A stretch of 47,395 bases of DNA from Acidobacteriota bacterium (GTDB lineage: Bacteria; Acidobacteriota; Terriglobia; Terriglobales; Acidobacteriaceae), in the NCBI GenBank assembly GCA_003225455.1, contig QIAB01000041.1, positions 1 through 47,395 of the forward strand, in the 5' to 3' direction. The position numbers and the translations under genes are program-made. The notes below the pieces were generated by a model. The model saw nothing but the letters and a program-made list of their open reading frames with translations. It searched no databases and was not told the DNA's origin. Below, piece after piece: positions 1-47,395 of this stretch (the stretch's first letter is position 1; every line of letters starts with the position of its first letter).

Positions 1-77
1 TCTCTTTCCTACAGACGTACATTTTCGTCCTGTTGACGACGGTCTATCTGTCAGGAGCAGTGGCGGAGGAGCATTAG
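1..77 (+). CDS. atpB: ATP synthase F0 subunit a, C-terminal fragment
   Basis: Only the last 24 codons are in the window, read from base 3 to the TAG at 75-77. The peptide contains LQTYIFVLLTTVYLSGAV and ends in EEH, which matches the C-terminal helix and tail of F0 subunit a, the stator subunit that carries the proton half-channels. The next gene encodes subunit c, the usual order in atp operons, and this supports the call. The rest of the gene lies upstream of the window. Confidence 0.85.
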   Translation, partial: SFLQTYIFVLLTTVYLSGAVAEEH

Positions 78-230
78 GTGTAGCGAGATCGAGGACTGGG
101 GCGGTTCTCGGGAGATCGAGTTCTCAGTTGTTAAATTTGATTTTCGCCGTTCAGCGTGAGGGCGTCAGCCCAAAGAGGCATGACGTCAACCACCCACTGG
201 CGGCAATTCATAGTACGAGGAGAGAAACTA

Positions 231-533
231 ATGCGTAAGTTGAGCTACATGTTCATGGCGCTGTCGCTGCTGTGTTTTGCAGAGCCGGCATTTGCACAAG
301 GTGGAGCTTCGAGCCCGGTTAATTGGGTTGCCATCGCCGCGGGATTCTCCATGGCGATTGCATCGGCGGTTTGCGGTCTGGCTCAGGGCAGGGCTACAGC
401 CGCCGCCGCCGAGGCTTTGGGGCGAAATCCTGCAGCCCGCTCCGGCATTCAATTCGCGCTGATTTTGGGTTTGGCGCTGATCGAGTCTCTAGCCCTTTAT
501 ACGCTGGTAATTATCTTCGCCAAGGTAAAGTAG
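231..533 (+). CDS. atpE: ATP synthase F0 subunit c, with signal-like leader
   Basis: The product is a 100-residue subunit of the membrane c-ring that couples ion flow to ATP synthesis. It forms a two-helix hairpin with a polar loop (ALGRNPAARSG), and the ion-binding Glu lies in helix 2 within ALIESLALYTLV. Helix 1 carries a Gln in GLAQG. I chose ATG 231 because a GAGGAGAGA ribosome site precedes it; the frame stays open to a GTG at 156. The first 23 residues look like a cleavable signal peptide (hydrophobic core, then AFAQ), which ordinary AtpE lacks. The Gln-Glu-Ser combination resembles a sodium site, but Leu replaces the Thr that completes sodium-type sites, so protons are the more likely ion. 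The gene follows atpB by about 150 bases. Confidence 0.93.
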   Translation: MRKLSYMFMALSLLCFAEPAFAQGGASSPVNWVAIAAGFSMAIASAVCGLAQGRATAAAAEALGRNPAARSGIQFALILGLALIESLALYTLVIIFAKVK

Positions 534-550
534 GGTTTCGACAGAAGAAG

Positions 551-573
551 GCCTCTGCCGGACCGGCAGAGGC
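551..573. terminator. Bidirectional hairpin between convergent genes
   Basis: A perfect 10-bp inverted repeat (GCCTCTGCCG, loop GAC, CGGCAGAGGC) sits between the atpE stop and the stop of the convergent HEAT/PilZ gene. There is no long T tract on the plus side; on the minus side the hairpin is followed by CTTCTTCTGTC. It is probably a shared terminator. Confidence 0.6.
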
Positions 574-584
574 TCTCGCTGAAT

Positions 585-3218
585 TTAGATCTTCTTCGGG
601 ACCTGCCGCTGTCCGTCCCACTCGCCGTCTTTGGTTCCCGGCGAGTGTTCCAGGGATTGCATCAGCGCGCGGCGGAGCCGATAGCGGCTTTCCAGATCGG
701 TGTTGACGATCTCAAAGCCGACTTCGTTAACGCGCGCGCGGCGTAGCAATACCTGTCCGCGAATATGGCGGACGCCGACGGAAATATCAATGTTGGCTTC
801 CGATCCCACGCGCAGATTGTCTTCCTTCGTCCCCATACCGCCGCCCAGGCTGAGCTCGCGAATGGAAATGCTCGATCTTCCCCAGGAGCTGCTGATAACT
901 CCTGAATACGTCTTGCGCAAGACAATGCGCTCGTAGCGCCGTTGTCGTACCCAGGGACAAGCTGGCGCAGAATCCAGGGGAGCAATCGCCAGCTCACCGG
1001 GTTCTAAACCGCTATCGCCCATGATCTGGTTCCCGTAGCGCGGGTCGATTTTTGCCAGCGCTTGCGCCGCCGCGAGGCGCAACTCTTTGTGATGCGTCCA
1101 CTTCCACACCTTCTTTGATTCGAGCAAGGTCCGCAGCACCGGCACCGCGTCCGGCTCACGCAAGCGCCCAAGCGACTCGACTGCCTTCAATTGCAAAAGG
1201 GGAGAGCGCCCCTCCGCTTCTCCTGCTTCGGCCATCACAATCAATGGCGGGACGGCGGTACGATCGCCGCTCATTCCAATTTCGTCAATTGCCTGCGGCA
1301 CCACCAATGGATCGAGAATTTCCAGCAACTCCAGAAGCGAACGGCCTCGGTCATGGGCCGCGCCATAAGCGATCTGGCGAACGACCACGTCATGGTAAAA
1401 GCGGTTCCACTCAGGCAAGCGCACTGGCAGCAATTCGAGCAAGGTGGGAACATCCAACCGGCTCAATAAGCCGACGACTGAAGCCGCATGCCGAGGCTGG
1501 CCGGTACGCAGCATTTCCCGCAAATGTTGCAGCCCGGCGGGACCAAGTTCCTTCACCAAATCCACCATGCGGTCGCACTCTTCGCGGCGCATGCAGCGGA
1601 AAAATCTCTCCGCCAGATGTTCGATTGCAGCTTGCGATGTACGCCGCAAGACTTGAAGTAGATCCTGCGGAACCTGTGGCAGATGCAACGCCTCTTCGAT
1701 AAACTCCGGCAGCCGATTTTCAATACCAATGCGCGGCCGCAGTTCCGTCACCAGCACAGGGCGCTGCCTGCCCAGAGTCTCCATGGAAGTGCAGAGTTCA
1801 CTCAGCGCTCCGAATTGCTTGTGGCTGCTGGCCTCGGCGCTAAGCCGCACCAGGGCCGCACCATAAAAGCTCTGTAACTCGGGATCGGACTCTTTGCCGA
1901 GTGCCTCTCCAACTTTGCGGATAACCGCGGGCATCAGGTCTCCGCCAACTTCAGCGAAAAGATCTGCCAATTGACCTAAGCCGGTGGCAGTCTTGCGGCG
2001 CGGCTCGGGATCGCGCGCGTCGAGACAGCTGAAGTAATTTTTCAGAATGGAGCCAGCAGTTTCCTTGTCGCCGCGATCCAATAGTACTTCGATGAACTGG
2101 CGCACGTTGCGCGGGGGCACGCATGGGGCTTCATGCGAGAGCAGAACACTTTTCTTGCCCGCCTCCGGCACCTCGGCCCAGAACATCCGGTCGAGAATGT
2201 CGGCGTGGGACTCCACCAGAATCCCAGCTTTACTCATTTTGTCTTCTTGAATTTTCAGAATCTGCCGCAGCGTGTCCATCTGCCGGCTCATGTGCTCGAG
2301 CATCTGGTGAACGGCGTTGACCTTGACTTCGCCCTTTTGGAACCGGTCGAGAGCGAAGCGGATCGCCATGTGCTCAGCCGCTTTCATAAGCAGCGGCGTC
2401 GTTTCAGCTTGTTCTTGAGTGGCCTTGCCCGCTAATCCAGCAAGGAGTTGTTGCAGGTTGACCTTGGTATTCGTATCAACTTCGCTAAGCTCTTTTTGCA
2501 GTAGCTCGGGATTGGCGTTGGGATCACCGCCCACTTCCCCAAACCTGGTGAGCAGGCGGATCGCCTTAATCACTTCCTCTTCCTGTAGTGGAACAACTCC
2601 ACCCGTCCAGGTACCCTGTGGAACCGGCACAGTCGGAGCGCTACTTCCCGCAGGAACATTCGGAACACTGCCGACTGGCGCGCCTCCAGCTTCTCCGCCT
2701 CCGGCTTTTGCGCCTTCAGCCGCGGCAATCAGTTGAAGCAATTTCTGCGGATCATTGAGCCACTGCTTGAACTCCGGGCCTAGCGTCTGCGCTGCAATTT
2801 GAGCGGCGATGCTTATTTCACCCGTGGCCGGATCCGCAGCCACAAATTTGACTTCGTTGATCCGGATGGACGCGTGTTTGTTGTCGCCGAAAGTCTGCTT
2901 GATGTTCTTGACGACGTCCTGCGCCTTCGAGCCCGCAACGGCGAAAGCCCGTACCAGGCGCGCAAAGTCATCAACAGTAATTTGGTTGGAAAAATGAATG
3001 CTGGCCAGCCCGGCGGTTGTCAGCAGATTAGCGAAGCTTCGTTCTGCCTGGCCGGTTTCGAGCGGAATGCCGTCCAATAGCAGCTTATTCTCCGAAACTC
3101 CGAGCAGGAAGGCTCCATCCCGCTCTTTCGGAAGGCCTTGCTGCAGCTCGTTCCAAGTGATCTGAAACTGGCCCTCGGTTCGCTTATGCTCGAAGCCGTA
3201 CAGCCGGACATACTTCAC
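585..3218 (-). CDS. HEAT-repeat protein with C-terminal PilZ domain
   Basis: The product is 877 residues from GTG 3218. The N-terminal 130 residues form an uncharacterised domain, followed by a Gly/Pro/Ala-rich linker (about 168-205). A long helical middle (about 440-700) has HEAT-like repeats with phrases such as AVPPLIVMAEAGE and AVPVLRTLLESK. The C terminus (about 759-860) looks like PilZ: R760-x3-R764, then ELSLGGG, with Glu where the cyclic-di-GMP motif usually has Asp or Asn. A role as a c-di-GMP-responsive scaffold is inference. The frame stays open upstream to base 3323 and encodes plausible protein (FVHSLNILVKYVRLYG), so GTG 3218 may not be the true start; an AGGAG lies just before an ATT codon at 3293. 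The gene converges on atpE. Confidence 0.7.
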   Translation of the reverse strand: MKYVRLYGFEHKRTEGQFQITWNELQQGLPKERDGAFLLGVSENKLLLDGIPLETGQAERSFANLLTTAGLASIHFSNQITVDDFARLVRAFAVAGSKAQDVVKNIKQTFGDNKHASIRINEVKFVAADPATGEISIAAQIAAQTLGPEFKQWLNDPQKLLQLIAAAEGAKAGGGEAGGAPVGSVPNVPAGSSAPTVPVPQGTWTGGVVPLQEEEVIKAIRLLTRFGEVGGDPNANPELLQKELSEVDTNTKVNLQQLLAGLAGKATQEQAETTPLLMKAAEHMAIRFALDRFQKGEVKVNAVHQMLEHMSRQMDTLRQILKIQEDKMSKAGILVESHADILDRMFWAEVPEAGKKSVLLSHEAPCVPPRNVRQFIEVLLDRGDKETAGSILKNYFSCLDARDPEPRRKTATGLGQLADLFAEVGGDLMPAVIRKVGEALGKESDPELQSFYGAALVRLSAEASSHKQFGALSELCTSMETLGRQRPVLVTELRPRIGIENRLPEFIEEALHLPQVPQDLLQVLRRTSQAAIEHLAERFFRCMRREECDRMVDLVKELGPAGLQHLREMLRTGQPRHAASVVGLLSRLDVPTLLELLPVRLPEWNRFYHDVVVRQIAYGAAHDRGRSLLELLEILDPLVVPQAIDEIGMSGDRTAVPPLIVMAEAGEAEGRSPLLQLKAVESLGRLREPDAVPVLRTLLESKKVWKWTHHKELRLAAAQALAKIDPRYGNQIMGDSGLEPGELAIAPLDSAPACPWVRQRRYERIVLRKTYSGVISSSWGRSSISIRELSLGGGMGTKEDNLRVGSEANIDISVGVRHIRGQVLLRRARVNEVGFEIVNTDLESRYRLRRALMQSLEHSPGTKDGEWDGQRQVPKKI

Positions 3219-3527
3219 CAGGATGTTCAGACTGTGAACAAAGGCGCGGGCCGAGGCTGCCCGGCTAGCTTTATTTGTATCTGCCGTGAGAATACGCGGC
3301 TCCTGGAGGTACGCTTTTACCGCCTAAGCGTAATTCGAAACGGTAAGTAGACGCACATTACGGAGGTAATACGACGTCCGCAGGGGTCAAATCACAAGTC
3401 TTCGTCCGTCAGTTCTTGTCGGGGTGGCTTGAGGGTAAGCAAAACACGACTTGAGCAGCTTTTAGGGAAGCGCGGACTGGAATTAAATCCGCCATCCGGC
3501 GAAAATGATTAAAGGTAGGAATCTCAT
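3219..3527. other. Divergent intergenic region
   Basis: This stretch separates the HEAT/PilZ gene (minus) from the CHAD-HD gene (plus). Its left part (3219-3323) may encode the true N terminus of the HEAT/PilZ protein. The remainder should carry both promoters, but I see no convincing -35/-10 pair, RNA gene or repeat. Confidence 0.4.
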
Positions 3528-4985
3528 TTGTCTGCCAGTCCAGCTCTCGCTACTGTCAAAGCTCGCGCCAGGAAGGCCGGACTTCGTTTCTGGATGCAGC
3601 GCGTTCTCGAAGAATGTGACCGCGCCAGAGTGAATTTTGCGCCCGATCCTGTCCATGATCTCCGCGTCGCCCTGCGTCGCTGCCGGTCGATTGCTGACGG
3701 CTTCATTGCGGTTGATCCCGATCCTGCATGGAAGGAGATGAAAAAGGCCGGGCGGCGCCTCTTCTCACGGCTTGGCGAGCTGCGTGACGTGCATGTTATG
3801 CAGGAATGGGTGGGAAAACTGGCGGCGCCGTCTGATCCCGCCGCTACCGCTCTTCTGCAATTTCTCGCCGCTCGCGAAAACGAGCTAAAGCAGGAGGCCG
3901 CTCTGGCACTCACGGAATTCGACCGCAAACAGTGGAAGCGCTGGAGCGTCAGCCTTCCTCGTCGAATCACAAGGCTGCGACAGGGAAGTGTCATCTTCAA
4001 GCATCTGGCATTGGAGCGATTGATGTATGCGCACGATCTGCATCGTCGAGCCCTGCGCAGCCGCTCCCGGATTGCCTTTCATAAGCTGCGGATCGGCATC
4101 AAGCGCTTTCGCTATATCGTCGAAAATTTTCTGCCGCAGCAGCATTCCGCCTGGAGCAGTGATCTGAAACGGCTGCAAGACGTGCTGGGCGAAGTTCACG
4201 ATTTGGACGTGCTCTGGTCCACGGCCACGCAGATCCATGCCTTTCCCGATCAGCAATCGCAGATGCAATGGCAGCAGAAGATCGCGCAGGACCGCCAGCA
4301 GCGCATCGAAGCATATCGAGAAAAAATGCTGGGCAGGAGTTCGCTCTGGCGGGCGTGGCGGGCCGAGTTGCCGCAGGGGCGGCAAATAGCAGCCGTGGCT
4401 CTCGCGCGCTTAAAGCTGTGGGCGTCGCTGCTCGATCCCGATTTCAGGCACTCCGTACACGTGACGCAGCTTGCGCTCCAGCTCTATGACGGATTGACGA
4501 ACGGGAAGAGTCAGGTTGCGGAAGAACGTGCGATTCTGGAAGTTGCTGCGCTGCTTCACGATGTTGGACGCTCGCAAGACGAACGAGGTCACCACAAGGC
4601 CTCATATCGTCTGATTCGCCGGCTCTCGCCTCCGCTGGGTTGGAGCGGAGAGAGCTTGCACTTGGTGGCCCTGATCGCGCGTTATCATCGCGGAGTTCTG
4701 CCCGGCAGACAAGCAACCCTGCGTGCGCTACCTTCTCCCGAGCGCCGGCTTGTCCTGCGGCTCGCCGGAATTCTACGGCTGGCGAATGCATTCGATGTCG
4801 ACCGTCACGGCCGGGTGCATCGCCTGGCGATAACCCAGAGAAATGGCTTTATCACTGTTGCTGCCCGAAACTATTCGTCACAAAGTAACGCTGCCGAAGC
4901 CGTTGCGGCGGCACGCCATCTGCTCGAAGTTGTTTATCGCCGCCCGTTGCTGGTGAGGCCAATGAAAATTCCGAAAACGATTTAG
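3528..4985 (+). CDS. CHAD domain protein fused to an HD domain
   Basis: The product is 485 residues from a TTG start preceded by GGTAGGA at good spacing. Residues about 10-280 match the CHAD family: a helical bundle rich in Arg, Lys and His with repeated phrases such as HDLRVALRRCRS, FHKLRIGIKRFRYIVE and LGEVHDLDVLW. CHAD domains bind inorganic polyphosphate. Residues about 300-470 resemble the HD domain found at the C terminus of exopolyphosphatase Ppx/GppA, with His344-Asp345 in LLHDVGR and later HH and RYHRG. The actin-like Ppx catalytic domain is missing. A polyphosphate-linked phosphohydrolase or regulator is a reasonable inference, but the substrate is unknown. No partner gene is adjacent. 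Confidence 0.75.
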   Translation: MSASPALATVKARARKAGLRFWMQRVLEECDRARVNFAPDPVHDLRVALRRCRSIADGFIAVDPDPAWKEMKKAGRRLFSRLGELRDVHVMQEWVGKLAAPSDPAATALLQFLAARENELKQEAALALTEFDRKQWKRWSVSLPRRITRLRQGSVIFKHLALERLMYAHDLHRRALRSRSRIAFHKLRIGIKRFRYIVENFLPQQHSAWSSDLKRLQDVLGEVHDLDVLWSTATQIHAFPDQQSQMQWQQKIAQDRQQRIEAYREKMLGRSSLWRAWRAELPQGRQIAAVALARLKLWASLLDPDFRHSVHVTQLALQLYDGLTNGKSQVAEERAILEVAALLHDVGRSQDERGHHKASYRLIRRLSPPLGWSGESLHLVALIARYHRGVLPGRQATLRALPSPERRLVLRLAGILRLANAFDVDRHGRVHRLAITQRNGFITVAARNYSSQSNAAEAVAAARHLLEVVYRRPLLVRPMKIPKTI

Positions 4986-5087
4986 GGTTGCAGCAGCATG
5001 GGCCCGCACGGCCCCTACGTTGAGGGAATGCAATCAGAAACTAGCGTGCTACTCCCCTCACGCACCACCGTGGCGTAGCTTCAATCC

Positions 5088-5642
5088 ATGACACATGCCC
5101 ACCTGGTTCGACAGGCAATAACTTGGCTTAGGGGATATCGTTGCGGCGTGGTCCTCTCCGAGCAATCCTGCGCCAACGGCGAGATGCCAGACGCCATTGG
5201 CTGGAAGCGTGCATGTCACTCCGTCGTGATCGAGTGCAAAATTTCGCGCTCCGATTTCCTCGCCGACCGGGAAAAGCCGTTTCGTCAAAAGTCTGAGCTC
5301 GGTTTGGGCTGCGAACGTTTCTATCTCACTCCGCCCAGATTGTTATGTGCAGAAGAACTGCCCGCCCGCTGGGGCTTGCTGGAATACCGCAGGCGCAAAG
5401 TCGAGATCATACGTTCCTCCGCGCGAAATCTCCGCACAGCCACGGGATTTCGCCACGAAATGAACCTTCTACTGGCAAGCCTGCGCCGCGTCGAGATTCG
5501 CATTGAACCGCAGACCATCACCGAGTTTCTGAAGTGGAAGAACCGTATGCGGGATTACAACCGCGGCGCCTGGCCCGAAGGAATCGCGCCAGCCGAGCAG
5601 GAGCCGAATTGCTTTCTTCAATCCTCTGCAACTGAGAACTGA
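5088..5642 (+). CDS. PD-(D/E)XK nuclease-like protein (MmcB-like)
   Basis: The product is 184 residues. The N-terminal half has the order expected of a small PD-(D/E)XK fold: Glu25 and Glu32, then Pro34-Asp35, then Glu49-Cys-Lys51 (VVIECKISRSDF), and conserved-looking DREKPFR. This resembles the MmcB family of putative DNA-repair endonucleases. The C-terminal 60 residues are basic and less distinctive. The start is the first ATG in frame and no good ribosome site precedes it. It stands alone between a plus-strand CHAD gene and the minus-strand dnaX-ybaB-recR group. A nuclease role is inferred from motifs only. Confidence 0.55.
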   Translation: MTHAHLVRQAITWLRGYRCGVVLSEQSCANGEMPDAIGWKRACHSVVIECKISRSDFLADREKPFRQKSELGLGCERFYLTPPRLLCAEELPARWGLLEYRRRKVEIIRSSARNLRTATGFRHEMNLLLASLRRVEIRIEPQTITEFLKWKNRMRDYNRGAWPEGIAPAEQEPNCFLQSSATEN

Positions 5643-5651
5643 GAACCGGCA

Positions 5652-5675
5652 ATGATGATGATGATGATGATGATG
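5652..5675. repeat. (ATG)8 trinucleotide tract
   Basis: Eight perfect ATG units lie just after the stop of the MmcB-like gene, directly after a short word repeat (CTGAGAACTGAGAACC). This is a simple-sequence tract outside any gene and could vary in length by slippage. Confidence 0.9.
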
Positions 5676-5753
5676 GAAAGCCAGAGCTGGACCTGACAAC
5701 TGCTTTTTCTCTTCTGCTCAAACCTCACTTCCACGATTCTGGGCTGCAAAAGA

Positions 5754-5777
5754 AAACCGGGCTGGTTGGCCCGGTTT
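5754..5777. terminator. Rho-independent-type hairpin
   Basis: AAACCGGGC (5754-5762) pairs with GCCCGGTTT (5769-5777) across a 6-base loop. The A tract and T tract at the ends make it usable in either direction. It lies downstream of the MmcB-like gene and downstream of recR. Confidence 0.6.
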
Positions 5778-6118
5778 CTATGCGTCGAGTCGAGATGCGG
5801 TTACATCAAAACGCGGCGCCGACTGGCGACGAGGCACCCGGCGTGTTCCGCCTGGGTTTTACATTGCCTCGCGCCACGAAAAATCAGAAGAGGAGCGAGG
5901 AAACAATACCCTTCCAAGTGCAACGGCAGTGCCAAACTCCCGACGTTAATGTTGGACGTTGTTAAAGCTTCGTAAGTAACTGAAAGCAAATGATAACTAT
6001 CGCATTGGCTTGGCTTTGGGCAGAGTGCGCGAGTCTTGACGAATCATGGAGAGGGAAAACTCTTTCACAGGCGAAGAACCAAGAACAAAGAAGTCTGGGG
6101 ACGGAACACTTGCGGCAT

Positions 6119-6718
6119 TCACAACTCCCGCCGGCCCTCCATCGCTTTCAGCATGGTGATTTCGTCGGTGTACTCGATGTCGCTCCCTACCGGAATTCCC
6201 ATTGCGATGCGAGTTATTTTCAATCCCGTGCGCCGGAGCTGGCCTGAGAGATAAGTCGCCGTAGCTTCGCCTTCGACGGTGGGGTTCGTCGCCAGAATTA
6301 CTTCATCAATATTCCCGTTCTCGACGCGGCGCACAAGGCTCGAGATTCGCAACTGCTCCGGCCCCACTCCGTTCAGGGGCGAGATCGATCCGTGCAAGAC
6401 GTGATACACGCCGTTGAAGTGCTTTGTCTTTTCGATGGCAGCGATGTTGGTGGGCTCTTCCACGACGCAAACCAGCCGCTGATTCCTGGTGGCGCTGCTG
6501 CAATAAACGCAGGGGTCAACATCCGTGATGTTGTTGCAAACCGAGCACAGGCGCAGCTTGGCCTTTACGTCCCGAACGGCGCCGGCCAGCGCCTCGGCAT
6601 CGTCGTCACTCGACCGCAAAATGTGAAACGCCAGGCGCTGCGCCGATTTGCTGCCGATACCCGGCAGCTTCTTCAGCTCCTCAATCAGACGCGCCATGGG
6701 TTCTGCGAAGCGAGACAT
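6119..6718 (-). CDS. recR: Recombination mediator RecR
   Basis: The product is 199 residues, the normal length. RecR works with RecF/RecO to load RecA at gaps and stalled forks. Visible domains are an N-terminal helix-hairpin-helix ([15 protein letters not shown]), a zinc finger with Cys58, Cys61, Cys70 and Cys73, and a TOPRIM domain ([16 protein letters not shown] through [16 protein letters not shown]), then a Walker-B-like C-terminal end ([12 protein letters not shown]). It is the last gene of the dnaX-ybaB-recR cluster, a widely conserved order. It is separated from ybaB by 79 bases that hold an unusual inverted repeat. Confidence 0.97.
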
Positions 6719-6730
6719 AAGAAGAATTGA

Positions 6731-6798
6731 GTAATTGGGAAATTTGGTGATTATGTAATTGAAATTGGAATGCCTTGAAATTCAAATTACCCAATTAC
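6731..6798. repeat. Inverted repeat between ybaB and recR
   Basis: GTAATTGGGAAATTT (6731-6745) pairs with AAATTACCCAATTAC (6784-6798) with one mismatch, and a third TAATTG word lies between the arms. The right arm reaches the stop codon of ybaB. On the transcript this would be an AU-rich stem between two cotranscribed genes. It also fits the family of short words repeated at gene borders seen elsewhere in the window. Confidence 0.7.
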
Positions 6799-7103
6799 TA
6801 CATCCCAGGAATCCCCATGCCTCCAAGCATTCCGCCCATGGTGGACTTCATGGTGTCGTCCACCTTCCTGCCGGCATCGTTCATCGCCGCGGTAATCAAG
6901 TCCTGAAGCATCTCCAAATCGCTGGCCTTCACGGCCTCGGGATCGATCTTTACGTTCAGAACCTGCTTGCTCCCGTCCATCTTCACGGTCACAGTGCCAC
7001 CGCCAGCGGAGCCTTCGACAATAGTCTCCTGCATTTTCTTTTGCAGGCTCTCATACTGCCGCTTGGCCTGCGACATCAAATCCTGAAGATTAAATCCCGC
7101 CAT
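6798..7103 (-). CDS. ybaB: Nucleoid-associated protein, YbaB/EbfC family
   Basis: The product is 101 residues and matches the small dimeric DNA-binding YbaB family in length and pattern: an N-terminal helix (NLQDLMSQAKRQYESLQKKM), a beta section (TVTVKMDGSKQVLNVKIDP), and a C-terminal helix (LQDLITAAMNDAGRKVDDTM) ending in a Gly/Met-rich tail. It lies 9 bases downstream of dnaX and upstream of recR, the classical arrangement. Confidence 0.95.
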   Translation of the reverse strand: MAGFNLQDLMSQAKRQYESLQKKMQETIVEGSAGGGTVTVKMDGSKQVLNVKIDPEAVKASDLEMLQDLITAAMNDAGRKVDDTMKSTMGGMLGGMGIPGM

Positions 7104-7112
7104 TCGTCAGAC

Positions 7113-8894
7113 CTACCGTTTTTCCCGATAATCAATGATCGTACGAATTTCCGCTCCGAATTTTTCGCGCATGCGGCGCACAATCGGGTCCTGTTCAGCC
7201 CGGCTGCGTCCGCTGCCATTCGCTGCAGTGCGCGTCGGACCCGTAATTTGGGGTGTTCCCCCAGGCAAGACCCGTAGCTTTACCGGCCTGCCCAGGATGC
7301 CACTCGCGGCAGCGATCGCCAAACGCTTCGCATCGGCGCCCAGCGACATGTCAATCACGGTCGCTGACGACGCCACCTTGATCACCACTTCATTGCCTTC
7401 CAAGTTCCACTCGCCGGTTTCGAGGATAGAAACCAGCATGTGATGTCCCGCATCCGACAAAGCGCGCAGCACGTTTTCCCGCAAGCCGGTGTCTAACTGG
7501 ATCGGGCGTGCTGGCTCCACTTCTGGAGCGCGCGCTGGGGCAGCCGAACCCATGATCACAGCAGCGGCGGTGGCCCCCGCGATGCGCGGCGTACGAACGC
7601 TGGCGGCAGCGCTTGTGTCAGACGAGAGCTCAGTCTTCGATTTCCGCGCCGAGTCTGCCGCGAAGGGCGAAACAAGGCCAGGGCGCGGAGCAGAGGGGCT
7701 CTCCGCTTTTCGCAACTCTGGAACGATTGCAGGTTTGCTGGCAGCCCGAGCGGTACTTGCTGCTCCGGCTTCGCTCAACAACTGCTCAATCGGCAGCAGG
7801 CGCTGTGCATGCGCCATTTTTAATAAGCCCAGCTCAAGATGAAATCGCTGCTCCGTACGGTATCCGATTTCTCCATGCGTTCGCAGCATGATCTGCAAGT
7901 GCCGCGCCAGATCTTCCTCGCCGAACAATTCAGCCACTCGCGCCACGCGCTGGCGCTCATCTCCTGAAATTTGTAGCAGGGAAGAGTCAGCTCCAGCGAT
8001 CTTGGCCACAGTCGCGTTGCGAAGGAACCGGACCATCTGCCGCGCAAAATGAATGGGACTGTGACCCTCGTTTAGTAGCCGGTCAACCAGGCGCAATACT
8101 TCTTCGCTCGATCCCTGAGCCACGGCGCGCATCACATCTTCGAGAACGCCTGAAGGTGCTGAGCCGACCAGGTTTCGAACCTGCTCCGCGGTGAGCCGAC
8201 CGCTCGCAGAAGCGATCGCCTGATCGAGGATGGACAGCGCGTCACGCATCGAGCCATCGCCGGCCTCGGCCAGCAAAGCGAGGGCGTCTTCATCAGCCTC
8301 AATCTTCTCCAGGGCGGTCAGGTCTTTTAATTGTCCAACAATCTCTTCAAAGCGCACTGCCCGAAAACTGAAGTGCTGGCAACGCGAACGAATAGTCTGC
8401 GGAATATCTTCGGGCTGAGTTGTGGCCAGCATGAAGACAACATGGCCTGGCGGTTCCTCCAAAGTTTTGAGCAGTGCATTGAAAGCCGCGTCCGTGATCT
8501 GATGGGCTTCATCAAGAATGTAGATCTTGAAGCGGTCGCGAGCTGGCCGGTAGCGCGCCGCCTCACGCAACTCGCGAATCTCATCAATGCCGCGGTTCGT
8601 CGCCGCATCAATCTCAATGACATCGACAGAATTTCCCGCGCGAATCTCCGTGCACGATTCGCACACGCCGCAAGGCTCCGATACTGGCTTATCCGAAGAC
8701 CGGCAATTCAGGGCCATCGCCAGAATCCGCGCCACGGTGGTCTTCCCAATCCCGCGATGTCCACTAAAAATGTAGCCGTGCGCTGTCCGCCCTTGCTCGA
8801 TGGCGTTCTTGAGGGTCCGGGTAACATGCTCCTGGCCGATGACCTCGGAGAATTTCTGCGGACGGTACTTACGCGCCAGGACCTGATAGCTCAT
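7113..8894 (-). CDS. dnaX: DNA polymerase III subunit gamma/tau
   Basis: The product is 593 residues. This clamp-loader ATPase opens the beta clamp and bridges polymerase cores. The AAA+ module is clear: Walker A GHRGIGKTT (45-53), a zinc module (a Cys near residue 64, then CGVCESC), Walker B IYILDEAHQ and LEEPPGHVVFMLATT. Domain III follows (to about 360), then a Pro/Ala/Ser-rich linker and a C-terminal domain of the tau type. I see no obvious slippery A-rich heptamer for a programmed gamma frameshift. It is the first gene of dnaX-ybaB-recR. Confidence 0.96.
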   Translation of the reverse strand: MSYQVLARKYRPQKFSEVIGQEHVTRTLKNAIEQGRTAHGYIFSGHRGIGKTTVARILAMALNCRSSDKPVSEPCGVCESCTEIRAGNSVDVIEIDAATNRGIDEIRELREAARYRPARDRFKIYILDEAHQITDAAFNALLKTLEEPPGHVVFMLATTQPEDIPQTIRSRCQHFSFRAVRFEEIVGQLKDLTALEKIEADEDALALLAEAGDGSMRDALSILDQAIASASGRLTAEQVRNLVGSAPSGVLEDVMRAVAQGSSEEVLRLVDRLLNEGHSPIHFARQMVRFLRNATVAKIAGADSSLLQISGDERQRVARVAELFGEEDLARHLQIMLRTHGEIGYRTEQRFHLELGLLKMAHAQRLLPIEQLLSEAGAASTARAASKPAIVPELRKAESPSAPRPGLVSPFAADSARKSKTELSSDTSAAASVRTPRIAGATAAAVIMGSAAPARAPEVEPARPIQLDTGLRENVLRALSDAGHHMLVSILETGEWNLEGNEVVIKVASSATVIDMSLGADAKRLAIAAASGILGRPVKLRVLPGGTPQITGPTRTAANGSGRSRAEQDPIVRRMREKFGAEIRTIIDYREKR

Positions 8895-8966
8895 GGTGGG
8901 ACAGTTGATTATACGTGATGACAGTCTGTCGAAAATCGGCTTGCAGGTGGTGTCCTAATTTCATGT

Positions 8967-9056
8967 ACCACGAAGGACACGAAGTTACACGAAGGCCGCA
9001 TCCTAATGGTTTCCTTCGTGCTCCTTCGTGCTCCTTAGTGCCCTTCGTGGTTAAAT
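8967..9056. repeat. Inverted short-word repeat (CGAAGGACA type)
   Basis: The left half reads ACCACGAAGGACACGAAG followed by TTACACGAAGG; the right half carries CCTTCGTG words three to four times and ends CCTTCGTGGTTAA. The outer 10 bases (8967-8976 and 9042-9051) are perfect inverted copies. It lies in the divergent gap between dnaX and the STAS gene. Confidence 0.8.
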
Positions 9057-9145
9057 TTAGACACTACCGGCTTGCATTGCCGCTTGCGCAGAAGCCACGC
9101 CAGCGATACTCTGTTGGACCGGCCTGCGGACCGGGAGGAGGGTCC

Positions 9146-9502
9146 ATGCAACTGAGACTGAGCACCAGGATTGTAGACGGCATCGCCGTGTTGGATTGCG
9201 CCGGCCGCATTGTTTTCGGCGACGAGTCGTCGCTCTTGCGCGACGCGGTCAGGAATCTCATCAACGAGAATAAGCGCATCGTTCTGAACTTAGGCGGCGT
9301 GAATTACATCGATAGCGGCGGGCTGGGAACTCTGATTGCGCTGTACACCACAGCGCACAAAGCAGGGGGCTCCATTAAGCTTGCCAATTTGACGGAGCGC
9401 GTAGTCGACCTGCTGCAAATTACGAAGCTGCTGACGGTTTTCGAAGTCTACGACAGTGAAGAGAAAGCGCTAGATTCTTATCGCAAGCAAGCAGTCGCAT
9501 AA
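9146..9502 (+). CDS. STAS-domain anti-sigma factor antagonist
   Basis: The product is 118 residues. It is a single STAS domain like SpoIIAA/RsbV, which bind anti-sigma kinases and are switched by phosphorylation of one Ser. The phosphoacceptor context is clear: Ser57 in NYIDSGGLGTLIALY. I chose ATG 9146 because GGGAGGAGGG lies at ideal spacing; upstream frame belongs to the word repeat. No partner kinase or sigma factor gene is adjacent, so the partner is probably encoded elsewhere. Confidence 0.9.
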   Translation: MQLRLSTRIVDGIAVLDCAGRIVFGDESSLLRDAVRNLINENKRIVLNLGGVNYIDSGGLGTLIALYTTAHKAGGSIKLANLTERVVDLLQITKLLTVFEVYDSEEKALDSYRKQAVA

Positions 9503-9570
9503 GTTACCGTCTGGCGCGAGCAGCCTCAATCGCGCCTGGCCTGTTCGACCTCACTGCCACGCGAGCAACC

Positions 9571-10041
9571 ATGGCTGTGAGTTTTCTTGAATCGTACGCT
9601 TCTCGCGCGCAATCTATCCGGCTGCAAACCCACGGTGCAGCTATGCCGAAGATTGGCCGCAGCAAAACGATGGGCGACAGAATTCGCGCCACTATTCAGG
9701 CTGTTCCTCGCGGCAAAGTTTCCAGCTACGGAGCGATCGCTCGCGCCGCCGGCTATCCACGCGCAGCGCGGCAAGTCGTCCAAACACTACATCGCTCTTT
9801 TGGACTTCCCTGGCATCGAATTGTCGGCGCTGGAGGCGAGATCAAGCTTCGTGGAGACTCCGCCATCGAGCAGCGGCTCCGCCTGCAAGCCGAAGGCGTA
9901 GTTTTTCGCGGACGCCGCGTGGACATGCGCCGCTACGAACACAAGTTCGAAAAGAAGCTACGTACGGACCCTCGGCTGTCCAGTCGAGCGAAGTCGGCGG
10001 CTGAGTTGTCAACGGCCCGCCGACCCAAGCCTAAACTTTAA
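9571..10041 (+). CDS. Alkyltransferase-like DNA-binding protein (ATL)
   Basis: The product is 156 residues and carries the MGMT-type DNA-binding domain: VPRGKVSSYGAIARAAG, then PRAARQVVQTL, then LPWHRIV. In true O6-alkylguanine transferases the site reads PCHR; here Pro80-Trp81-His82-Arg83 replaces the acceptor Cys by Trp, the signature of ATL proteins, which bind alkylated bases and pass them to nucleotide excision repair. The start is uncertain: ATGs at 9571, 9643 and 9670 are possible, none with a strong ribosome site. The 3' end overlaps the convergent AhpD-like gene by 11 bases. Confidence 0.85.
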   Translation: MAVSFLESYASRAQSIRLQTHGAAMPKIGRSKTMGDRIRATIQAVPRGKVSSYGAIARAAGYPRAARQVVQTLHRSFGLPWHRIVGAGGEIKLRGDSAIEQRLRLQAEGVVFRGRRVDMRRYEHKFEKKLRTDPRLSSRAKSAAELSTARRPKPKL

Positions 10042-10429
10042 ACTGCTCATCAATCTCCACCTGATACCCCGCCACCAGCCGATTCGACTCATTTGCCATC
10101 CCGACGACTGCCATCAATTCCTTGAACATCGCATCTGTCATGCCTTTGTTCCGCGCGCCCGCGGTATGCGACGCAATGCAATACCCGCACTGATTGCTCA
10201 CGCTCACGGCCAAATAGACCATCTCTTTGGTTAGCGGATCGAGGGCACCCGGACCCATAATTTGCTTAATGTCTTCCCAAGTGCGCTTCAGCGTCGCCGG
10301 ATCATGCGCAATCGCCTTCCAAAAATTGTTTACCCAATCCGTCTTGCGCGTCGCCATGATGTCGTCGTAAACCGCCCGCACTTCCGGATTTGCGTCTTCG
10401 TATTCGATGAGTCCGAGAATCGCCATCAT
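10031..10429 (-). CDS. Carboxymuconolactone decarboxylase / AhpD-like protein
   Basis: The product is 132 residues. The motif Cys81-Gly-Tyr-Cys84-x3-His88 (CGYCIASH) is the AhpD-type redox centre, which reduces peroxiredoxins or peroxides. It lies 36 bases downstream of hemQ on the same strand, suggesting co-expression and a possible role in peroxide handling during heme synthesis (inference). It has the ordinary single-domain length. Confidence 0.85.
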   Translation of the reverse strand: MMAILGLIEYEDANPEVRAVYDDIMATRKTDWVNNFWKAIAHDPATLKRTWEDIKQIMGPGALDPLTKEMVYLAVSVSNQCGYCIASHTAGARNKGMTDAMFKELMAVVGMANESNRLVAGYQVEIDEQFKV

Positions 10430-10465
10430 TTCTCCCAGTGTGTGAGTCCCTGCGGACTTTTCGGC

Positions 10466-11350
10466 TTAAGATCTTGTTTGCGAATCCGCTTTCGGCAACT
10501 CCCCACTCAATAGCTTTCCCAGATTCTCCGCCGGACACCGCACGCCCACATAGAAATGTCCAAACAATGCATACACGGCGCTTACTTCGTCGAAGCGCAT
10601 TTCATAAATCAATTTCTTGAATACCAGCGGATCGTCCGCCCACAAATCCACGCCCCACTCCCAATCGTCGAAGCCGATCGATCCGGTGATAATCTGCTTT
10701 ACCTCGCCAGCGTATCGCCGCCCCACCAGGCCGTGCTCGTTCATCTGCCGCGCGCGTTCTTCGATTGGCAGCGTGTACCAATTTTTGTCCTCGCCTCGCC
10801 GCCGGTCCATGGGGTAAAAACAGATATAACGATGCTTGGGTAATTCAGGAAACAGTCGCGGATGCATCGCCTCTTTCTGCCGTGCCAGGACCTCCTGAAT
10901 GCCGCGCTTCCATTCTTCAGAGTGGGGTTCCACGCCTCGGTCCACGAGTTCGCGATAGGCTTTGATTGTCGATTCGTAGAGCCCGAGTTCGATAATCGAA
11001 AGATAAGAAGTTGTTGGTTCAAGATAGTCGCTTAATCGTAACTGCGCCAGTTGCAATTCTGCCCGGTTCAGCTCATCAAACGATTGTCGAAAGTGCACTA
11101 GCATCAAATCGCCCTTGTGCCCCACGAGCGAATATAGTCCCGACTGGCCGGCCGAATTCTGTTCCATTTTCGCCAACGCGGCGCCCGCTTCAGCGACGAC
11201 CTCGTTTTTGTGAGCAGCGGAAAGTTCGCGCCACGCTGGCCGGCGCACGCGCATCATTTGGTGCAGCACGCTATATCCTTCGATGGTAAGCGGGACCGCA
11301 GGCGTTTCTGTGGTTACAGCTTGCGGTCGAACCGCGCGAGTGGATGACAT
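10466..11350 (-). CDS. hemQ: Coproheme decarboxylase (HemQ/ChdC)
   Basis: The product is 294 residues of the chlorite dismutase fold. ChdC converts coproheme to heme b in the coproporphyrin-dependent pathway. Key features are visible: Tyr179 in CFYPMDRRR (catalytic Tyr motif) and His206 in NEHGLVGRRYAGEV (proximal heme ligand), with the C-terminal ferredoxin-like repeat ending FYVGVRC. I chose ATG 11350, preceded by GAGGG; an upstream ATG at 11425 would add 25 residues that do not look like protein. Any downstream partner is the AhpD-like gene. Confidence 0.92.
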   Translation of the reverse strand: MSSTRAVRPQAVTTETPAVPLTIEGYSVLHQMMRVRRPAWRELSAAHKNEVVAEAGAALAKMEQNSAGQSGLYSLVGHKGDLMLVHFRQSFDELNRAELQLAQLRLSDYLEPTTSYLSIIELGLYESTIKAYRELVDRGVEPHSEEWKRGIQEVLARQKEAMHPRLFPELPKHRYICFYPMDRRRGEDKNWYTLPIEERARQMNEHGLVGRRYAGEVKQIITGSIGFDDWEWGVDLWADDPLVFKKLIYEMRFDEVSAVYALFGHFYVGVRCPAENLGKLLSGELPKADSQTRS

Positions 11351-11544
11351 GGCTGCCCTCAGAATTCCGCAACTATTGTAGCTTGCAATTAGGCATACCC
11401 GGACGTTGCTATCGGGCAAAATCACAGCAGCGCGTTCTGACCGAGTTGTTCAACCGTTATTTCGGTATCGTTGTTGATTCCGCGACGCCGCCGCCGTAAT
11501 GTGATGAGAACTGATAGGCTAGGGCTGAGGTCGAGGCGCCCACG

Positions 11545-12663
11545 ATGCTGCTTCACGGAATTTTTCCTCCAATTACCACGCCCTTTTATCCCGATGGCAA
11601 GGTGTATTACAAAAAGCTGGAAGCGAACGTCGAGCGCTACTCGAAGACTCCGGTTGCGGGAATTGTCGTGTTGGGCTCAACCGGCGAGGCCATCATGCTC
11701 TCCGATCAAGAGCGGTGCGATGTGCTGAAAGTGGCGCGCGAAGCAACCGGGCCCAGCAAAGTGCTGGTAGCCGGAACCGGGGTTGAATCGGCAATCGAAA
11801 CACTGAAGCTGACTGAATACGCGGCAGAGCTCGGTTACGACGCCGCCATGGTACGCACGCCGCACTATCACAAGAAACAGATGCAACCGGCGAATATGCT
11901 GGCCTTCTATCGCTTCGTCGCGGACCGGTCGCCGCTCCCGGTCATCATTTACAACATCCCGCAGTGTACAGCCTACGATATTCCCGCGGAGGTCGTGATC
12001 GAGCTGGCGGATCATCCCAATCTCATCGGAATCAAGGAGTCCAGCGGTGACGTGGAGAAAGTACGCAAAATGGTCGAGGGCACTGGACACGTGAGGCGTA
12101 ACGCCACGGTCACAGAAACCTTCAATGCCGTCACGCCCCGCATGCTAAAGGCAAACGCGAGCAACGACGGGGAACTGATCCCGCTAGCAGCCCTGGCGGG
12201 AGGTTCCGATTCTACGCTGGAGGACGGGCGTCCTCGCCCGTCCCGGCCGGCGACGGGCACCCATCAAGCTGCATCTTCGTCGGCAGTTACGGTTATCGAA
12301 AGTTTCAAAACGCGCCAGAAAGAAGTCGGATTTCAAGTTCTAGTTGGCGCCGCTCACAAACTGAAAGACTCCCTCGACGCAGGCGCAGTGGGCGCGATTT
12401 TGGCATTCGCATGTCCAGCGCCGACAGCTTGCTATGAAATCTACACGGCGTGGAAGGAAGGCGACCACGAGCTCGCCGGTATCAAGCAAGAACGGATTGC
12501 GAATGCTTCCCAGAGAGTGGTGGGCGAATTCGGCATCCCAGGTGTGAAGTATGCAATGGATTTCAACGGATATTACGGCGGCTCCGCACGGCTGCCGCTG
12601 CTGCCACCAACGGCTGAGATGAAGACCGCGGTAGAGCATTTAATGACTGGCATTCGCAATTAG
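11545..12663 (+). CDS. Dihydrodipicolinate synthase family aldolase with palindromic insert
   Basis: The product is 372 residues against about 300 for the family. These TIM-barrel enzymes form a Schiff base with a Lys; here Lys164 in GIKESSGD and Tyr136 in IIYNIP, with GSTGE at 44-48. The C-terminal part (FQVLVGAAHKLKDSL to FNGYYGGSARLPLLP) is normal. Between about residues 190 and 265 is a long extra stretch that contains a perfect GC-rich hairpin (12222-12243) read in frame as EDGRPRPSRP. The specific substrate is unknown; a dicarbonyl or keto acid lyase fits as well as lysine synthesis. It diverges from hemQ. Confidence 0.85.
   Translation: MLLHGIFPPITTPFYPDGKVYYKKLEANVERYSKTPVAGIVVLGSTGEAIMLSDQERCDVLKVAREATGPSKVLVAGTGVESAIETLKLTEYAAELGYDAAMVRTPHYHKKQMQPANMLAFYRFVADRSPLPVIIYNIPQCTAYDIPAEVVIELADHPNLIGIKESSGDVEKVRKMVEGTGHVRRNATVTETFNAVTPRMLKANASNDGELIPLAALAGGSDSTLEDGRPRPSRPATGTHQAASSSAVTVIESFKTRQKEVGFQVLVGAAHKLKDSLDAGAVGAILAFACPAPTACYEIYTAWKEGDHELAGIKQERIANASQRVVGEFGIPGVKYAMDFNGYYGGSARLPLLPPTAEMKTAVEHLMTGIRN
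12222..12243. repeat. Palindromic element inside the DHDPS-family gene
   Basis: GGACGGGCG (12222-12230), loop TCCT, CGCCCGTCC (12235-12243): a perfect 9-bp stem with a 4-base loop, the same geometry as the first hairpin of the intergenic double-hairpin elements (stem 9, loop CCCT or TCCT). It is in frame, with no stop codon. Confidence 0.85.
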
Positions 12664-12671
12664 CCACTGTG

Positions 12672-13055
12672 ATGAAGCGGGCCCGTCCCAAACTCCACAA
12701 AATCTCCGAAGAGATGAAGGCCTGGTCAGTGGCGCTGGCCGACGAGGTTGCAAGCTGGCCGCAGGTGAAGTTTCGTCCCATGTTCGGATTTTTGGGGGCA
12801 TATCGTGCGAATAAGATCTTTGCTGCTCTGCCGCGGACTCGCACCATGGACCCGCCAAACTCTGTCGCTTTCAAACTGCCGATGGAGAACAAGCGTTTGC
12901 GAGCGAAGGCGCAGAGTGACAAGCGCATCCATTTTGCGGACATGGCACGCGCGAGCTGGCTTACCTTTGTGATGCACTCCGATGCCGATGTGAATCCTGC
13001 GCTGGAGTGGCTGGGACGTGCATACGAAGCCGCTGCTTCCCAGAAAAAGAAGTGA
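12672..13055 (+). CDS. Small TfoX N-terminal-like protein
   Basis: The product is 127 residues. The phrase KFRPMFGFLGAYRANKIFAAL and the C-terminal WLTFVMHSDADVNPALEWLGRAYEAA resemble the TfoX N-terminal domain family (small alpha/beta proteins often annotated as competence-related), but the match is by eye and function is unknown. It begins 8 bases after the stop of the DHDPS-family gene, with no separate ribosome site, so translational coupling is likely. GTG 12669 is an alternative start one codon earlier. Confidence 0.6.
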   Translation: MKRARPKLHKISEEMKAWSVALADEVASWPQVKFRPMFGFLGAYRANKIFAALPRTRTMDPPNSVAFKLPMENKRLRAKAQSDKRIHFADMARASWLTFVMHSDADVNPALEWLGRAYEAAASQKKK

Positions 13056-13095
13056 TGGGGGTGGGTTACTTTGCGCCCTTGGCGTATGCTCCGCG

Positions 13096-13153
13096 GCCTT
13101 TGCGGTTAACAGGTTTAACCGTAAAGCTCACAAAGGACTCGCAACGCACGCAA
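13096..13153. repeat. Inverted short-word repeat (CTTTGCGG type)
   Basis: CTTTGCGGTTAA (13098-13109) pairs with TTAACCGTAAAG (13115-13126) with one mismatch, followed by CACAAAGGACTCGCAA and CACGCAAAG, further copies of the same word. It lies upstream of the TetR gene. Confidence 0.75.
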
Positions 13154-13164
13154 AGATTGCTTTA

Positions 13165-13211
13165 TTGTGCAAAACTGAGGGGGGTCGTCTATACTGTAGA
13201 ACGAACGTTCG
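13165..13211 (+). promoter_or_regulatory. Putative tetR promoter and operator
   Basis: TATACT at 13190-13195 is a good -10; TTGTGC at 13165-13170 is a weak -35 with a long 19-base spacer. A perfect 10-bp palindrome CGAACGTTCG (13202-13211) lies five bases before the TetR start codon, typical of a TetR autoregulatory operator. Confidence 0.5.
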
Positions 13212-13215
13212 AACT

Positions 13216-13884
13216 ATGGCTGCCTCTCCGGCAACATCTCGGCTTGCCGCTCCTCGATACGCGCTCGCGTCCTCCGCCAAGTCACGCTTCGACCGCCGGC
13301 TGGCGAAGATTCTGGCTCATGCCGTAAATGTGTTTTACGAAAAGGGCTACGAAGGCGCGTCCATGCGCGACCTGTCGCGCGCCAGCGGGATGTCGCTAGC
13401 CGGAATGTATCACTACTTTGAATCCAAGGAAAAACTGCTGTATTTGATCCAGAGGCACACCTTTAGCACCATTGTGGAGCAGTTACGCGGCAAGCTCGAC
13501 TCGACCGACGATCCGGAGGCGCGGATACGCATTCTTATTCTTAATCATTTGGAATATTTTTTGGCCAACCAGAAAGCCATGAAGGTGCTGTCCCATGAAG
13601 ATGAAGTTTTGAAGAATGGATTCGGCGCAGAAGTGCGCTCGCTCAAGCGCGAATATTACCGTATTTGCCTCGATGTTCTGGATGACTTTAAGCGCGCCAA
13701 CCGGTTGGGCTTTTCCTCGCGAGTTGCGGTACTCAGCCTCTTTGGCATGATGAACTGGATTTACACCTGGTACAACCCTCGCGTGGATGGCGATGCGGCA
13801 AAACTGTCAGAGCAAATGGGAGATATCTTTCTACGAGGCATACAAGACGGAAAGAGTGTAAGAAAGTCTGCCCGTGTGAATTGA
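13216..13884 (+). CDS. TetR family transcriptional regulator
   Basis: The product is 222 residues. An N-terminal helix-turn-helix of TetR type is clear (ILAHAVNVFYEKGYEGASMR, then ASGMSLAGMYHYFESKEKLL), followed by a helical ligand domain. I chose ATG 13216; the frame runs upstream to 13018 but that part is repeat sequence and the operator. Regulators of this look often control acyl-CoA or aromatic catabolism. It is the first gene of the catabolic cluster and transcribed with it, so it is the likely local regulator (inference). Confidence 0.88.
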   Translation: MAASPATSRLAAPRYALASSAKSRFDRRLAKILAHAVNVFYEKGYEGASMRDLSRASGMSLAGMYHYFESKEKLLYLIQRHTFSTIVEQLRGKLDSTDDPEARIRILILNHLEYFLANQKAMKVLSHEDEVLKNGFGAEVRSLKREYYRICLDVLDDFKRANRLGFSSRVAVLSLFGMMNWIYTWYNPRVDGDAAKLSEQMGDIFLRGIQDGKSVRKSARVN

Positions 13885-13951
13885 GAACTGCAGATTCCTC
13901 GAATGACAACTGTTTGCATGAATTTCTAAGATCGAGAGAAGGGAGCTTGAT

Positions 13952-14773
13952 ATGGCGACGGTAACGCAACCTGTAACAGACGAGACTACCAAGCAACTGA
14001 TCAATTACCGCCCCGACGGCGGTGTCGCGGTCATCGAGATGAATGATCCGCCAGCCAATACCTATACATACGAAATGAACCGGCAGCTCGACGATGCCAT
14101 CCTCAAAGCCCGCATGGACAACGATGTTTATGTCATTCTGCTCACCGGCGCGGGCGATAAATTCTTCTCTGCCGGTGCGAACATTAAAATGCTGGCCAGT
14201 GTCGATCCAACGTTCAAATATTACTTTTGCTTACACGCCAATGAAATGCTCCTGCGTCTGGAGCACACACCCAAACTCGTGATCGCGGCGCTGAACGGGC
14301 ATTGCGTGGGCGGAGGACTCGAGATTGCTATGGCTGCCGATATCCGTATCGCACGAAAAGATGCGGGAAAGATCGGGCTGCCAGAAGTTAACCTCGGCGT
14401 GCTCCCAGGCACGGGAGGGACACAGCGGCTCTCGCGCTTGGTGGGCAAGAGCAAGGCTATCGAGTTGATGGTTACAGGCAATACCTACTCATTCGAAGAA
14501 GCACTGGAGCTTGGCATCATCAACGACATTTACGAGCGCGATGGCTTCAAAGAGAACGTGATGGAATACGCCCGCCAGTTCTGTCCGCCGAATAAAGCAG
14601 CCAAGGCCGTCGGGCGCATCAAGCGCTCTGTGCAAACGGGCTGGGAGATTCCACTCGAGTCAGCGCTCGCGATAGAGCGCGAAAACCAACAGTTGCTCTT
14701 TCAAAGCGAAGACGCGAAAGAAGGCCTGGCCGCATACGTCGAGAAGCGCCCAGCCGAGTTCAAAGCAAAGTAA
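13952..14773 (+). CDS. Enoyl-CoA hydratase/isomerase family protein (crotonase 1)
   Basis: The product is 273 residues with a crotonase fold. The oxyanion-hole segments FSAGANIKML and LNGHCVGGGLEIAMAAD are intact, and both acidic residues of the hydratase pair are present: Glu124 and Glu145 (GLPEVNLGVLPGTGG). It would add water to, or isomerise, an unsaturated acyl-CoA. AGAAGGGAG precedes the ATG. It follows the TetR gene by 67 bases and starts the catabolic run; in this context it may act on a ring-derived or ring-opened CoA ester (inference). Confidence 0.9.
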   Translation: MATVTQPVTDETTKQLINYRPDGGVAVIEMNDPPANTYTYEMNRQLDDAILKARMDNDVYVILLTGAGDKFFSAGANIKMLASVDPTFKYYFCLHANEMLLRLEHTPKLVIAALNGHCVGGGLEIAMAADIRIARKDAGKIGLPEVNLGVLPGTGGTQRLSRLVGKSKAIELMVTGNTYSFEEALELGIINDIYERDGFKENVMEYARQFCPPNKAAKAVGRIKRSVQTGWEIPLESALAIERENQQLLFQSEDAKEGLAAYVEKRPAEFKAK

Positions 14774-14779
14774 TGCTCA

Positions 14780-14824
14780 CGTGGGGACAGCCCCCTCGGC
14801 TGTCCAGGCGGAGCGGAGCTCCGC
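14780..14824. repeat. Double-hairpin element
   Basis: GTGGGGACAGCC...GGCTGTCC gives a first stem (GGACAG 14785-14790 with CTGTCC 14800-14805), then GCGGAGC (14808-14814), loop GGA, GCTCCGC (14818-14824). It fills the gap between crotonase 1 and the aldehyde dehydrogenase and matches copies at 17630 and 20617. Confidence 0.85.
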
Positions 14825-14837
14825 AGTTCAGAAACCC

Positions 14838-16304
14838 ATGATTGCAGCTACAAAAGCGAAAATTTCCCCCGGCCGCTTGCTCATCAACGGCGAGTGGACG
14901 GACGGCTCGAAGAAACTCGACACCATCAATCCCGCCACAGGCGAGGTGTTGACCCAAATCGTCGAGGCTTCCGCCGATGACGTGAACCCTGCCGTTAGCG
15001 CAGCCCGCCGCGCCTTCGAAGATCGCGGTGGTCCATGGCGCAAGATGTCGGCCAGTGAGCGGGGACGCCTGCTATGGCGGCTGGCAGATCTGGTCGAAAA
15101 GAATATCGACGAGCTCGCCGAGCTCGAAACCCTCGACAACGGCAAGCCGATTTTTGAGTCGCGCTACGTCGACATGCCGATGGTCGTAGACGTCCTCCGC
15201 TACTACGCGGGTCTAGCCACCAAGATTCAGGGGGAAACGGTAAATACATTTGAAAGCGCATTTACTTATACGCTGCGCGAGCCGGTTGGCGCCGTTGGTT
15301 TGATCATCCCGTGGAACTTTCCGCTGTTGCTGGCATCGTGGAAGGTCGGGCCCGCGCTGGCGTGCGGCTGCACCATTGTGATGAAGCCAGCCGAACAGAC
15401 TCCGCTCACAACGCTCCGATTCGGCGAGCTGGCAATTGAAGCGGGCGTACCCGCGGGTGTGCTGAACATCGTGACCGGTGGGCCAGAAACCGGTAAGGCG
15501 ATTGTCCGCCATCCCGGCATCGACAAGATTGCGTTCACCGGCTCGACCGCCGTCGGCAAAGAAATCATGCGCTCTGCAGCCGACACACTGAAACGTGTCA
15601 CGCTTGAGCTCGGGGGCAAATCTCCAAACATCGTCTTTGCCGACTCGGACATCGACAACGCCGTCAAGGGCGCGATCAACGGAATTTTTTACGGTAAGGG
15701 CGAGGTCTGCAACGCGGGCTCGCGCCTTTTTGTCGAAAGCAAAGTGGAGGATGAGTTCATCGAGAAGCTGGTCGGACGAGCGAAAAAGATGCAGCCTGCC
15801 GATCCGCTCGACCCTAAGACACGCATGGGCGCCATCGTCAGCCAGGAGCAGATGCAGACTGTGCTCGGCTACATTGAAGCTGGCAAGAAGGAAGGCGCGA
15901 AGCTAATCGCAGGTGGAAATCGCATTTCCGTTGACGGCAGCAAAGGATTTTTCATCGAACCGACAATCTTCGGCGGCGTGGACAACGACATGAAGATTGC
16001 GCAGGAAGAAATCTTCGGGCCGGTGCTGGCGGCATTGAGTTTCGATGATGTTGACCAGGTGATTGATTTGGCGAACCGCAATCAGTACGGGCTGGCGGCT
16101 GCGGTTTGGACTCGCGACATTAAAAAGGCTCACACGGTTTCGCGCCAGCTCCGTGCGGGCACGGTTTGGATCAACACGTATGGATTGATGGATGCGGCAC
16201 TGCCCTTCGGCGGATATAAAAGCTCCGGCTTCGGCCGTGAATTGGGCGCGCACGCCATCGAGCATTACACGGAATTGAAAACGGTTTGGCTGAATATGGC
16301 GTAG
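14838..16304 (+). CDS. NAD(P)-dependent aldehyde dehydrogenase
   Basis: The product is 488 residues, the normal length. Catalytic residues are visible: general base Glu257 in LELGGKSPN and nucleophile Cys291 in GEVCNAGSRLF, with IPWNFPLLLASWKVGPALA and FTGSTAVGKEI of the Rossmann part. I chose ATG 14838: the frame opens further upstream at GTG 14781, but those 19 codons are the double-hairpin repeat. It converts an aldehyde to an acid; in this cluster the aldehyde could be the semialdehyde from ring opening, as for BoxD or the PaaZ dehydrogenase domain (inference). The stop codon falls in the next structured repeat. Confidence 0.93.
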   Translation: MIAATKAKISPGRLLINGEWTDGSKKLDTINPATGEVLTQIVEASADDVNPAVSAARRAFEDRGGPWRKMSASERGRLLWRLADLVEKNIDELAELETLDNGKPIFESRYVDMPMVVDVLRYYAGLATKIQGETVNTFESAFTYTLREPVGAVGLIIPWNFPLLLASWKVGPALACGCTIVMKPAEQTPLTTLRFGELAIEAGVPAGVLNIVTGGPETGKAIVRHPGIDKIAFTGSTAVGKEIMRSAADTLKRVTLELGGKSPNIVFADSDIDNAVKGAINGIFYGKGEVCNAGSRLFVESKVEDEFIEKLVGRAKKMQPADPLDPKTRMGAIVSQEQMQTVLGYIEAGKKEGAKLIAGGNRISVDGSKGFFIEPTIFGGVDNDMKIAQEEIFGPVLAALSFDDVDQVIDLANRNQYGLAAAVWTRDIKKAHTVSRQLRAGTVWINTYGLMDAALPFGGYKSSGFGRELGAHAIEHYTELKTVWLNMA

Positions 16305-16374
16305 CGCCGCCATCTTGGCGGCCTGATAGGCGGGCGTGACGCCCGCCAGACAGCCAGCCGGACACTGGTGCTAC
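16301..16374. repeat. Cloverleaf-like structured element, copy A
   Basis: The ends GTAGCGCC (16301-16308) and GGTGCTAC (16367-16374) are inverted with one mismatch. Inside are GCCGCC-ATCTT-GGCGGC (16306-16322), GGCGGGCG-TGA-CGCCCGCC (16329-16347) and a weaker third hairpin (CCAG...CTGG). Its first bases contain the TAG stop of the aldehyde dehydrogenase. It is a close relative of the element at 21672. Confidence 0.85.
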
Positions 16375-16389
16375 AAAAACAGAGGTCTT

Positions 16390-17565
16390 ATGCCGGGTAA
16401 AGTTGCAAAAATCGGAACGTTCAGTGACTGGATCGGTCTATTCGACGAGTGGCGCAAGGAAATTGGCGTCAATCGCGACGAAATAGCCGAATTCAAATTC
16501 GATACCCTCTTTGGCGCGATCGAAACTGAGGAAATCCAATTCGGCCATTTCAGGGGCCGCCGTAAGTGGGAAAATTTGCGCCAGATTCCTACACAGCAAA
16601 TGCGTGACGCTCTGCTCAACATGATCGTGTATCAGGGCGACACCGAGTTTGCCAGCGTCGAGCAGCAGCGGCATTTGTTCGAAACCGCGCCTACAGATTG
16701 GGACCGTCGCGCCATCACCCGCGTGATGATCGAAGAAATGCGCCACGGCTGGCAAATGTGCGCCCTGCTCATTGACCACTTCGGGTACTCCGGGAAGGTC
16801 GAGGCACAAAAAATGCTCGAGCGGCGGGCATTCGAGAATAAACGCCTGCTCGGAGCATTCAATGTCGACGTCGATAACTGGATGGACTTTTTTACTTATA
16901 CCGATTTCGTCGATCGCGACGGAAAATTTCAGCTTCAGATGCTGAAGTACTCAGCATTCGCGCCCCTTGGCCGCTCCATGTCATACATGCTGCGCGAAGA
17001 AGCCTTCCACATGGGCACCGGCAATGACGGACTGCGGCGGATCGTCGAAGCCGGCGTGATTCCCGCGTGGCTGATCCAAAAATATCTGAACAAGTGGATT
17101 TCATGCTCTTACGATTTATTCGGAACCGATCATTCTTCGTCGGCGCACTGGGCCTACGTTTGGGGAATCAAGGGCCGCTACGACGAGCCAAAGAACGACA
17201 AACAAGCCGATCTCGACGATCTCAACGACTACAATCGTCATCTCTATCGCGACGAAGTTGCCGGGTTGATTGACCGCTTTAATAGCGTTCTTAAACCAGG
17301 CGAGCCAAAGCTCTATGCGCCGGATATCAAGTTCAATCGCGCCATCGGCCGCTGGGCGAGCCAGAAATATCATGCCCAGACCGGCGAGCCGCTGGATGAC
17401 AAAGCTTACGAGCAGCATTTGAAAGACTACATGCCATCTGCAGAAGACAAAAAGTTGCTGCTCGATATCATCGCAAACGAAAAGAGGTGGATTGCCGCGA
17501 AAGAAGGCGCGCGCGACCCGTTTGAGACAATTGCCGAGCCAAGGAAGTCGGCCATCAATTTGTGA
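16390..17565 (+). CDS. BoxB-type diiron benzoyl-CoA 2,3-epoxidase homologue
   Basis: The product is 391 residues from ATG 16390 (AGAGG just upstream). It belongs to the PaaA/BoxB oxygenase group. Candidate iron ligands are Glu86, Glu116-x2-His119 (EEMRH), Asp177 (FVDRDGKFQ) and Glu204-x2-His207 (REEAFHM). The Glu-x29-Glu-x2-His-x57-Asp spacing equals that of Azoarcus BoxB as I recall it, including the unusual Asp ligand. BoxB enzymes are about 470 residues and epoxidise the ring of benzoyl-CoA with O2, taking electrons from BoxA. This protein is shorter and no BoxA is nearby, so substrate and electron donor are open. Neighbours are an aldehyde dehydrogenase, crotonases and a CoA-transferase. 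Confidence 0.8.
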   Translation: MPGKVAKIGTFSDWIGLFDEWRKEIGVNRDEIAEFKFDTLFGAIETEEIQFGHFRGRRKWENLRQIPTQQMRDALLNMIVYQGDTEFASVEQQRHLFETAPTDWDRRAITRVMIEEMRHGWQMCALLIDHFGYSGKVEAQKMLERRAFENKRLLGAFNVDVDNWMDFFTYTDFVDRDGKFQLQMLKYSAFAPLGRSMSYMLREEAFHMGTGNDGLRRIVEAGVIPAWLIQKYLNKWISCSYDLFGTDHSSSAHWAYVWGIKGRYDEPKNDKQADLDDLNDYNRHLYRDEVAGLIDRFNSVLKPGEPKLYAPDIKFNRAIGRWASQKYHAQTGEPLDDKAYEQHLKDYMPSAEDKKLLLDIIANEKRWIAAKEGARDPFETIAEPRKSAINL

Positions 17566-17629
17566 AAACCTGTACCGAAAACGTAGAGACACCTAGCCCG
17601 AGCTCACGCGAGGGCTCCTTTTCTGACCA

Positions 17630-17674
17630 CGTGGGGACAGCCGCCCTCGGCTGTCCGGTCGAGCGCAGCTCGAC
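17630..17674. repeat. Double-hairpin element
   Basis: GGACAGCCG (17635-17643), loop CCCT, CGGCTGTCC (17648-17656); then GTCGAGC (17658-17664), loop GCA, GCTCGAC (17668-17674). Both stems are perfect. It lies just upstream of the CoA-transferase subunit B start and in its open reading frame. Confidence 0.9.
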
Positions 17675-17699
17675 GGTTGCGTCGTCTCCGACTTACACA

Positions 17700-18440
17700 A
17701 TGGGCGAGCTCATGGTCGCCACCGCTGCTCGCGAAATCCGCGATGGCGAGATAGTTTTTGTTGGAATGCGCTTGCCGCTGATTGCATTCGTAGTTGCGAA
17801 AAAAATGCACGCGCCCAATGCGGTTGGACTATTTGAAAACGGAGTCATTCGCGCGACTCCGGCTTCCGAGTTGATCTACACCATGGCCGATCCCCCGAAT
17901 ATTCTGGGTGCGACGCAGTGCCTCGATATGTTGGGCGTAATGGGCTTGCTGCAGTCCGGTCGCGTTCATCTGGGATTTCTGGGCGCTGCCGAAGTCGATC
18001 GTTTCGGAAATTTGAACTCGACCGAAGTTCGCGGACCGAAGGGGATTACTCGCCTGCCCGGATCAGGAGGGGCATGCGATATTGCATCTCTGGCGCATCG
18101 CTTCGTAGTGCTTCTCGAGCACAGCAAGCAGCGTTTACCCGAGCGGGTTTCCTTTCGTACTAGTCCCGGTAATGGAGATGGCGCGGGTTGGCGTAAGCGT
18201 GTTGGCCTGCCGCGTGGCGGTCCAGTTGCGGTAATCACTACCAAAGCCGTTTTACGTTTCGACGAGGACGGCGAGGCCTACCTTGCCTCGATCCATCCCG
18301 GCGTCGATATCGAAGATGTCCTGGAAAATACCGGATGGAAACTGCGAGCCGCAGAAGCGATAGAGCAAACTCCGGAGCCAAGCGCCGAAGAGCTGCAAGC
18401 CATTCGCGAATACGACAAAGAAGGATTCTGGACAAGATAA
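17700..18440 (+). CDS. Glutaconate-type CoA-transferase, subunit B
   Basis: The product is 246 residues from ATG 17700. It matches the B subunit of class I CoA-transferases of the glutaconate/3-oxoacid group. Glu46 in LFENGVIRA fits the ENG motif whose Glu forms the enzyme-CoA thioester, and LGFLGAAEVDRFGNLN and LPGSGGA are typical. The frame continues upstream without stop through the double hairpin to GTG 17562, overlapping the BoxB-like stop, and the codons just before 17700 read SSPTYT, which fits a family N terminus; the true start may therefore be upstream. Related IpdAB proteins are ring-opening hydrolases, so hydrolase activity cannot be excluded. Its partner subunit A is separated by two genes. 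Confidence 0.87.
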   Translation: MGELMVATAAREIRDGEIVFVGMRLPLIAFVVAKKMHAPNAVGLFENGVIRATPASELIYTMADPPNILGATQCLDMLGVMGLLQSGRVHLGFLGAAEVDRFGNLNSTEVRGPKGITRLPGSGGACDIASLAHRFVVLLEHSKQRLPERVSFRTSPGNGDGAGWRKRVGLPRGGPVAVITTKAVLRFDEDGEAYLASIHPGVDIEDVLENTGWKLRAAEAIEQTPEPSAEELQAIREYDKEGFWTR

Positions 18441-18445
18441 TGTGG

Positions 18446-18465
18446 CGCGGACACTCCTGTCCGCG
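18446..18465. repeat. Single hairpin repeat
   Basis: CGCGGAC (18446-18452), loop ACTCCT, GTCCGCG (18459-18465): a perfect 7-bp stem in the short gap between CoA-transferase B and crotonase 2. It looks like a one-hairpin relative of the other palindromic elements. Confidence 0.75.
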
Positions 18466-18471
18466 AGAACT

Positions 18472-19257
18472 ATGGCGATGCAAACAGAAGCGCAGACAGC
18501 ACGGATCATCCGAGACGTTCAATCGTCAACCGCGCGCATATCCCTGCACAATCCGCCGCTCAATGTCATCGACTTCGCCATGATGGACGAGCTGGCACAG
18601 GCCCTCTCAGATATCGAAGCTTGCCCCGGAGTTTCTATGATTGTAATCAGGGGCGAAGGCAAGTCATTTTCCGCGGGCGTTGATGTCGCCGCTCATACTC
18701 CAGACAAAGTAGAAGCGATGCTGTCCAAATTTCACGGCGTGATTCGCGCTCTGGTGAGCACTAGGAAAGTGACGATTGCCGCGGTGAATGGCCACTGCCT
18801 GGGTGGAGGCGCCGAGCTTGCCATGGTTTGCGATTTGGTTTATACGACCGACGATGCGCAGTGGGGCTTTCCTGAAATCAAGCTCGGATGTTATCCGCCT
18901 GTTGCCGCCACTGCTCTGGCGGCAGTCGTTGGCCAGAAGCACGCTGCCGACCTCATTCTTACTGGTCGAACCATTAGCGGGAGCGAAGCCGCAAACATCG
19001 GCTTGTCAAATCGATCGGTTCCTCCAGACCAGTTGAACCACCTTGTGGAAGAGGCTCTGACGCAGCTAGCGAATCTCAGCCCCGAAGCACTGGCGATTAC
19101 CAAAAAAGCGATTTACGCCTGGGATTCCATCCACTTCGATAAAGGCCTTGCACGCTCAGAGAAAATTTATCTCGATGAACTGATGAAAACACAAGACACC
19201 CAGGAAGGCATCGCAGCCTTCCTCGAAAAACGTGAGCCGCAGTGGAGACGCAAATAA
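18472..19257 (+). CDS. Enoyl-CoA hydratase/isomerase family protein (crotonase 2)
   Basis: The product is 261 residues from ATG 18472 (18478 is a second ATG). The frame extends to GTG 18442, but that part is hairpin repeat. Oxyanion-hole segments FSAGVDVAAHTP and NGHCLGGGAELAMVCD are present, as are acidic residues Glu115 and Glu135 (GFPEIKLGCYPP). It is clearly diverged from crotonase 1 in the same cluster, so the two probably act at different steps. The 3' end overlaps the next small gene by 16 bases. Confidence 0.88.
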   Translation: MAMQTEAQTARIIRDVQSSTARISLHNPPLNVIDFAMMDELAQALSDIEACPGVSMIVIRGEGKSFSAGVDVAAHTPDKVEAMLSKFHGVIRALVSTRKVTIAAVNGHCLGGGAELAMVCDLVYTTDDAQWGFPEIKLGCYPPVAATALAAVVGQKHAADLILTGRTISGSEAANIGLSNRSVPPDQLNHLVEEALTQLANLSPEALAITKKAIYAWDSIHFDKGLARSEKIYLDELMKTQDTQEGIAAFLEKREPQWRRK

Positions 19258-19574
19258 CAAGCAAGCGCCCGCGAATTAGACTCGCGCACCTCATGTGCGG
19301 GCAGCCGATTTGGGGAATCGCCGGCGTGCTCAGTTGCTCGTCTCTGGCGTACTTGTCATGGGGTCATGTGCGCCGCGAAGAGTTCGATTGGCCTCACGAT
19401 AGCTGGTCGATCGTGACGTATGCAGTTTGGATACTGCTCATGCGCGGATTGCTGAGCGAAACTCGTTGCTGGCGTGAGCGCATCTTCTTTGCCCTGGTGC
19501 TCACGAATTTTGTGTTGGGTTTCGTATTGGCGATTTGGAACACAGTGCCAAACAGTGCAGTGCGGCGGCAGTGA
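19242..19574 (+). CDS. Small membrane protein of unknown function
   Basis: The product is 110 residues from GTG 19242, overlapping the end of crotonase 2. Three hydrophobic stretches are visible: WGIAGVLSCSSLAYLSWG, WSIVTYAVWILLMRGLL and FFALVLTNFVLGFVLAIW. I do not recognise the family. It sits between the two CoA-transferase halves, and its overlap with the upstream gene supports it being translated. Confidence 0.6.
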   Translation: METQITSKRPRIRLAHLMCGQPIWGIAGVLSCSSLAYLSWGHVRREEFDWPHDSWSIVTYAVWILLMRGLLSETRCWRERIFFALVLTNFVLGFVLAIWNTVPNSAVRRQ

Positions 19575-19631
19575 GCCTCATCGTAACGTTTTCGAGCGGT
19601 AGCTCAACAACCGCAACGAAGAAGGCAGGCA

Positions 19632-20609
19632 ATGTCTAAGGTTTGCAACATGCGCGAAGCGATCGCGGAGCTAGTATCCGATGGCTCTTCGGTTGCGCTT
19701 GGCTTGCAAATGGAGCAGATGATCCCGTTTGCCGCCGGACACGAAATCATTCGCCAGAAGAAACGTGGGCTGCGGCTGATTGGACCGATCTCAGACATTC
19801 TGTTCGATCAGATGATTGGGGCCGGTTGCATGGAGCAGGTGATTGCGGCTTGGGTGGGCAACGTGATGATGGGCTCCGCGTACAACTTCCGCCGAGCCGT
19901 CGAGCAGGACGGGATGAAGGTCTTCAACATGACGAATTTCACCATTGCGCTCGCATTGCAGGCCGGGGCGATGGGCGTGCCTTTCCTCCCAACAAACACG
20001 GCGCTCGGCAGCGATGTCACGAGAGGGAACGAATTCTTCGCTGAAATCGACTCGCCATTTGCAGGCGAACAGAAGCCAAGTGGAGACGGCCGCCCCTGGT
20101 CTAACCCGCGCGGAGCTCGGCAGACTGAACCTATTACCGAAAAGCTGCTCACTGTGAGAGCACTGAATCCTGATGTAACCATCGTTCACGTACAGCGCGC
20201 CGACCGCGAAGGCAACGCGCACTGCTGGGGAAGCTTCGGTGTGATGCTCGAAGGCGTTCGTGCAGCCAAGCGAGTGATCGTTGTGGCGGAGGAGATTGTT
20301 GAGCCGGAGGTGATCGCCAGCGATCCCAATCGCACCGTTGTCCCAGGTTTTCTCGTGAACGCGGTAGTTGAGTGCAGGTACGGCGCGCATCCTTCTCCGG
20401 TGCAGGGATATTACAAACGCGACGATGCATTCTTTCGCCAGTATCACGAACAGACAAAAACGAAAAACGACAGCGATGCGTGGCTGGAGCGCTGGGTTTA
20501 CGGCGTAGCGGATCGTGCGGCGTACGTGAATCAGCTTGGAGCTTGTCGATGTGAAGGCCTGGCTGTAAAGCAGCACGCGTATGCAGCACAAACGGATTTT
20601 GGATATTGA
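19632..20609 (+). CDS. Glutaconate-type CoA-transferase, subunit A, with in-frame insert
   Basis: The product is 325 residues. It matches GctA/IpdA-type subunits: ALGLQMEQMIPFAAGHEI, GNVMMGSAYNFRRAVEQ, then VTIVHVQRADREGNAHCWG and ERWVYGV at the end. It pairs with subunit B to move CoA between carboxylic acids, although homologous IpdAB complexes hydrolyse rings. Residues 144-168 (bases 20061-20135) interrupt a region that in relatives runs directly from a DPF-type to a TGEKL-type phrase; the DNA of this insert is a degenerate copy of the intergenic double hairpin. The gene order (B, crotonase, membrane protein, A) is unusual. A GGCAGGCA precedes the ATG. Confidence 0.87.
   Translation: MSKVCNMREAIAELVSDGSSVALGLQMEQMIPFAAGHEIIRQKKRGLRLIGPISDILFDQMIGAGCMEQVIAAWVGNVMMGSAYNFRRAVEQDGMKVFNMTNFTIALALQAGAMGVPFLPTNTALGSDVTRGNEFFAEIDSPFAGEQKPSGDGRPWSNPRGARQTEPITEKLLTVRALNPDVTIVHVQRADREGNAHCWGSFGVMLEGVRAAKRVIVVAEEIVEPEVIASDPNRTVVPGFLVNAVVECRYGAHPSPVQGYYKRDDAFFRQYHEQTKTKNDSDAWLERWVYGVADRAAYVNQLGACRCEGLAVKQHAYAAQTDFGY
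20061..20135. repeat. In-frame degenerate palindromic insert in CoA-transferase A
   Basis: Bases 20080-20123 (GTGGAGACGGCCGCCCCTGG, then TCTAACCCGCGCGGAGCTCG and GCA) align with the intergenic element GTGGGGACAGCCGCCCTCGG ... GAGCGAAGCTCGGC, with substitutions that weaken the stems. It is 25 codons long and stop-free. Confidence 0.7.
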
Positions 20610-20616
20610 GACGAAC

Positions 20617-20662
20617 ACGTAGGGACAGCCGCCCTCGGCTGTCCAGCCGAGCGAAGCTCGGC
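20617..20662. repeat. Double-hairpin element
   Basis: GGACAGCCG (20623-20631), loop CCCT, CGGCTGTCC (20636-20644); then GCCGAGC (20646-20652), loop GAA, GCTCGGC (20656-20662). Both stems are perfect and the first hairpin equals that at 17635. It follows the stop of CoA-transferase A. Confidence 0.9.
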
Positions 20663-20784
20663 GAGTTCTCGGGCACGTGAGGATGGCCACTCCTACGCGG
20701 AGGAGAGAGGCGGAGCGGATACTAAGAATGACGCTTCGTCTCAGCGGGCGAGGGGAGCAGCGCCACAGGCGCGAAATAATTTAG

Positions 20785-20840
20785 CCCAGGGCGTAAGCCC
20801 TGGGTGCGTTCGACAAAAATGAACCGAGTCCCGCAGGGAC
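20785..20840. repeat. Two-hairpin element upstream of the rhodanese gene
   Basis: CCCAGGGC (20785-20792), loop GTAA, GCCCTGGG (20797-20804), then an AT-rich spacer, then GTCCC (20828-20832), loop GCA, GGGAC (20836-20840). It ends 7 bases before the rhodanese ATG, so its AGGGAC could serve as the ribosome site. Confidence 0.85.
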
Positions 20841-20847
20841 GACAGAA

Positions 20848-21171
20848 ATGGATTACGAAATCACGCCCGAACACGTAAAACAGATGGCTGATCGCGGTGA
20901 ATCATTCATGCTGGTCGACGTTCGAGAGCCCTGGGAATTCGAAATCGTCCACATCGAGGGCGCGAAGCACACGCCCATGGGCGACGTGCCCGGCCGCGCG
21001 CATAAGGAACTCGATCCTGATCAGCACATCGTAATCTACTGTCATCACGGCGTGCGCTCGCTTAACATGACCAATTGGCTGCGGCAGCAAGGATTCAAGA
21101 AAGCCCAATCCATGTGCGGCGGCATAGATGCCTGGTCGCGGCGGGTGGATGGGAAAGTTCGGACTTACTGA
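20848..21171 (+). CDS. Rhodanese-like domain protein
   Basis: The product is 107 residues, a single rhodanese domain. The active-site loop has Cys65 in IYCHHGVRS, with the CDC25-like start LVDVREPWEFEIVHIEGA. Such proteins transfer sulfane sulfur. Lying directly before the molybdenum hydroxylase genes, it might help sulfurate the Mo cofactor or supply Fe-S sulfur, but this is inference. Its only upstream translation signal belongs to a palindromic element. Confidence 0.9.
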   Translation: MDYEITPEHVKQMADRGESFMLVDVREPWEFEIVHIEGAKHTPMGDVPGRAHKELDPDQHIVIYCHHGVRSLNMTNWLRQQGFKKAQSMCGGIDAWSRRVDGKVRTY

Positions 21172-21199
21172 AAGCTGATAGCCGAGAGCTGAAAGCAAA

Positions 21200-21700
21200 G
21201 TGAAAAAAGAACTCATCGAACTTCAGATCAACGGCCGCTCTTATGAGCTCGCTATCGAGCCTAGCAAGCTGCTGCTTGACACGTTGCGCCAAGACTTGCA
21301 GCTCACCGGCTCCAAGCGCGGCTGCGACGATTCTTCCTGCGGAGCTTGCACGGTACTGGAGGATGGCATTCCCATGCTCTCTTGCACCATGCTCGCTGCC
21401 AGTTGTGAAGGACAGGAGATTACGACCATCGAAGGCGTTAGCGAGCATGGCAGCCTGGCCGCGATTCAGAAAGCTTACGGCGACTGGGGCGGCGCCCAGT
21501 GCGGATTCTGCACGCCGGGATTCATTATGACCGTGAAGCATTTGCTGGCCGAAAACCCGGAACCGACCGAAGACGAAATACGCAACGCCCTCAGCGGGAA
21601 CTTGTGCCGGTGCACGGGATACAGCCAGATGTATCAGGCAATCAAAGCAGCCATTGATGCGGAACAGAAGGGTAGCGCCGCCGTCTCGGCGGCCCGATAG
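21200..21700 (+). CDS. Mo-hydroxylase small [2Fe-2S] subunit (HcrC-like)
   Basis: The product is 166 residues from GTG 21200. It holds the plant-type [2Fe-2S] cluster (GCDDSSCGACTV, then a Cys in MLSC) and the second helical [2Fe-2S] cluster (QCGFCTPG ... CRCTG) of the xanthine dehydrogenase family small subunit. The last nine codons (GSAAVSAAR) and the stop are encoded by the cloverleaf-like element that begins at 21672, so the C terminus is repeat-derived. Genes for the large and FAD subunits follow. Confidence 0.93.
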   Translation: MKKELIELQINGRSYELAIEPSKLLLDTLRQDLQLTGSKRGCDDSSCGACTVLEDGIPMLSCTMLAASCEGQEITTIEGVSEHGSLAAIQKAYGDWGGAQCGFCTPGFIMTVKHLLAENPEPTEDEIRNALSGNLCRCTGYSQMYQAIKAAIDAEQKGSAAVSAAR

Positions 21701-21745
21701 GCGGGCGGGACGCCCGCGCGACAGCCGGCCAGAGGCTGGCGCTAC
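21672..21745. repeat. Cloverleaf-like structured element, copy B
   Basis: Outer arms GTAGCGCC (21672-21679) and GGCGCTAC (21738-21745) are perfect inverted copies. Inside are GCCGCCG-TCT-CGGCGGC (21677-21693), GCGGGCG-GGA-CGCCCGC (21701-21717) and CAGCC...GGCTG (21722-21738). The innermost outer-arm pairs compete with hairpins 1 and 3. It closely matches the element at 16301 and overlaps the end of the HcrC-like coding sequence. Confidence 0.9.
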
Positions 21746-21751
21746 GAAAGC

Positions 21752-24352
21752 ATGACCAAAGACTTCTCCATCATCGGTAAGCGTATCGCCATGGTCGATG
21801 CCGCCGGCAAAACCAGCGGCGCCGGCAAATACACCGACGACCTCTCACTTCCTGGCATGCTTGTCGGAAAAATTCTTCATTCGCCGTATCCTCATGCCCG
21901 CATGAAGCGCATCGATACCACCCGCGCGGAAAAACTCGACGGCGTTGTCGCTGTGGCCACCGGCAAAGATGCGCCCAACACTTACGGCATCCTTCCCGTC
22001 GGCCACGATGAGCGCGCGCTGGCCGTCGATAAAGTTCGCTATGTAGGCGACAACGTCGCTTGTGTCGCTGCGCTCGACGAAGCCACGGCTGACCGAGCGC
22101 TCGAATTGATCGATGTCGAGTACGAGCTTCTGCCTGCTTACTTCGATCCCGAAAAAGCGATGAAAGCGGAAACCGATCTCATCCACGACAACAAACCGCA
22201 CAATATCGAAAAAGACTATCACCACGTTTTCGGCGATCCTGAGAAGGGCTTTGCCGAAGCGGATCATGTTGCCGAAGCCCGTTTCATCGCCAACGAAGTG
22301 ACACACGCCGCCATGGAACCGCATTCGACACTGGCGGCGTTAGAAATTGATTCGCAGACCGGTAAGCCCGGAAGGCTCACCGTCTGGTCGTCCACACAGG
22401 TTCCTTATTACCTCCAGCACAAACTCTCGCTCGTGCTCGAAATGCCGATGTCGCAGATTCGAGTGATCAAGCCGCTCGTCGGCGGAGGATTCGGCGGCAA
22501 GAGCGAAGTGATCCCGCTGGAAATCATTGCCGCGATTGCAGCTCGAAAAACACGTGCGCCGGTAAAGATCACATACACGCGTGAAGAAGTCTTCTGGGCA
22601 CATCGTGGACGCCCGCGAACAATCATTGATTTGAAAACGGGCGTAAAAAACGATGGGCGCATCACTGCCGTAAAAGCGCGGGTGGTGCAAGATGGCGGAG
22701 CTTATTGTTCATATGGCGTAGTGACCATACTTTATTCGGGCGCGCTGCTCGGCGCGCTTTACGACATCCCCAACATTCAGTACGACGGCTATCGCGTGCT
22801 CACCAACAAGCCTGCCTGCGGGGCGATGCGCGGCCACGGCACGGTGAACGTGCGTTTCGCATTCGAGTCGCAACTTGATGAACTCGCGGCCAAGCTGGAG
22901 GTGGATCCAGCCGTGATCCGCCGCCGAAATCTCCTTCAGCCTCCATGCGTGACGATCAACGGCCTGCGCGTTCAGAGTTACGGCTTGCCAGAATGCATTG
23001 ACAGAGTGGTCGAGAGATCAGGCTGGAAGCATCGCAAAGGCAAGCTCACGCGCGGACGAGGACTAGGTATCGCGTGCAGCCATTATGTTAGCGGTGCGGC
23101 AAATTCAATTATTCGTTCTGATATGCCGCACTCCACGGTGAACATCAAAATCGATCGCGATGGTGGAGTGGTTGTTTACACCGGCGCGGCGGAAATCGGG
23201 CAAGGCTCAGATACCATGACGGCGCAGATTGCGGCAGAAGTCCTTGGCTGCTCTCTTTCGCGTGTGAAGGTCGTCGCCGCGGATACCGATCTCACGCCGA
23301 TCGACATCGGCTCCTATTCCAGCCGGGTGACATTCATGGCTGGCAATGCAACTTTGCGCGCGGCGGAAGAAGTGAAGAAACAGATTGCCCTGGCTGCAGC
23401 CAAGAAAATGAACTGCGCTGTGGAAGAGCTCGTCTTTCGCGATGACGGAGTCTTCAACTCGAAAAGCATCAATGTAGGCGCGGGCGTCCCGCCCGTGCAG
23501 GCGCCTGGCGGGGACGAGCGAGGACGCTCGTCGCCACATCGATCTCAGGACCAGGCTTCCGTTTCTGGTCGCGTGGAAGGACAAATCCTTCGCGGCTCAC
23601 TTCAGCAACAACGTAACGAAGAAGGCCCGAAAGATTTTATGACCTTCGAAGAAGCAGTCGTCGCTGCCATCGACTTTCATGGCGCACTGGCTGGCACGGG
23701 GTCCTACGCGCCTCCGCCCGAAGCACGCGGCGGCAAATTCAAGGGCGCCGGAGTAGGGCCGTCCCCCGCATATTCCTACTCCGCGCAAGTCGCCGAAGTC
23801 ACCGTCGATGAAGACACCGGCGAAGTCATCGTGCACAAAGTTTGGGCCGCTCACGATTGTGGACGCGCTCTGAACCCAGTCTCAGTCGAAGGCCAGATCA
23901 TTGGTTCGGTTTGGATGGGAATGGGCCAGGCACTCACCGAAGAGATGGTGTGGAAAGACGGCCTGCTGATGAACCCCGGGTTGCTCGAATATCGCAGTCC
24001 GTCGTCAGTGGAATCACCCGAGGTTGAGCCGATTATCGTCGAGAGCATCGATCCTGAAGGTCCGTTTGGTGCGAAGGAATGCAGTGAGGGATCGCTCGCT
24101 GCAACGATTCCGGCGATTGCGAATGCTATTTATGACGCCGTCGGAATTCGCTTGCGCGAGGCGCCGTTCACGCCGGAGCGCGTGCTGGCGGCGTTGCGTG
24201 CCAAAAAGAATGCCAAGCTGCTCGATCTTACCGAAGGAATTGATCCCACTGCTCCGGAGCGTTTCCGCGAGCATGGCGGCGCGCTTTGGTTCAAGGGTAA
24301 AGGCCCGGAACGGCATGCATCGGATCCAGCGCGTCGCACGGAGCAGGCATGA
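21752..24352 (+). CDS. Mo-hydroxylase large (molybdopterin) subunit (HcrA-like), with in-frame insert
   Basis: The product is 866 residues, roughly 90 longer than the usual 770-780. It binds the Mo cofactor: GGGFGGKSE, RGHGTVNVRFAFES, GAAEIGQGSDTM, and the C-terminal AKECSEGSLAATIPAI where the catalytic Glu is expected (Ser replaces the common Gly before it). Residues about 573-625 (bases 23468-23625) are extra; they contain two GC-rich hairpins and separate SKSI from MTFEEAVVAA, which are near each other in relatives. The C-terminal tail is also extended. The medium-subunit type suggests 4-hydroxybenzoyl-CoA reductase, but hydroxylation of another aromatic is possible. Confidence 0.9.
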   Translation: MTKDFSIIGKRIAMVDAAGKTSGAGKYTDDLSLPGMLVGKILHSPYPHARMKRIDTTRAEKLDGVVAVATGKDAPNTYGILPVGHDERALAVDKVRYVGDNVACVAALDEATADRALELIDVEYELLPAYFDPEKAMKAETDLIHDNKPHNIEKDYHHVFGDPEKGFAEADHVAEARFIANEVTHAAMEPHSTLAALEIDSQTGKPGRLTVWSSTQVPYYLQHKLSLVLEMPMSQIRVIKPLVGGGFGGKSEVIPLEIIAAIAARKTRAPVKITYTREEVFWAHRGRPRTIIDLKTGVKNDGRITAVKARVVQDGGAYCSYGVVTILYSGALLGALYDIPNIQYDGYRVLTNKPACGAMRGHGTVNVRFAFESQLDELAAKLEVDPAVIRRRNLLQPPCVTINGLRVQSYGLPECIDRVVERSGWKHRKGKLTRGRGLGIACSHYVSGAANSIIRSDMPHSTVNIKIDRDGGVVVYTGAAEIGQGSDTMTAQIAAEVLGCSLSRVKVVAADTDLTPIDIGSYSSRVTFMAGNATLRAAEEVKKQIALAAAKKMNCAVEELVFRDDGVFNSKSINVGAGVPPVQAPGGDERGRSSPHRSQDQASVSGRVEGQILRGSLQQQRNEEGPKDFMTFEEAVVAAIDFHGALAGTGSYAPPPEARGGKFKGAGVGPSPAYSYSAQVAEVTVDEDTGEVIVHKVWAAHDCGRALNPVSVEGQIIGSVWMGMGQALTEEMVWKDGLLMNPGLLEYRSPSSVESPEVEPIIVESIDPEGPFGAKECSEGSLAATIPAIANAIYDAVGIRLREAPFTPERVLAALRAKKNAKLLDLTEGIDPTAPERFREHGGALWFKGKGPERHASDPARRTEQA
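23478..23532. repeat. Two palindromes inside the Mo-enzyme large subunit gene
   Basis: GCGCGGGCG (23478-23486), loop TCC, CGCCCGTGC (23490-23498, one G-T pair), then GACGAGCG (23513-23520), loop AGGA, CGCTCGTC (23525-23532). The double-hairpin layout matches the intergenic elements. It is read in frame without stop. Confidence 0.88.
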
Positions 24353-24370
24353 ATTCCACCAGAACAAACG

Positions 24371-24450
24371 TAGGGGCAGGTGTCCTCACCTGTCCGGTCG
24401 AGCGGAGCTCGACATCGCGAAAGCCGCGCACAGCCGAGGGCGGCTGTGCC
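24371..24450. repeat. Inverted pair of hairpin elements (BIME-like)
   Basis: Copy 1: GGGCAGGTG (24374-24382), loop TCCT, CACCTGTCC, then GTCGAGC-GGA-GCTCGAC (24397-24413). Copy 2, in opposite orientation: CACAGCCG (24429-24436), loop AGGG, CGGCTGTG (24441-24448), with flanks TATGTGG that mirror ACGTAGG of copy 1. It separates the large and medium subunit genes. Confidence 0.85.
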
Positions 24451-24476
24451 TATGTGGCCAGTGCGTGTAAATTTCT

Positions 24477-25472
24477 ATGAGCCTTCCGCAATTTAAATTG
24501 CTGCGGCCGCGGACAGTGGAAGAGGCGGTTTCGCTATTAGCAAAACAAAACGCAAGCGAGGGCCTCCGCGCCACGCGCATCGTGGCGGGCGGTACCGATC
24601 TCATTCCCTCCATGCAGCAAAAGCTCTTCGAGCCGCAGCACGTTCTTGACATCCGTCGAATCTCCCAGCTCCAGGGAATCCGTCAAACCGAAGAAGGAAC
24701 CGAGATCGGTGCTCTAACTACTCTCACGGAAGTCGAGCACTCCGATTTGTTGCAAAAGAATTACCCAGTGTTGACGGAAGCGGCCAGAACCGTGGCTTCG
24801 CCCATCCTCCGCAACATGGGCACAATCGGCGGCAATATTTGTCTCGACACGCGTTGCCTGTGGTACAACCAGTCGCTCACCTGGCGGAAGTCTTGCGGGT
24901 TCTGCATCAAGAAAGATGGCGATCTATGCCACGTTGCGCCGGGAGGAACCAAATGCTGGGCAGCATTTTCCGCTGACACCCCTGCGGCGCTTCTGTGCCT
25001 GAATGCGGAAATTGAGATCGCCAGTTCCGCCGGCTTTCGGCGCACGCCCCTGCGTGAGTTCTACACTGGTTTGGGTGACTCCTACCGCAAGCTGGCTCCG
25101 AATGAACTGCTGATGCGTGTGATTTTGCCGAGATCCTCTGCCGGGTATCGCGGTGTCTATCGCAAACTGCGCATTCGTGGATCGATTGATTATCCCTTGG
25201 CTGGCGTCGCGGTCGCGCTGAGCCGATCGAATGGCAATGTCTCGGAGGCTCGGATTGCGCTCACTGCAGTGAACCCCGCGCCGGTGCTCGTAAAGGGAGC
25301 CTCCGAGCTGCTGGCAGGGAAGATTGTCGATGAAGAATTAGCAGAGGCTATAGGAGACCTCGCCGCTAGAACAGCGAAACCGTTAACCACGTCCGCTTTA
25401 ACCCCTGAATATCGGAGGGAGATGATTCGGGTGTTTACAAAGCGAGCTGTGCTCGCAGTGGCTAGTGGTTAG
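24477..25472 (+). CDS. Mo-hydroxylase FAD subunit with extra [4Fe-4S] loop (HcrB-like)
   Basis: The product is 331 residues. FAD-binding phrases IVAGGTDLIPS and MGTIGGN are present. After ICLDTRC, four cysteines (127, 143, 151, 160) follow the pattern C-x15-C-x7-C-x8-C, the same spacing as the [4Fe-4S] ligands of the beta subunit of Thauera 4-hydroxybenzoyl-CoA reductase as I recall that sequence; ordinary xanthine dehydrogenase FAD subunits lack this loop. The family enzyme removes the ring hydroxyl of 4-hydroxybenzoyl-CoA using low-potential electrons. Finding it beside a BoxB-type oxygenase is unusual. No ribosome site is evident; the gene follows the inverted repeat pair. Confidence 0.9.
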   Translation: MSLPQFKLLRPRTVEEAVSLLAKQNASEGLRATRIVAGGTDLIPSMQQKLFEPQHVLDIRRISQLQGIRQTEEGTEIGALTTLTEVEHSDLLQKNYPVLTEAARTVASPILRNMGTIGGNICLDTRCLWYNQSLTWRKSCGFCIKKDGDLCHVAPGGTKCWAAFSADTPAALLCLNAEIEIASSAGFRRTPLREFYTGLGDSYRKLAPNELLMRVILPRSSAGYRGVYRKLRIRGSIDYPLAGVAVALSRSNGNVSEARIALTAVNPAPVLVKGASELLAGKIVDEELAEAIGDLAARTAKPLTTSALTPEYRREMIRVFTKRAVLAVASG

Positions 25473-25576
25473 TGCTCAGTGCCAAGCTGTGATACTTTCC
25501 CAGGCGCTACATTTGCGACGAGTGGCAAGCATCTCCCGTCTAATGCTAACCACTGGCCACTAATCACTAGCCACTA
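25462..25576. repeat. Inverted short-word repeat (CTAGTGGTTAGTG type)
   Basis: GGCTAGTGGTTAGTG overlaps the stop of the HcrB-like gene; the opposite strand word returns as CTAACCACTGGCCACTAATC and ACTAGCCACTA right up to the amidohydrolase ATG. It is the same design as the other word repeats but with a different word. Confidence 0.8.
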
Positions 25577-26419
25577 ATGATCACCGACTGCCACATCCAC
25601 ATCCAGCCCATCGAAATGTTCAAGCCGCACGCGCTGGAGCTGATGAAGAAGAAGCGGGCGAACTTGGATCAGATTTCCGAGTTCTGCCGCTCCCCGAAGG
25701 CGTTTCTCAAGCACCTCGATGAATCAGGCATCGATCGCGCCGTGCTCATCAATTACGTCGCGCCGGAGGTGATCGGTTTCACCTCAGGAGTAAACCAGTT
25801 CGTCGCCGAGTACACCAAAGAAAATCCCAAGCGCCTGCTCTCCTGTGGCAGCCTGCATCCGCGGCACACGTCGAACGTCATGGCTGACATGGAGCAGCTT
25901 CTCCGCCTTGGCATTCGCATGATTAAAATTCATCCGCCGCACCAGCTCTTGTTTCCTAACGACTATCTCACCGGCGTGAAAGAGCTCGAAATTATCTATC
26001 GCGCTGCCGAGGCAAACGGCATTCCAGTTATGTTCCACACGGGCACTTCGATTTTCCCCGGTGCGCGCAACAAGTACGGCGATCCGATTTACATCGACGA
26101 TGTCGCGGTAGATTTTCCGAAGCTAAAAGTCTTGCTGGCGCATGGCGGCCGGCCATTATGGATGGACACGGCATTTTTTCTGGTTCGGCGACATCCCAAT
26201 GTTTACCTCGACATTAGCGGCATCCCTCCCAAGAACCTGCTGCAGTATTTCCCACGCCTGGAGGAGATCTCAAATAAGACTTTGTTTGGGACTGACTGGC
26301 CGGGGCCAGGCGTGCCAGAGATCAAGCAAAATCTCGACGATTTTCGCGCCTTGCCCCTGGCCGAGCCAGTGAAGCAACAAATTCTCAGCCGATCTGCGCT
26401 CCAGATATGGCCGGAGTAG
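25577..26419 (+). CDS. Amidohydrolase family 2 protein (ACMSD-like)
   Basis: The product is 280 residues, a TIM barrel of the amidohydrolase-2 group (ACMSD, resorcylate decarboxylases and relatives). Metal-ligand motifs are visible: HIHI at the N terminus, a His in MFHTGTS, LLAHGG, and Asp in FGTDWPGPG. It lies right after the Mo-enzyme genes; an aromatic or ring-derived acid decarboxylase or hydrolase would fit, but the substrate is unknown. The start codon abuts the word repeat. Its 3' end overlaps the convergent membrane protein gene by 35 bases. Confidence 0.85.
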   Translation: MITDCHIHIQPIEMFKPHALELMKKKRANLDQISEFCRSPKAFLKHLDESGIDRAVLINYVAPEVIGFTSGVNQFVAEYTKENPKRLLSCGSLHPRHTSNVMADMEQLLRLGIRMIKIHPPHQLLFPNDYLTGVKELEIIYRAAEANGIPVMFHTGTSIFPGARNKYGDPIYIDDVAVDFPKLKVLLAHGGRPLWMDTAFFLVRRHPNVYLDISGIPPKNLLQYFPRLEEISNKTLFGTDWPGPGVPEIKQNLDDFRALPLAEPVKQQILSRSALQIWPE

Positions 26420-27059
26420 ATTGCACGCCGGCATACGCCCGCCAGTGGATCGCCTGCGCAATCGAGATGATGTGCAAGATCAGCAGCAAAGGCACCGCAA
26501 AAGTAGGGATCACACTCAACGGCAGCATCGTCATTGCCTCTGTCGTAACTCCATGACCAAGCATCCCGACCGGAGCTGGCGAAGACAAAACCCCAAGCGT
26601 CACTGCCGTCACCAGGTCGAGCATGCCCAAAAGTTGCCACGCGACGAAGCTTGTTTTATGTTCGGCATTGCCAGCGAGATAAATTGCCACAAACGGTGCC
26701 GTGACACCGATGGCGAAGTCGCCCCAACCCGCAGGAAGCGCGAAAACTCCCGGCAGAATTCCATAAACGTAGAGAACCACAAACGTCAGGCCGCCGATGC
26801 GCCACGTTTGCACAAGCGTCAGATTCTGTGGCTTCAACGATAAGACGAACTGCCGGAAGCCGGACGATGCCGCATACCAGATGACAAAAGCCAGAATTGG
26901 CAGCGTTACCATGATCCCAAGTGGAACCGGCGGATCAAATGCATACGGCGATCCGGCATGAAAAACCAGCAATCTGGACGCGGCAATGGCTGTCCCCAAC
27001 CATGCCGCCAAGATCGCCAACACGAGTCTTGCGTAGTTTCGATTTGCGTTAGTTGTCAT
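26385..27059 (-). CDS. Multi-pass membrane protein, unknown function
   Basis: The product is 224 residues from ATG 27059, preceded by a strong AAGGAG. About seven hydrophobic segments are visible, for example LVLAILAAWLGTAIAASRLLV, LPILAFVIWYAAS and VPLLLILHIISIA. I do not recognise a transport or enzymatic signature. The start overlaps the end of the MarR gene by 11 bases, so the pair is translationally coupled and probably MarR-controlled. Confidence 0.75.
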   Translation of the reverse strand: MTTNANRNYARLVLAILAAWLGTAIAASRLLVFHAGSPYAFDPPVPLGIMVTLPILAFVIWYAASSGFRQFVLSLKPQNLTLVQTWRIGGLTFVVLYVYGILPGVFALPAGWGDFAIGVTAPFVAIYLAGNAEHKTSFVAWQLLGMLDLVTAVTLGVLSSPAPVGMLGHGVTTEAMTMLPLSVIPTFAVPLLLILHIISIAQAIHWRAYAGVQSTPAISGAQIG

Positions 27060-27501
27060 TGCTAACTCCTTCCGTTCTTGAATTCGCCACGATGTCAACA
27101 ATCTCGTTAGAGAGTTTCTGTAAATCGCGCCAGCGTGTATCACCCAGCTTGTGCCGGAGTTGCTCTTGCACACGTCCCCAGACCGGCATTACTTGCTGAA
27201 GCTGACGCACTCCAAGAGGCGCGAGCCGCAACCAGCGTTCCCGGCGATCGGCGCCGGCCCGCACTGCGATCCAACCTTTTTTACGCAGGATCCGAAGATT
27301 CCTGGTTAATGTCGTGCTGTCGATAAACAGCAGATTGGAAAGCTGATTCTGCGAGACCTCGCCCGCCAGTTCCAGGGCTTGCAGGATCGAGAATTGCGTC
27401 GCATGCAGCCCAAGCGGCCGGAGCGAGTCGTCATACATTTGGGTCAGCGCGCGGGAAGCACGCCGGGTACTGGCGCACATGCAAGGTAGCTGTAAGGCCA
27501 T
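27049..27501 (-). CDS. MarR family transcriptional regulator
   Basis: The product is 150 residues with a winged helix: QFSILQALELAGEVSQNQLS, then LLFIDSTTLTRNLRILRKKG and the wing AGADRRERWLRLAPLG. N-terminal cysteines (LPCMCAS) might be redox sensitive, though this is speculation. GGAGGTGCGAAATG gives the start. A 22-bp palindrome lies 14 bases upstream of the start. It is coupled to the downstream membrane protein gene, which it likely regulates along with itself. Confidence 0.9.
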   Translation of the reverse strand: MALQLPCMCASTRRASRALTQMYDDSLRPLGLHATQFSILQALELAGEVSQNQLSNLLFIDSTTLTRNLRILRKKGWIAVRAGADRRERWLRLAPLGVRQLQQVMPVWGRVQEQLRHKLGDTRWRDLQKLSNEIVDIVANSRTEGVSNDN

Positions 27502-27515
27502 TTCGCACCTCCGTA

Positions 27516-27537
27516 AATAGATGCATATACATCTATT
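27516..27537. promoter_or_regulatory. Putative MarR operator
   Basis: AATAGATG (27516-27523), centre CATATA, CATCTATT (27530-27537): outer arms perfect over 8 bp. It lies just upstream of marR, in the position and size expected for autoregulation. Confidence 0.65.
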
Positions 27538-27582
27538 GCAGGATACGAAATAATTTTGAGATCGCAGAATTCCGTAAGGAAA

Positions 27583-28194
27583 TCAGCGTGAAGTAAACAA
27601 ATGCCCGAGCTTCCGCTTCTTCGTCTTCAGATACTCTTCCGCGTGAGCATTAGGAGCAACCTCGCAGGGAATCCGCTCAGCCACTTCGATTCCGCCGCGT
27701 TCGAGAGCTGCAACTTTTTCGGGATTATTCGACAGCAGCCGCACCCTCGAAATGCCCAAGGCTTTCAAAACTTGCGCTGGCAGCCCGAACTCGCGGTGAT
27801 CAGCTTTAAACCCTAAGCGCTCGTTGGCTTCAACCGTGTCAAGCCCAGCATCCTGGAGTTCATAGGCTTGCAACTTCGCCATTAGACCAATGCCGCGTCC
27901 TTCCTGTTGTTCGTAGATGAGCACACCTGAGCCCTGCTCGGCAATCATGGCCAGCGCCATTTCGAGCTGCTGGCGGCAGTCGCAGCGCAGTGATCCGAAA
28001 ACATCGCCGGTCAGGCATTGCGAATGAATGCGCACCAACGGCGGCGAAGAATGAACGTCGCCCATCACCAGCGCGATTGCGGTCTCCAACCGCTGGTCAG
28101 AGCCGAACTCTCCCTCGAATCCCATAATGCGGAACTTGCCCCATCTAGTTGGGAAGTCGGCGGAGGCGACATGACGCACCGAAAGCGAACTCAC
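27583..28194 (-). CDS. ribA: GTP cyclohydrolase II
   Basis: The product is 203 residues, the length of a stand-alone RibA. It opens GTP to start riboflavin synthesis. The zinc ligands Cys60, Cys71 and Cys73 (HSQCLTGDVFGSLRCDC) and the EQQEGRGIGLMAKL and GFKADHREFG segments are intact. It is not fused to DHBP synthase (RibB), unlike many bacterial RibBA. It is followed by the marR pair and preceded by a TonB-like gene on the same strand. Confidence 0.95.
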   Translation of the reverse strand: MSSLSVRHVASADFPTRWGKFRIMGFEGEFGSDQRLETAIALVMGDVHSSPPLVRIHSQCLTGDVFGSLRCDCRQQLEMALAMIAEQGSGVLIYEQQEGRGIGLMAKLQAYELQDAGLDTVEANERLGFKADHREFGLPAQVLKALGISRVRLLSNNPEKVAALERGGIEVAERIPCEVAPNAHAEEYLKTKKRKLGHLFTSR

Positions 28195-28215
28195 ACCAAC
28201 ATTATAGCGATGCCG

Positions 28216-28917
28216 CTATCCGCGAGGGGTCTGCGGGAAGTGATAATGAACGTCCTGCTTGGAGGGAATCGGAACCCCGAAGCGCGTGGCTGGCAAGAAG
28301 TGCCAGTTCTCAAGCGCCGCAAGAACCTTGGCATCCACAGTGGGGCTGAGACTGGAAATCACAATCTTTTGAACAATGGCGCCCCGTGCGTCGATTGTGA
28401 TCTCGATGATCTCATCGCCCTCCCGCATGCCTTCAGGGAGATCGGACAATTCGATTCGCGGATCGGCAGAGACGACCGGAAGAGCCGGACGGACATCGGG
28501 CCCGGTAAGCATGCCTTCGGAAACCGAACCGAACGGAGAACCTGCGGGACGCGGACGGCTGAGGGTGCCGGCAATGGCAGTCGTGGAATCTCTTCCGTCA
28601 TTTAGATGATTGAGCAGGCGCGCGGCTTTCTTCGCACCCTTCGAGCGATTCCAAGTGATGTGTTGCCTGCCCATCTGCATCTTCGTGTTCGAGGACATAC
28701 CTGGCGTAGAATCTGTGGCCGTGTCGGAAAAGTGATCTGGCCAGTACAAATGGGCTACATATTTTCCGTTCTCGCCCCTTACAAGAAACGACGGAGTCAG
28801 GAATTTCGGAGCCGGTGAGTGCAGCAGCCACGCAATAAGAACAGCGTGAAGAAGCAGCGAAATTGAGCGGGAAGTCACCCGTTCCCATAGCTGCCCGGCA
28901 CCAAGTGGCGTGAACAT
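28216..28917 (-). CDS. TonB-like energy transducer
   Basis: The product is 233 residues. One N-terminal membrane segment (SISLLLHAVLIAWLLH), a variable periplasmic linker, and a C-terminal TonB-type domain (EIIEITIDARGAIVQKIVIS ... LAALENWHFLPAT) are visible. Such proteins pass proton-motive force energy to outer-membrane receptors; the linker is not strongly Pro-rich. It ends 21 bases upstream of ribA. Confidence 0.8.
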   Translation of the reverse strand: MFTPLGAGQLWERVTSRSISLLLHAVLIAWLLHSPAPKFLTPSFLVRGENGKYVAHLYWPDHFSDTATDSTPGMSSNTKMQMGRQHITWNRSKGAKKAARLLNHLNDGRDSTTAIAGTLSRPRPAGSPFGSVSEGMLTGPDVRPALPVVSADPRIELSDLPEGMREGDEIIEITIDARGAIVQKIVISSLSPTVDAKVLAALENWHFLPATRFGVPIPSKQDVHYHFPQTPRG

Positions 28918-29124
28918 GCCTCTATTAGACGTCGAAGACAGCCGCAGGTAAACGATATTTTCTGGTTCGGACGATTAAGGCAAGCCAAGCCTCGGCCTGA
29001 GCTCCCGCAAATCGACCTACTCCCCATGAATCACGAGCGTTACCTGTTCAAGGCCGAAGACTGCGGGAGCCGATTTTTGCAGTGATAAAATCCACTCACT
29101 CTGACTGCGCGGGTAGATGCAAAC

Positions 29125-29823
29125 ATGCAGCCCATGATGAATGCGCTCCGCACTGAGATAGGCGTCGTGCTCTCGACGAGCATGCTTCGTCTCACAATTG
29201 CGGCAATTCTCGGCGGAGTCATCGGCTTGGAACGGCAACTAAAACACAAGCCCGCTGGCTTGCGAACGAATATATTCATCTGCTTCGGCTCTGCGCTTTT
29301 CACCATCCTCTCCGGCCAGCTAGCCGGGAATTTGGGCGGAGATCACACTCGCATCGCGGCGCAAATCATCCCGGGGATCGGCTTTATTGGCGCGGGTTCG
29401 ATCTTGCATGCTCGGGGCTCTACCATGGGACTCACCACGGCGGCCACAGTATTCGTCGTGGCCTCAGTGGGGATGGCCGCTGGCGGCGGGCTTTACATTA
29501 CTGCGGTGTTCGCCACTGGCGTGATGCTGGTCGCGCTGGCCCTCTTGGGGCAATTCGAAGAGCGTTTATCACTGCGTTCCATGGGTTACACGTTTGAGGT
29601 AACCGGCAAAAATACCGATGCCGTTTTGAATGAACTCAGCAAACTTCTCGATGCGGAAGAATTGGACATGGAAGAAATTAACGCGGTCTCGTCCGACGGG
29701 AGTTCGCGGGTAGTATTTTCCGTGAAGTGTGTCAAGTCTCAGGAAGAAGACTTGAATGTCCGGCTGCATGAATCCAGCGTATTTTCCAGCGTGAGATTGT
29801 TGGGCAGCAGCGAGCACGAATGA
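29125..29823 (+). CDS. MgtC/SapB family membrane protein
   Basis: The product is 232 residues. The N-terminal hydrophobic domain has the MgtC signature (LRLTIAAILGGVIGLERQ, GLRTNIFICFGSALFT, IIPGIGFIGAGSIL, GLTTAATVFVVASVGMA), and a soluble ACT-like C-terminal domain follows. MgtC proteins are linked to survival at low magnesium; the exact role here is unknown. The stop overlaps the start of dapF by four bases (ATGA), so it heads a coupled set. Confidence 0.9.
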   Translation: MQPMMNALRTEIGVVLSTSMLRLTIAAILGGVIGLERQLKHKPAGLRTNIFICFGSALFTILSGQLAGNLGGDHTRIAAQIIPGIGFIGAGSILHARGSTMGLTTAATVFVVASVGMAAGGGLYITAVFATGVMLVALALLGQFEERLSLRSMGYTFEVTGKNTDAVLNELSKLLDAEELDMEEINAVSSDGSSRVVFSVKCVKSQEEDLNVRLHESSVFSSVRLLGSSEHE

Positions 29824-30614
29824 CTCCAGTCTTCACCGCCATTCCCTTTGTAAAAGCCAACGCCTGCGGAAATGATTTCCTCATCATTGATGGCATGCAC
29901 GCCCCAGCCGATATGGCAAGCTTCAGCCTGCGTATTTGTGACCGGCACGCGGGCGTGGGTGCCGACGGCGTGGAGTGGCTTTTCCCTGATCAGGATGCGG
30001 ATATCCGTGCGCGGCTGTTTAATGCTGACGGGTCTGAAGCCGAGATATCCGGCAACGGAACTCGCTGTGTAGCGGCCTATGTTTGCTCCGATCAGCCTCG
30101 AGAGAAAGTCACAGTCCGCACCGGCGCCGGAATCAGAACATGTGTTCTCACTAGCCATAACGAAAACCAATATGAATTCGAAATCGCAATGGGCGAGCCG
30201 CAGGTCGGCGATGAGTTTTCGATTAAACTGGCTTTCGGTGAGGTGCGTGGCATCCCAGTTTCGATGGGCAATCCTCACTACGTGGTTTTCGTGAATGAAT
30301 TTGGTCCCGGGTGGCAGGCCGAAGCGGCGGAGATCGGACGCCATCACGACTTCAAGCATGGGATTAACGTTGAGTTCGTAGCAATTAAAGATAAGCAACA
30401 TATTGACGCCAGGTTTTTCGAGCGTGGAGTGGGGGAAACGCAATCATCTGGTACCGGAACCTGCGCTGCTGCCGTTGCCACGATCACCACGAAGAGAGCG
30501 GCCTCGCCGATCCGTGTGCATACTCCGGGCGGAGTGCAGATGGTACGCTGGGATGGTGAAGTCTTCTTGCGCGGCACTGCGCAGCTGATCTGCCGGGGAG
30601 AGTTTTTCGTTTAA
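29820..30614 (+). CDS. dapF: Diaminopimelate epimerase
   Basis: The product is 264 residues. It interconverts LL- and meso-diaminopimelate for lysine and peptidoglycan. Both catalytic cysteines are present, Cys83 (SGNGTRC) and Cys215 (SSGTGTCAAAVA), with NACGNDF near the N terminus and GNPHYVVFV in the middle. It overlaps mgtC by four bases and is followed by ldcA and mpl, linking DAP formation to murein tripeptide recycling. Confidence 0.95.
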   Translation: MTPVFTAIPFVKANACGNDFLIIDGMHAPADMASFSLRICDRHAGVGADGVEWLFPDQDADIRARLFNADGSEAEISGNGTRCVAAYVCSDQPREKVTVRTGAGIRTCVLTSHNENQYEFEIAMGEPQVGDEFSIKLAFGEVRGIPVSMGNPHYVVFVNEFGPGWQAEAAEIGRHHDFKHGINVEFVAIKDKQHIDARFFERGVGETQSSGTGTCAAAVATITTKRAASPIRVHTPGGVQMVRWDGEVFLRGTAQLICRGEFFV

Positions 30615-30625
30615 TCTCACACTGA

Positions 30626-31615
30626 ATGCCACCAATTCACAACCCGCGCGTAAAGCCGGCCGCCTTGAAACCGGGTGATGTTGTCGGTATCGTCGCGCCC
30701 GCCAGCGACATCAAGCGCGATCTGCTCGAAGCCGGCTGCGATGCGCTGCGCAAACTCGGATATAAGCCGTTTTACCTCGATTCTATTTTGGAGAGGGATT
30801 TATATTTTGCTGGCTCGCATGAACGGCGAGCACAGGAATTGCAAACCATGTTCGAGCGCGACGATGTGCGCGCCATCGTATGCGCTCGCGGCGGTTATGG
30901 GTCCAATTATTTGCTGCGGGCCCTCGACTTGCGAAAGGTAGCCAGTCACCCCAAGATTTTCGTCGGTTACAGCGACATCACTACTCTACTCACGTATTTC
31001 GCGGACACTGGAGGGTTTGTGACCTTCCACGGTCCGATGGTCACCAAAGATTTTTCGCGCACTGATGGTGTCGATCTAGCCTCGTGGCAATCGGCGCTGG
31101 GCGGGCAGTCTGAGTGGAAACTGGAAGCCGGAGCGAACGATGGAGTAACGCCGCTCATAGAAGGCTCAGCCGAAGGGATTCTATACGGTGGTTGCCTCTC
31201 AATGCTCGTCGCTTCACTCGGCACTCCGTATGAGATTCAAACTGACGGGACGATCCTGTTCATCGAAGACATCGCTGCAAAGCCTTTTCAAATCGACCGC
31301 ATGCTGATGCAACTGAAGCTGGCGGGAAAATTAGCCGATGTGCGAGGCATCATCTTCGGCGAGATGGTGGACTGTTTTCAAAGCAAAGATCAGGCTTACA
31401 CGCTACAGGAAGTCATCTCGCGCGTGCTGCGGGACGTGCATGTGCCGATCGCTTATGGCTTGCGCTCGGGGCATGTTTCAAGGGGCAACATCACATTGCC
31501 AATCGGCGTGCGGGCCGCAATGAAGGTAACCAGTGACGGCTTAACTTTGAAGATTCTGGAATCGGCCACGACCGTACCGAGCTCCAGCCGCGTGGAAAGC
31601 GTCAAGGTGTTATGA
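30626..31615 (+). CDS. ldcA: LD-carboxypeptidase, peptidase family S66
   Basis: The product is 329 residues. LdcA trims the terminal D-Ala from murein tetrapeptides in the cytoplasm during recycling. The catalytic triad is visible: Ser116 (FVGYSDITT), Glu214 (FIEDIAAKP) and His283 (RSGHVSRG). It overlaps mpl by four bases, and the two act in consecutive steps, which supports the function. Confidence 0.93.
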   Translation: MPPIHNPRVKPAALKPGDVVGIVAPASDIKRDLLEAGCDALRKLGYKPFYLDSILERDLYFAGSHERRAQELQTMFERDDVRAIVCARGGYGSNYLLRALDLRKVASHPKIFVGYSDITTLLTYFADTGGFVTFHGPMVTKDFSRTDGVDLASWQSALGGQSEWKLEAGANDGVTPLIEGSAEGILYGGCLSMLVASLGTPYEIQTDGTILFIEDIAAKPFQIDRMLMQLKLAGKLADVRGIIFGEMVDCFQSKDQAYTLQEVISRVLRDVHVPIAYGLRSGHVSRGNITLPIGVRAAMKVTSDGLTLKILESATTVPSSSRVESVKVL

Positions 31616-33072
31616 ATCAGGGGAAACACATCCACTTGATTGGCATCTGCGGCACTGCGATGGCTTCGCTGGCCGGAATGCTGAAGCAGCGCGGGTTTCG
31701 CATCACCGGTTCGGACGCGGCCGCCTATCCGCCAATGTCGGACTTCTTGGCGTCGCTCAGTATTCCGCTCTCACAGCCGTTTGCCGAGAAAAATCTGACA
31801 CCTCGGCCCGACTTGGTTGTGATCGGCAATGCGATCTCGCGTGGCAACGTAGAACTCGAATATGTGCTTGATGAGCGCATCCCTTTCTGCTCGCTGCCGC
31901 AGATTCTTCACGATGAATTCCTGCGTCGAAAAGAAGTTCTCGTGGTCGCTGGTACACACGGCAAGACCACTACTACATCCATGCTTGCGTGGATTTTCGA
32001 TCATGCAGGCATGCAGCCGTCGTTTCTGATCGGCGGCATCGCCGAAAATTTCGGCAGCAGCTTTCAACTTGGAGCGGGGAAGCATTTCATCATCGAGGGC
32101 GACGAATATGACACCGCATTCTTCGATAAAGGCCCCAAGTTTTTACACTACTTTCCGGACGCAGTGATTCTTACCTCCGTCGAATTCGACCATGCCGATA
32201 TATACAAAGATCTCGAAGCGGTAGAAATTGCTTTCAAGCGGCTGGTGAACCTGATTCCGAGGCGCGGGCGCCTCATTGCATTCGATCAGGGCGAAAGCGT
32301 AGAACGTTGTATCGCTCGCGCTCTCTGCCCTGTGGAGCGATATGGCTCGGGAGAAAATTCCGCCTGGCGTGTAATCAACCTGCGCCTCGAACCCTCGCGA
32401 ACTTCATGGTCGGTGCTGCGCCGTGGCGAGCATTGGGCCGATTTTGAATTCTCGTTGGGAGGCGAGTACAACGTATCGAACGCGACAGCGGCTGCGGCTC
32501 TGGCTGCGAGTTGCGCGATTTCGAAAGAGAAAATCGCTGCCGCACTCAAGACATTCAAGAGCGTGAAGCGACGCCTGGAAGTTCGAGCCGAAGTGAATGG
32601 CATCGTCATCATCGACGATTTCGCGCATCATCCCACTGCAATCGCGGGCACGCTTACCGCCTTGCGCTCGCGTTATCCGCGTGGCCGTATTTGGGCTATT
32701 CTCGAGCCGCGCTCGAATACCCTGCGGCGAAACGTTCTGCAGAACGATTTGGCAAGGAGTCTGGCGATGGCCGATGAGGTTGTTATTGCAAATGTCTTCA
32801 AGTCTGACGCGATCCCCGAAGCCGAACGTCTGGATTTGGTTGCACTCGCAACTCAGATTCAGGCACATGGCCGGCGCGCTCGCATCGTGCCCGAGGTTGA
32901 TGGCATCGTGCAGTTGATTGTGCCCGAGATGCGGCCGGGAGACGTCGCAGCGATTCTTTCCAATGGCGGCTTCGGCGGAATCTATGAGAAGCTGCCACAA
33001 CGCTTGCGCATGCTCGCCGGAAGTGTAGCGAGCAATTCAGCGGAAGCCCGAGCGAAAGCCTTATCGGACTAA
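31612..33072 (+). CDS. mpl: UDP-MurNAc:tripeptide ligase
   Basis: The product is 486 residues. Mpl joins recycled L-Ala-gamma-D-Glu-meso-DAP to UDP-MurNAc. It has the Mur-ligase N terminus (HLIGICGTAMASLAGML; MurC has a similar one), the ATP loop GTHGKTTT from residue 114, EGDEYDTAFFDK, which is typical of Mpl, and the DDFAHHPTAI segment. It is directly coupled to ldcA upstream, and its stop (TAA) is followed at once by the ATG of the M61 peptidase gene. Confidence 0.93.
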   Translation: MNQGKHIHLIGICGTAMASLAGMLKQRGFRITGSDAAAYPPMSDFLASLSIPLSQPFAEKNLTPRPDLVVIGNAISRGNVELEYVLDERIPFCSLPQILHDEFLRRKEVLVVAGTHGKTTTTSMLAWIFDHAGMQPSFLIGGIAENFGSSFQLGAGKHFIIEGDEYDTAFFDKGPKFLHYFPDAVILTSVEFDHADIYKDLEAVEIAFKRLVNLIPRRGRLIAFDQGESVERCIARALCPVERYGSGENSAWRVINLRLEPSRTSWSVLRRGEHWADFEFSLGGEYNVSNATAAAALAASCAISKEKIAAALKTFKSVKRRLEVRAEVNGIVIIDDFAHHPTAIAGTLTALRSRYPRGRIWAILEPRSNTLRRNVLQNDLARSLAMADEVVIANVFKSDAIPEAERLDLVALATQIQAHGRRARIVPEVDGIVQLIVPEMRPGDVAAILSNGGFGGIYEKLPQRLRMLAGSVASNSAEARAKALSD

Positions 33073-35022
33073 ATGTCCCATAATGCCCCCATCTGCCTTA
33101 GTGATCTGTTCTTCTCGGCGCGCTTTGCGAATTCTTTGCGTACGTTAAGAGCTTTTACATGCAAAGGTCGCAAAGGAAGCGCGCGGAGTTCGCAAAGGGA
33201 GTCCTACAGGACCCGGGTTGCAAGCTTCTTCCTATTTGCAATTTGGATCGCTGTTCCGACACAGCCCGTCTGCGCCCAAGTTGGATCTTCCTCGCCACCA
33301 ATTCAGTACACGATTGCGCTGGCCAATCTTTCCGCGCACAAAGTTCATATCACTGTCACTCTCCCGCCGGGTGCTGCTGATCGCGATGTGCAATTGCCCG
33401 TTTGGAATGCCCTCTATCAAGTACGCGACTTTTCGCAGTATGTGAATTGGGTGCGGGCGAAGAACCATCAAGGAGGAGCGCTCCCGATTCGTCTGCTGGA
33501 CAAAAGTCGATGGCGTGTGCGCGGGGCCGCAAACGGGGCTGAGGTCGAATACGAAATTCTGGCGATGCTGCCTGGCCCCTACGGAGCCGAGCTAAACGCG
33601 AGACACGCATTTTTCAATCTAGCTGAAATTCTCATGTACCCGGTTGACCAGCGTTCCGCTCCAGTCCAGCTCCACTTCGTCGATGTTCCTCCAAACTGGC
33701 AGATTGCAACTCCCCTGGAGAAATCACAGAGCGGAAATTTCACGGCTCAAAACTACGACCGCCTCGTGGATTCGCCTGTCGAGATCAGCGCATTTGAAGA
33801 AGAGGACTTTGACGACGGCGGCGCGCATTACCGTGTAGTCGTGGACGCAGAACGCGGCGATTATGATTTGCGAAAGCTGGTGCCGGTGGTCAGAAAAATC
33901 GTGACTGCCGCCACCGGCTGGATGAATGATCGCCCATTTAGCCGGTATCTATTCCTGTACCATTTCCCCCGTGATTCCGGGGGAGGCGGTATGGAGCACG
34001 CGTACTCAACTGCAATCGAAGTGAACGCGCATGTGCTGGTCGACAACCCGCTGGCCTTCGCTGATGTAACGGCGCACGAGTTCTTTCATCTCTGGAACGT
34101 GAAGCGCATCCGGCCGCAGTCGCTTGAGCCAGTCGATTACACCAAAGAAAACTACACCTCGGCGCTGTGGTTTAGCGAAGGCGTGACTAATACAGCGCAG
34201 GATTACATCCTGTTGCGTGCCGGATTACTCGACGAGAGCCGGTTCTTGCAGCGCGTGGCTGGCCAGATTGAAGAACTGGAAGTCCGTCCAGCGCGCTTAG
34301 CCCAGTCGGTCGAGGAATCGAGCCTCGATGCGTGGCTGGAGAAATATCAACAATATTGGAATCCAGAGCGCAGCATTTCCTATTACAACAAAGGCGATCT
34401 GCTCGGTGTAATGCTCGACCTCGCGATGCGCGATGCGAGCGATGATAGGACCTCGCTGCGCGATCTTTTCCACTGGACGAATCGCAACTACGCACAGCAG
34501 GGAAAATTCTTTCCAGATTCAGACGGAGTGCGCCAGGCGGCGGAAGCAGTTACTCATGCCGACCTCGAATCATTTTTTGCGAAGTATGTTGCCGGAACCG
34601 AGCAAATCCCGTGGGATGACGTGTTCAAGCGCGTGGGGCTGCATTTGTTACGGCAGCGTGAAACGCTTGCCGACCTGGGCTTTTCCGCGATCCGAACGTT
34701 TGGTTCGCAACCGGTCGTGACTTCGGTTCGCCCCGGAACTGAGGCTGAACGATCCGGTCTCGTCGAAGGCGACTTGATTCTGGAGATCAACAATCGCGCG
34801 GCCAGTTCCGATTTTCAAGAAAAGCTCGCGCAATTGCGTCCCGGCGACACGATCCGGCTGAAGGTTCAAAGTTCGGGCCGCGAGCGCACGCTGCAATGGA
34901 AGCTTGGCAGTCGCGAAGAAATTGAGTTTGAATTAAAAGATGTGGACAATATTACGCCGCAGCAGAAGGCCCATCGTGCCGCTTGGTTGAAAGGCGAATC
35001 CCTGGGAGGGACGAGCCCGTGA
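33073..35022 (+). CDS. M61 family peptidase with PDZ domain
   Basis: The product is 649 residues. The zinc site is His335-Glu-x2-His339 (TAHEFFHLWNVKRIRP) with Glu369 in WFSEGVTN; a PDZ domain lies near the C terminus (VRPGTEAERSGLVEGDLILEI). This is the M61 glycyl-aminopeptidase-like family, periplasmic here because a signal-like helix (ASFFLFAIWIAVPTQPVCAQ) precedes the mature part. The first 45 residues are encoded by a word repeat (33112-33200), and no clear in-frame start lies after it, so the repeat seems to be translated. The gene touches mpl and overlaps plsC. Confidence 0.88.
   Translation: MSHNAPICLSDLFFSARFANSLRTLRAFTCKGRKGSARSSQRESYRTRVASFFLFAIWIAVPTQPVCAQVGSSSPPIQYTIALANLSAHKVHITVTLPPGAADRDVQLPVWNALYQVRDFSQYVNWVRAKNHQGGALPIRLLDKSRWRVRGAANGAEVEYEILAMLPGPYGAELNARHAFFNLAEILMYPVDQRSAPVQLHFVDVPPNWQIATPLEKSQSGNFTAQNYDRLVDSPVEISAFEEEDFDDGGAHYRVVVDAERGDYDLRKLVPVVRKIVTAATGWMNDRPFSRYLFLYHFPRDSGGGGMEHAYSTAIEVNAHVLVDNPLAFADVTAHEFFHLWNVKRIRPQSLEPVDYTKENYTSALWFSEGVTNTAQDYILLRAGLLDESRFLQRVAGQIEELEVRPARLAQSVEESSLDAWLEKYQQYWNPERSISYYNKGDLLGVMLDLAMRDASDDRTSLRDLFHWTNRNYAQQGKFFPDSDGVRQAAEAVTHADLESFFAKYVAGTEQIPWDDVFKRVGLHLLRQRETLADLGFSAIRTFGSQPVVTSVRPGTEAERSGLVEGDLILEINNRAASSDFQEKLAQLRPGDTIRLKVQSSGRERTLQWKLGSREEIEFELKDVDNITPQQKAHRAAWLKGESLGGTSP
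33112..33200. repeat. Inverted short-word repeat (CTTTGCG type) inside an N-terminal coding region
   Basis: Forward words CGCTTTGCG and TTCTTTGCG are answered by GCAAAGGTCGCAAAGG and CGCAAAGGG on the right. It lies within the first 45 codons of the M61 peptidase frame, before its signal-like helix. Confidence 0.75.
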
Positions 35023-35726
35023 TCCGCACCATTCTCATGCTCAGTTTTTGGGGCGTGTTACTTCCACTGGCAGCTCTCATCTGCTTTCCTTGGACTTTTC
35101 TCACCGGCGACATCAGCTTCCTATATCAGGTCGGAATGTGGGGTGCATTTACCGGAGTTCGCCTGGCCGGCGTGCGTGTGCAAACGGTTGGACTGGATAA
35201 GCTCGATCCCGCACGGACCTATATTTTTATGTCCAATCATGTTTCGAACATCGATCCGCCATTGTTGCTGCCCCTGATCCCGAGACGCACATCGGTCATG
35301 GCGAAAAAAGAATTGTTCAGTTATCCGCTGCTGGGAAAAACAATGCGGTTGGGATCATTGGTCCCGGTGGACCGCGGAAATCGCGAAGCGGGAATTGCTG
35401 CTGTCCGCGCCGCAGCCGAGGTGATTCGTCACGGAATCAACATGACCATCTTTGTCGAAGGGCACCGCTCGTTCGATGGCAAACTGCTGCCCTTCAAAAA
35501 AGGCCCATTTTACCTGGCCGAGGAATGCGCCGTTCCGGTCGTGCCGGTCACGATTGCAGGAACGCATTACACCATGCCGAAGCGAAGGTTCGCAATAAAA
35601 CCAGGGACCGTAACCGTGATCTTTCACGCGCCCATTGAGCCTTCCGAATTCGGCGGCCGCGAATGTCTGACGGAGCGAGTGCGAGCTGCAATCAATTCCG
35701 GTTTGCCGGACGAATACCGGAGCTGA
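35019..35726 (+). CDS. plsC: 1-acyl-sn-glycerol-3-phosphate acyltransferase
   Basis: The product is 235 residues from GTG 35019, which overlaps the TGA of the M61 gene (GTGA) and has GGGAGGG upstream. PlsC acylates lysophosphatidate to phosphatidate at the inner membrane. The HX4D motif is in SNHVSNIDPP, and the second conserved block is FVEGHRSFDGKLLPFKKG. The N-terminal 60 residues include a hydrophobic segment (LSFWGVLLPLAALICFPWTF). Confidence 0.9.
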   Translation: MIRTILMLSFWGVLLPLAALICFPWTFLTGDISFLYQVGMWGAFTGVRLAGVRVQTVGLDKLDPARTYIFMSNHVSNIDPPLLLPLIPRRTSVMAKKELFSYPLLGKTMRLGSLVPVDRGNREAGIAAVRAAAEVIRHGINMTIFVEGHRSFDGKLLPFKKGPFYLAEECAVPVVPVTIAGTHYTMPKRRFAIKPGTVTVIFHAPIEPSEFGGRECLTERVRAAINSGLPDEYRS

Positions 35727-35743
35727 GAGCTTTCCGCCACACG

Positions 35744-35795
35744 CCACGTAGGGGCGGAGCCTGTCCTGAACTGAGCCGAAGGATGCCCTCACCCG
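35744..35795. repeat. Possible degenerate repeat between plsC and lpxD
   Basis: CGTAGGGGCGGAGCCTGTCC followed by TGAACTGAGCCGAAGGATGC has the same CGTAGGGG lead as other elements here, but the stems are weak. It fills the convergent gap. Confidence 0.4.
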
Positions 35796-35808
35796 CCCGA
35801 CCACAAGA

Positions 35809-36807
35809 TCACCTTCCCCCGCGCTTCAACGCTTTGACAATTTCCGGCAAACGGTTGAATGCCGCTGCGCAGCGCAGCCACAGTTTATTGTCAATGGCTG
35901 GGTATCCGCTTACGACCGCCCCTGCCGCCACATCCTTTGGAATTCCGCTTTGCGCCGTGGCAATGGCACCGTCCCCAATTTTGCAGTGTCCTGCCACTCC
36001 CACTTGGCCTGCCAGGATCACGTTCTTGCCCACTTCAGTGGATCCCGCCAAGCCCACCTGCGCGCACAACAACGTATCTTCTCCCACCCGCGAGCCATGT
36101 CCTACCTGCACCAAATTGTCGATTTTCGCTCCGCGCGCGACGTGCGTCTGGCCAACGCTGGCACGGTCGATGCAGGCATTCGCCTGAATCTCTACGTCAT
36201 CTTCGATTACCGCCGGCCCCGACTGCACAATCTTGTGCCATCGGCCCGAATCGTCTTTAGCGAATCCAAAACCATCCCCACCAACGATGACTCCATTTTG
36301 CAGGATGACGTTATCGCCGATGCGGCAGTGCTCGCGGACCACGGCATGAGCGTGCGCGAAAAAATTGTTGCCGATATGCGCGCCACGATAGATCACCACA
36401 TGCGCAAGTAATACGGCGTCTTCGCCGATGCGAACATCCTCTGCAACGACCGCGTACGGACCGATATGTGCGGCTTCCCCGATTTTGGCGGAAGAATGAA
36501 CGACCGCGGTGGAATGAATCCCAGGCCGATACTTCGGTGGCTGATAAAACAGCTCAATTGCCCGCGCGAAACTCAGATACGGGTTCTTACTTCGCAGCGT
36601 CGCCGTCGGCAGAGCAGGGAAGTCCTCCGCCACAATAACTGCCGAAGCTTTTGTTGTCCGCGCCGCCGCTGCGTACTTTGGATTGGCAAGGAACGTAATT
36701 TGCCCGACGCCAGCGTCTTCGATTCCGGCTACTCCGGTGATTTCCAGGTCAGGCGAGCCGTTTTCTACGCGCGCATTGAGAGTGGAGGCGATGTCTGCAA
36801 GTTTCAT
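35809..36807 (-). CDS. lpxD: UDP-3-O-(3-hydroxyacyl)glucosamine N-acyltransferase
   Basis: The product is 332 residues. LpxD adds the second acyl chain in lipid A synthesis, so the cell should have an LPS-type outer membrane. An N-terminal uridine-binding domain (ITGVAGIEDAGVGQITFLAN) is followed by left-handed beta-helix hexapeptide repeats (for example KIGEAAHIGPYAVVAEDVRI) and VGGDGFGFAKDD ... RWHKIVQSG with the expected catalytic His. It stands alone and converges on plsC. Confidence 0.95.
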   Translation of the reverse strand: MKLADIASTLNARVENGSPDLEITGVAGIEDAGVGQITFLANPKYAAAARTTKASAVIVAEDFPALPTATLRSKNPYLSFARAIELFYQPPKYRPGIHSTAVVHSSAKIGEAAHIGPYAVVAEDVRIGEDAVLLAHVVIYRGAHIGNNFFAHAHAVVREHCRIGDNVILQNGVIVGGDGFGFAKDDSGRWHKIVQSGPAVIEDDVEIQANACIDRASVGQTHVARGAKIDNLVQVGHGSRVGEDTLLCAQVGLAGSTEVGKNVILAGQVGVAGHCKIGDGAIATAQSGIPKDVAAGAVVSGYPAIDNKLWLRCAAAFNRLPEIVKALKRGGR

Positions 36808-36840
36808 AGTTAATCCGCCAGAATTGTAATGGTTTTATCC

Positions 36841-36891
36841 GTGCTCACGTAGCCACGGACGCCCTCGTCCATGGTGGCGCGGGTGGAGCAC
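36841..36891. repeat. Structured element upstream of lpxD
   Basis: Outer arms GTGCTC (36841-36846) and GAGCAC (36886-36891) enclose CCACGGACG-CCCT-CGTCCATGG (36853-36874, one mismatch). The CCCT loop recalls the double-hairpin family, and the closing outer stem recalls the cloverleaf elements. Confidence 0.7.
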
Positions 36892-37013
36892 TTGCCCTAC
36901 GTGGCCTGTGGGGGAAGCGCGACCCCGAAGTCCCAGCCACCCTGTCCAGCTTCTTGACTCCAACCGCGCTCCTTTGAAATGATTCGCCCGCAAGCCATCC
37001 AAAAGGAGGTTCT

Positions 37014-37355
37014 ATGCCGCATTATCTGAGTCAAGTCGCATATTCGCGGGAAGGCTGGCAAGCCCTGTTGGCGAACCCGCAGGATCGGATTGAAGCCGTG
37101 AGACCGGCTGTCGAGAAATTGGGAGGCAAGATCAAAAGTGCGTGGTTTGCCTTTGGCGACTACGACGTAATAGTAATTCTTGAAATGCCCGATAACGTTA
37201 GTGCCGCCGCCATCGCGATTGCATTTGCCGGAGGCGGTGCATGCAAATCTGTCCAGACCACACCACTTATGTCCGTGCAGGAAGCGGTTCAGGCCATGAA
37301 GAAAGCGGGTGAATCAGGCTACCGGCCAGCCACGACCTCGGCTCGCGCAGCTTGA
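37014..37355 (+). CDS. GYD domain protein
   Basis: The product is 113 residues with FGDYDVIVILEMPD, the core phrase of the GYD domain, a small ferredoxin-like fold of unknown function. AAAGGAGG at ideal spacing gives the start. It appears to be monocistronic. The last 15 residues are low in complexity and probably disordered. Confidence 0.85.
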   Translation: MPHYLSQVAYSREGWQALLANPQDRIEAVRPAVEKLGGKIKSAWFAFGDYDVIVILEMPDNVSAAAIAIAFAGGGACKSVQTTPLMSVQEAVQAMKKAGESGYRPATTSARAA

Positions 37356-37395
37356 TTCATTTTTAACCGAGACTAAAAGCGGCCGTTTGCGACTT

Positions 37396-37465
37396 GTGTG
37401 GCGGCGGGGCTATGCCCCGCCTGATCGAGCACGGTGCTGGACGGGGCACAGCCCCGTCCCCACAC
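37396..37465. repeat. Cloverleaf-like structured element, copy C
   Basis: Outer stem GTGTGG (37396-37401) with CCACAC (37460-37465). Inside are GCGGGGC-TAT-GCCCCGC (37404-37420), AGCA-CGG-TGCT (37428-37438) and GGACGGGGC-ACA-GCCCCGTCC (37439-37459). All four stems are perfect. The sequence differs from copies A and B, but the four-stem plan is the same. Confidence 0.9.
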
Positions 37466-37519
37466 AAACAATGGGAAGTGTGCGGAATTACAAGGTCACT
37501 AAGGGCCGCGAAGCAATGC

Positions 37520-38236
37520 TCAGATCAGTCCCAACCCGGAAGCAATCAAATACACTGCTTCTCCCATCGCAACCGCAATGAGCACGCCTTGCCGTATTCG
37601 AGAGCGCGAAAGCGCAGTGCGCAGCTTTTCGCCACGCTCATCAGCATCAGAGGAGCGCGGCAGAACTCCGGAGGGCCCTCCCGCGATCGCTGGCATCGGA
37701 ACTTGTATCGGCGGCCGAGCAACCGTGACTTTGACGGGCTCCGTCCGAAATTCGGCCCGCTGTGCCGGAGGAACTTTCGGCAGCGCAATTACGGACGACC
37801 ACCGCTGAACCTCCAGTGATCCAGTTCGCATACTGGCGTCCAGCGGCCTCGCCGTCAGCTCCAGCGGTGCCATTCGCTCCGGCGCCACGCGATCTGCTAA
37901 GTTGCGCAGCAGAGAAGTCCACCACGGACGACTCAGCTGATCGTTGATCAGCTCTCCAACATCCACCGGCATCGACTCCAGTTCAAGCGGCGGCAGCACC
38001 TCGGGCGTGATCACGCTTCCGATATTCGTAAACACCGTCCGATACCACGGCAGAGTCACGTAATCGCCGAGCAACATTCCCAGATTCACCGGCCGCGACG
38101 TCACATGTAGCGGCGGCAGCTTCTCCGGGAAGAAATGATCGCGCAGCTCCGCTAAGAGATGTCTCCACAAAGGGCGGGTGGCGCTTTGCGGCAGCAGCAG
38201 ATTGATTTCCGAATTTCCGGGATCGGTGGATGCCAT
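37520..38236 (-). CDS. Tail-anchored protein with three internal repeats
   Basis: The product is 238 residues. Three tandem units of about 42 residues share the plan RPLWRHLLAELRDHFFPEKL then PPL-x-V/L-x3-PV/L: units begin near residues 20, 62 and 104. A Pro-rich spacer follows and the last 22 residues form one hydrophobic helix (VLIAVAMGEAVYLIASGLG), so the protein is probably anchored by its C terminus with the repeats in the cytoplasm. I do not recognise the family. It stands alone. Confidence 0.7.
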   Translation of the reverse strand: MASTDPGNSEINLLLPQSATRPLWRHLLAELRDHFFPEKLPPLHVTSRPVNLGMLLGDYVTLPWYRTVFTNIGSVITPEVLPPLELESMPVDVGELINDQLSRPWWTSLLRNLADRVAPERMAPLELTARPLDASMRTGSLEVQRWSSVIALPKVPPAQRAEFRTEPVKVTVARPPIQVPMPAIAGGPSGVLPRSSDADERGEKLRTALSRSRIRQGVLIAVAMGEAVYLIASGLGLI

Positions 38237-38320
38237 GGATTCTTCTTCACTCTAGCATCCCGGGCGGCAACCCGCCACCTTAAGAGGGTGATTCTTGCCG
38301 CTGTAATCAAGAGTGATTCG

Positions 38321-38373
38321 TTAACCGCAGAGGACACAGAGGGCCATAGAAGAGGACGCAGAGGATCACAGAG
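38321..38373. repeat. Short-word repeat (GCAGAGGACACAGAGG type)
   Basis: TTAACCGCAGAGGACACAGA then AGAAGAGGACGCAGAGG and ATCACAGAG repeat one word with 8-10 base spacing. It lies upstream of the RAYT remnant. Confidence 0.75.
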
Positions 38374-38528
38374 CCAGCTGCCCCGGGTCTCGCCGCTTTT
38401 GCGAGACTTCTGAGAGCCGGGGGTGCCCTAGGTCTCGCCGTTTTTGCGAGACCTGGGAGAGTGTCAGATCCCACCTCCGGTGTTCATCGGTCACAGACGC
38501 TCGGCTTCTACATTCCTACTATTTCCTC

Positions 38529-39012
38529 ATGCCTCACGACGTGCACCGATTCTATGGCGCCGGTGATCTGCATTTTGTCACCTTCAGTTGCCATCAGCGC
38601 CAGCCGCTTCTCAGCGATGCACGTGGTCGCGACTTATTGCTCGAAATTCTGGAGCGCGTGCGGCGGCGTTATCGGCTGGTTGTGTTGGGTTACGTCGTCA
38701 TGCCCGAGCACCTTCATCTCTTGCTGAGCGAACCGCAGCGGGAGACGCTCTCCACGGTCGTCCAGGCGTTAAAACTGGGTTTCGTGCGAAGCATGGGTAA
38801 CTCGGGGAAAAGTCTTATTCCCAGGTCTCGCAAAGGCGGCAGGACCTGGGGTACCCAGCAGCGCTTCTGGCAATCCCGATTCTGACTTTAATGTTTGGAC
38901 GGAACTCAAGCGGGTCGAGAAACTCCGCTACATGCACCGTAATCCGGTCAAGCGCGGATTGGTGGCCTCGCCCGAGCAGTGGGAATGGAGCAGTTTTCGG
39001 TGGTATCTGTAA
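38529..39012 (+). pseudogene. REP-associated tyrosine transposase (RAYT), frameshifted
   Basis: The first frame (to the TGA at 38883-38885) encodes HFVTFSCHQRQPLL and VMPEHLHLLLSEP, the HxH metal motif of RAYT transposases. After FWQSRF the frame breaks; the next frame continues the family sequence DFNVWTELKRVEKLRYMHRN, PVKRGLV and QWEWSSFRWYL before a stop at 39010-39012. An intact copy would be expected to read through Tyr-Asp here, so loss of two bases explains the break. Between residues 96 and 110 a palindrome (38820-38850) is read as PRSRKGGRTWG, and the C terminus is cut by the right flank. Confidence 0.88.
38820..38850. repeat. REP-like palindrome inside the RAYT gene
   Basis: CCCAGGTC (38820-38827) pairs with GACCTGGG (38843-38850); the loop continues TCGCAAAGGCGG, resembling the half-site of the flanking palindromes. 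It appears in the variable linker of the transposase. Confidence 0.75.
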
Positions 39013-39059
39013 AAAACGGCGAGACCTAGGCACCCGCGCGATGGCGCTACCGGGAAACG

Positions 39060-39545
39060 CTACGAGCTCTCACCAAATAACTGCACTTGCCTCGTGTCTG
39101 AGGGCAAGCCTCTGCGGCGCCGGCGGGTGGCGCCGATTACCGCCAGCACGGTCAGCGACTCGAGCGCCGTCCGAGGCACAAATATCCGCTGCGTGTTGGC
39201 GCGCAAGTCAGGAGGATTGATAAGAAACCCTTCGCCGGTGGTGAGCGAGAGATCATTCGGCATCATGCCTTCGAGCACTTCGTTGTCTTTAAATTTCAGC
39301 CGCACCCAAAGGCCCTCAGTACGCGGGCGGCTGGTGAAGGTCTTGCGCGTCAGCGATTCGGAGTCGCCGAATTCGCGGACGAAATAAACCCCCTTTATAT
39401 CGCGCAGGTCGATTGCAACCACGTTTCCGGCAGTATTCAGCAGCTCCAGTTTGCCCTCGCGGACGTAATTGGCCGGGGCGACATAGCCGTTGATGGAATC
39501 CCGGTCCATTTTTCGCACCACGACTTTTTTGTGAGTAGAGGGCAT
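39060..39545 (-). CDS. Conserved protein of unknown function
   Basis: The product is 161 residues with a beta-rich look: KVVVRKMDRDSINGYVAPAN, then LELLNTAGNVVAIDLRDIKG, then LWVRLKFKDNEVLEGMMPND and FLINPPDLRANTQRIFVPR. It ends in an Arg-rich stretch (GATRRRRRGLPS). I believe similar proteins are common in Acidobacteriota but have no assigned function; a PilZ-like or Sm-like ligand-binding fold is possible. Its start is ATG 39543-39545 and it is not obviously in an operon. Confidence 0.75.
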   Translation of the reverse strand: MPSTHKKVVVRKMDRDSINGYVAPANYVREGKLELLNTAGNVVAIDLRDIKGVYFVREFGDSESLTRKTFTSRPRTEGLWVRLKFKDNEVLEGMMPNDLSLTTGEGFLINPPDLRANTQRIFVPRTALESLTVLAVIGATRRRRRGLPSDTRQVQLFGESS

Positions 39546-39824
39546 GGGATCGAGTGGCGAAAACGCCCGTCAGTTCTCGATTCTCGCATTATTTTTCGAG
39601 AAAAATGGTCCGCTCTTTAGTTCGCAGTAGCCAAATCATAAACCTTGTGGTATTTTCTGTAGCTTGCTGCGTCCCATCTTAGAAAGTCTAAGTCTACTGA
39701 ATAGAGTCACTTACATCAGAGTGGCAAAGGCCTTTTACTCCCAGGGCATACCCTGTGGAAAAGTAGCACCTAAAGTGCGTTCGCGCGTTCTGTAGGCAGC
39801 AGGCGCTGGCAAGACTCGCAAGAC

Positions 39825-41390
39825 ATGGCCGACTACATCTACACCATGGAAATCAGGCTGACGCCGGATCAGCAGCGCGGCGTCACCCTGGTTCAAGACA
39901 TCGCCCGCGATGCGGGCATGAACGTCTACCTCACCGGGGGCGCGGTGCGCGACATTATCAGCGGATTCCCCATCCGCGATCTCGATTTCACCGTCCAGGG
40001 CAATCCCGCCAAATTGCAAAAAGATTTGGAGCGAGCCGGCGCGACCATTGGTGGAAGCGATGACGATCTGAAGGTCCTATATCTGGGACTGCCAGGAAAC
40101 GTGCGCGCCGAAATCAGCATGGCTCGCACCGAGCGTTACGAAAAAGTGGGCAAGCCGCCGATTGTTTCGCCCGCCACCATTATCGAAGACCTGCGCCGAC
40201 GCGATTTCACCGTAAACGCCATGGCGCTGTCGTTGAATCCGGGCTCGCGTGGCCTGCTAATGGACCCGTTCAATGGCGCAGCGGATATTGAAGCCAAGCT
40301 GCTTCGCGTTCTGCACAATTACGCTTTTGTCGAAGATCCATCGCGACTCATCCGTGCCACCCGCTTTGCTGCCCGTTTTCACTGGCCGCTCGAAGAACGA
40401 ACACAACAGCGATTCGATTCGGCGCGAGAGAACAACTACATCGAATACATCACCGATCGGGCAATCGGATACGAGATCGAGCAGTTGGCCTACGAAGACG
40501 ATCCGCTTCACATCCTGCGCGTGCTGGAAAAAGAAAACTGGCTGAAAGTGCTGCATCCGCACTGGACAACGGCCAAGGTCGACGCGACCGGTCTGGGGCA
40601 ATTACTGAAAACGCGGCAGCAGATGAATGAGCTTGGTTACGCGCCCGATCCCGCATCGGCTGTAATGCACTTCCTGACCGCCCGACTCAATTCGAAAGAC
40701 ATCAGCGACATGCAGAAGCTGATTCCGCGCCGGGATTTGGTTACGGCGTGGCGCGATCTTGAGGATCACGCGAAAGTCCTTGCCAAGAGACTCACGAGCA
40801 AGGAGGCGGCGACACCGTCACGGACGTGGAAGCTTCTCTCCGAAGCGCGTCCGGAGATGATTCTGTTTCTCGCCGTGACCGCGCGTCAGCAGGCGGTGGC
40901 GCAGAAAATCAAGAACTTCTTTACCAAGTGGCGGCAGGTGCAGCAGAAGATTCCATTGCCAGAGATGACCGAGCTGCGCATCACACCGCAGCTTCCGGAA
41001 TATCCCAAGATTGCGAATGACGTCTTCATGCTGCTGCTTGATGGCAAACTGCGCTCGCGCACGGAAACTTTGAGGTTTCTGAAGCCGTTCTCACCACCGC
41101 CTCCTCCGCCGCCACCGCCTCCGCCGAAACGTGGACGCGCGGCCAAGGCCGCTGCTGCGGCCGCACAGACTCAGGCATCAGCACTGCCAGCGCCAGGTAA
41201 GAAAAAAGGAAAGGCCATAGCCGGACCAAATCCGCCGCCACCACCGCCAGTGCAAACTGCGAAGCCGAAGCCGGAAAAGCCTGCTCATCCCGCCAAAGTC
41301 CCCGCTCCGAAGAAGCAACAAAAGGCTAGGCCCAAGAAGAAGCCGTCCACCAAGCCAAAGAAGAAGGCGAAGAAGTCGCGCAAACGGTAG
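39825..41390 (+). CDS. CCA tRNA nucleotidyltransferase with basic C-terminal tail
   Basis: The product is 521 residues. It adds or repairs the tRNA 3' CCA end, or acts as a poly(A) polymerase. The class II head is clear: LTGGAVRDIISG, catalytic Asp52 and Asp54 (RDLDFTV), RRRDFTVNAMAL, and FVEDPSRLIRATRFAARF. Residues about 423-521 are an added tail of polyproline (11 in a row), Ala and then mostly Lys/Pro, which looks disordered and strongly basic. ATG 39825 is the first start; an in-frame ATG seven codons on is possible. Confidence 0.9.
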   Translation: MADYIYTMEIRLTPDQQRGVTLVQDIARDAGMNVYLTGGAVRDIISGFPIRDLDFTVQGNPAKLQKDLERAGATIGGSDDDLKVLYLGLPGNVRAEISMARTERYEKVGKPPIVSPATIIEDLRRRDFTVNAMALSLNPGSRGLLMDPFNGAADIEAKLLRVLHNYAFVEDPSRLIRATRFAARFHWPLEERTQQRFDSARENNYIEYITDRAIGYEIEQLAYEDDPLHILRVLEKENWLKVLHPHWTTAKVDATGLGQLLKTRQQMNELGYAPDPASAVMHFLTARLNSKDISDMQKLIPRRDLVTAWRDLEDHAKVLAKRLTSKEAATPSRTWKLLSEARPEMILFLAVTARQQAVAQKIKNFFTKWRQVQQKIPLPEMTELRITPQLPEYPKIANDVFMLLLDGKLRSRTETLRFLKPFSPPPPPPPPPPPKRGRAAKAAAAAAQTQASALPAPGKKKGKAIAGPNPPPPPPVQTAKPKPEKPAHPAKVPAPKKQQKARPKKKPSTKPKKKAKKSRKR

Positions 41391-41475
41391 AGGCTTCCTC
41401 CAGCAGTAGCTTGGTGGGATCGCTGTTTTCAACAGCTATCTGGAATCCACTTGTGGATGGGCGTAAATTCCTTAT

Positions 41476-41925
41476 GTGAAAACGAGGTCAGTGGCGCTGG
41501 CGTTCTTGCTCTACGGGTTTGCTCTCGGACAGATCCAAGTCCACGTCCCTGCGGCACGCTTCAGGCCCCACAATGTCATCGATGTTGTTATCCGGAACGT
41601 AAGCGCCAAGGACGTGTCTTTCTGCGTTGAGTATGGGTTCCGCTCTTTCCGTGATCCTGACCACCCCGAGACAACTCCGACGCCTGTGTACGTCAAGCGG
41701 AAGGATAAGCACGGATGGAACACGTTGCTCATTGGACCTGATGTCGGGAGCATGAGGCATTCCGTTAGCCTAGGACCCGGAGAGTTTCATGAGTATCCAT
41801 TCCGATTGAGTGATTCGGGTACGATGCGAGTACTGCTTGACTATTGGCTAGGCGAAAATAACCACGCCTGCGAAAATCCCAAAGGACGAAAGACCGCTAA
41901 GTCCCGTCTGTTCGTGGTCGAGTAA
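41476..41925 (+). CDS. Small secreted protein, unknown function
   Basis: The product is 149 residues from GTG 41476. A short signal-like start (VALAFLLYGFALGQ) is followed by a beta-sandwich-like pattern (NVIDVVIRNVSAKDVSFCVE, SLGPGEFHEYPFRL, TMRVLLDYW). Two Cys could form a disulfide. No family recognised. Confidence 0.6.
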   Translation: MKTRSVALAFLLYGFALGQIQVHVPAARFRPHNVIDVVIRNVSAKDVSFCVEYGFRSFRDPDHPETTPTPVYVKRKDKHGWNTLLIGPDVGSMRHSVSLGPGEFHEYPFRLSDSGTMRVLLDYWLGENNHACENPKGRKTAKSRLFVVE

Positions 41926-42022
41926 CGTGCCATGATTTCAAAACCTCGTTGTGTCCCTTCAACTCATTCCAGCGAACATAAAAACTGACGTATCGTATAG
42001 CGTCTAATGGGAGAGCGCTGCC

Positions 42023-42898
42023 ATGGAACACGCAATTTTGGGAGCAGGAGCCATCGGAGGTCTGGTTGGCACCGCGCTGGCATCGCTTGGCGAGGGCGTC
42101 ACCGTACTAGTTCGACCAGAGAGGCTGCCGGGTTATCCCGCGAGCTTGTCAGTGGAGCGCCCCTCGGGCACCATCACGGCGCCGGCGAAAGCCGCAGTCA
42201 AGCTGACAAAGCCTGTTGACGTGCTTTGGATCGCAATCAAAACCTACCAACTGGAAACCGCGCTCGCAGCCGTGCAGTCATTGCCCCGCTGCATAGTTCC
42301 GTTGTTGAACGGGGTGGATCACGTCGACGTTCTGCACGCGCATTTTGGGCCTAATCGCGTGCTGCCCGCGACGATCGCGGTTGAGGCCGAGAAGCTTGGC
42401 CCGGGACGCTTCGTGCAGCGCTCTCCGTTCGTGAATCTCAACCTTGCCGCCAGCGGAGAGCCACTCCTGGGAGCAATCTTCGCACGATTGCGTGATCTTG
42501 GATTCACCTGCCGGTTCATCCAGAACGAGCAGACTTTGCTGTGGAGCAAGCTCTGCTTCCTGGGACCTTTCGCGCTAGTAACCTCGGCATCAGGTATGAA
42601 CAAAGGCGAGGTCTACGCGAACCCGGAATGGAAACGCAAATTGATTTCCGCCATTGCTGAGGCCTGTGCTGTGGCCAAGGCCGCCGGCGCGGAAGTTGAC
42701 GCGGCCCGGATCCAGGCCATCGTCGACAGCTCGCCCTCCGGCATGCAGAGCTCCACGCAGAAAGATCTTGCCGCCGGGCGGCAGCTTGAGTTGGATGCCA
42801 TTGGCGGTCCGATTGTGCGTGGTCGGGAACGTTATGGCATCGACGTGTCAACTGTGTCGGCGCTGATTGCGGTAATTCGCGCGAAGGCAGTTGAATAG
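42023..42898 (+). CDS. Ketopantoate reductase family protein (PanE/ApbA-like)
   Basis: The product is 291 residues. The nucleotide-binding start is ILGAGAIGGLVGTALASLG, and the middle carries VLWIAIKTYQLETAL, PLLNGVDH and a Lys in WSKLCFLGP of the family type; the C-terminal helical domain includes SSTQKDLAAGRQLELDAIGG. It reduces a 2-oxo acid with NADPH; whether this is true 2-dehydropantoate reductase for pantothenate cannot be decided from sequence alone. No pan genes are adjacent. Confidence 0.85.
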   Translation: MEHAILGAGAIGGLVGTALASLGEGVTVLVRPERLPGYPASLSVERPSGTITAPAKAAVKLTKPVDVLWIAIKTYQLETALAAVQSLPRCIVPLLNGVDHVDVLHAHFGPNRVLPATIAVEAEKLGPGRFVQRSPFVNLNLAASGEPLLGAIFARLRDLGFTCRFIQNEQTLLWSKLCFLGPFALVTSASGMNKGEVYANPEWKRKLISAIAEACAVAKAAGAEVDAARIQAIVDSSPSGMQSSTQKDLAAGRQLELDAIGGPIVRGRERYGIDVSTVSALIAVIRAKAVE

Positions 42899-42996
42899 AA
42901 TGTAGGTACGAACATTCTGGCCACGGCAGAGACCTTCTGGCCGTTGTCTGACACAGATTTGACATTCAAATCTGCGGTCAGAGCTATAATCCCCGC

Positions 42997-43650
42997 ATGC
43001 ATGCCCGCTGGGCGATTGCCGTTCTAATCGTCTTGCTCCCGCCCGCTTCCTGGGCACAGATGCGTGGTTCGGGTCGCGGCTCTGTATCGATAGGTCGTCC
43101 TGCATTTGCCGCGCGCGGCCCAGCAGTAGCCAGCCGGGGTCGAGTCTTCGTCGGATCCAACCGGGGCGTGGTCTTTCGTTCTGGATTCGGTCGCCGCTTC
43201 CATCATCATCGGTTCTTCGTGGGAGTTCCCTGGGGCTTCTATGGATATCCGGGCTGGTACAACGCCGATTACGCCTATTCTCAGGATATCTATTCGTCGA
43301 GGGAATCCTCGGAGTATTCAGCCCTCTACCAGCAGAACCAGGAACTGGCGCGCGAGATCGACCGCTTGAGTGACGAAGTAGAGCGTTTGCGAGACGAGCA
43401 GTCGCGCTATGCCGCTCCGGCTCCGGCACCGAAGACGCAAGCCCAGTCCAAGCCTGAGGCGCATGAGCCGACCGTGCTTGTCTTTCGCGACAAACATAAG
43501 CAGGAAGTCGAGAATTACGCCATCGTCGGCCAAACGCTCTGGATCTTCAGCGAGCAGCGAGCGACGAAATCCCCGTTATCTTCCCTCGATGTCGATGCAA
43601 CTAGCAGGGCGAATGACGAGCGCGGCCTGGAATTTCGAGTGCCGCAGTAA
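42997..43650 (+). CDS. Secreted Gly/Arg-rich protein with coiled coil
   Basis: The product is 217 residues. A signal peptide (AIAVLIVLLPPASWAQ) is followed by a Gly/Arg/Ser-rich part, a His/aromatic segment (RRFHHHRFFVGVPWGFYGYP), a coiled coil (YQQNQELAREIDRLSDEVER), an Ala/Pro linker, and a small domain (VLVFRDKHKQEVENYAIVGQ). Probably cell-envelope associated. No known function. It lies upstream of dnaE. Confidence 0.7.
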   Translation: MHARWAIAVLIVLLPPASWAQMRGSGRGSVSIGRPAFAARGPAVASRGRVFVGSNRGVVFRSGFGRRFHHHRFFVGVPWGFYGYPGWYNADYAYSQDIYSSRESSEYSALYQQNQELAREIDRLSDEVERLRDEQSRYAAPAPAPKTQAQSKPEAHEPTVLVFRDKHKQEVENYAIVGQTLWIFSEQRATKSPLSSLDVDATSRANDERGLEFRVPQ

Positions 43651-43749
43651 GCTCTCTTCGTTTTGCACTGCTGTGCATAACTTCTCCGCGCGGTTCAACG
43701 CGCTTTCCCATTAGAATGACCCGAACGTAAAATTATTAGCAGAGCCCCC

Positions 43750-46700
43750 ATGTCCCAATTCGTCCACCTCCATCTCCACACAGACTATTCAATGCTCGAT
43801 GGCGCCTGCGACGTGGAGAAGCTTGTTCACCGCGTGAAAGAGCTCGGCATGCCCGCCGTGGCGATGACCGATCATGGCAATATTTTTGGGGCCGTTCATT
43901 TCGTAAATGCTGCGCACAAGGCCGGAGTTAAGCCAATCGTCGGATGCGAGCTGTACGTTTGCAAGAAGGAAGATCACAACATCGAGCGCACGCCACCCGA
44001 CGGCGATACGTACAACCATCTGCTCGTCCTGGCAGAAAACGAAGAGGGCTATCGCAACCTCACGAAGATTACATCCGAGGCCTCACTGCACGGCTTTTAC
44101 TACAAGCCGCGAGTGAGTAAGAAATTCCTCGCCGAGCATTCAAGAGGATTGATCGGGCTCTCCGGTTGTTTGAAAGGCGAAGTCGCCGAGCGCCTGATGG
44201 AAGACAAGTACGATGCCGCGCGCGAGGCCGCGGCGAATTACCGCGACATCTTTGGCAAAGAAAATTTCTTTCTGGAAATTCAGGATCAGGGTCTGGAAAG
44301 GGAGCACCATATCCATCCCGGACTCTTTCGGTTGGAAAAAGATTTGGGCCTGCCGCTGGTGGCCACGAATGACAGCCATTATCTCTGCGAAGACGACGCC
44401 CATGCGCAAGACATGATGGTCTGCATTCAGACGGGGAAGAGCATTCAGGAACCGAACCGGATGAAGTTTCAGGGAACGGGTTTCTACGTCAAGAACCACG
44501 ACGAGATGTACCGCGTCTTCAAAGATGCGCCCGACGTCCTGTCGCGGACCCTGGCTATCGCCGAGCGCTGCAACCTGCGGTTGGAAAAGGTGAAAAATCC
44601 GTTTCCGCATTTTGAGGTTCCAGCCGAATACACCCTGGATAGCTACTTCGAGCACGTCACCCGCGAAGGTTTCGCGCGGCGACTGGAAGCGCTGCGAGAA
44701 CTCGAGCACGCGGGCCGGATGAAGCATAGCTTAGCGGAATATGAGCAGCGCCTGTCGCGCGAACTTAGCATCATCCAGCAGATGAAGTTTTCCGGGTATT
44801 TCCTGATTGTGTGGGACTTTATCCGTTATGCTAGAGAGCGCAATATTCCTGTCGGACCCGGCCGCGGCTCCGCCGCTGGCTCGCTGGTCTCTTACTCGCT
44901 CGGAATTACTGATCTCGATCCGTTGCAGCACGAGCTGCTTTTCGAGCGATTTCTGAATCCCGAGCGTATTTCCATGCCCGACATTGATATTGATTTCTGT
45001 ATGAACCGGCGTGGAGAAGTGATCGATTACGTCACGCGCAAGTACGGACGGGAGAACGTGGCGCAAATTATCACCTTCGGCACCATGGCCGCGAAGGCTG
45101 CTATCAAAGACGTCGGTCGCGCCATGGATATTCCTTACAGCGACGTTGACCGTATCGCCAAGATGGTGCCGAATCAGCTCAACATCACACTTGCGCGAGC
45201 GATCAAAGACTCTCCCGCGCTGCAGCAAGCCTACGAGAGCGACACGCAAATCCGGCAGTTGCTCGATACCGCCCGCAAGCTCGAGGGCTTAGTGCGTAAC
45301 GCCGGCGTGCACGCCGCCGGAGTAGTTATCTCGCCGCGGCCACTGACTGAGCTTGTTCCGCTGCACAAAACCAAAAACGATGAAATTGTAACTGCATTCG
45401 ACATGGTGGCGATTGAGAAGATGGGCCTGCTGAAGATGGATTTTCTCGGGCTTACGACTCTGACCATTCTCGATGACACGCTGAAGCTGATCGCCCAAAC
45501 TCGTGGTGAGCGCATCACGCTGGAAGGCATTCCCCTGGATAATCAAGAGACCTACGAAAGGGTGTTCCACAGCGGCTTGACATCGGGAGTCTTCCAGTTT
45601 GAATCGCACGGCATGCGCGATGTGCTGCGCCGCTACAAGCCAAACTCGATCGAGGACCTCACGGCTCTCAATGCTCTTTATCGTCCCGGCCCGATTCAGG
45701 GAGGCATGATCGATGACTTCATCGACCGCAAGCACGGCCGCAAGCGAATCGAATACGAGCTACCGGAGTTGCAGGAGATCTTGCAGGAGACGCTGGGCGT
45801 AATCGTTTATCAAGAGCAAGTGATGCAGGTCGCCAATCGCCTTGCTGGATATTCGCTGGGCGAAGCCGATTTGCTGCGCCGCGCGATGGGCAAGAAGATC
45901 GCCGAAGAAATGGCTGCTCAGCGCGAGCGCTTTGTGACTGGCGCGGTTAAGAATGGCTATCCGCCGAAAAAGATCGAGAAGATTTTCGATCTCATGGCAC
46001 AATTCGCCGGCTATGGATTTAATAAGTCGCACTCCGCGGCCTACGCACTGCTCGCCTACCACACGGCATATCTGAAGACCCACTATCCTGTGGAATTCAT
46101 GGCGGCCTTGCTGACGTCGGTGACCGGAAGCACTGACGATGTGGTGAAATACATCAACGAGTGCCGCGAAATGGGTATCGCCGTCGAGCCGCCGGATATC
46201 AACGTCTCCGACGCGAACTTTACTCCGCATGGAAGCGCCATTCGCTTCGGACTGGCAGCAGTGAAGAACGTTGGCGGCAATGCGATTGAATCCATAGTCG
46301 AGGCCAGAAGGGACTCTGCAAAATTCGAATCCATCTTCGACTTTTGCGAAAGAGTCGATCTCCGCTTACTCAACAAGCGCGTGCTCGAATCTTTGATTAA
46401 AAGCGGTGCCATGGACGCACTCGGCCGCCGCGCCCAACTCATGGCGGTGCTCGACAAAGCAATCGAGCGCGCGCAAAAAACTCAACGTGACGCCGAATCC
46501 GGCCAGCACGGACTGTTTGGCGTGTTCCAGGAGGAAGAGGTTCATAACCATAACGACTGGCTGCCTGATACTCCCGACTGGGACGAACATCAACGCCTGG
46601 CTGCCGAAAAAGAGATTCTCGGATTCTTCATTACCGGACATCCGTTGGAAAAATATCGCGAGAAGCTGGCAGATTTGGGCGCGCTTAACACCGAAGAGAT

Positions 46701-47232
46701 TTCAGCGATAAAATCCTCAACCGGCAAAGACGAAAACATCACCACTGCCGGAATGATCACTAATCTTCGTGTGCTCAAGTCGAAGAAAGGCGATTTCTAC
46801 GCGCAAGCCAGTCTTGAAGATATGGCCGGCTCAGTTGACATGCTGGTCTTTCCCGAGGCCTATCGCAAGCTGCAGGAAAAAGTAAAGCTGCAAGTTCCCG
46901 TGCTGATTCGCGGCGGCGTGCGGATTGAAGAAGGCGCCAATCCCAAGCTGACCGTCAACGAAATTACTCCTCTAGACGAAGCTAGAGTGCCACTCCCAAA
47001 ATCTCTGCGTATTCGCATTCAAGTGGAAAGCGCGGAAGATTCCACAGTTGACCAACTGCATTCTCTCTGCCGCGAGCGCAAAGGCGAAGCCAAGGTGTTG
47101 TTTGATGTGGAACGCCAGGGCGATTTCATGGTGGTCATGGAAGCAGAAGGCTATAATGTTCAACCGGACCGCAACTTCATCGCGCGCGTCGAAGAGCTGT
47201 GCGGACGAGGCGCGGTACGCATCATTGACTGA
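43750..47232 (+). CDS. dnaE: DNA polymerase III alpha subunit
   Basis: The product is 1160 residues, normal for DnaE1. The order is PHP domain (HLHLHTDYSMLDGA, MTDHGNIFG), the polymerase palm with GPGRGSAAGSLVSYSLGI and acidic residues Asp411, Asp413 and Asp415 in PDIDIDF, the fingers (VIVYQEQVMQVANRLAGYSL), the helix-hairpin-helix region, and a C-terminal OB fold (TTAGMITNLRVLKSKKGDFY). It carries out chromosomal leading and lagging strand synthesis, with the dnaX product as clamp loader. The stop is TGA at 47230-47232. Confidence 0.97.
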   Translation: MSQFVHLHLHTDYSMLDGACDVEKLVHRVKELGMPAVAMTDHGNIFGAVHFVNAAHKAGVKPIVGCELYVCKKEDHNIERTPPDGDTYNHLLVLAENEEGYRNLTKITSEASLHGFYYKPRVSKKFLAEHSRGLIGLSGCLKGEVAERLMEDKYDAAREAAANYRDIFGKENFFLEIQDQGLEREHHIHPGLFRLEKDLGLPLVATNDSHYLCEDDAHAQDMMVCIQTGKSIQEPNRMKFQGTGFYVKNHDEMYRVFKDAPDVLSRTLAIAERCNLRLEKVKNPFPHFEVPAEYTLDSYFEHVTREGFARRLEALRELEHAGRMKHSLAEYEQRLSRELSIIQQMKFSGYFLIVWDFIRYARERNIPVGPGRGSAAGSLVSYSLGITDLDPLQHELLFERFLNPERISMPDIDIDFCMNRRGEVIDYVTRKYGRENVAQIITFGTMAAKAAIKDVGRAMDIPYSDVDRIAKMVPNQLNITLARAIKDSPALQQAYESDTQIRQLLDTARKLEGLVRNAGVHAAGVVISPRPLTELVPLHKTKNDEIVTAFDMVAIEKMGLLKMDFLGLTTLTILDDTLKLIAQTRGERITLEGIPLDNQETYERVFHSGLTSGVFQFESHGMRDVLRRYKPNSIEDLTALNALYRPGPIQGGMIDDFIDRKHGRKRIEYELPELQEILQETLGVIVYQEQVMQVANRLAGYSLGEADLLRRAMGKKIAEEMAAQRERFVTGAVKNGYPPKKIEKIFDLMAQFAGYGFNKSHSAAYALLAYHTAYLKTHYPVEFMAALLTSVTGSTDDVVKYINECREMGIAVEPPDINVSDANFTPHGSAIRFGLAAVKNVGGNAIESIVEARRDSAKFESIFDFCERVDLRLLNKRVLESLIKSGAMDALGRRAQLMAVLDKAIERAQKTQRDAESGQHGLFGVFQEEEVHNHNDWLPDTPDWDEHQRLAAEKEILGFFITGHPLEKYREKLADLGALNTEEISAIKSSTGKDENITTAGMITNLRVLKSKKGDFYAQASLEDMAGSVDMLVFPEAYRKLQEKVKLQVPVLIRGGVRIEEGANPKLTVNEITPLDEARVPLPKSLRIRIQVESAEDSTVDQLHSLCRERKGEAKVLFDVERQGDFMVVMEAEGYNVQPDRNFIARVEELCGRGAVRIID

Positions 47233-47395
47233 AATCTGCGGCGGATGAGAGTTTCACTTCACAGGGGTCTGAGTGGGCAGGCGGCGGCAGCGCCAGCTAT
47301 GGGCAATGCCGCGCTAGTAGTTACAGGCGCGGATTTCCTTCTGTCGATGGTCGAAGCTCGCTGGGCCGCCAGGAACGGTGACGGTCGCAAGATGG

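Follow-up and report, generated by a model that had tools for sequence, protein, structure and literature searches.

The host gene and its insert

The window analysed here, a stretch of 47,395 nucleotides of an Acidobacteriota genome (contig QIAB01000041.1), contains a gene for the large (molybdopterin) subunit of an HcrA/XdhA-like enzyme whose coding sequence includes a pair of hairpins (Table 1). The subunit passes the NCBIfam model for 4-hydroxybenzoyl-CoA reductase alpha (1025 bits, cut-off 994.55). The adjacent beta- and gamma-like subunits score below their own NCBIfam cut-offs, so the substrate of the enzyme is uncertain. By sequence, the best solved structure for the large subunit is PDB 1rm6, a distant HcrA, in which 9 residues separate two matched parts that lie 62 residues apart in the subunit studied here; the predicted structure of the latter (mean pLDDT 52.4) is too poor to locate the linker. 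We aligned 121 rows of orthologues, of which 28 were dropped as duplicates, and delimited from this alignment a GC-rich, variable linker with a median length of 30 aa (range 3–68) in the 93 distinct orthologues.

Table 1. Positions in the window of the large-subunit gene, its linker and the REPs
Feature	Position	Strand	Details
Large (molybdopterin) subunit gene	21752..24352	+	866 aa; HcrA/XdhA-like
Hypervariable linker	23456..23575	+	residues 569-608 of the large subunit; from alignment of orthologues
REP unit 1	23471..23498	+	GTAG head 23474-23477; stem-loop 23478-23498; predicted translation NVGAGVPPVQ
REP unit 2, inverted	23512..23540	-	head GTGG (CCAC on + at 23534-23537); predicted + strand translation GDERGRSSPHR
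Block VSGRVEGQILRGSLQQQRNEEGPKDF	23561..23638	+	common to close relatives; outside the insert
REP after gene, first of inverted pair	24367..24395	+	covariance model
REP after gene, second of inverted pair	24428..24456	-	covariance model
REP in DapA/DHDPS-like ORF (11545-12660, 372 aa)	12222..12243	+	residues 226-233, read EDGRPRPS

A sequence-only reading of the locus had described two hairpins that keep the frame and introduce no stop. The reading frame is indeed open from end to end, and both hairpins lie where they had been seen, one as the stem-loop of unit 1 and the other as the inverted unit 2. The stem of unit 1 has 9 bp with one mismatch and closes a loop of 3 nt; that of unit 2 has 10 bp, also with one mismatch, and a loop of 4 nt. 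The units form a head-to-head dimer with their GTRG heads outermost, at 23474 and 23537, and RNA folding joins them into a single long hairpin. The fold of the 173-nt stretch was equalled or beaten by just 1/200 dinucleotide shuffles (z −2.89). A covariance model of 23 REPs scores the two units at 40.5 and 38.7 bits, both units being among its 23 training rows.

The same reading had put the insert at about 52 codons. The insert is genuine, but the element spans 23471–23540, about 23 codons in frame within the large subunit, and the remainder is sequence shared with relatives, since close relatives have the downstream block. This block, VSGRVEGQILRGSLQQKRK-EGPK, is alignable in 14/14 close relatives (76–87% identical), clearly kept in 13 of them and diverged in L043; L046 (70% identical) is without it. 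An insert of 52 codons is thus ruled out, the downstream block being native to close relatives. What varies among relatives is a linker of about 40 residues upstream of the block. A counterpart of the insert without hairpins is not present in all of the close relatives. A likeness in geometry to the intergenic double-hairpin elements of the window had also been suggested and was not confirmed: the insert is a head-to-head pair of single-hairpin units and not the 51-nt unit (D1) that recurs elsewhere in the window.

REPs and RAYTs in the host genome

When the insert DNA was searched against its own 5.0-Mb genome, 59 matches were found at E ≤ 10, or 58 besides the query itself, several of them representing both strands of one place; further copies had been predicted and are present. 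The matches are partial and nearly all confined to one unit or the other, and none of those listed (40 of 61 candidates scored) spans both units with the spacer. The covariance model gave at least 154 matches in the genome, a lower bound because 150 of 3686 candidates were scored at the outset, 142 of which make up our REP census after the exclusion of 8 weak rows and 4 outside the matches listed.

There are 11 matches to Pfam Y1_Tnp in the genome, and at five or more of these loci (L065, L067, L069, L070 and L071) GTRG-headed hairpins lie close to the gene. One open frame, C100:14235-14705, scores above the NCBIfam REP_Tyr_transpos cut-off (94.6 vs 80 bits) and looks like an intact RAYT (REP-associated tyrosine transposase). 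Twelve nucleotides from this frame, at C100:14195-14222, is a REP that from GTAG onward matches unit 1 in all but one base, which is in the loop, and a second, inverted and more diverged REP is found at C100:14141-14169, 65 nt from the frame. The frame contains HVH and YI..NP motifs, which we take to be catalytic. Both motifs agree with the class table in PMC6006769. Relatives of this RAYT (E ≤ 1e-15) occur in 11/15 REP-rich genomes, the host included, as compared to 1/15 genomes with no REP-pattern match (Fisher p 0.0005; both sets of 15 were hand-picked); a close match at this threshold is absent in 4 of the 15 REP-rich genomes. The window itself has, at 38571-38885, a Y1_Tnp/RAYT-like frame interrupted by one TGA; the GGTCTCGCC-type hairpins that flank this frame differ from the GTAG-type REPs.

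Fifty-one of the 142 REPs have an open frame running for at least 60 codons to either side. There are 48 such ORFs, of which 30 (the 31 longest minus one antisense frame) were put to Pfam. Seven of the 30 were not counted, two because the REP lies only upstream of the domain and five because no usable domain was found, leaving 30 REPs in frame within 23 Pfam-supported genes from the 142 REPs examined. The suggestion that a palindromic repeat family enters genes in frame was therefore right, and the phenomenon reaches far beyond the window. Named from their Pfam domains, the genes encode HcrA-like, DapA-like, ValS, RecG, MetH, MnmG (two sites), UvrC, UvrA, ABC exporter, CarB, UbiD, phosphoglycerate mutase, aromatic amino acid lyase, SelA, radical-SAM, Dus, AIRS-family, GHMP kinase, lipoyl ligase, S9 peptidase and amidohydrolase proteins and two protein kinases; for UvrA and Dus the domain lies on one side of the REP only. 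REPs fall between Pfam domains in ValS, UvrC and an ABC exporter, and inside domains in RecG, the aromatic amino acid lyase and phosphoglycerate mutase. The DapA/DHDPS-like ORF, which Pfam matches over two stretches (best 3-180), holds the second intragenic REP of the window, which was found by model positions 8-29 alone and is without a GTRG head. In MnmG/GidA (L239, on C114) the two REPs are 393 codons apart and in the same forward frame.

Forward REPs within these genes favour one frame, 16 giving VGTGALARP-like peptides as against 2 in the next frame (15 + 1 assigned automatically, plus two REPs with altered heads assigned by hand; binomial p 0.0013 on the assumption that REPs are independent). 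The reverse REPs, 12 in all, are distributed over the frames (6 R1, 3 R2, 1 R0 and two unassigned). Among 128 REPs, frame F0 is stop-free in 128, F1 in 126 and F2 in 44.

REPs at the same linker in relatives

At E ≤ 0.01 the covariance model found 27 hits in 25/93 linkers (10,797 nt), none in the remaining 223,215 nt of the 93 orthologue genes, and 31 in 550,826 nt of other DNA; the rows are mutually related, and the linker counts are accordingly non-independent. Leaving out L031, which supplied two training rows, a REP is present in 24/92 linkers. A separate hairpin finder was positive in 33/93 linkers. Windows of equal length drawn from other parts of the genes gave a mean of 4.2 (maximum 10, 200 draws), and shuffled linkers one of 3.7 (maximum 12, 100 draws). 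In 60/93 linkers neither the model nor the hairpin finder detected a REP.

REP-positive rows with genus codes fall under seven codes (g1, g7, g15, g28, g65, g73 and g84), and by row the linker REPs comprise both orientations and two forward frames (F0 15, F1 4, R1 4, R0 2). On a quick tree from which the linker was left out, REP presence requires at least 19 changes, or at least 22 when orientation and frame are distinguished, with one class per row (the two-REP rows L031 and L161 being taken as F0) and with gain and loss indistinguishable by parsimony. The median linker length is 29 residues with a model hit and 30 without. The linkers that bear a REP are no longer than the rest, so the length of the linker is not accounted for by REPs alone. 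This linker varies everywhere, and among the 93 orthologues there is no clean empty site. For the UvrC linker and the loop of the aromatic amino acid lyase, REPs were found in the host and in other genomes and short empty sites elsewhere; the model-scored loci are L277, L278, L288 and L295 for UvrC and L257 for the lyase, and the repeat in the lyase of L260 was read by eye and is unscored by the model.

Copies of the REP pattern number 14–65 in 14 genomes with a linker REP and 0–103, with a median of 4, in 27 without (p 4e-5); in some REP-rich genomes (103 and 53 pattern copies) the model found nothing in the linker. The pattern is present in 137/398 genomes of the family, and a reversed-pattern control gave 0–2 per strand in each. 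The named orthologue records are metagenome-assembled genomes (MAGs), and one orthologue, L148, has stop codons inside the matched span. The sisters L163 and L165 share the start of the REP peptide in the linker; L163 has eight more residues, ESLPRAQPRG replacing GR, and perhaps carries a second insertion into the first. The longest linker, 68 residues with many VGTQEG-like repeats and a REP, belongs to L143, a MAG titled Microbacteriaceae that nests among Acidobacteriota in the tree and is perhaps a mislabelled or mixed bin.

Origin of the insert and comparison with known systems

The insert is very probably a pair of GTAG-type REPs, non-autonomous elements thought to be mobilised by a RAYT, that entered a permissive linker of the HcrA/XdhA-like subunit in frame. 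It has the anatomy of REPs and copies throughout the genome, a near-identical REP stands beside a RAYT frame, and the element is in frame with the gene. Many relatives have no recognisable REP at this linker and other genera have different ones. A RAYT may have placed the REPs as single-stranded DNA, and REPs linked to it would insert at many places; those breaking the frame or a folded core would be lost, and within genes in-frame insertions in permissive linkers alone would persist. Linker insertions would survive because REPs are nearly stop-free in most frames and because the linker appears to tolerate changes in sequence and length. The REP peptide is presumably produced, and is most probably neutral or close to neutral. 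Because relatives carry other REPs in the same linker, the locus looks like a natural experiment in mobile DNA becoming protein.

A stronger proposal, which we regard as unlikely, is that in this bacterial family the REP-RAYT system acts as a linker generator: it would supply coding-competent repeats, nearly stop-free and with the preferred forward frame V-G-T-G-A-L-A-R-P, from which selection at the protein level would pick orientation and frame at a few repeatedly invaded linkers.

The seven genus codes could instead trace back to a single old insertion in an ancestor of the family that was passed down and diversified, genomic REPs contributing by gene conversion. Close rows do share the side and frame of their REPs (L161/L168, L104/L111 and L035/L088), most forward REPs begin about equally far into the linker, parsimony is blind to gain versus loss, and the linkers in which no REP is recognised are equally long. 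We nevertheless judge this history improbable, for the four orientation and frame classes are not interconvertible by substitutions, the sister rows L080 and L089 are in different frames (F0 and F1), the tree demands the 22 or more changes noted above, and the several stem types of the linker REPs are also found among REPs of the host genome.

The strong predicted fold, and the position between Pfam domains of several intragenic REPs (ValS, UvrC and the ABC exporter), would suit hairpins maintained for what they do in the mRNA, for instance delaying the ribosome between two domains, with the peptide incidental. Against such a role, the model finds no REP in the linker of 68/93 orthologues, other REPs lie within domains (RecG, lyase and phosphoglycerate mutase), and the 16:2 forward frame bias would require a separate cause; we hold it to be very improbable. 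That palindromes arose by chance, as a GC-rich and variable linker might allow, is rejected by the same-gene and shuffle controls (about 4/93 against the observed 33/93), by the lack of any model hit in the rest of the coding sequence, and by the units being genomic repeats, and its probability is negligible. An assembly artefact deserves thought in MAGs, where repeats can mislead assemblers. Linker REPs occur in records from many separate projects, the units are just about 29 nt long, and the frame is kept in the rows used, though these were sought as open frames; we give an artefact next to no credence. For annotators the lesson is that in-frame inserts of this type need not be assembly errors. 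REPs entering a permissive linker remain the preferred explanation, and 93 orthologues of one linker together with 23 genes of one genome provide a data set on the conversion of mobile DNA into coding sequence within conserved enzymes, which bears on whether the transposase or selection chooses site and frame.

A REPIN is an inverted pair of REPs that moves as one unit. The insert is such an inverted pair and can fold into one long hairpin. Its description as a REPIN unit is unsupported, no match spanning both units and the spacer being among those listed (40 of 61 candidates scored).

The sequence-only reading drew its parallel with the Rickettsia palindromic elements (RPE), palindromic repeats that lie in frame inside many proteins, as the insert does in the present enzyme. 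The likeness is one of behaviour: the phylum differs, the units are GC-rich and GTRG-headed, and a RAYT lies beside a near-identical copy. GTAG-type REPs with a nearby RAYT are known from many bacteria, not from Rickettsia alone. According to PMC3733652, intragenic repeats of R. conorii are the same as RPE-4 and RPE-6; that paper also cites the expression of RPE-1 proteins.

The closest system is that of the GTAG-type REPs, described as having an unpaired GTAG head (GTGG in most O. terrae GTAG-20), a short stem-loop, head-to-head dimers and an association with RAYTs (PMC3733652). The insert has each of these features: an unpaired tetranucleotide at one end of either unit (GTAG in unit 1, GTGG in unit 2), stems and loops within the ranges of 5–13 bp and 2–20 nt, many dispersed copies, the head-to-head arrangement common in dimers, and a RAYT (on C100) accompanied by like REPs. 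Di Nocera, De Gregorio and Rocco (2013) described GTAG and CGTC REPs lying in frame inside genes of several proteobacterial species and of the verrucomicrobium O. terrae; more than half were dimers or groups encoding 20–30 aa, many were in repair genes, recB of two Xanthomonas species had a REP at about the same site, and tolerance in linkers or loops was suggested (PMC3733652). The main text of that paper mentions Acidobacteria/Koribacter twice, on both occasions for transposases that have long inverted repeats at their flanks and not for GTAG REPs (PMC3733652). A 2025 survey places Acidobacteriota among organisms with candidate REPs, and the words "intragenic" and "in-frame" are absent from its main text (PMC12306157). 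In the open-licence literature we found no recognisable report of in-frame REPs in Acidobacteriota, nor of one linker repeatedly invaded across genera. In-frame GTAG REPs are thus already known from other phyla, and the present case is of that kind at an unusual scale; it differs from those published in its phylum, Acidobacteriota, in the recurrence of REPs at a single linker under at least seven genus codes, and in having a measured forward frame bias.
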